This document shows positions 1 through 33,475 of a stretch of 33,475 nt of DNA, piece by piece. Position numbers and translations under genes: made by a program. The first letter of the stretch is position 1. Every line of letters begins with the position of its first letter. The stretch lies in NCBI GenBank assembly GCA_025062075.1, contig JANXBA010000063.1, positions 1 through 33,475 on the forward strand, read 5' to 3'. Source of the DNA: Aquificaceae bacterium. Lineage in GTDB: Bacteria > Aquificota > Aquificia > Aquificales > Aquificaceae. The notes under the pieces are model-generated. The model saw nothing but the letters and a program-made list of their open reading frames with translations, did not search any database and was not told the DNA's origin.

Positions 1-467
1 GTCCCTGCTTTATGCCGTCGACGCTCGCTTGCTTTGGAAAACCCTGCGGAAGGCTATTTCTGTTGGCGGGTATGTCGTATATAACCCAGTGAGTCCACAC
101 CCTTCCTGCCACCTGTTGGGCGTCTGGGTCTTCCATTATGACAACGAAGGACTGAGTGCCCTGGGGTGCGTTGCTCCAGCTCAGGGGTGGTGATGTGTCC
201 GCACCGTCGCAGGTGTGGTCGCGCGGTATGTTTCCGTTGTTGGAAAAGGCAGAGCTCTGCAGTACGAAGGCACCACCGCCACCGCCAGTGCCACCACCTG
301 CACCACTACCACCCGGTACCACCGCCTGTACCACCGCCAGTGCCACCACCACCTGTGCCACCGGTTGCACTACCTGCACCAGTCCCTCCGCCACCACCTC
401 CGCAGGAGAGGGGCATCAAGAAGAGACTACCTGCCACAAGTAGGCCTAAGAGCAGTTTCCTCCTCAT
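1..467 (-). pseudogene. PEBP/YbhB-family lipoprotein, frameshifted and cut by the window edge
   Basis: The minus strand from ATG 467-465 has a good ribosome-binding site (GGAGGAG). It encodes a lipoprotein signal (MRRKLLLGLLVAGSLFLMPLSC, lipobox LMPLS-C22) followed by a Gly/Thr-rich linker of GGT/GGC/ACA codons. In this frame a TAG at 308-306 stops translation after 53 residues. One frame away, the linker continues without a stop to base 1 and runs into a phosphatidylethanolamine-binding-protein domain: FVLQSSAFSNNGNIPRDHTC, then DGADTSPPLSWSNAP, MEDPDA, THWVIYDIPA, LPQGFP and the start of the G-x-x-QG motif. Removing one G from the GGG run (CCC at 312-314 on the plus strand) restores a single frame. 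Proteins of this family resemble Raf-kinase-inhibitor-like YbhB/YbcL, and their bacterial role is unclear. The break may be a sequencing error, a slippage site or real decay. The family call is confident; its coding status is not. Confidence 0.75.
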
Positions 468-529
468 GTTTGTCTCCTCCTTTCTGTTTTGTTTTATATT
501 TTAACTATCCTGGAGAAGTTTTCAAGGAA

Positions 530-2521
530 TTAGAAGAGTTTGAGGAGTTCTCGGAGCTGTTTTATCTCGTCCCTTAGCTTTGCGGCCTTTTCAAACTCCC
601 ACTTCTGGGCACATTCCCACATCTCTTTTTCCAGCTTGTTTATTCTCTCCAAGAGGTCTTGCTCGGAGGAGATGCCCTTGGGTAGCTTCATAGGAAGCTT
701 TACGTAGTCCAGCTCCTCTATGGCTAAGAGCTCTTTCACGGGCTTGACGATGCTCTTGGGGGTTATGCGGTTTTTCTTGTTGTACTCTTCCTGTATCTGC
801 CTTCTGCGGTTGGTCTCTTCTATGGCTTTTCTCATGGACTCGGTTATCCTGTCTGCGTAGAGAATGGCTTTGCCGTTCAGGTTTCTGGCGGCACGGCCTA
901 TGGTCTGTATGAGGGAGGTATAGCTTCTCAAAAACCCCTCCTTGTCCGCCTCCAGTATGGCAACCAGCGACACCTCAGGCAGGTCCAGACCTTCCCTTAA
1001 GAGGTTCACCCCCACAACCACCTCCAGCGTGCCCTCTCTGAGCTCTTTCACCACCTTTGCTCTTTCGATGGCGTCCAAGTCCGAGTGCATGTACTTAGCC
1101 TTTATGCCCCTTTCGTTCAGGTACTCTGAGACCTCTTCCGCAAGCCTTTTGGTGGTGGTAAGCACCAGAGCTCTTTCTTTTCTCCTCCGCCTTTCTTGGA
1201 CCTCCCTTATGAGGTCCTCCAGCTGATTTTTCGTGGGACGGACCTCCACTACGGGGTCCAAAAGACCTGTGGGACGCACTATCTGCTCCACCAGCACGCC
1301 CTTGCTCCTCTGGAGCTCCCACTCGCCGGGCGTGGCGGACATGTATATGACCTTGCGGAGCTTCTGTAAAAACTCTTCAAACTTCAGGGGTCTGTTGTCC
1401 AGAGCGGAGGGTAGTCTCCAGCCGTAGTCCACCAGCTTTTCCTTTCTGGAGCGGTCTCCGTTGTACATGGCCCTTATCTGAGGAATCGTTACGTGAGACT
1501 CGTCCACCACGAGCAGAAAGTCCTCGGGAAAGTAGTCCAAGAGCGTGTAAGGTGGCTCTCCCGGCTTTCTGCCGTCAAAGTAGCGGGAGTAGTTCTCTAT
1601 ACCCTTGCAGTGTCCCAGCTCCCTAATCATCTCTATGTCCTGCATGGTCCTCTGGTAAAGCCTTTGGGCCTCTATCAGCTTGCCCTGAGCTTTGAACCAC
1701 TCCACTCTTTCTTTCAGGTCCCTCTCCATGGACTGCAAGGCTTCCTCTAAGGTCTCTCTGGGAGCCACGTAGTGGCTGGCAGGAAACAGGACTACCTTTT
1801 TTAGGTCTTTTACCTTGTGGCGGTTGAGGGTATCCATGAGCGTTATGGACTCTATCTCGTCGTCCCAGAACTCTACTCTCAAAAGCTGGTCTTCCATGTC
1901 GGAGGGCACCACCTCCATGGCGTTGCCCTTTACGGTGAAGGTGGCCCTCTTTACTGCGTAGTCACTCCGCTCGTAGCCTATCTCCACGAGCCTTCTGGCG
2001 AGCTTGCTTAGGCTCGTCCTGGCACCTACCTCCAGGGTCACTCTCATAGAGTAGTAAGCCTCAGGCGAGCCAAGGCCGTAGATGCAGGAGACGGAGGCCA
2101 CCACCACCACGTCCCTTCTTTCCAAGACGGACACGGTGGCCGAGTGTCTGTACCTTTCCAGTATCTCGTTTATGCTGGCGTCCTTTTCTATGTAGAGGTC
2201 CTTCTCAGGTATGTAGGCCTCGGGTTGGTAGTAGTCGTAGTAGGATATGAAGTACTCCACTGCGTTCTCTGGGAAGAGCTCTTTCAGCTCTCTGTAGAGC
2301 TGAGCGGCCAGTATCTTGTTGTGAGCTATGATAAGGGTTGGTCTGTTGTACTTCTCTATCACGTTGGCTATGGTGAAGGTCTTTCCTGTGCCTGTGGCTC
2401 CCAGTAGCACCTGCTCCTCTACTCCAGACCACAGGTTTTCCAAGAGCTCTTTTATGGCCTTTGGCTGGTCTCCTGCGGGCCTTAGGTCGGTCTTTAGGCT
2501 AAAGCCTTTTAGTGCTTGCAT
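530..2521 (-). CDS. uvrB: Excinuclease ABC subunit B
   Basis: UvrB is the damage-verifying helicase-like subunit of UvrABC nucleotide excision repair in the cytoplasm. The 663-residue protein has the usual family length. Visible landmarks are the Walker A motif GATGTGKT (residues 41-48), the beta-hairpin region [12 protein letters not shown] (about 94-105) that inserts behind damage, the DESHV Walker B motif, the superfamily 2 helicase motifs (MSATPGEWE, then TIGRAARN) and a C-terminal UVR helix pair ([13 protein letters not shown]) that contacts UvrA/UvrC. The start is ATG 2521-2519. There is no ribosome-binding site. A TATTAT box lies 6 nt upstream (2533-2528, minus strand), so the mRNA may be leaderless. 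It is divergent from cutA and downstream of nothing on its strand, so it is probably monocistronic. Confidence 0.97.
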
Positions 2522-2603
2522 GTTAGTATAATAAATTCCCTGTGATACGCTGTATGAGTTTATCTTCCTCTTTGTCCAGAAAGCTCTGCCGGCTCCGTTT
2601 GGT

Positions 2604-2609
2604 TATAAT
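2604..2609 (+). promoter_or_regulatory. -10 box of cutA (near-leaderless start)
   Basis: A perfect TATAAT lies 10 nt before ATG 2620. Transcription would begin about 2616-2617, leaving a leader of only a few bases and no room for a Shine-Dalgarno site. No convincing -35 box is seen. Confidence 0.5.
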
Positions 2610-2619
2610 TCTTCCTGCC

Positions 2620-2934
2620 ATGATGGGCTACTTGGTGGTGCTGATTACCATTCCTGTGGACAGGGCCAAGGACATGGCGGAGCTCATAATTCAGAACAAG
2701 CTGGGAGCTTGCGTCAACGTGGTGCCAGAGGTAAACTCCATATACTGGTGGAAGGGCAACATAGAAAGAGACAAGGAAGCCCTTCTGGTGGTAAAGACCT
2801 CCGCCGGAAAGTTCAAAGAGCTCCTGAAGAGCGTAAAAACTGCCCACCCTTACACGGTGCCGGAGATAATAGCGCTTCCCATCGTGGCAGGAAACGAAGA
2901 CTACCTGAGGTGGATAGAAGATTCCCTTATCTGA
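2620..2934 (+). CDS. cutA: CutA1-type divalent-cation tolerance protein
   Basis: Small trimeric cytoplasmic protein of the CutA1 family, structurally PII-like. It is linked to copper/divalent metal tolerance in E. coli, but its biochemical role is not settled. The sequence has the family pattern: LVVLITIPVDRAKDMAELII at the N-terminus, LGACVNVVPEVNSIYWWKG in the middle and HPYTVPEIIALPI near the C-terminus. The open frame extends upstream to 2542, but those extra residues do not look like the family. Starting at ATG 2620 gives 104 residues, the usual length of about 100-110. ATG 2623 is equally possible. The CDF metal exporter follows 45 bp downstream, which fits a metal-homeostasis pairing. 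Confidence 0.92.
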   Translation: MMGYLVVLITIPVDRAKDMAELIIQNKLGACVNVVPEVNSIYWWKGNIERDKEALLVVKTSAGKFKELLKSVKTAHPYTVPEIIALPIVAGNEDYLRWIEDSLI

Positions 2935-2966
2935 GTTAACTCATAACTTCCCAAGCGTAGTAAGAC

Positions 2967-2972
2967 TATAGT
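2967..2972 (+). promoter_or_regulatory. -10 box of the CDF exporter gene
   Basis: TATAGT is placed 7 nt before the GTG at 2980, with no Shine-Dalgarno sequence between. The geometry predicts a transcript starting at or within a base of the start codon. No good -35 box is visible. Confidence 0.4.
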
Positions 2973-2979
2973 TTTCTCC

Positions 2980-3846
2980 GTGCTCTGTGAGCAGAAACAC
3001 CGACTCTACGTGCCCGAAAGCAAGCCCGCAGGAAGACTGTTGGCGGTTCTTTTTCTGACCTTGACAACCATGGTGGTGGAAGTAGCAGGAGGGTATCTCC
3101 TTGGCTCTGTGGCCCTTCTTGCGGACGGTATTCATATGCTGACCCATGTCTTTGCCTTCCTCGTAGCCTACATGGCCTACTACCTTGCCCAGAAGTGGGC
3201 AAAGGAGGGCAGGTTCACTTTCGGAGCGTGGAAGGTGGAGGTGTTAGGTGCCTACACAAGCGGTATTCTTCTCTTTTTGGCCTCTTTTCTTCTCTTGGAG
3301 GAGTCGCTCTCAAAGCTTTTCAAGGGGGGAGAGACCAGATACGAAGAGGCCCTGTTGGTGGCCTTCTTAGGGCTTGGCGTGAACCTTTTGGGAGCTTACC
3401 TCCTACACGGGCAGGAGCACCACAGGCACGACCTAAACTTAAAAGGTGCATACCTGCATGTGTTCTCTGACGCAGTTACTTCCCTCTTGGCAATAGGCGG
3501 ACTTCTCGTGGGTAAGTTTGCGGGTCTGTGGTTTATGGACCCCCTCATGGGTATTGTGGGTTTCTTGCTCATTCTAAGGTGGTCCTTCAGTCTCATGAAG
3601 GAAACTACACCAGTTCTCTTAGACATGGAAGGTAAAAACCCCCTGCTAGAGCGTATAGCCAAGAGGGTAGAAGAGAGCGGAAGGGCTAAGGTGTACGACA
3701 TACACCTTTTTAAGGTGCATGGCGAGAAGTACGCCTGTATAGTGGGAGTAGAAACTCAGGAGGACCACGGAGTGGAGCACTTTCACCGACTGCTTTCGCA
3801 GTTTGAGGAGCTCTCCCACATAACCGTGGAGCTCAGGCGAGGGTAG
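2980..3846 (+). CDS. Cation diffusion facilitator (CDF) metal efflux protein
   Basis: Inner-membrane, proton-coupled exporter of divalent metal ions, 288 residues from a GTG start. About six TM helices can be drawn by eye, followed by a cytoplasmic C-terminal domain (about residues 210-288). The TM5 half of the transport site is the usual HVFSD (H160, D164). The TM2 half reads D49-G-I-H52-M-L-T-H56, with His where zinc exporters normally have Asp (HxxxD). From memory, this HxxxH form is seen in the cobalt/nickel DmeF branch. A short His-rich cytoplasmic loop (HGQEHHRH, 143-150) lies between TM4 and TM5. It follows cutA by 45 bp but seems to have its own promoter. The substrate is inferred, not shown. 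The family is certain. Confidence 0.9.
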   Translation: MLCEQKHRLYVPESKPAGRLLAVLFLTLTTMVVEVAGGYLLGSVALLADGIHMLTHVFAFLVAYMAYYLAQKWAKEGRFTFGAWKVEVLGAYTSGILLFLASFLLLEESLSKLFKGGETRYEEALLVAFLGLGVNLLGAYLLHGQEHHRHDLNLKGAYLHVFSDAVTSLLAIGGLLVGKFAGLWFMDPLMGIVGFLLILRWSFSLMKETTPVLLDMEGKNPLLERIAKRVEESGRAKVYDIHLFKVHGEKYACIVGVETQEDHGVEHFHRLLSQFEELSHITVELRRG

Positions 3847-3880
3847 GTAAACAACTTTACAATTTTGTAAACAACTCTAC
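3847..3880 (+). promoter_or_regulatory. Tandem palindromic repeats upstream of the glnB sigma-54 promoter
   Basis: Two copies of a 14-bp element, GTAAACAACTTTAC (3847-3860) and GTAAACAACTCTAC (3867-3880), sit exactly 20 bp apart. The first is a palindrome (GTAAA-N4-TTTAC); the second has one mismatch. The region between them also forms TTTACAA-tt-TTGTAAA (3856-3871). Two phased sites 65-100 bp ahead of a sigma-54 promoter are where an NtrC-type enhancer-binding protein would bind. The regulator is inferred. Confidence 0.55.
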
Positions 3881-3944
3881 CCAAATTCAAGAACCTTTTG
3901 GCTGCAAAGGGTAGTAAAATAGGCGTTAGAAAACATAGGGTCGT

Positions 3945-3960
3945 TGGCACGCTTTTTGCA
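3945..3960 (+). promoter_or_regulatory. Sigma-54 (RpoN) promoter of glnB-glnA-amtB
   Basis: TGGCACG-N4-TTGCA matches the -24/-12 sigma-54 consensus exactly (GG at 3946-3947, GC at 3958-3959). The predicted transcription start is about 3971, 14 nt before glnB's start codon; glnB has a good TAGGAGG site. Sigma-54 control of PII and glutamine synthetase is common, so sequence and context agree. Confidence 0.88.
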
Positions 3961-3981
3961 TAAAACGCAGTAGGAGGTTAA

Positions 3982-4323
<342 letters not shown>

Positions 4324-4347
4324 AAAATCCCAAAAGGAGGTCATACA

Positions 4348-5757
4348 ATGCCAAAGTATTCACCGGAAGAGGTGCTGAGCCTCATTGAGCAGGAAGGGGT
4401 TCAGTACGTGGACCTGAGGTTTTCGGACCTCTTTGGTCAGTGGCAGCACCTGACCATACCTGCCTACGAGCTCTCCTTGGATACCTTTGAGGAGGGCAGA
4501 GGTTTTGACGGCTCTTCCATAAGGGGCTGGCAGTCTATCAACGAGTCGGACATGATAGCCATACCAGACCCTACCACCGCCTTTATAGACCCTTTCTTGG
4601 AGCCAAAGACGTTGGTCATGGTCTGCGACATCTACGACCCGGTCACGAAGGAAAGGTACGGCAGGGACACGCGTTACATAGCCCAAAAGGCGGAGCAGTA
4701 TCTCAAGCAGACAGGCATAGGGGACACCGCCTACTACGGACCCGAGGCGGAGTTTTTTATCTTTGACTCTGTGGAGTTTGGCACCTCCGCCAACTACGCC
4801 TTTTGGAGAGTAGACTCAGAAGAAGGCTGGTGGGGTAGGGAGATAGCCTCCTCCGGCTACAAGGTTCCCCACAAAAGGGGATACTTTCCCACGCCTCCCT
4901 TGGACAAGACCCATGCTCTGAGAAGCGAGATGACATCCATCATGTCCCAGCTGGGCATTGTGGTGGAGCTCCACCACCACGAGGTTGCCTCCGCAGGACA
5001 GGGGGAGATAGACATACGCTACGACTCGCTGGTAAGCCAAGCGGACAAGCTCTTTCTCTACAAGTACGTGGTCAGGATGGTGGCCCACAAGTACGGCAAG
5101 TTTGCCACCTTTATGCCCAAGGTTCTCCCCAACGACAACGGCTCCGGTATGCACACCCACTTTTCCATATGGAAGGACGGGCAGAACCTCTTCGCCGGCT
5201 CTGAGTACGCAGGCGTTTCTGAAACTTGCCTCTATGCCATAGGGGGCATACTCAAGCACGGACCAGCTCTCACCGCCTTTACCAACCCCACCCTCAACTC
5301 CTACCACAGGCTTGTGCCGGGCTTTGAAGCCCCCGTAAGGCTCGCCTACTCCGCAAGAAACAGGTCTGCCGCCATAAGGATACCCATGTACTCCACCTCC
5401 CCCAAGGCAAAGAGAATAGAAATTCGCTTCCCGGACCCCACCTGCAACCCGTACATAGCCTTCTCCGCCATTCTCATGGCCGCCATAGACGGCATAGAGA
5501 ACCGCATCCACCCCGGAGAGCCCTTCGACAAAGACATATACTCCCTGCCTCCGGAAGAGCTCAAGGACATACCTCAGCTCCCCGGCTCTTTAGAGGAAGC
5601 CCTGAAGGCTTTGGAGAAGGACTACGAGTTTCTCCTAAAGGGTGGCGTCTTCACCGAGGAGTTTTTGGAGCTCTGGATAAGCTCCAAGAAGAAGGAGGTT
5701 GACGAGATAAGGTTCATACCTCACCCTAAGGAGTTTGAGCTCTACTTCGACATTTAA
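4348..5757 (+). CDS. glnA: Glutamine synthetase, type I
   Basis: Makes glutamine from glutamate, ammonia and ATP; a dodecamer in the cytoplasm. The 469-residue protein has the beta-grasp start, the DGSSI motif of the N-terminal active-site latch, the metal-binding [11 protein letters not shown] segment, the [20 protein letters not shown]/metal region and NRSAAIRIP. The adenylylation loop [10 protein letters not shown] carries Tyr398, equivalent to the tyrosine modified by GlnE in GSI-beta enzymes, so covalent control is possible if a GlnE exists elsewhere. The start ATG has an excellent AAAGGAGGT site. The gene lies between glnB (24 bp upstream) and amtB (43 bp downstream), with a GC-rich hairpin in the downstream gap. 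Confidence 0.98.
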
Positions 5758-5769
5758 AAAAAACCACCC

Positions 5770-5786
5770 TGCCCCTCTGGGGGGCA
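5770..5786 (+). promoter_or_regulatory. Intercistronic hairpin just before the amtB ribosome-binding site
   Basis: TGCCCC (5770-5775) pairs with GGGGCA (5781-5786) around a 5-nt loop. It lies 13 nt after the glnA stop and 1-2 nt before the AAAGGAGGT of amtB. There is no U-tract, so a role in mRNA processing, stability or damping amtB translation is more likely than termination. Confidence 0.4.
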
Positions 5787-5800
5787 AAGGAGGTGATAAA

Positions 5801-6918
5801 ATGCGTCGCGTAGGCACCATTATACCACTGCTCTTCGTAAGTTCCGCCTTTGCTCAGGAGCGGGAGCTGGACACGGGGGACACCGCCGGATACACGCTGG
5901 CCTTTGGTCAAGACGTGGGAGGTCTCATAGGGAGTCCTTCAAAGCTCCTACTGCAAGGAGTGGGCGTGGACAGCCTGCAGGGCACTATACCGGAGCTCCT
6001 CTTTGCCATGTTCCAGCTTACCTTTGCGGGTATAGCGGTGGCTCTGGTGAGCGGTTCTTTCGTGGAGAGGATGAAGTTCTCCGCCTGGGTGCTCTTCGTG
6101 GTTCTGTGGGTGAGTTTGGTGTATGTGCCCGTCGCTCACTGGGTTTGGGGTGGTGGCTTCCTCGGTAAAGACGGAGCCTTGGACTTTGCCGGGGGCACGG
6201 TGGTCCACATAAATGCGGGCGTGGCAGGTCTTGTGGGAGCTCTCCTGCTGGGCAGAAGAAGGGAGGCGCTGCTACTTCCTAACAGCCTTCCTCTGGTGGT
6301 GTTGGGGGCTGGGCTTTTGTGGTTTGGGTGGTTCGGCTTTAACGCAGGCTCCGCTCTGGGTGCCAACGGGCTGGCGGCGGTTGCCATGCTCAACACCAAC
6401 TTAGCCACTGCGGTGGCGGCCCTGAGCTGGATGCTGGCGGAGTGGTTTCACAGAGGAAAGCCTACCGTGCTCGGTCTTGCCTCTGGTGCCATCGCCGGTC
6501 TGGTGGCGGTAACGCCCGCCGCGGGCTTTGTGAATGCGGTGGGTGCCTTGGTCATAGGTGCGCTCTCGGGCGCAGTCTGCTACTTCATGGTGGCTGAAGT
6601 GAAGCAAAAAGTGGGATACGACGACGCCCTTGACGTTTTCGGCATTCACGGCGTAGCCGGCATCATCGGGGCAGTGCTTACAGGCCTTTTGCGGACCCTT
6701 CCATAAACCCCGCAGGGAAAGGATTGCTCTACGGCAACCCTGGTCAACTCCTCGTGCAGATAAAGTCGGTGGTCGTGACCGTAGTCTACGGCGGAGTGCT
6801 GACCTTGCTCATCCTCCTTGCGGTCAAAACCCTCACGGGGCTTAAGGTGAACGACGAGGAGGAGCTAACTGGAATGGACAGGTCCCAGCACGGCGAAAGC
6901 GCATACAACATCTCCTAA
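5801..6918 (+). pseudogene. amtB: Ammonium channel AmtB, lacking TM1-TM2 and frameshifted near the C-terminus
   Basis: Amt/Rh family ammonium channel of the inner membrane. ATG 5801 follows AAAGGAGGTGATAAA and starts a signal peptide ([19 protein letters not shown]). Family landmarks are present: AERMKFSAW-like segment ([12 protein letters not shown]), HWVWGGGF, the substrate-binding [13 protein letters not shown] and [14 protein letters not shown]. Two defects are visible. First, DTGDTA is joined directly to [12 protein letters not shown]; in intact Amt proteins roughly 48 residues forming TM1 and TM2 lie between these points. Second, the frame breaks at TTTT (6687-6690). As read, the protein ends LLRTLP at 6706. 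Adding one T gives the expected [21 protein letters not shown] and a normal C-terminal helix to 6918. As written the product could not fold as a normal channel. The frameshift could be a sequencing error; the helix loss is harder to explain that way. Confidence 0.85.
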
Positions 6919-6931
6919 GGAGGTATAAACC

Positions 6932-7979
6932 ATGAGAAAGAGCTTGGCTTTCATCACCCTTCTGGCGGGTAGCGTGCAGGCCTTGGAGTTCAAGACAGAA
7001 CCTCTCGGCACCCTCAAAGTAGGCGGTGCGGTGACCCTGTACGGTATGCACACCAGCAACAGGGTAGGTGCGGACAAGGAAAACCGCTACGATGTGGGCT
7101 CCGCACTCTTGAACCTGTCCAAGGCCCCTAAGCCCTTGGGCTTTAACTTAACCGCTGGTGCTTACAGCCTCCCCGTGGTGGGCGTGGGAATAAACAGGAC
7201 CTGGGACTCTACGGGCCTTTTCAGTGCCTTGCCAGTAGCATACTTGGAGTACGCACCCACAAAAGAGCTCTCCCTCCAGGCTGGAAAGCTCCCTACCATA
7301 ATAGGTTACGAGTCCGCCTTTACCTACACCAACAACCACATACAGCAGGGTCTCGTCTGGAACATGCAACCTGTGGTCAGCAACTGCCTCAGACTGACTT
7401 ACAAAACCGATCTCCATAAAGCTCGGCGTGAACGACGGCTTTTACACTCTGAGCACTAAGGAGCCTAAAATGGCCCTTGAGGGAAGCCTAACTATAACTC
7501 CTACCAAGAAGGGCTCCGTGTCTTTTAACTTTATCCTTCCTGACAAAGGCTCAAGGCCTAACCCGACCGCAACGCCTGCCAACAAAAGAGAGCTTAACAT
7601 AGTGACCTCCTACATCTTAGGAAAGGAATCCCTTGGCTTTGATTTTGTGTACGTGGAAGTACCCGCAGATGCGAGGGCTCAGGTGCCGGCCAAGGCAAGG
7701 GCGGGCGGTGGTGCCGTGCATCTGTCCTACGAGCTCAAGCCCTTTAAGGCAACGGGAAGGGTTGAATACGTCAAAGACAGCTCGGATGTGGGAGGCATAG
7801 ACCTAGTAGGTCTTGGAGACGGCAACAAGGGGTGGACCTTCACCTTCACCCATTCCTACACGAAGGGAGCTCTCTTCCTCCGTTGGGAGCTTTCCTACGT
7901 AAAGGCGGACAACAGTTTCACTCTCAACAACAAAAAGAGTCAGACCAGAGCAGGTGTAGAGGCGGGCCTTGTCTTCTGA
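6932..7979 (+). pseudogene. OmpL-like (BBP2-type) outer-membrane porin, frameshifted
   Basis: A secreted beta-barrel protein with signal peptide MRKSLAFITLLAGSVQA|L and a strong TAAGGAGGT site 13 bp after the amtB reading frame ends. The first frame runs to about 7405 (QAGKLPTIIGYESAFTYT, then QPVVSNCLRLTYKT) and the second resumes at ISIKLGVNDGFYTLS and runs to the stop at 7977-7979, ending in VEAGLVF with the terminal Phe typical of barrels. The middle matches the pattern of the putative beta-barrel porin-2 (OmpL-like) family: G-K-x-P-x-x-I-G-Y-E, then R-x-x-Y and L-G-V-N-D/N-G. The break near 7400-7415 needs one base fewer or two more. Its place at the end of the glnB-glnA-amtB block suggests a nitrogen-regulated outer-membrane channel, but no substrate can be read from the sequence. 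Confidence 0.72.
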
Positions 7980-7980
7980 A

Positions 7981-7994
7981 GGGGCCTGCGCCCC
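7981..7994. terminator. Hairpin between convergent porin and bamA genes
   Basis: GGGGC (7981-7985) pairs with GCCCC (7990-7994) around a CTGC loop, directly after the porin stop and 5 bp before the bamA stop, followed on the plus strand by ACTTTC. The stem is short and the T-tract weak, but the 19-bp convergent gap is the natural place for a two-way terminator. Confidence 0.4.
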
Positions 7995-7998
7995 ACTT

Positions 7999-10593
7999 TC
8001 AGTAGTAGTAGACCACAGACAGGTGGAGCTTGGCTCTTTTCAGCCAGTCTCTGTCCATGGGAACTGCGAGGTCAAACCTTACCGGGCCTATGGGCGTGTT
8101 GAAACCCACCGCAGTGCCTATGTCAGACTTGACTTCTTTTGTGAGGTCTTCTCTTCTGTTGGCTACCGCTCCCACGTCGGTGAAAAGCGCTCCCAGCAGG
8201 GGACCTCTCAGCGGGAAGATAAGCTCAAGTCTTCCGAAGCTGTAGTATTTTCCTCCCTGTGGCTGACCTACCTCCTCAAAAGAGTATCCTCTCAAGTCCC
8301 TAAGACCTCCAAGGAAAAACCTCTCAAAGATGGGAGGGTTTCCCCGCAGAGCTCCCAAAGCTACCTTAAAGCTCAGTTTGAGCTCTTCCTTCAGAGGAAG
8401 TAGGTAGAAAGCGGACAGGTCCAGCTTGGCGTATCGGGCATCCCCTTGTGCAAAGCTCAAGTTTATGCTGTTGTAGTGAAGTCTCTTGGGCGAAAAGGGC
8501 TCGTCCTTGTACTCTCTTACCAAGAAAACCCCCTGCTTGCGCAGGTTAAAAAGTTGCCCATCAACCCGATTTCTTAGAAAGCTAAACACGGGCCCCACGG
8601 ATGTGGTAGTGTTTATCCTGTAGCCTAACTGCAGGTTGAAGCCGTAAGAGTCTAAGGTGTAGCTTCTGTGCTCTTCGTAAACCTTGAAAAGGTTTGACTT
8701 GAGCAAGTATCTACTGGAGAAGAAAAAGCTGTCCTGCAAACCAAGGTCGTAGAGCTCCCTTTTGCCCGTTTTTTTGTATCTTATACCTGCGTTTAGTCCT
8801 ACGCCAAAGAGGTTTTTGGCACCCAAAAAGGCTTCTAAGGAAAGGTTTTCCTCCGTGTCGTAACCCAGAGACAGGTCCAGCATACCTCTTTTGTCTTCGG
8901 AGACTTTTACGAGCCGGTGGACTACCTTCTTTTCCTTGTCTATGAAAGTTTCCAAAGACACACCGCTGAATATACCGCTGTTCAGCAAGTTCTGGAGAGC
9001 CCTGTCGTTGAGCGCCTCCGAGTACTCTTTTGCCTTCTCCACCATGTAAGAGAGCTCTCGCTGAGAGGTTCTTCTGTAGCCGTAGTAGAGAGTCTCGCCA
9101 AGCCTGTAGACGGGTCCTTCTACCACCCTGTAGATGTAGGTGTACTCTAGGCTTTCCCCTGACTCTCCTATTTCTACCTCCGCTCGGTAGTCCGCCTCCA
9201 TCAGACCTGCTTGTAGGAAGTACCTCTGTAGGTCCAAGTTTAGAGCCTCGACCAGCTTGCTGTCAAAGGCTGTAGGTAAACCCCGTCTATGCTTGGCAAA
9301 GATTTTCTTTATCTCTGAGTTGTTTCCCACGTACACGAAGTCTTTCAAGACCTGCCTTTTGCCGGGCTCTATCTCAAGGCTTACTCTTACCTGCTTGCTG
9401 TCTCTTAGGACCTCTTTTTTTATTTTCCCCTCTGCCAGCGTGTAGCCCTTCTGGAAGAGCTCTCCCAACCGCTTCTCGAGTAAGGCCTCAAGCAGGTCCT
9501 CGTCGTAGTAGCCCTCTCCTTCTTGTCCCACCAGCGTGTATCTGCTTCCCTCCTGAACCGTCAGAATAATGTCCTGACCTTCAAGCCTGTAGCCTACCTC
9601 CACATCAAAAAAACCCTTGCGATGGTAAGCCTTCTTTAGGTTTTCCTTGGCCTCTTCCAAGGAGAAGGGGTCCACCCCTTTCGTGGTCAGTCCGCTCAGC
9701 TTTATCACCTGCTCCTGAGTGAAGAAGTTGACCCCTTCCGTCAGAATTCGGTATCTTTTTCCCTCTATGACCTGAAAGACAGGTCTTGCCACATAACCCC
9801 TGCCGAGTAGAGCCCTTACCGTAGCAAAAGGGTGGCTAAAGAGGTTAGACATGCCCTCAGAGAGAGCTCCCAGCACTCGGAGAGGTCTATTACGGAGTTC
9901 CCTGTTTTGAGGTAGTAGCACTTGATAGAAAGGCCGGTTTAGTCTGAGCTTTTCCAAACCTTCGTAGTACACGAAGCTGTCCCAGAAGCCTTCCCTTAAG
10001 TAGAAGTCCTGCAGAGAAAAAACTGATTCTCTGATTAAGCTCTCCTTGAACACCCTTCCTCTAACGAGCCCAATCTTCAGGTCCAGCAGAGAAGGCTCGT
10101 AGCTGGAGCCCTTGTAGATACCCCCCTCGGTGAAGTAGACGGACCCTTCCTCTATCCTTATCTGGAGGTCCACGTAGCCTTCTGGGTCTGTGGTAAGGTT
10201 TACCACCACGGACACGTCAAGAAAACCTTTGTCTATGTATAGCCTCTTTACCCTCTCTTCCAGCTCTCTGCTTTCTACTTGGTTGCGCAGTGGCATCCCC
10301 TCGTAAAAACCCAGATAGGAAAGTATCTCCTCATCAAGCACGGCCCGGTTGCCCGATATGCGTATTTTGCGCACTATGGGGTACCTCTCCACATGTATGC
10401 GTATTTTCCCTTCCTCCTCCCTAACGTACACCTCCTTCACATCCTCTAAACTTCTGATTATCTGGAGCATTTGAGAGTAGTTTTCCCTGTTAATGACCCT
10501 CTGGAAGTTGTTCTCTCTAAGAGGATAGTTGGAAGTTATCGTAACCTGTGCTGAGAGCACAAGGGGAAGAAACAAAAAGAAAAGAAGGGACAT
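7999..10593 (-). CDS. Omp85-family outer-membrane assembly protein (BamA-like)
   Basis: Omp85 proteins insert beta-barrels into the outer membrane. The 864-residue length fits BamA (about 800) rather than TamA (about 580). A signal peptide (MSLLFFLFLPLVLSA|Q) is followed by several POTRA-like repeats over about residues 15-560, recognisable by recurring patterns such as VRKIRISGNRAVLDEEIL, YIDKGFLDVSV, YHRKGFFDVEV and YFLQAGLMEADY. The C-terminal barrel (about 570-864) contains GGLRDLRGYSFEEVG, whose LRGY is the L6-loop [VL]RG[FY] signature, and ends in VVYYY. There is no clear ribosome-binding site; TAAAAT lies 6 nt before ATG 10593. The OmpA-like gene upstream on the same strand is 97 bp away. 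The extended POTRA region has extra material that I cannot assign. BamA is the most likely identity; a second Omp85 paralogue elsewhere cannot be excluded. Confidence 0.85.
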   Translation of the reverse strand: MSLLFFLFLPLVLSAQVTITSNYPLRENNFQRVINRENYSQMLQIIRSLEDVKEVYVREEEGKIRIHVERYPIVRKIRISGNRAVLDEEILSYLGFYEGMPLRNQVESRELEERVKRLYIDKGFLDVSVVVNLTTDPEGYVDLQIRIEEGSVYFTEGGIYKGSSYEPSLLDLKIGLVRGRVFKESLIRESVFSLQDFYLREGFWDSFVYYEGLEKLRLNRPFYQVLLPQNRELRNRPLRVLGALSEGMSNLFSHPFATVRALLGRGYVARPVFQVIEGKRYRILTEGVNFFTQEQVIKLSGLTTKGVDPFSLEEAKENLKKAYHRKGFFDVEVGYRLEGQDIILTVQEGSRYTLVGQEGEGYYDEDLLEALLEKRLGELFQKGYTLAEGKIKKEVLRDSKQVRVSLEIEPGKRQVLKDFVYVGNNSEIKKIFAKHRRGLPTAFDSKLVEALNLDLQRYFLQAGLMEADYRAEVEIGESGESLEYTYIYRVVEGPVYRLGETLYYGYRRTSQRELSYMVEKAKEYSEALNDRALQNLLNSGIFSGVSLETFIDKEKKVVHRLVKVSEDKRGMLDLSLGYDTEENLSLEAFLGAKNLFGVGLNAGIRYKKTGKRELYDLGLQDSFFFSSRYLLKSNLFKVYEEHRSYTLDSYGFNLQLGYRINTTTSVGPVFSFLRNRVDGQLFNLRKQGVFLVREYKDEPFSPKRLHYNSINLSFAQGDARYAKLDLSAFYLLPLKEELKLSFKVALGALRGNPPIFERFFLGGLRDLRGYSFEEVGQPQGGKYYSFGRLELIFPLRGPLLGALFTDVGAVANRREDLTKEVKSDIGTAVGFNTPIGPVRFDLAVPMDRDWLKRAKLHLSVVYYY

Positions 10594-10654
10594 TCTTCAA
10601 TTTTAAATGACTCACGAGGGCGAGCGCTTGCTACGGTGGATGTCTTTTACGTGG

Positions 10655-10677
10655 GGGCACCCTACGGGAGGGTGCCC
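10655..10677 (-). terminator. Strong hairpin downstream of the OmpA-like gene
   Basis: GGGCACCCT (10655-10663) and AGGGTGCCC (10669-10677) form a perfect 9-bp stem with a 5-nt loop, 14 bp beyond the stop of the OmpA-like gene. A second overlapping stem (TGCCC-gta-GGGCA, 10673-10685) could form instead. No U-run follows on the minus strand, so it may be a Rho-independent-like or mRNA-protecting structure. Confidence 0.45.
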
Positions 10678-10690
10678 GTAGGGCAGGGGA

Positions 10691-11422
10691 TTACTTGATA
10701 AGGTAGACCTTTACTATCCTCTGCTCGGACTGCTTTGAACCCAGAAGCTGGGCCACTTCTTTACCGTAAGCGGACACCCTTATCTTACCTATGTCCACGC
10801 CGTTTTTGGCTAGCTGGCTAGCTACCATCTGAGCTCTCCACATGGAGAGATTGAAGTTGTACCTACTGCTACCTCTTCTGTCTGCAAAGCCTACTACTAA
10901 AATCTCCTTGCTATCGCCTTTGAGTTTCCCTGCCATCTCTTCTATCTTCTTGCTCTCTGAGGGTCTTATGTTGAACCTGTCAAAGTCAAAGTAGACTACG
11001 CCCACCTCTTCGAGTTGCCATCTGTAAGGGCCTACACCCTCTTCCCTTCTCTGTCCGGGAGCAGGTGCAGGGGTGGGTGCAGGGGTGGGTGCTTGCCTTC
11101 CTTCAAGAGCTCTTATTCTCCTCTCGTGGTCGCTGGCAGTGCTTTCTAACCTTTGCACTCTCCCCTCTAAGTCTCCTACTCTTCTACGAGCCTCCTCCGC
11201 CCTCCTGCTGGCTTCATCTGCCTTTCTGTTGGCTTCCTCTGCCAGTCTCCTGCTTTCCATTATGGAGTCAAAGTATCCCTTGTAGCAGCGGTCCAGCATC
11301 TGCTTTGTGAAGACCTCTTGAGGGCTGCCACAGGGGTCTAAGGGCCTTCCTTCCCTTTGTCTTCTTTCCTGAGCTACCGCAAAGCCAGAAAGAACAGCCA
11401 TGGCTAGAGCAAGCTTCCTCAC
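10691..11422 (-). CDS. OmpA-family peptidoglycan-binding protein with coiled-coil
   Basis: A secreted 243-residue protein starting at GTG 11422 after AAAGGAGGT. The signal peptide is MRKLALAMAVLSGFAVA|Q. Residues about 50-110 are an Ala/Arg/Glu-rich coiled coil (RRLAEEANRKADEASRRAEE), then a Pro/Ala linker (PTPAPTPAPAP), then a C-terminal OmpA/Pal-like domain (about 138-243): VYFDFDRFNIRP, VVGFADRRGSSRYNFNLSMW and RAQMVASQL. The Asp of FADRRG and the Arg of WRAQ are the residues that hold diaminopimelate in this family. The usual GHTD histidine is Phe here. It probably ties the outer membrane to peptidoglycan. It sits upstream of the BamA-like gene on the same strand, but the strong hairpin between them suggests separate control. 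Confidence 0.9.
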   Translation of the reverse strand: MRKLALAMAVLSGFAVAQERRQREGRPLDPCGSPQEVFTKQMLDRCYKGYFDSIMESRRLAEEANRKADEASRRAEEARRRVGDLEGRVQRLESTASDHERRIRALEGRQAPTPAPTPAPAPGQRREEGVGPYRWQLEEVGVVYFDFDRFNIRPSESKKIEEMAGKLKGDSKEILVVGFADRRGSSRYNFNLSMWRAQMVASQLAKNGVDIGKIRVSAYGKEVAQLLGSKQSEQRIVKVYLIK

Positions 11423-11456
11423 GGCACTACCTCCTTTCTTTAGCAGCTTTAAGTAT

Positions 11457-11486
11457 ATTATATACCAAGCCAGAGGATTTTGAAAA
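11457..11486 (-). promoter_or_regulatory. Sigma-70-type promoter of the OmpA-like gene
   Basis: On the minus strand TTTTCA (11486-11481) and a perfect TATAAT (11462-11457) are separated by 18 nt, about 35 nt before the GTG start. An inverted repeat, AGGATTTT/AAAATCCT (11474-11481 and 11491-11498), straddles the -35 box and could be an operator. Confidence 0.6.
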
Positions 11487-11506
11487 GATTAAAATCCTGT
11501 TAGGTC

Positions 11507-11844
11507 GTGCTGAAGCCGAAGAGGCGACTCTCTCCGGCCAAATAGGTTAGCTCTATATACGCTCTCTTTTGCGGTCTTTTTGAGAAAGTTGGAAACTCTG
11601 ATGCTTCTAACTCAGGGCGGCGGTGGGCTCTGCCTTCTTGGGGAACTTTTTCTTTTTGTTGCTTTTACAGGACTTTTTTAGCTTGGGTTAGGACTGCAGT
11701 AGCCCTTATCGCCTTTTTCACCGCACCGTAAAACAGGTGGACGGAGGATACTACAGGACTCACACGCTCCTCTACAAGGCCTACGGAGGGCTTGTATTTC
11801 TGTGTTGTCTGTTCCTTACCTTCTATGTACTGAGAATATTCTGA
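11507..11844 (+). pseudogene. Small three-helix membrane protein with several frameshifts, upstream of the flavoprotein gene
   Basis: The 437-bp stretch 11423-11859 has no intact long gene, but hydrophobic coding-like segments follow one another in three frames. Frame A gives VLKPKRRLSPAK from GTG 11507. Frame B gives RLALYTLSFAVFLRKLE to CLLGELFLFVAFTGLF (stop 11679-11681). Frame C gives LAWVRTAVALIAFF. Frame D, the frame of A shifted again, gives HRTVKQVDGGYYRTHTLL then YGGLVFLCCLFLTFYVLRIF and stops at 11842-11844. Adding one T to the six-T run (11674-11679) and one T to the five-T run (11713-11717 region) joins B, C and D. The result would be about 110 residues with three TM helices. Codon use (TAC, CTC, AAG, GCC, AGG) matches the neighbours. 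Its size and position 15 bp before the flavoprotein suggest a membrane anchor subunit; FLAWVRTAVALIAF also recalls DUF202 proteins. Neither is proven. Confidence 0.35.
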
Positions 11845-11859
11845 GGTAAAATTTAAACC

Positions 11860-13566
11860 ATGAGAAATTACGACGTGGTAGTGGTTGGTGCCGGCGGTGC
11901 GGGGCTTCGCACGGCTATCGAATGTGCCAGAGACTCTTCCCTTAGGGTGGCGGTGGTGTCCAAAGTCTACCCTACGCGTTCTCATACAGGGGCTGCCCAA
12001 GGTGGGCTCAACGCCGCTCTGGGCAACGCCACTTCTCAAGACAGCCCTGAGTTCCACGCCTTTGACACGGTCAAGGGCTCAGACTTTTTAGCAGACCAAG
12101 ATGCGGTCTACTTCATGTGCAAGCACGCACCGGAGGTGGTCTACGAGCTTGACCGTTGGGGCGTGCCCTTCTCAAGGATGCAAGACGGCAGGATAGCCCA
12201 GAGACCCTTCGGAGGGGCTTCCTTCCCAAGAACCGTGTACTCCGCAGACAGGACAGGACACGTGCTTTTGCACACCCTCTTTGAGCAGGCGTTGGCGCGG
12301 GACAACATAGACTTTTTCAACGAGTTTTTCCTTCTGGACCTTCTCCACAACGGGCAGAGGGTAAAGGGCGTGGTGCTCTACGACATAAGAAACGGGGAGG
12401 TGGTAAACCTGAGGGCTCGGGCGGTGGTGCTTGCCACGGGTGGTTTTGCCCGCATCTACTGGCAGAGGAGCACCAACGCCACAGGCAACACGGGGGACGG
12501 CGTGGCGGTAGCCCTGCTTAACGGCTTACCCCTTAAGGACATGGAGTTTATCCAGTTTCACCCCACGGGGCTTGCCAAGACGGGCATACTCCTGTCAGAG
12601 GCCTGTAGGGGTGAGGGCGGATACCTGATAAACAAGCTGGGTGAGCGCTTCATGTATCGCTACGCGCCCGAGAAGATGGAGCTCGCCCCCAGGGACATGG
12701 TCTCCAGAGCCATAGAGTACGAGATAAGAGAGGGCAGGGGCTTCGGTGAGGGCACCTCTGCCTACGTGCACCTTGACCTGAGACACTTAGGAGAAGAGAA
12801 GATAAAAGAGAGGCTTCCTCAGGTGCGTCAGCTGGCCATAGACTTTGAGGGGGTGGACCCGGTCCACGACCCCGTGCCCATAAGACCTACCGCTCACTAC
12901 TGCATGGGCGGTATACATGTGGAGAACTACATGACCTCCTCCACGCCCTTAGAGGGGCTCTACGCGGTGGGTGAGTGTGCCTGCGTTTCTGTCCACGGCG
13001 CTAACAGGCTGGGCGGTAACTCCCTCATAGAGCTCTTGGTCTTTGGCAAGTTCTGCGGTATATCTGCCCGGGAGTACGTGAAGCAGGTGGACTTTTTAGA
13101 GCTCACGCCGGGCGAGGAGCGAAAAGGTGCGGAGTTCATAGAAAAGCTCATGAGACGAGAGGGCAATCAGAAGCTGGCGGAAGTAAGAAGGAAGATGGGA
13201 GACGTAACCTGGCAAAAGGTGGGCATCTTCAGGGACGAGTCTTCTCTGCAATCCGCCTACGAGGAGCTCTCCGAACTGCTCCAGCGGTGGGAACTCATCC
13301 CCGTCGTGGACAAGAGCAGAATCTTCAACACCAACTTAGTGGAGGTCATAGAGCTCAGGAACATGCTACACCTTGCCAGAGCGGTGGCCTACTGTGCCCT
13401 TCACCGTAGAGAGTCAAGGGGAGGGCACTACAGAGAGGACTACCCAGAGCGCGATGATGAAAACTTTCTCAAGCACACGCTGGTAAGGCAAGAGGGCGAC
13501 AAGTTGAGCGTAGAGTACAGGGAAGTTAGAATAACTCACCATCAGCCTGCGGAGAGGAAGTACTGA
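11860..13566 (+). CDS. frdA: Fumarate reductase / succinate dehydrogenase flavoprotein subunit
   Basis: Interconverts fumarate and succinate; in an autotrophic Aquificales member it would reduce fumarate in the reductive TCA cycle. The 568-residue protein has the dinucleotide-binding GAGGAG (residues 10-15), the covalent-FAD motif RSHTGAAQGG with His42, the active-site FHPTG and EACRGEGG segments, PRDMVSRAIEYEI with the proton-relay Arg, HYCMGGIHVE, and the C-terminal HANRLGGNSL-type FAD site (VHGANRLGGNSL). A C-terminal arginine-rich HRRESRGGHYREDYP segment is also typical. ATG 11860 has GAGGT upstream and also TAAAAT 7 nt away. It overlaps the protease gene by one base (TGATG). No iron-sulfur subunit gene is in the window. 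Direction of the reaction is inferred from lineage. Confidence 0.92.
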   Translation: MRNYDVVVVGAGGAGLRTAIECARDSSLRVAVVSKVYPTRSHTGAAQGGLNAALGNATSQDSPEFHAFDTVKGSDFLADQDAVYFMCKHAPEVVYELDRWGVPFSRMQDGRIAQRPFGGASFPRTVYSADRTGHVLLHTLFEQALARDNIDFFNEFFLLDLLHNGQRVKGVVLYDIRNGEVVNLRARAVVLATGGFARIYWQRSTNATGNTGDGVAVALLNGLPLKDMEFIQFHPTGLAKTGILLSEACRGEGGYLINKLGERFMYRYAPEKMELAPRDMVSRAIEYEIREGRGFGEGTSAYVHLDLRHLGEEKIKERLPQVRQLAIDFEGVDPVHDPVPIRPTAHYCMGGIHVENYMTSSTPLEGLYAVGECACVSVHGANRLGGNSLIELLVFGKFCGISAREYVKQVDFLELTPGEERKGAEFIEKLMRREGNQKLAEVRRKMGDVTWQKVGIFRDESSLQSAYEELSELLQRWELIPVVDKSRIFNTNLVEVIELRNMLHLARAVAYCALHRRESRGGHYREDYPERDDENFLKHTLVRQEGDKLSVEYREVRITHHQPAERKY

Positions 13567-14210
13567 TGGACATCCAAGAAGCGGTAGTTACCCTGCCTGC
13601 TCTCATGGTGGCGGTTATTTTCCATGAGTACGCCCACGGCTGGATGGCCTACAAGATGGGCGACCCAACCGCCAAAGAGTTCGGAAGGCTCACTCTGAAC
13701 CCGGTCCCTCACATAGACCCGCTTGGTACCCTTTTACTGCCGGGACTTTTGATGCTGGTGGGCTCTCCCATACTTTTTGGATGGGCAAAGCCCGTTCCCG
13801 TGAACCCTATGCGCTTTAGAAACCTCAGGCTTGGCACCTTCCTCGTGTCCGTGGCGGGCATCCTCATGAACCTGTGGCTGGCCTTGGTTTTTTCCTCTGT
13901 TTACAGGTTTATCATGCAGGGGCACTTGGACCTTTTGGGGGAGTCGGTGCTTTTACCCCTTGCCCTTTTTTCCGCCAAGGCGGTGCTCATAAATTTGGTG
14001 CTTGCCTTCTTCAACGCCATACCTATTCCTCCGTTGGACGGCAGTAGGGCGCTGATGAGCTTTTTCTCCGTCAAGTACTGGGAGCTCTTTTACAGGTTTG
14101 AAATGTACGGCTTTTTCCTTATCACCTTCTTACTCTTTACGGGGGTGCTGGGTCAGGTTATATTCCCGCCCATACTTCTCCTCTGGAACTACCTTATAGG
14201 AAGGGCATGA
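13566..14210 (+). CDS. Site-2 protease family (M50) membrane metalloprotease
   Basis: A polytopic zinc protease of the S2P/SREBP type that cuts within membranes. The 214-residue protein is the compact core form with no PDZ domain. The zinc motif HEYAH is at 20-24 in the first helix, the GxxxN motif (AGILMN, 97-102) lies in the middle, and NAIPIPPLDGSR (150-161) supplies the third zinc ligand Asp158. Its ATG overlaps the flavoprotein stop codon (TGATG), and its own stop overlaps the next ATG (ATGA), so the three genes are translationally coupled. Substrate unknown; such short S2Ps are widespread in thermophiles. Coupling to an frdA gene is unusual but may only reflect a compact genome. Confidence 0.92.
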   Translation: MDIQEAVVTLPALMVAVIFHEYAHGWMAYKMGDPTAKEFGRLTLNPVPHIDPLGTLLLPGLLMLVGSPILFGWAKPVPVNPMRFRNLRLGTFLVSVAGILMNLWLALVFSSVYRFIMQGHLDLLGESVLLPLALFSAKAVLINLVLAFFNAIPIPPLDGSRALMSFFSVKYWELFYRFEMYGFFLITFLLFTGVLGQVIFPPILLLWNYLIGRA

Positions 14211-14629
14211 GGTCTTGGGTTTACTACATAGAACTCGTGGGACACTACGAAGGAGGTAGAAAGGAAAAAGCCTCTGCGGTCTACGTGGTTGCCTTGCCGG
14301 AGGAGGAGCCCTTACCTGCCGTGGACATGGAGTGTTACGCCTCGGAGTATGTGCCTGCCAAGCTGGCCATAACCCACGGAAAGGCCTACGCGCTGGGCGT
14401 GGAAGAGCCCATAGAAGACCCCCAGCGGTACCGTCTCAAAGGCTACAGAGAGGACTTGGAGCTCTACGTTTTTCAGGAGGGGCTCAGCTTTCAGGAGGGG
14501 TTGGAGCAGGTTTACAGGCTTTTGTACGAGAGTCTCAACGGGGAGACTCTGCTGGCCTTGGAGCCGGTGGTGGACGTGGGCAGTCCACCTCGAGAGCTCA
14601 TGATGGAGTGTCTTAAGAAGGTTCTCTGA
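14207..14629 (+). CDS. Hypothetical protein in the frdA-S2P operon
   Basis: A 140-residue acidic, apparently soluble protein that I do not recognise. It has no signal peptide, no TM segment and only a few Cys. The N-terminus (WVYYIELVGHYEGGRKEKAS) looks like alternating beta strands and the remainder has mixed helices (LSFQEGLEQVYRLLYESLNG). Its ATG overlaps the protease stop by 4 bp (ATGA), supporting real translation and co-expression with the protease. Its stop is 1 bp from the metG stop on the other strand. Confidence 0.7.
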   Translation: MRSWVYYIELVGHYEGGRKEKASAVYVVALPEEEPLPAVDMECYASEYVPAKLAITHGKAYALGVEEPIEDPQRYRLKGYREDLELYVFQEGLSFQEGLEQVYRLLYESLNGETLLALEPVVDVGSPPRELMMECLKKVL

Positions 14630-14630
14630 C

Positions 14631-16133
<1,503 letters not shown>

Positions 16134-16157
16134 TTACAGGTTTCATAAGGGATTCTT

Positions 16158-16187
16158 TTGGACATCAAGGGGTAAAACCACTAATAT
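16158..16187 (+). promoter_or_regulatory. Promoter of the diheme cytochrome gene
   Basis: TTGGAC (16158-16163) and TAATAT (16182-16187) are 18 nt apart, giving a start about 16194 just ahead of the AGAGGAGGT ribosome-binding site. The boxes are moderate matches. Confidence 0.4.
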
Positions 16188-16210
16188 CAAACCAGAGGAG
16201 GTACAAAAAA

Positions 16211-17179
16211 ATGAAAAAGCTGGCCTTTTTAGGTTTGGTGAGTGTGGCATTTGCCCAGCCGGTGATTGACCCGCCCTTTGCTGACAGACTTTTCCCCTTC
16301 GTGAGATACGGCGAGACCTGGACTGGGACGCCGGCAGTGGTAAAGGACGCCATCCTTCCCAACCTGCTCGTGGTTTACGGTTCAAAGGAAGACCCTGAAG
16401 TGGTAGCCATGGCAGGTAGGATAGCCTACTACTTGGGACAGTGGACGGAGGACTTGGGCCTTACTGTGGAGGACGTAAGACAGTCCAGGATGCCTGAGCT
16501 CCTGGTGAGCGACCAGAGGTTAAAGAGCTTGGAATACAAAAATCTGGTAGTGGTAGGCACGAACAACGAGCTGGTAAAGGAGCTGGGCTTGAGCTTTGAC
16601 AAGCCCACCATCAAAGTGGTGCAAAAAGAGGGTAAAAGCATACTGGTGGTGGGTGGTGCCAACAAGGAGCAGGTCCTCCAAGCGGGTGGCTACTTAGCGG
16701 ACGTTAGGCTTAACTTCAGGGCAGGGGCCTACAAGACCTTTTTCTCCTTTGTGGCCCTGAGAGGGCACATAGAAAAGGGCGAGTTTGACGCAGCTCTGAG
16801 GCTGGTGAGGAGTCCTATGGGAGTCTCTGCCTGCGGTAAGAACATGGCTCTGGCAAGTCCCATGGTGGCCCAGTGGAGTGACGAGCTCAAAGCCTTAGTC
16901 CGCCACAGGAACAACCTACTCTACGTGGAATTGCCAAAAGCCCTGGAAGCGAAAGACAAAGACAGGGCGGTTAGTCTCTGGAGGGAGGCCATGCTCACCT
17001 GCTACCAGTGCCATCAGGGCATCAATGTGCCGCAGGTGCGAAGATTTAAACCCAACGAGAGCGTCCACGCCAGACATCAGCAGATAGCGGAGGCCTTCGG
17101 TCTGGTGAAAGTAGTGGGCACAGAAAAGTCCTGCATAGCCTGTCATGCAGGTCCTACCACCATAAGGGGATACAAGTAG
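16211..17179 (+). CDS. Periplasmic diheme cytochrome c with an unrecognised N-terminal domain
   Basis: A 322-residue exported protein with signal peptide MKKLAFLGLVSVAFA|Q and a strong AGAGGAGGT site. The C-terminal part carries two c-heme sites, CYQCH (264-268) and CIACH (308-312), with HARHQ (286-290) between them as possible axial ligands. Residues about 48-165 form an alternating strand/helix domain: NLLVVYGSKEDPE, YKNLVVVGTNNELVKELG, then KSILVVGGANKEQVLQAGGY. That pattern of 'VVVGT..N..' followed by 'ILVVGG.....' resembles domains found in S-layer-type and BcsB-like surface proteins, but I cannot name it. The protein probably carries electrons or senses redox outside the inner membrane. 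The Lit-like gene starts 15 bp after the stop. Confidence 0.8.
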   Translation: MKKLAFLGLVSVAFAQPVIDPPFADRLFPFVRYGETWTGTPAVVKDAILPNLLVVYGSKEDPEVVAMAGRIAYYLGQWTEDLGLTVEDVRQSRMPELLVSDQRLKSLEYKNLVVVGTNNELVKELGLSFDKPTIKVVQKEGKSILVVGGANKEQVLQAGGYLADVRLNFRAGAYKTFFSFVALRGHIEKGEFDAALRLVRSPMGVSACGKNMALASPMVAQWSDELKALVRHRNNLLYVELPKALEAKDKDRAVSLWREAMLTCYQCHQGINVPQVRRFKPNESVHARHQQIAEAFGLVKVVGTEKSCIACHAGPTTIRGYK

Positions 17180-17181
17180 CT

Positions 17182-17187
17182 TATAAT
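17182..17187 (+). promoter_or_regulatory. -10 box of the DUF1461/Lit gene
   Basis: A perfect TATAAT lies exactly 6 nt before ATG 17194, three bases after the cytochrome stop codon. This is the geometry of a fully leaderless transcript. No -35 match at 17 nt. Confidence 0.5.
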
Positions 17188-17193
17188 TGGCTC

Positions 17194-17853
17194 ATGCCCT
17201 GGAGGAGGCTTTTGGAGCTGGGACTTGTGGTCTTCTTCCCGCCACTGCTCACTCTCTTGGGAGTGCGTCTTGCTTTTACCGAAGCCTTTTTGGAGCTCCT
17301 GTACAAAGGGGTGAACCTACCTCCCGACCCTATGCCATACGAGCTCAGGCTCAGCGTGGCCAAACTGGGGCTTAGGTCCGTGCTGTCTGAGGAGGGCATG
17401 CGGGAGTTTAAAAATTCAGGGCTTTTTAACTACCGAGAGGTAAAACACATGGAAGATGTAAAGAACCTCTTGAAGGTCTCTTTCGGGTTGCTCTACGTGG
17501 GACTGCCCGCCTGGCTCTTGGGTCTTGCGGTCCTGAAAGATTTGAGGCGAGTAGGTAGGGTGCTTTTTCTTGGTGGCCTTCTTCTGGAGCTCCTCGTGGT
17601 CTTGGTGATTTTTCTGTCCTTGACCAGCTACAAGTGGCTCTTTGAGGCCTTTCACAACCTGTTTTTTGACCCCTACTCTTGGCGCTTCAGAGAAGAGGAC
17701 ATGCTCCTGAGGGTCTATCCCATGGACTTATGGTACAAGGCGACCTTGTACACCGCTCTGATGGTTTTTGTCTTCGGTGCAGTTTTCCAAGCGGTGGGTT
17801 TCCTGCTGTGGAGGAGCGGTGCTAAAAGCGTAGAAGGGACGCACCCCAGGTGA
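17194..17853 (+). CDS. DUF1461 / Lit-like integral membrane protein
   Basis: A 219-residue inner-membrane protein with four hydrophobic segments (about 9-30, 95-115, 122-145, 185-206). It fits the TIGR01906/DUF1461 family, which includes Lit, the lipoprotein intramolecular transacylase of some Gram-positives that moves an acyl chain on diacylated lipoproteins. The two conserved histidines of that family are visible: H85 in REVKHMEDVKNLL and H154 in FHNLFFDPYSWRF, followed by the D-M-L-L-R-V-Y-P-M-D-L-W block. No Shine-Dalgarno site; a -10 box sits 6 nt before ATG. The 3' end overlaps the convergent fabH gene by 32 bp. Transacylase activity is inferred only from family membership. Confidence 0.75.
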   Translation: MPWRRLLELGLVVFFPPLLTLLGVRLAFTEAFLELLYKGVNLPPDPMPYELRLSVAKLGLRSVLSEEGMREFKNSGLFNYREVKHMEDVKNLLKVSFGLLYVGLPAWLLGLAVLKDLRRVGRVLFLGGLLLELLVVLVIFLSLTSYKWLFEAFHNLFFDPYSWRFREEDMLLRVYPMDLWYKATLYTALMVFVFGAVFQAVGFLLWRSGAKSVEGTHPR

Positions 17854-18748
17854 GACCCGCCCCCATGGCGGTAAGGAGCAGAAGGTCTCCCCTCCTAAGC
17901 CTTCCCTCCTGCCTTGCCTCGTAAAGGGCTATGGGTATGGAGGCGGCGCTGGTGTTCCCGTAGCGGTGTATGTTTGAGTAGACCTTCTCCATGGGCACAT
18001 TAAGCCTCTCCGCAAGGGCATGCATTATCCTTATGTTTGCCTGATGGGGGACGACCAGGTCCACGTCTTCTACGGAGATGCCCGCCTGATGCAACACCTC
18101 CTCACAGACCTCTGCCATGAGGCGCACCGCCAGCCTGAAGAGCTCTTTGCCCTTCATCCTTATGTAACCGCATCTGTCCGCGTAGAGCACGTCCCAGTAG
18201 TTTCCGTCAGACCTGAGCCTGCAGGAAAGGAGCTCCCCTTCGCCCTGCGCAGAGAGCACTACCGCTCCCGCACCGTCCCCAAACAGCACGCAGGTAGTCC
18301 TATCGCTCCAGTCCACTATCTGGGAGAGCCTTTCTGCGCCGACCAGCAAAACCCTCCCAACCCTACCTGAAGACAGTAAACTGTTTGCCACTTCAAGTCC
18401 GTAGAGAAAACCGCTACAGGCCGCAGAAAGGTCAAGGGCAAATGCCCTGTCCGCTCCCAGCCTTGCTTGCAAAAGGCATGCACTGGCGGGAAAACTCATC
18501 TCCGGCGTGAGGGTAGCCAGCAGGATGGCATCTATCTCCCCCGGTTCCGTGTTAGCCTCTTCCAGAGCTCTCAGGCTCGCCCTGTAGGCCATCTCTACCA
18601 GCGTCTCGGTTTGAGCTATTCTCCTCTCCTTTATGCCCGTTCTGGTGGTAATCCACTGGTCGGAGGTGTCCACCATCTTCTCCAAGTCAAAGTTGGTAAG
18701 GACCTTCTCCGGCGTGTAGTAGCCCATGCCCTGTATGGTTACGCCCAT
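17822..18748 (-). CDS. fabH: 3-oxoacyl-ACP synthase III
   Basis: Condenses acetyl-CoA with malonyl-ACP to start type II fatty acid synthesis. The 308-residue length is typical. The catalytic triad is complete: Cys111 in LSAACSGF, His235 in VVPHQANIRI and Asn265 in RYGNTSAAS. TRTGIKERRIA near the N-terminus and FGDGAGAVVL are also family marks. Its ATG lies inside the end of plsX (10-bp overlap), so it is the last gene of the yceD-rpmF-plsX-fabH operon. The last 32 bp are shared with the convergent Lit-like gene. Confidence 0.97.
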   Translation of the reverse strand: MGVTIQGMGYYTPEKVLTNFDLEKMVDTSDQWITTRTGIKERRIAQTETLVEMAYRASLRALEEANTEPGEIDAILLATLTPEMSFPASACLLQARLGADRAFALDLSAACSGFLYGLEVANSLLSSGRVGRVLLVGAERLSQIVDWSDRTTCVLFGDGAGAVVLSAQGEGELLSCRLRSDGNYWDVLYADRCGYIRMKGKELFRLAVRLMAEVCEEVLHQAGISVEDVDLVVPHQANIRIMHALAERLNVPMEKVYSNIHRYGNTSAASIPIALYEARQEGRLRRGDLLLLTAMGAGLTWGASLLRF

Positions 18749-19755
18749 CGAGCCTTTACCTCTTGAGGTATGAGAGTTTTTATGTTCTCCGCCAGCCTCT
18801 CGTTAAAGCGGTGAGTGAGAAACTCGTTGGCAACCTTTATGGCGTTTCTTATGGCCTTGGCGTTTGCCCTCCCGTGAGTAATTATGACCGGCTTTTCCGC
18901 ACCCAGCAGAGGGATGCCTCCGTATTCGGTAAAGTCCGCCTTTTTCTTAAAGCTGTTCAGGGCGGGCCTCATGAGAAGGGCGCCCACCTTGGCTAAAAAG
19001 CTCTTCTGGACCTCCTCCTTTATCATATGCAGAACCGCAAAGCCCAAGCTCTCGCTGGCCTTTAGAATTATGTTGCCCACAAAGCCGTCGCACACGATAA
19101 CGTCAAAGGTGCCCGCGTATATGTCCCTGCCCTCCGCGTTGCCTACGAAGTTCAGCCTACTCGCCTTGAGCAGGGGATATGTCTCTTTGACCAGCTCGTT
19201 GCCCTTACCCTCCTCCTCTCCTATGCTCAGGATGCCTACCCGGGGTCTGCTGATGCCCAGTATCTCCTCCGCGTAGGTGTGTCCTATGACCGCAAAGTGG
19301 AGCAGGTGTAGTGGCTTGCAGTCCACGTTGGCACCTACGTCTATGAGCACCGTCTTGCCCTTGGGGTTGGGCAGTGCCACACCTATGGCAGGTCTCTCCA
19401 ACTCCTCTATGGAGCCTATGACGAACTTACCTACGGTCAGCACCGCCCCCGTGTTGCCGGCGGAGACCAGTCCGTCCGCCCTGCCCTCCTTTACCAGCTT
19501 GCCCGCCACGTAAAGGGAGGAACTCTTTTTCCTCAGCACGTTGGAGGGCGTCTCCTCCATTTGGACCACCTCGGGTGCATGAACCACTTCCAACCTGCCC
19601 TGAAAGCCCTCTCGCTGGAGTATGGGCTCTATTCTCTCCCGGTCTCCTACCAGTATGCTCTCGAGCCCCAGCTCCCTGTGGGCCAAAAGACAGCCCTTTA
19701 CCACCTCCTCTGGGGCATAGTCCCCTCCCATACAGTCAACTGCTATTTTTGTCAT
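18739..19755 (-). CDS. plsX: Phosphate acyltransferase PlsX
   Basis: Converts acyl-ACP to acyl-phosphate for phospholipid synthesis; a peripheral membrane enzyme. The start is ATG 19755, giving MTKIAVDCMGGDYAPEEVV, the classical PlsX N-terminus, and 338 residues. The open frame continues upstream, but only into the rpmF gene. Further motifs are GLVSAGNTGAVL, LIDVGANVDCKP, DGFVGNIILKASE and YGGIPLLGAEKPVIITHG. The ATG overlaps the rpmF stop (ATGA), which shows translational coupling. Confidence 0.96.
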   Translation of the reverse strand: MTKIAVDCMGGDYAPEEVVKGCLLAHRELGLESILVGDRERIEPILQREGFQGRLEVVHAPEVVQMEETPSNVLRKKSSSLYVAGKLVKEGRADGLVSAGNTGAVLTVGKFVIGSIEELERPAIGVALPNPKGKTVLIDVGANVDCKPLHLLHFAVIGHTYAEEILGISRPRVGILSIGEEEGKGNELVKETYPLLKASRLNFVGNAEGRDIYAGTFDVIVCDGFVGNIILKASESLGFAVLHMIKEEVQKSFLAKVGALLMRPALNSFKKKADFTEYGGIPLLGAEKPVIITHGRANAKAIRNAIKVANEFLTHRFNERLAENIKTLIPQEVKARWA

Positions 19756-19937
19756 GAAGTCTTGAGGACTTCCCTTCCCTTGTAGTATCCACAGTAGGGG
19801 CACGCCCTGTGGGGCATCATAAGCTCTCCGCAGTTGGGACAGACCGACAAAGAAAGACTACGGAGCTTGGAGAAAAAGTTCTGCGCCCTTCTCTGGTCTC
19901 TTCTCCACCGGGAAGTTTTTCTCTTAGGAACTGCCAT
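19752..19937 (-). CDS. rpmF: 50S ribosomal protein L32
   Basis: A 61-residue basic protein of the large ribosomal subunit. MAVPKRKTSRWRRDQRRA is the standard N-terminus. The zinc-ribbon pair CPNC and CPYC is intact, so this is the zinc-binding (C+) form. GGAGGA precedes the ATG. The gene overlaps plsX by 4 bp and follows yceD by 36 bp. Confidence 0.97.
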   Translation of the reverse strand: MAVPKRKTSRWRRDQRRAQNFFSKLRSLSLSVCPNCGELMMPHRACPYCGYYKGREVLKTS

Positions 19938-19973
19938 CTTAGTATCCTCCGTGAGTTGGTAGCGGGTCTTCTA

Positions 19974-20456
19974 TTATAGCACACCTTGCCTCCACACCAG
20001 GTCCCCAAGGGTTGTGCCCTTAGAATCAAGTTCCAGAGCTATGGCACAGTTAGGACTGCACAGAGGTTTTGTGGGCAAGCTCAGTAATATCTGCTCTCGG
20101 ACCAGCTCCGTGAGGTCAAAGTTCTCCTCGTCCTCGTAAAAGGACACCTCCAGCTCGGAGGACTTCAGGTAGGAGACCTCCCGGTTGGGGTACGGCTCAA
20201 TCTTTATGCTCTCTTTCCTGGAGAGGTCTTTGCGGTAGATGGTCAGGCACCTACTGCACTCCAAGAGCACTGAACCCTCTAACTCCATGTACACTCTGTA
20301 GCCACCCTTCTCGCGGGTTATCTCCACGTAAACGTCCACCGGCTGGTCTAGCTTGCCTGCATCCGGGGGCAGTTTTATGTCTTCAGGATTCAAGCGGTAA
20401 CTGCCGCAGAAACGCCTTTCCCTTTTGAATATCTCTCTCAAGTTCAGTTTTATCAC
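19974..20456 (-). CDS. yceD: YceD/DUF177 family protein
   Basis: A 160-residue protein of the DUF177 family, nearly always encoded before rpmF and thought to affect 23S rRNA or ribosome biogenesis. Two Cys pairs are seen, LECSRCL in the middle and PLCSPNC near the C-terminus, as usual in the family. The acidic stretch FYEDEENFDLTELVREQILL is also typical. It starts at GTG 20456 without a ribosome-binding site; TTTAAT lies 7 nt upstream. It is first in the yceD-rpmF-plsX-fabH operon and is divergent from yvcK across only 48 bp, so their promoters overlap. Confidence 0.9.
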   Translation of the reverse strand: MIKLNLREIFKRERRFCGSYRLNPEDIKLPPDAGKLDQPVDVYVEITREKGGYRVYMELEGSVLLECSRCLTIYRKDLSRKESIKIEPYPNREVSYLKSSELEVSFYEDEENFDLTELVREQILLSLPTKPLCSPNCAIALELDSKGTTLGDLVWRQGVL

Positions 20457-20504
20457 AGTGAAAATTAAAATATTCCCACGGGGTATTCTTTCAAGGAGGT
20501 AGGC

Positions 20505-21488
20505 ATGAGACTGGTAAGCATAGGAGGAGGAACGGGCCTGTCCACGCTACTTAGAGGCCTGAAAGAGAAGGTGGGCAAAGAGATCACCGACCTCTCTGCA
20601 GTGGTCACGGTGGCGGACAGCGGAGGAAGCACGGGCAAGCTGAGAAAGCTCTATAACGTGCCCGCACCGGGCGACATAAGAAACTGCATAGTGGCCCTCT
20701 CCGAGAGCGAAGAGATAATAAGGGAGCTCTTCCAGTTTAGGTTTAAGGGTGGTGAGCTGGACGGACACGCCTTTGGCAACCTTTTTCTGGTGGCTCTGAC
20801 GGAGATAACTGGTAGCTTCATGCAGGCCATAAACATAGCTTCCCAGATACTCAGGACCAAGGGGGAGATTATCCCTGCAACTCTTGACAACGTTCAGCTA
20901 TGTGCTGAATTTAGCGACGGAGAGCGGGTGTGCGGGGAGGAGAATATAACCGAATACGGAAAGCACAAGAGGGCAAGGGTGAAAAGAATATGGATAGAGC
21001 CGGAGGATGCCAAGGCACCCATTGACGCAGTGGCCAAGATAGAGTCCGCCCACGTGATAGTGTTCGGCCCCGGTAGTCTCTACACCAGCATAGTGCCTAA
21101 CCTCCTCATCAAAGACATCAGAGAGGCGGTTCTGCGCTCTCCCGCTATAAGAGTTTTTGTGGTGAACGCCATGACCCAACCGGGAGAGACGGACGACTTT
21201 ACTGCCTACGACCACCTGAAGGCCTTCCGAGAGTGCACAGGCATAGACAGGCTTCACGTTGCCATAGTCAACACTAAGATGCCCTCCGACCCGGTGCTGA
21301 GAAGATACCTGGCCCAAAGGCAAGAGCCGGTCGTTCCCGACGTGGCCAGAATAGCCAGAGAGGAGATAGAAGTCTACGCGGAGGACCTTATAGGCGAGAA
21401 AGAAGACTTCGTGAGACACGACCCGCAGAGGCTGGCCAGCATCATAATGGAGATATACAAGAAGAATGGGATACTTTTTCGGCTTTGA
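20505..21488 (+). CDS. yvcK: YvcK/CofD-like gluconeogenesis factor
   Basis: Member of the YvcK (GlmR/YbhK) family of UDP-sugar-binding proteins that balance carbon flow to cell wall and gluconeogenesis. Residues 7-14 IGGGTGLS form the nucleotide-sugar loop. [26 protein letters not shown] and [14 protein letters not shown] are family blocks, and [16 protein letters not shown] follows. The length of 327 is standard. A strong CAAGGAGGT site precedes ATG 20505. The 3' end overlaps nadB by 23 bp. Confidence 0.94.
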
Positions 21489-22983
21489 CACTGGGCAGTT
21501 GCCAGAGGAAGAAGCCCAGGTAGTGGTCTGCGGTAGCGGTATAGCAGGTCTGACGGTAACTCTTACCCTGAAGGAGCTGGGCATACAGCCAGTCCTGCTC
21601 ACCCGTGGCATAGGCAACACCTACTACTCGCAGGGCGGTATAGCCTGCGCCTTTCATCCTCAGGACAGTCCCTACCTTCACGCCCTGGACACTCAGAGGG
21701 CGGGCAGAGGTCTCTGCAGGGAGGATACTCTGCGCGTGCTCGTGGACGAGGGCATACAGAGGCTTGCGGACCTCATAAGGTGGGGCGTGCCCTTTGACCC
21801 CGAGACAACCATAGAGGGGGGTCACTCCTTCCCAAGGGTTTACAAAGTGAAAGACTACACGGGCAGGGCCATATACGAAGCACTCTGGGAACGGGTCAAG
21901 TCGCTGGGCATAAGGGTGGTGCGGGGAGAGCTCCAAGAAGTGCTCGGGCAGGAGAGGGTGGAGGGACTGCTCTACTACGATGGGAGTCTTAAGGTGATAA
22001 GGACCAGAGCTCTGGTCTTGGCCACCGGCGGTGCAGCCAGCATGTTCCTGCACACTTCAAACCCACCAAAGGTCAGAGGTGACGGTATGGGAATAGCCCT
22101 AAGGAAAGGGCTCAGGCTGGTGAACCCCGAGTTCGTCCAGTTCCATCCTACGGTGGTAGAAAACACAGGCATACTCATCTCCGAGGCGGTAAGAGGCGAG
22201 GGAGCGGTGCTTTTGGACCAAAAGGGGGAGAGGTTCGTAGAGGAGCTCCAGCCAAGGGACGTGGTAGCCAGGGCCATCTACAGGAAGATGAAGCAAGGGC
22301 ACCGCGTCTTTTTAGACCTCAGGCCAGTGGAGGAAAAGGGCACGAAGGTAGCGGAGAGGTTTCCAACCATATACGCCATGCTGAGGGAGAAGGGCTACGA
22401 CCCCCTCAGAGAGCCCATCCCGGTCACGCCTGCCTCCCACTACTTCATAGGAGGCGTGGAGGTAGACTCCTACGGCAAGACTACCATGGAAGGGCTGTAT
22501 GCGGTGGGTGAGTGTGCCTGCACCGGCGTGCACGGTGCCAACAGACTGGCCTCCAACTCCCTACTGGAAGGGGTAGTTTTTGGCCATCGCACCGCCTACG
22601 CAGTCTTCCAGGACCTCAGGCTTGAGAGAAGTAGCTCATACAGAAGAATAAAGAACTCACGACAGGGCACGGGCAAGCCCCCCTACACCTTTGAGGACTT
22701 GCGCCACCTTATGTGGAACTCCTGCGGGCTTGAAAGAGAAGAGGTGGAGCTGAAGAGTGCCTTAGAGAAGGTGCTTGGCTGGCTTCAGGACTGGAGGAGC
22801 TGGTCTTCCACCGTGGAAAACAGACAGCTCTTTGACATAGGTCTGGTGGCCCTGGCTACCCTGAGCTGTGCCCTGCAGAGGAGAGAGAGCAGGGGTGTTC
22901 ACTACCGCACCGACTACCCCTACGAGAGAGAAGAGCTCCGCAGGGACAGTTTTTACGCCTTGGAACAAGGCTTTATGATTTAA
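21466..22983 (+). CDS. nadB: L-aspartate oxidase
   Basis: Oxidises aspartate to iminoaspartate for NAD synthesis. The 505-residue flavoprotein is homologous to the FrdA/SdhA protein of this window but is distinguished by SQGGIA (residues 55-58 SQGG) in place of the HTGAAQGG that binds FAD covalently, so its FAD is non-covalent. GSGIAG (23-28), [43 protein letters not shown] and [14 protein letters not shown] complete the family pattern. The start overlaps yvcK by 23 bp, with GGAG 13 nt upstream. Two rather divergent paralogues of one fold 8 kb apart are probably coincidence. Confidence 0.95.
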
Positions 22984-23011
22984 ATCATTCTTGCCTTGTC
23001 GGGGCAGGCCT

Positions 23012-23017
23012 CATAAT
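23012..23017 (+). promoter_or_regulatory. -10 box of leuS alpha (leaderless start)
   Basis: CATAAT (23012-23017), overlapping AATAAT (23015-23020), lies 6 nt before the GTG at 23024. TTGCCT (22991-22996) at 15 nt could act as -35. No Shine-Dalgarno sequence. Confidence 0.4.
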
Positions 23018-23023
23018 AATCCC

Positions 23024-24859
23024 GTGGAATACAGACCCCAGGCGGTGGAGAGTAAGTGGCAAGCCTTCTGGGAACGGCAGGGGCTCTTCAGGGCGGAGGA
23101 AAAGGGCAAAAAAGTCTACGTGCTGGAGATGTTTCCCTATCCATCGGGACGTATCCACATGGGGCATGTGAGAAACTACACCGTAGGGGACGCCATAGCG
23201 CGCTTTCTCAGGTTCAAGGGCTACTCGGTGCTCCATCCCATGGGTTGGGACGCCTTCGGTCTTCCTGCGGAGAACGCCGCCATAAAGCAGGGTGTCCACC
23301 CTGCCAGCTGGACCTACGAGAACATATCCTACATGAAAAAACAGCTCAAGAGTCTGGGCTTTTCCTACGACTGGGACAGAGAGATAGCCACCTGCGACCC
23401 AGAATACTACCGCTGGAACCAGTGGCTTTTCCTGAAGTTTTTGGAGAAGGGACTGGCCTACAGGAAGCTGGCGGAGGTTAACTGGTGTCCCAACGACGAG
23501 ACGGTGCTCGCCAACGAGCAGGTCTTAGACGGGAGGTGCTGGAGGTGCTCCACGCCCATCGTGAGAAAGGAGGTCCCCTCCTGGTACTTGAGGATAACCG
23601 CCTACGCGGAGAGGCTCCTGGAAGACCTAAAAGAGCTTGAAGGCAAATGGCCGGAGAGGGTCATAGCCCAGCAGAGGAACTGGATAGGCAAGTCCGAGGG
23701 TGCAGTGCTCAAGTTCTTGGTGGGCGACCTACCCGTAGAGGTCTTCACCACGAGACCTGATACGGTCTTTGGGGCCACCTTCGTGGTGCTGGCACCCGAG
23801 CATCCCCTCACCCTTGAGCTGGCAAAAAGGGGCGGAAAGTATCAAGAGGCCAAGAGCTTCGTAGAAAAGCTCAGGCACATGTCCACCAGGGAGAGGAGCA
23901 CGGAGGAGGAAAAGGAAGGCGTTTTCCTCGGAGTGTACGCCACGAACCCTGCCACGGGGGAGAAGGTCCCCATCTGGAGTGCCAACTACGTGCTTTACGA
24001 GTACGGCACCGGCGCCATCATGTGCGTCCCCGCCCACGACCAGAGAGACTACGAGTTTGCCCAGAAGTACGGCCTTCCCATAAGGTACGTGATAAAGCCC
24101 TCGGAGGGAGAGCTTCCCACGGACAGGGCCTACGAGGGTCCGGGCTTTTTGATAAACTCGCAGGCCTTTGACGGCATGCCCTCTGCAGAGGCCAAAAGGG
24201 CCATAACCCAGTGGCTCAAAGAAAGAGAGCTGGGGGACTTTCGGACCACCTACAGGCTCAGGGACTGGAACATATCCCGCCAGAGGTACTGGGGCACTCC
24301 CATACCGGTAGTCCACTGCGACCACTGCGGGGTGGTCCCAGTGCCAGAGGAGGAGCTCCCCGTGCTCCTACCTCGGCAGGTGGAAATCACGGGACACGGA
24401 AACCCCTTAGAAAAGGTACGGGAGTTCGTGGAGGTAAAGTGCCCCAAGTGCGGTTCTCCCGCCAGAAGAGAGACGGACACCATGGACACCTTCTTTGACT
24501 CCAGCTGGTACTTCCTGCGCTTTTGCGACCCTAAAAACCACAGAATGCCCTTTGACCCCAAGAGGGTAGAGTTCTGGATGCCCGTTGACCTCTACATCGG
24601 TGGCATAGAGCACGCTGTCCTTCACCTGCTTTACGCCCGCTTTTTCCAGAAGTTTCTCTACGACCTCGGTCTGGTAAAGGACAAAGAGCCTTTTCTCAGG
24701 CTCGTAACGCAGGGCATGGTGCTCAAGCGGTGGGTGAGCGTGGAAGCCTACCTCAAACACTTGGAACAAAAGTACGGCGTGGAAGACCTTCAAAACAGAG
24801 ACCTTCAGGAGCTCGTGAGCCTGATAGAAAAGGACCTGGAGTTCACAGGTATAGAGTAG
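23024..24859 (+). CDS. leuS: Leucyl-tRNA synthetase alpha chain (split enzyme)
   Basis: The N-terminal two thirds of LeuRS. From GTG 23024 ([16 protein letters not shown]) it has 611 residues; an upstream TTG at 22991 adds residues unlike the family. HMGH is at 45-48. The zinc-1 region ([14 protein letters not shown] then CWRC), the CP1 editing domain ([12 protein letters not shown], then [19 protein letters not shown]) and the [13 protein letters not shown] and [10 protein letters not shown] blocks are all present. The chain ends [15 protein letters not shown] ... DLEFTGIE and stops where other LeuRS read YTGMSKMSKSK, so the KMSKS loop and anticodon domain must be encoded elsewhere. This is the alpha/beta split known from Aquifex aeolicus (alpha about 634 residues). 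No beta gene is in the window. Confidence 0.93.
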
Positions 24860-25793
24860 AAGACCTCTCCCTGCGTAAGGAGGCCACCAACAGCAGACAG
24901 GTGCACCCTACCGCCACAACTTGAAAAGCCCAGAAGCTAAGGAGCTTAACGTGAGCGAAAAAAGGACCTGCGTAGAGCACTAAAAACCCGGAGGAGTTCT
25001 CCACGAAGGAGAAGGCAAACAGAAAAAGACCGAACAGCAGAGAGGTTTTCCTCTTTATGCCCGCAAAGGGCAGAAGGTGAGACAGAGCAAGGACGTAAAG
25101 GGCCATACCCAGCAGGTGAGGGTAGAAGACCTTGAAAAGGCCTTCAGAACTCTTGCCCTTGACGTAGAGCTCAGGGTTTCCCAGGAGGTAGTCTTTCACA
25201 CCCTGAGGGCTAAAGCCCATCTTGAGAAAAAAGTTAAGAAAGTTAGAGAGCAGGAAAATAAGGGAAAAAAGCGCAAAAAGGCCCAAAAGCATCCTAAGAG
25301 AGCTGTGAGGAGGTCTGTTGCCCGGGCTCGTAAAAAGGCCGTAGAGAGTAAGCACCCAAAGAAGGAGAAAGACCACCTGATAAGCTAAAAAGCTCAGAAG
25401 TTTAACGACCGCAAAAGCAGGACCCAGCAGGAGTACCAAGAAGTCGCAGGAGACGTAAAAAAGGGCAAGTAGGCTTAGAGCTCCTGCCAAGAACAGCTTA
25501 AGCCCAGCAGACCAGCGAGTCAGGTTAAACAGGGACAGGAGCACTATCAAGAGCATGCCGTGCAGGAACACGCCCACGTGAAAGTCTTCGGATATCTGCG
25601 CCAGGGAGACCCTCTCTCCCAACTCTGGGTCTATGAAGAAGTAAGCCTTCAAGCTCTCAGAAGAAAAGCCGTAGCGCGAGTAGAAGTGAACCCAAGAGGC
25701 CAACCAGAAAAGGAGGGCAAAGACCATAAAAGCAACCACGCCGTGGAAAAGGACGCGATTTTTCCTGATATCAGAGGAGACAAAAAACCTCAT
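24843..25793 (-). CDS. Eight-TM inner-membrane protein built from two tandem homologous halves
   Basis: Starting at ATG 25793 gives 316 residues that are mostly hydrophobic; about eight TM helices can be drawn. I do not recognise the family. It is an internal duplication. Half 1 (about 20-155) has [22 protein letters not shown] (37-58), His72 and [20 protein letters not shown] (115-134). Half 2 (about 167-305) has [22 protein letters not shown] (188-209), His226 and [20 protein letters not shown] (268-287). GPxFAxVKLLSF and a His in the following or preceding helix are kept in both. The ATG overlaps the stop of the FMN-binding gene (ATGA), so the two are translationally coupled. The stop overlaps leuS by 17 bp. 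Paired membrane His suggests heme or metal binding, but this is inference. Confidence 0.75.
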
Positions 25794-26311
25794 CGCTGGG
25801 CGAAAACTACCTGCCAGAGGGACAGCACCTTGCGTGCGTTGTCGGTTATGGCCCGTGCGGTCAAGGTGGCCCCACTTATGTTGGGGATGTCCCTTCTGAG
25901 CCTTATCTGGTCTTTGGCCAAGTGTTTGCCTGCGAAGAGTTTGAGCCACTGCTCCTCGGGCAGGTATTCAAGTGGCTCATAAAAGGCCAGCACTTCCACC
26001 ACATCCAGCTTACCCTCAGGAGTTATGGTGTAGAGGACCACCTCTGGGTGCGTTCTGACTCTGTGCACGTCCACGTAAGCGTAGGCAAGAATCCTGCCCT
26101 CCTTTCTTACTATGTACCAAGAGACGAGCCTAGTGTCCATCTTCACACCGGAGAGCCTTTGCACCTCTTCCTGCTGCTCTTTGCTCAAGGTGATGTTCCT
26201 GACCTCTACCTGAGCACCCGGGTATATCTGGGAGAGTGCCTGCTCAGGCTTTTTTATCTCCTTTGCCAACAAAAGGCTAATTAGGGCAAGCAGTAAGATG
26301 GGCAACTGCAT
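25790..26311 (-). CDS. Exported FMN-binding domain protein (covalently flavinylated)
   Basis: A 173-residue protein from ATG 26311, which has GAGGAG 7 nt upstream; GTG 26317 lies too close to that site. Residues 1-16 (MQLPILLLALISLLLA) form a signal peptide or anchor. The FMN_bind domain ends with SGATLTARAI (146-155); in this family (RnfG, NqrC and others) ApbE attaches FMN through phosphoester linkage to the last Thr of SGATxT, here Thr151. The YAYVDVHRVRTHPEVVLYTI segment is the usual sheet before it. It has its own TTTACA-17-TATATT promoter and is coupled to the duplicated 8-TM protein downstream. It is likely a periplasmic one- or two-electron carrier. Confidence 0.85.
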   Translation of the reverse strand: MQLPILLLALISLLLAKEIKKPEQALSQIYPGAQVEVRNITLSKEQQEEVQRLSGVKMDTRLVSWYIVRKEGRILAYAYVDVHRVRTHPEVVLYTITPEGKLDVVEVLAFYEPLEYLPEEQWLKLFAGKHLAKDQIRLRRDIPNISGATLTARAITDNARKVLSLWQVVFAQR

Positions 26312-26326
26312 AGCCACTCCTCGCTA

Positions 26327-26355
26327 AATATAGGATTGCATCTTAGTATTGTAAA
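26327..26355 (-). promoter_or_regulatory. Promoter of the FMN-binding / 8-TM protein operon
   Basis: TTTACA (26355-26350) and TATATT (26332-26327) are 17 nt apart on the minus strand, about 15 nt before ATG 26311. The start of transcription would fall close to the GAGGAG site. Confidence 0.6.
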
Positions 26356-26361
26356 GACCCT

Positions 26362-26378
26362 CCCTCCCACGGGGAGGG
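26362..26378 (-). terminator. GC-rich hairpin between porin and FMN-protein genes
   Basis: CCCTCCC (26362-26368) and GGGAGGG (26372-26378) form a perfect 7-bp stem with a 3-nt loop, 22 bp after the porin stop. TCTTTAC follows on the minus strand, a weak U-tract. It probably ends or partly blocks porin transcription before the next promoter. Confidence 0.5.
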
Positions 26379-26399
26379 CACCAGCAGAGGAAAGAGCCG

Positions 26400-27803
26400 T
26401 CAGAACATAAAGCCCAGCGTAAGCCTGTACTCATTTTCGTCCCTCTTGGGCCTACTGTAGTCCAGCTTGGCGTAGTCCGCCTTTACCGCAACCAGAGGGT
26501 GTGGCTTGTAGGAGAGGCCAAAGTTGTAGACTTTCAGTTTGTTGCCCGGAGGCTTTCTGAAACCCTGTGGGACCTTGCTGTGGGTGTCAAAGTCCTCGTA
26601 TATGCCAAAGAGGTAGAGCTCTTGGCTTTCAGACCTCTGAAAGAGTCTGAACACGTCGTAGGCTACTTGCAAGTAGTAGCCCTTCTGCTCTTTTGGAAGT
26701 ATGTTGTTTACGTTAGCGCCGGTGTTGGGATTTTGCAGGTTGTTTCCAAAAAGGTCTCTGGACATTCTGAGGGCGTCGTCCACCTTCACGTAGGCCCCTA
26801 CAAACCTTACGTCCCAGCCTGCGTGTTGATACCACAGGTGGGGCAAAATCATGCTCACAGCTCCCACCTTTGAGCCTCTTCTGAGACCAAGGCCAGACTC
26901 GCTTCCACCCTTGGACTGCACATCTCCCGTCCAGAAGGAGCCACCCAGGGTGAGGTTAAAAGGTAGGTTCAGGTCCACCCTTCCCGTAAAGCCCAGCCGG
27001 TCTGCCACAGCCCTTGCACCCCTCTGTCTGGCGGTCTTTAGAGGCTCCAGCACGTTGTATCCGCCACCTCCCCTGAGCATAAGGCCGTTGGTCGCATAAA
27101 ACCTGTAGTCCACAGGGCCTACGGTGCCGTACACTCCCAAACCCATATCCTCCCAAGTAGAAAGGGCTATTCTCCTCTCAAAGAAGGGCCTCTCCGCGGA
27201 GGGGAAGGTAGGAGGCTCGTGCACTTCGTTTATTATGCCGACGGGCATGAGCAGGAGTCCGCCCCTTATCCCAAACTCGGGCCTAAACTGGTAGTCAAGA
27301 TAGGCCAGCTCCGCCTTAAAGTATCCACCACCCGTGCCGTGCTCTGCAGAGGTAGAAGCGTGCTCCAGCTCCAGCTCCGAGTTGAACTTGAGCTTTTCGC
27401 TGAAGGCGTAGCCAAAGTAGAGTATGAGCCTCTGCATGTTGGCAATGGTCTTTGCACCACCTCTGGCGTCCACGTCGTTGTGCCTGAAGAGTATCTCGCC
27501 GTATCCTCCTATGGAGACGCCTCTGGGGTTGAAGTGAACCTTGGAGGCAGCAGGACCCAAGCCAGAATAGGACTTAATCTCAAGTTGCGGCATGGCGATT
27601 TCAAGCCTGAGCTTGCGCACCTCTTCCTTGAGAACCTCCGTCTCCTTCTTTGTCTCTTCTGCCTTTTTCTGCTCTTCTTTCAGTCTTTGGACTTCCTGCT
27701 GGAGCGTTCTTATCCTTTCCTCCAGCTCTCTTATGCGCGCCTCCGTAGACTGGGCAAAGATTGCCCCCGGTAGCAGGGCAGTGGCAAGCAGTAGTGCTCT
27801 CAT
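26400..27803 (-). CDS. Outer-membrane porin with N-terminal coiled coil
   Basis: A 467-residue exported protein with signal peptide MRALLLATALLPGAIFA|Q, then a long Glu/Lys coiled coil (about 20-70, starting STEARIRELEERIRTLQQEV) and a beta-barrel ending in LTLGFMF with terminal Phe. GYGEILFRHND, RLILYFGYAFSEKLKFNSEL and LLLMPVGIINEVHEPPTFPS recall phosphate-selective-porin-like proteins, where the loop contacts the trimer pore. The coiled coil may trimerise the protein or reach peptidoglycan. TTTGGAGGT precedes the ATG and a near-consensus promoter lies upstream. It is the first gene of the minus-strand group with the FMN-binding and 8-TM proteins. Confidence 0.82.
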   Translation of the reverse strand: MRALLLATALLPGAIFAQSTEARIRELEERIRTLQQEVQRLKEEQKKAEETKKETEVLKEEVRKLRLEIAMPQLEIKSYSGLGPAASKVHFNPRGVSIGGYGEILFRHNDVDARGGAKTIANMQRLILYFGYAFSEKLKFNSELELEHASTSAEHGTGGGYFKAELAYLDYQFRPEFGIRGGLLLMPVGIINEVHEPPTFPSAERPFFERRIALSTWEDMGLGVYGTVGPVDYRFYATNGLMLRGGGGYNVLEPLKTARQRGARAVADRLGFTGRVDLNLPFNLTLGGSFWTGDVQSKGGSESGLGLRRGSKVGAVSMILPHLWYQHAGWDVRFVGAYVKVDDALRMSRDLFGNNLQNPNTGANVNNILPKEQKGYYLQVAYDVFRLFQRSESQELYLFGIYEDFDTHSKVPQGFRKPPGNKLKVYNFGLSYKPHPLVAVKADYAKLDYSRPKRDENEYRLTLGFMF

Positions 27804-27835
27804 CCTTCACCTCCAAAAATTGAAACTTGATAGCA

Positions 27836-27864
27836 ATTTTAACTAAATTGAGACCCACTGTCAA
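27836..27864 (-). promoter_or_regulatory. Sigma-70 promoter of the coiled-coil porin
   Basis: A perfect TTGACA (27864-27859) and TAAAAT (27841-27836) are 17 nt apart on the minus strand. This is the best -35/-10 pair in the window and shows that this genome does use the usual consensus. Confidence 0.75.
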
Positions 27865-27884
27865 TATGATTTAGCTCATAGGAC

Positions 27885-27913
27885 TTTCAAGCTGGGTCCC
27901 TTTGGTCTATAAT
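27885..27913 (+). promoter_or_regulatory. Promoter of ccsB
   Basis: A perfect TATAAT (27908-27913) lies 17 nt after TTTCAA (27885-27890), about 28 nt before ATG 27941, leaving room for the GGCGGAGGT ribosome-binding site. Confidence 0.55.
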
Positions 27914-27940
27914 CTTTTCCACTCTCGGCGGAGGTAAAAG

Positions 27941-28975
27941 ATGAAAAGAGACTGGAAGGTAGGCACCGTTTACCTTAACGACAAAACCAGAATTGTCGTG
28001 ATGGGCATAACCGGCAGGGAGGCCTCCCAAGTGGTGGCCGAGTCGGAGGCTCTATATCCGGGCTTTGTGGTGGCGGGCGTGACCCCAGGAAAGGGTGGCT
28101 CTGAGGTAGCAGGAAAGCCTGTCTACAACACCGTCAGGGAAGCCCTCAGCAAGCACCCGGAGATAAACACGGGGCTCGTTTACGTGCCGCCTGCTTCTGT
28201 CAAGGATGCGGTCATAGAGCTGGTGGACGCAGGCATAGGTCTTATATACATAGTCACCGAGCACGTGCCCATAAGGGACACGGTTTACTTCTACCACTAC
28301 GCCAAGGACAGGGGCGCTATCATCGTAGGGCCTACCTCCTTGGGCTGTATGATGCCCTGGGTGCCTGCCCGCATAGGAGCCATAGGGGGTAAAAACCCCT
28401 CCATAGCCTACGAGAAGGGGAGTCTGGTCATCCTGTCCAAGTCCGGTGGTCTTACCACCACGACCGCGGAGATGTTCAAGCGCAGGGGATGGGGCGTCTA
28501 CATGGCTCTGGCCCTAGGAGGGGACGTCATATCCTGCACCACCTTCGGTGATGCCCTTTTAAACATAGCGGAGGACCCTAACGTCAAGGGAGTTATAATT
28601 CAGGGAGAGGTGGGTGGCTCCTACGAGGAGCAGGCAGCCCAGACCATACTGGAGCTCTGGAAGAAGGGAGTCTGGAACAAGCCCGTGGCCGCCTTCGTGG
28701 CAGGAAGGTTTCAGGAGAGGTTAGAGGGAGTCTCCTTTGGACACGCAGGTGCCATCGTGGAAAGGGGTAAGGGAAAGGCCACGGACAAGATAAGAGCCTT
28801 CAACGAAGTGGGCAAAATCACCGGGCTGGTAAAGGTGGCAGAGTTTTACCACGAGCTGGTGCACTGCATACAGGAGCTGGGAGTGCCTCGAGACTTTGAA
28901 GACACCACACCCGAGGGCAGGGTAAAGCCCCTCTACAGCACCATAGACGAGGAGACCTGCCAGTTTAAAGCCTGA
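27941..28975 (+). CDS. ccsB: Citryl-CoA synthetase small subunit (SucD-like)
   Basis: ATP-dependent ligase subunit of the acyl-CoA synthetase superfamily. Succinyl-CoA synthetase alpha is about 290 residues; this protein has 344, matching the roughly 36-kDa CcsB of Hydrogenobacter. The CoA-binding region is at the N-terminus (about 15-110). IVGPTSLGCMMPWVPARIGA (128-147) resembles the ATP-citrate-lyase motif (GPATVGG-x-KPGC) rather than the SucD motif (GPNCPG). The catalytic phosphohistidine is His268 in VSFGHAGAIVERGKG. With CcsA it would form citryl-CoA from citrate, which CCL then cleaves in the reductive TCA cycle. Its own promoter and GGCGGAGGT site are present; it is alone here, overlapping valS by 11 bp at the 3' end. 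A true SucD is the alternative. Confidence 0.75.
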   Translation: MKRDWKVGTVYLNDKTRIVVMGITGREASQVVAESEALYPGFVVAGVTPGKGGSEVAGKPVYNTVREALSKHPEINTGLVYVPPASVKDAVIELVDAGIGLIYIVTEHVPIRDTVYFYHYAKDRGAIIVGPTSLGCMMPWVPARIGAIGGKNPSIAYEKGSLVILSKSGGLTTTTAEMFKRRGWGVYMALALGGDVISCTTFGDALLNIAEDPNVKGVIIQGEVGGSYEEQAAQTILELWKKGVWNKPVAAFVAGRFQERLEGVSFGHAGAIVERGKGKATDKIRAFNEVGKITGLVKVAEFYHELVHCIQELGVPRDFEDTTPEGRVKPLYSTIDEETCQFKA

Positions 28976-31900
28976 CCTTGCTGAGGGCTTGCAGGAGAGT
29001 TTGAACCTTTCGTTTTTCCTCTTCCAGCTCCTGCAGGCTCTGTTTGGTTTTCTGGACCTCCTCCTCAGGAGCCCTCTTGAGGAAGCTCTCGCTACTGAGA
29101 CGCTCCTGGAAGGTTTTGAACTGTTTTTCCACTTCCTGTAGTCTTCTTGTGTAGGAACTTACCAGCTCTTGTAGCTTGACTCCTTCCTCCAGGGGCAGGA
29201 AAAACTCGAAGTCTTTGGAAAAGCCTGCCACGCACTTGGGAGGCTCTTCCTCTACTGACTCCAGACCTTCCAATTTCGCCAAGCTCAGTAGGTGTGGTCT
29301 AAAGAGCTCTACCAGCGGGGCACTCTCTCCGGCTCGGTAGTAGAGCTTTACCTTTCTGGAGGGCTCTATGTGTAGGTCGCTCCTAAGGGAGCGAATGGAG
29401 GAGATAATCTCCTTGAGCCTCTCCACCTGTCTTTCCGCCTCTTCGTAGAGCTCCTGTGGGTTGTACTGGGGGTAGGGGCTAAGGGATACGCTCTCTCTGT
29501 GGGCGGTGGGTAGGGCCTGCCAGAGCTCTTCCGTTATGAAAGGCATGAAAGGGTGCAAGAGCCGAAGGGTCCTTTCAAAGACGCTGAGCAAAGTAGCCTG
29601 CACGGTGATTTTCTCCGCCTGAAGTCTCTCCTCCTGAGCTTTGGCCTGCTCAGGTGGCAGACCTTCCTGGGGCTTGGCGTAGAGCCTAAGCTTAGAAAAC
29701 TCAATATACCAGTCGCACAGCTCGCTCCAGACAAACTCGTAGAGCTCCTTGGCCGCCTCGGAGAACTCGTAAGACTCTAGGGCTCTGTTTACCTTCTGGG
29801 CCGTCCTGTTGAGGCGGGTTAAAATCCAGAGGTCTTCCGGCCTCGGGGGTGCCCCGTAGGGAAGTCGTGAGAGCAGGTCAGGCTCTAAATTCATCAGAAT
29901 AAACCTGCCTGCGTTCCAGAGCTTGTTGGCAAAGTGTTTGTAGCCCTCAAAGCGCTTCTCCGAGAGCCTTATATCCCTGCCCTGCTGGGTAAGTATGGCC
30001 AAGGTAAACCTCAGTGCGTCCGCCCCGTACTTTTCTACTATTTCAAGGGGGTCTATCACGTTGCCCTTGGTCTTGGACATCTTCTGACCCTTCTCGTCCC
30101 TAATCAGGGCGTGTATGTACACATCTCTGAAGGGCACTTCTTTGAGGAAAAAGGTGCCCATGAAGACCATGCGGGCCACCCAGAAGAATATGATGTCAAA
30201 GCCGGTCACCAACAGGTCTGTGGGGTAGAACTTCTTGAGCTCTTCGGTCTCCTCTGGCCAGCCAAAGACGCCGAAGGGCCAGAGGGCGGAAGAAAACCAA
30301 GTGTCCAGCACATCCTGCTCCTGTCTTAACCTCTCAGAACCGCACCTTTTGCATCGCAGCACGAAGCGGTAGGTTTTCTTCTTAGGGTCATACTTGTATC
30401 TGTCTTTTTTCTCCGTGAGAATGGCCGTAGGATTCGTGTCCTGCGTGAAGAAGAGCCTGAGAAGATGAGCACTCACCTCGGTAGAGTGATACCTGTGGAA
30501 GACAAACTTTTTGTAAAAGTCCAGCACGGTCATCTCTGGATGCACGAAAGAGTTAGAGTGGAGGACCTTCTCCACCTCTTCGGGGGTAAACTCCTGGTCT
30601 ATCTTGCCGTCTGCGATAAGGTTAAAAATCAGCTTGTCGTAAACCCTGTCAAAGTCCTCGTCCGTGAAGAGGTTTTCATGCCCGCAGTCCTCGCAGTACC
30701 ATACGGGTATCCTGTGCCCCCACCATATTTGACGGGATATGCACCAGTCTCTGAGATTTTCCACCCACTGTAGGTAAACTTTCGTCCAGCTGTCGGGTAT
30801 AAACCTTACAAGACCCTCCCTTACCACCTGCAGAGCTCTGCTCTTTATGCGTTGGTCTGAGACCTTCAAAAACCACTGGGTTGAGACCGTAGGCTCAAGG
30901 ACGGTCTTACAGCGGTAGCACTTGCCCACTGCGTGCCGATGTCTTTCTACCTTCTCCAAGAGTCCCAAGGCTTCTAACTTCTCCACTACCTTTTTTCTGG
31001 CCTCGTAGCGGTCAAGGCCAGCAAACTCCCCTGCGTTCTCGTTCATGCGGGCAAAGGGGTCCATGACCTGCACCATGGCAAGCCCGTGGGACTTTCCTAT
31101 TTCAAAGTCCAGAGGGTCGTGGGCAGGGGTTATCTTGACCGCACCTGTGCCGAATTCTGGCTTTACTCTGCTGTCCGCCACTATGGGTATGAGAGGGGAG
31201 ACCTCAGACCCGTCCATGGCGCGTCTTTTCCACTCTACCAGAGGAAGCCTGAGCCTTTTGCCCACCAGAGCTCTGTATCGTTCGTCCTCTGGGTGGACCG
31301 CCACCGCCGTGTCTCCTAACATGGTCTCCGGTCTGGTGGTGGCGACCGTTATGTGCCATGAGCCGTCCTCCGAGGGGTAGCGTATGTAGTAGAGCTTGCC
31401 CTCTTCCTCTTCGTGCTCTACTTCCAAGTCTGAAAGGGCAGTCAGGTCGTTGGGGCACCAGCTTACCATGTACTGACCCCTGTATATGAGCCCCTCCTCG
31501 TAGAGCCTTCTGAAGGCGTGACGCACTGCTCTAGAAAAGCCCTCGTCCAAGGTAAAGCGTTCCCTGCTCCAGTCCACGCTCACGCCCAGCTTTTCCAGCT
31601 GTTCTCTTATGGCACTTCTTGAGATGGGCACCCACTCCCAGACCTTTTTGAGAAACTCCTCCCTTCCCATCTCCAGCCTGCTCATGCCCTTTTGCTGGAG
31701 CTGTCTGTCCACCACGTACTGGGTAGCGATGCCCGCATGGTCAAAGCCGGGCACCCACTCCACTTGCTTGCCGCGCATACGGTGCCACCTGCACAGAATG
31801 TCCTGAAGGGTGGCATTCAAGGCATGACCCATGTGAAGAGAGCCCGTCACGTTAGGAGGGGGAATTACCACAGAGAACCTCTCCCCTTGCAGGAGCTCCC

Positions 31901-31985
31901 GCACAGAGTAAAGGGCCTTCTCTACCCACTCTCTTGAGCGTCTTTTCTCAATCTCTCTGTGGTCGTACTGCCCTATGTCCTTCAT
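28965..31985 (-). CDS. valS: Valyl-tRNA synthetase with an enlarged zinc-domain insertion
   Basis: Charges tRNA-Val; cytoplasmic. The 1006-residue protein is somewhat long for bacterial ValRS (about 880-950). Motifs: HMGH 51-54, CP1 editing domain with TTRPETMLGDTAVAVHPED and GTGAVKITPAHDPLDFEIG, a CYRC zinc knuckle at 356-359, WCISRQIWWGHRIPVWY, KMSKT 635-639, the anticodon-binding helical domain, and a C-terminal coiled-coil arm (about 930-1000). Between CEDC (431-434) and CKRC (545-548) there are 110 residues, whereas in Thermus ValRS I recall roughly 20-25. The extra part (EDFDRVYDKLIFNLIADGKI onward) looks helical and charged. There is no ribosome-binding site; TATAAT lies 9 nt before ATG 31985. 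Confidence 0.96.
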   Translation of the reverse strand: MKDIGQYDHREIEKRRSREWVEKALYSVRELLQGERFSVVIPPPNVTGSLHMGHALNATLQDILCRWHRMRGKQVEWVPGFDHAGIATQYVVDRQLQQKGMSRLEMGREEFLKKVWEWVPISRSAIREQLEKLGVSVDWSRERFTLDEGFSRAVRHAFRRLYEEGLIYRGQYMVSWCPNDLTALSDLEVEHEEEEGKLYYIRYPSEDGSWHITVATTRPETMLGDTAVAVHPEDERYRALVGKRLRLPLVEWKRRAMDGSEVSPLIPIVADSRVKPEFGTGAVKITPAHDPLDFEIGKSHGLAMVQVMDPFARMNENAGEFAGLDRYEARKKVVEKLEALGLLEKVERHRHAVGKCYRCKTVLEPTVSTQWFLKVSDQRIKSRALQVVREGLVRFIPDSWTKVYLQWVENLRDWCISRQIWWGHRIPVWYCEDCGHENLFTDEDFDRVYDKLIFNLIADGKIDQEFTPEEVEKVLHSNSFVHPEMTVLDFYKKFVFHRYHSTEVSAHLLRLFFTQDTNPTAILTEKKDRYKYDPKKKTYRFVLRCKRCGSERLRQEQDVLDTWFSSALWPFGVFGWPEETEELKKFYPTDLLVTGFDIIFFWVARMVFMGTFFLKEVPFRDVYIHALIRDEKGQKMSKTKGNVIDPLEIVEKYGADALRFTLAILTQQGRDIRLSEKRFEGYKHFANKLWNAGRFILMNLEPDLLSRLPYGAPPRPEDLWILTRLNRTAQKVNRALESYEFSEAAKELYEFVWSELCDWYIEFSKLRLYAKPQEGLPPEQAKAQEERLQAEKITVQATLLSVFERTLRLLHPFMPFITEELWQALPTAHRESVSLSPYPQYNPQELYEEAERQVERLKEIISSIRSLRSDLHIEPSRKVKLYYRAGESAPLVELFRPHLLSLAKLEGLESVEEEPPKCVAGFSKDFEFFLPLEEGVKLQELVSSYTRRLQEVEKQFKTFQERLSSESFLKRAPEEEVQKTKQSLQELEEEKRKVQTLLQALSKVRL

Positions 31986-31994
31986 AAAAAAGTC

Positions 31995-32000
31995 ATTATA
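31995..32000 (-). promoter_or_regulatory. -10 box of valS (near-leaderless start)
   Basis: A perfect TATAAT on the minus strand lies 9 nt before the valS ATG. The gap (GACTTTTTT) has no Shine-Dalgarno sequence. TTTCTC at 17 nt is a poor -35. Confidence 0.5.
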
Positions 32001-32048
32001 ACAGTCCTGCGTCGGGCGAGAAATTCAGAGCTCTTAGAAGCCTGTTGT

Positions 32049-32130
32049 AAAAAGTAAGCCCCGGCACTCTTCCTCGGGAAGGCTTATGCCCTCTAACTTT
32101 CTACGACATAGAGTAGCCCTATGGCGTAGG
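32049..32130 (-). ncRNA. Candidate small RNA or valS leader with terminator
   Basis: Read on the minus strand, this 82-nt stretch has the build of a free-standing RNA. A 5' hairpin, CUAC-gc-CAUAG / CUAUG-uc-GUAG (32129-32101), is followed by a purine-rich single-stranded linker and then by a terminator-like hairpin with UAAGC-C / GGCUUA arms (32086-32055, with an inner CCCG/CGGG), ending in CUUUUUAC (U-tract 32053-32049). A TATAAA box lies 6 nt before the 5' end. It has no open frame of note. If the leaderless starts of valS and recR are right, this segment belongs to neither mRNA. It may be an independent sRNA, or an attenuator ahead of valS, 64 bp downstream on the same strand. Confidence 0.4.
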
Positions 32131-32136
32131 CCCTTA

Positions 32137-32166
32137 TTTATAACCGGCAGGTGAGGTCAGTTTCGA
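32137..32166 (-). promoter_or_regulatory. Putative promoter of the small RNA
   Basis: TCGAAA (32166-32161) and TATAAA (32142-32137) are 18 nt apart on the minus strand, predicting a start near 32130, exactly at the foot of the 5' hairpin. Each box matches four to five of six consensus positions. Confidence 0.35.
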
Positions 32167-32188
32167 TAAGCCTGATGCTGTCTGGAAT

Positions 32189-32194
32189 TATAAT
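32189..32194 (+). promoter_or_regulatory. -10 box of recR (near-leaderless start)
   Basis: A perfect TATAAT lies 8 nt before ATG 32203, with no Shine-Dalgarno sequence between. The -35 region has no convincing match. Confidence 0.5.
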
Positions 32195-32202
32195 CCTTTA
32201 CC

Positions 32203-32817
32203 ATGTCCTACGAAGAGGCCCTCCCCGAGGCCATAAAGGTGGCCCTTAACAAGCTCACCCTCCTGCCCACCTACGGAGAGAGAAGCGCAAGCAGGTTCCT
32301 CTACAACTTGCTCAAGCTACCCGTTGACAAGAGAGTGGAAGTGGTAAAGGCCTTAGAGCAGGCAGTCCAGACCATAAGACCCTGCGCAGAGTGTGGCATA
32401 CACACAAGCGCAGAAGTTTGCACCATATGTTCGAGCCCCAAGAGGAGCAAAAGGTTCATATGCGTAGTGGAAGAGCCCCAAGATGCTTTTGCCATAGAAA
32501 AGCTGGAAAGGTACAAGGGAGTTTACCACGTGCTAGGTGGCAGGATTGCACCCTTGGAGGGCATTTCCCCAAGAGACCTGCGCATAGAGGAGCTCATAGA
32601 CAGAGTAGAAAAGTACAAAGCAAAGGAGGTCATCTTAGCAACCAACCCAAACGTAGAGGGAGAGGCCACCGCCAACTACATAGCCAAGCTCCTGAGAAAG
32701 CACTTCCCCGACCTTAAAATAACCAGAATATCCTACGGTCTGCAGTTTGGCTCTTTTGTGGAGCTTGCGGACGAGCTCTCGCTGGAAAAGTCCATGGAAA
32801 ACAGAAAAACTCTCTGA
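32203..32817 (+). CDS. recR: Recombination protein RecR
   Basis: RecR works with RecO/RecF to load RecA at gaps. The 204-residue protein has the helix-hairpin-helix N-terminus (KLTLLPTYGERSASRF), a C4 zinc finger (C61, C64, C73, C76), a Toprim domain starting ICVVEEPQDAFAIE (Glu90) and NPNVEGEATANYI, and a C-terminal block YGLQFGSFVELADELSLEKS. The latter departs from the usual GLPVGGDLEYADEVTL: GGD is replaced by GSF, so it is a divergent RecR. It seems monocistronic, with a TATAAT box 8 nt before its ATG. Confidence 0.94.
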   Translation: MSYEEALPEAIKVALNKLTLLPTYGERSASRFLYNLLKLPVDKRVEVVKALEQAVQTIRPCAECGIHTSAEVCTICSSPKRSKRFICVVEEPQDAFAIEKLERYKGVYHVLGGRIAPLEGISPRDLRIEELIDRVEKYKAKEVILATNPNVEGEATANYIAKLLRKHFPDLKITRISYGLQFGSFVELADELSLEKSMENRKTL

Positions 32818-32835
32818 CTCTGAGACTAACTGTTT

Positions 32836-32865
32836 TTTTTGACCTTCGAGACAGCCGGTCAAAAA
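32836..32865. terminator. Inverted repeat between recR and the small membrane protein gene
   Basis: TTTTTGACC (32836-32844) and GGTCAAAAA (32857-32865) are perfect 9-bp arms around a 12-nt loop, 18 bp after the recR stop and 21 bp before the stop of the convergent small gene. A run of eight T (32833-32840) forms one arm. It probably terminates the convergent transcripts. Confidence 0.45.
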
Positions 32866-32886
32866 GGTGCAAAAGCCCAAAGCCTA

Positions 32887-33075
32887 TCAAAGAGAGGACA
32901 GGTATTGCCCAAGCCCGCCCTCCTTGAGGGCGTTGTAAACAGGCTTTAAAAGAAGCAGATAGAGCAGAAAGAAGAGCACAAAAAATCCCGCCAGCTTGGA
33001 AAGAAGCACCAAACCCCATACCCCAAAGAGCACCAACAGGAAACTCACCACCAAGAAGAGTATCAAGAGCTCCAT
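32887..33075 (-). CDS. Small hydrophobic membrane protein
   Basis: A 62-residue open frame that is nearly all membrane: MELLILFLVVSFLLVLFGVW and FFVLFFLLYLLLLKPVYNAL form two helices, with a short polar tail (KEGGLGQYLSSL). I recognise no family. Support for its being a gene: TAAAAT exactly 6 nt before the ATG (33087-33082, minus strand), the same geometry as several sure genes here, and a terminator-like inverted repeat after the stop. The amino-acid composition argues against a chance ORF. Confidence 0.5.
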   Translation of the reverse strand: MELLILFLVVSFLLVLFGVWGLVLLSKLAGFFVLFFLLYLLLLKPVYNALKEGGLGQYLSSL

Positions 33076-33156
33076 AGTGCTATTTTAACCGCTTCACAGA
33101 TAGTTCACACAAGTCCATGAAGATTAGGTCATACTATAGCTTAAGGAGGTTGGGAA

Positions 33157-33475
33157 ATGAAAAAGGTCTGGCTATTGCCCGTGCTGTTGCTTATGATGCT
33201 CTTACCCGCATCCCACAGACCTTCTCACTCCCAGAGCATCAGCATGAGCAACTACTGCTACGTTCCTCCTTTTACGGGAATCAATGTGCCACCAAATGTG
33301 ATGATAATGCTCTCCATAGATACGTCCATGCAGGGTGCGGCACATCCGGACGTTACCTGTAGTGGAGACCCGAGGACTAGCTATAGCTGTAACCCTGCAA
33401 GTTGTAGATATAATACTAATACTGCTGATTCGAAAGCGATAAGCAATTGCTACAACAACAGCAGAGAATACTACG
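33157..33475 (+). CDS. PilY1-like secreted protein, N-terminal part (cut by the window end)
   Basis: ATG 33157 follows TTAAGGAGGT. The frame is open to the end (106 codons). A signal peptide (MKKVWLLPVLLLMMLLPASH) is followed by NYCYVPPFTGINVPPNVMIM and LSIDTSMQGAAHPDVTC. 'YC.VPPF......PPNV.I.L..S.SM' is the usual opening of PilY1/PilC-type proteins, whose von Willebrand A-like domain starts with DxSxS. Here the segment reads D-T-S-M-Q, so the second Ser is missing. The remainder is Cys/Ser/Asn-rich (CNPASCRYNTNTADSKAISN). PilY1 proteins sit at type IV pilus tips and act in adhesion. The identification rests on about 35 residues. Confidence 0.5.
   Translation, partial: MKKVWLLPVLLLMMLLPASHRPSHSQSISMSNYCYVPPFTGINVPPNVMIMLSIDTSMQGAAHPDVTCSGDPRTSYSCNPASCRYNTNTADSKAISNCYNNSREYY

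Follow-up and report, generated by a model that had tools for sequence, protein, structure and literature searches.

A three-gene locus in an Aquificaceae bacterium probably encodes an extracytoplasmic flavin electron-transfer module, composed of an outer-membrane porin, an exported FMN-binding protein and a quinone-linked membrane protein with eight transmembrane helices (8-TM), the last of which would be a b-type cytochrome. The 8-TM protein is a member of no catalogued family.

Organization of the locus

Inspection of the window, the whole 33.5-kb contig analysed here (33,475 nucleotides, from a 1.25-Mb Aquificota genome), located the three same-strand genes listed in the initial annotation, all on the minus strand. 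The porin gene occupies positions 26400–27803, the gene of the FMN_bind protein 25790–26311 and the gene of the 8-TM protein 24843–25793. The ATG of the 8-TM gene overlaps the stop codon of the FMN gene by four bases (ATGA, 25790–25793, minus strand), which bears out the translational coupling proposed for this pair. Two putative sigma-70-like promoters, each a consensus match only, were identified on the same strand, one upstream of the porin gene (27836–27864, 11/12) and one upstream of the FMN gene (26327–26355, 10/12). Since the second lies 5' of the FMN gene, the FMN and 8-TM genes may be transcribed separately from the porin, from their own putative promoter. A terminator hairpin between the porin and FMN genes was also considered and rejected, the fold being not above shuffles (z −0.53) and the terminator scan listing none there. 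At its convergent end, the 8-TM gene overlaps by about 17 bases with a 622-residue open reading frame similar to the alpha subunit of LeuRS (22991–24859), which we take to be part of a split leucyl-tRNA synthetase as in Aquifex.

The porin (467 residues) has a signal peptide, a coiled coil at about residues 18–70 and a C-terminal Phe, in keeping with its first description as an outer-membrane coiled-coil porin, and in several phyla orthologues of this predicted beta-barrel are encoded next to the FMN gene or upstream of it. It scores 17 bits against the Porin_O_P/BBP2 profiles (cut-off 20.9), and a relative in locus L057 reaches 35.9 bits (cut-off 26.2, BBP2). A porin is present in 31 of 40 Aquificota loci; because the other nine show none within the fetched stretch, a porin nearby is not strictly obligatory.

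The FMN protein (173 residues) carries a signal peptide, recognized by inspection, and the sequence SGATLT at residues 146–151, as had been noted for it. Its match to PF04205 is borderline: the genome search gave 22.5 bits, where the cut-off is 22, and hmmscan gave 21.6 bits. Its relatives score about 30 bits. The flavinylation motif SGAT (residues 146–149; 25865–25876, minus strand) contains the predicted acceptor Thr149, and [ST]GA[ST] is kept in 93 of 97 FMN homologues. A profile search of the genome found one FMN_bind gene, that of the window, one ApbE gene (G000:C66, a full open reading frame) and no gene of the NqrB/RnfD type, so, within the FMN_bind and NqrB/RnfD families covered, the FMN protein of the window is the one substrate recognised for the genome's sole ApbE. 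With domain, motif, export signal and a genomic ApbE all present, the protein is predicted to be an ApbE-flavinylated FMN_bind protein. ApbE lies within the fetched stretch in 18 of 40 Aquificota and 31 of 35 Campylobacterota loci, counts that are lower bounds, many stretches having flanks of only 1.5 kb. Two further genes, named from sequence only, were observed around ApbE: a fragment of a TerC-like membrane protein near the single ApbE gene of the genome (L032:2964–3293), and a ribBA-like riboflavin biosynthesis gene that is frequently next to ApbE at the trio loci of Campylobacterota (L085–L090, L139–L142).

Conservation of the trio across phyla

The membrane protein was found in 67 of 136 genomes of the Aquificota. 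When 84,980 species genomes were scanned with a pattern, the named relatives outside the phylum were Ca. Kryptonium, Methylococcus and Sulfurimonas, and profile surveys then counted 47 of 397 Campylobacterota, 22 of 369 genomes of the class of Methylococcus and 15 of 395 of the phylum of Ca. Kryptonium. These surveys are samples with one genome per species, genes in the loci were called mechanically as open reading frames, and taxa beyond the named records are assigned from the scope of each search. Most gammaproteobacterial matches belong to a haem-bearing branch described below and not to the trio type. In all 96 trio-type loci (40 Aquificota, 29 + 6 Campylobacterota, 1 Kryptonium, 14 of its phylum and 4 + 2 Gammaproteobacteria), the FMN gene is the same-strand neighbour of the membrane protein gene. 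Preservation of this pair in every surveyed trio-type locus indicates that the arrangement is more than chance, and the neighbourhood survey finds the trio recurring across several phyla. No match to the membrane protein was found in the plasmid search, where the FMN matches were distant FMN_bind proteins, and no relative was found in viral contigs. The literature on FMN, ApbE or porin systems of Aquifex, Sulfurimonas or Hydrogenobacter yielded nothing on this trio; a Sulfurovum S0 paper concerns OprD-type porins.

The 8-TM protein is a duplicated protein of no catalogued family

The 8-TM protein (316 residues) consists of two fused 4-TM halves. Its AlphaFold2 model, built with 29 homologues, contains eight long helices with a pLDDT of 89.6 and a pTM of 0.87, and the loop charges are consistent with an N-in/C-in topology. 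The duplication suggested in the initial annotation is confirmed by the homology of the halves, for which hhalign of N- and C-halves encoded as separate genes gave an E-value of 5.5e-15.

The membrane protein had not been recognised as belonging to any family, and the profile and Foldseek searches agree, leaving no unrelated known function to which it could be assigned. By sequence, it matches no family in Pfam, NCBIfam or the PDB. The 29 8-TM members had no Pfam match at E ≤ 0.01. The transmembrane electron-transfer classes associated with flavinylation comprise NapH-like, MsrQ-like, PepSY-like, DsbD, NQR/RNF-like and DUF4405 proteins (PMC8238504, PMC11334425). None of these was matched by representatives in Pfam at E ≤ 1, by 10 single 4-TM forms in Pfam at E ≤ 0.01, or by the family members searched against NCBIfam. 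Foldseek searches with the 8-TM and single 4-TM models returned generic helical matches only, none with E ≤ 0.001, and no known cytochrome. Heme A synthase CtaA/Cox15 (PDB 6a2j) likewise has eight helices from two 4-TM halves with conserved histidines, but was rejected as a relative: its Foldseek TM-score is 0.22 (E 1.0), it has no profile, Pfam or fold match, and the invariant histidines of the 8-TM protein all lie in TM2 of each half.

In common with the established flavinylation classes, the 8-TM protein resides in the membrane and its gene accompanies one for an extracytoplasmic protein predicted to be flavinylated by ApbE, and it shares with PepSY, MsrQ and DUF4405 proteins the presence of conserved histidines in membrane helices. 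It differs in having no Pfam match to any of them, in its 4 + 4 duplication and in an HxH motif split between the halves. The family would be a new transmembrane class within the known flavinylation-based electron transfer, absent from the classes listed in PMC8238504 and PMC11334425.

Complementary histidines in the two halves

Four states of the family were identified. A single 4-TM form occurs in the phylum of Kryptonium and in Gammaproteobacteria; a tandem pair of 4-TM genes in Campylobacterota and Hydrogenothermaceae, the tandem genes of one Aquificota family each matching one half; the fused 8-TM form in Aquificaceae and Kryptonium; and a 4-TM form with an inserted c-type haem domain in Gammaproteobacteria and Campylobacterota. 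In hhalign comparisons, the single form matches the C-half with E 1.9e-20 and the N-half with E 1.9e-14. The c-haem form matches the single 4-TM profile with E 1.8e-20, and either half more weakly, at about 1e-5.

In the single and c-haem forms, an HxH motif lies in TM2 close to its outer end. The joint alignment shows the first His in 100% of N-halves, singles and the c-haem branch and in 0–25% of C-halves, and the second His in 100% of C-halves, singles and the c-haem branch and in 0–17% of N-halves. A third His, 13 residues further on, is universal in C-halves only. Independent hhalign runs gave the same register. In the 8-TM protein of the window, the corresponding invariant residues are His72 of the N-half (codon 25578–25580), His226 of the C-half (25116–25118) and His239 of the C-half (25077–25079), all on the minus strand. 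The earlier statement that each half has a conserved His is thus right as to its presence, but the positions are not equivalent, since His226 lies two residues further along the motif than His72 and is accompanied by His239.

The phylogenetic tree supports N-halves (98), C-halves (99) and the two as sister clades (99), with the single forms outside. Together with the complementary histidines, this topology indicates that one HxH ancestor was duplicated and that the copies retained different histidines, the first in the N-half and the second in the C-half. Two helix residues at positions i and i+2 face opposite sides, so both histidines of one HxH are unlikely to bind the same iron. In the simplest reading, each site would combine two units, one supplying its first His and the other its second. 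The ancestral single form would accordingly have been a homodimer with two symmetric sites, each shared between protomers, and after duplication the pair would have retained one of them, His72 of the N-half with His226 of the C-half. The invariance of His72 and His226 is compatible with bis-His ligation of a haem b in the membrane, and a haem at His72/His226 is predicted with odds slightly better than even.

Haem-bearing relatives and redox neighbours

In the sister branch, a CxxCH haem domain is inserted in the TM1–TM2 loop, which is placed outside by the charge rule. Members of this branch adjoin EB_dh proteins (E 1.6e-50 and 1.4e-40) or a five-CxxCH cytochrome. The Campylobacterota 4-TM c-haem proteins beside EB_dh (PF09459) share the homologous 4-TM core with HxH, and differ in that the c-haem domain in their TM1–TM2 loop replaces the separate FMN protein; no family name for them was found. 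One such protein, apparently uncatalogued and conserved in Campylobacterota, lies directly downstream of an EB_dh haem protein near a two-component pair (L134–L138). Another locus, apparently intermediate between the branches, encodes EB_dh and FMN proteins together with a 4-TM protein that lacks c-haem and a cytochrome-like CxxCH protein (L181:285–2833). Across almost all branches, the 4-TM core has an extracytoplasmic redox protein as its partner.

Cytochromes also accompany the trio itself. In several Aquificota, a dihaem lipoprotein-like cytochrome is encoded between the porin and FMN genes or beside the porin. Such dihaem c-type proteins of about 540–670 residues, with CYVCH and C[IVM][AS]CH, were observed by the trio in L042, L043, L044, L045, L053, L057 and L061; that of L057 has no NCBIfam match, and that of L045 matches Cytochrome_P460 of Pfam weakly (E 0.0012). 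Locus L142 carries a five-haem cytochrome. In one Campylobacterota genome (L143:7127–11839), genes for NapC-like, DmsE-like decahaem-type and additional multihaem cytochromes, with 4, 3, 11, 7 and 8 CxxCH motifs, come after the trio. The locus of the window contains no cytochrome gene, and a search of its genome, run without a positive control, gave no dihaem cytochrome. MtrAB-type porin–cytochrome conduits resemble the system in that an outer-membrane barrel is encoded with periplasmic redox proteins, and the L143 trio adjoins NapC-like and DmsE-like multihaem genes; they differ in that the trio of the window has no multihaem cytochrome and its porin is of a different, putatively Porin_O_P/BBP2-like family.

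The exclusive pairing of the FMN and membrane protein genes, the presence of ApbE beside many copies, the c-haem in the same loop of the sister branch and the cytochrome and EB_dh neighbours together argue that the 8-TM protein is very probably the electron-transfer partner of the FMN protein, the role first proposed for it.

Proposed electron pathway and its alternatives

In the proposed pathway, ApbE would attach FMN to Thr149. Quinol or quinone would exchange electrons with the 8-TM protein, whose probable haem b at His72/His226 would lie in the periplasmic half of the membrane, and the 8-TM protein would in turn exchange electrons with the covalent FMN on the periplasmic side. From FMN, electrons would pass to a periplasmic or outer-membrane acceptor, with access provided by the porin or, in some relatives, by a cytochrome. 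Quinol is favoured over the cytoplasm as the electron source, because neither a cytoplasmic cofactor domain in the 8-TM protein nor a consistent cytoplasmic partner gene was seen.

The same parts could serve metal assimilation, the FMN protein, with electrons from the 8-TM protein, reducing porin-imported iron, manganese or another metal for uptake or homeostasis and not for respiration. Flavinylation has been linked with iron assimilation (PMC8238504). Genes for an MntP-type manganese efflux pump lie between the membrane protein and ApbE genes or near them in some Campylobacterota (L117:1964–2512, L119, L122, L149), and metal ABC transporter-like genes, named from sequence only, lie near a few Aquificota copies. 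However, no metal transporter is recurrent across phyla, and the accessory genes that do recur, where present, are cytochromes, which makes this role unlikely.

Comparably unlikely is electron uptake, where a periplasmic donor would reduce the FMN protein and the 8-TM protein would pass the electrons to quinone. FMN_bind proteins are in themselves non-directional, and the named hosts include several lithotrophs or methanotrophs (Sulfurimonas, Aquificaceae, Methylococcus), but no donor-oxidising enzyme is consistently adjacent. Moreover, the L143 neighbours are NapC-like and DmsE-like cytochromes, which usually carry electrons outward. Outward flow is the preferred direction and the more probable one. 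Least likely is an 8-TM protein without redox activity that would serve to anchor or assemble the FMN protein or to carry a ligand across the membrane: 4-TM bundles are generic and the protein has no detectable similarity to any known cytochrome, but the invariant HxH with its complementary inheritance and the c-type haem in the same loop of the sister branch would be hard to explain in a scaffold.

Implications for flavin-based electron transfer

Taken further, and more tentatively than the module itself, the quinone-to-flavin reading could describe a new class of transmembrane cytochrome, with haem held between two homologous 4-TM units by one ligand from each. Through duplication and complementary His loss, a homodimer that was symmetric and had two sites would have become an asymmetric pair with one, and the class would serve as a quinone-to-flavin relay in a porin-linked extracytoplasmic pathway of several phyla. 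Many flavinylation loci are without a recognised membrane electron source, for which the 8-TM family may be an additional candidate class. The partners of this class are defined, it is spread over several phyla, and it comes with a precise ligand prediction (His72/His226, or HxH in single forms) that one purification and one spectrum could check. The family is also a clear example of a membrane protein that underwent duplication, complementary residue loss and gene fusion, and living species still show its single, tandem and fused forms.
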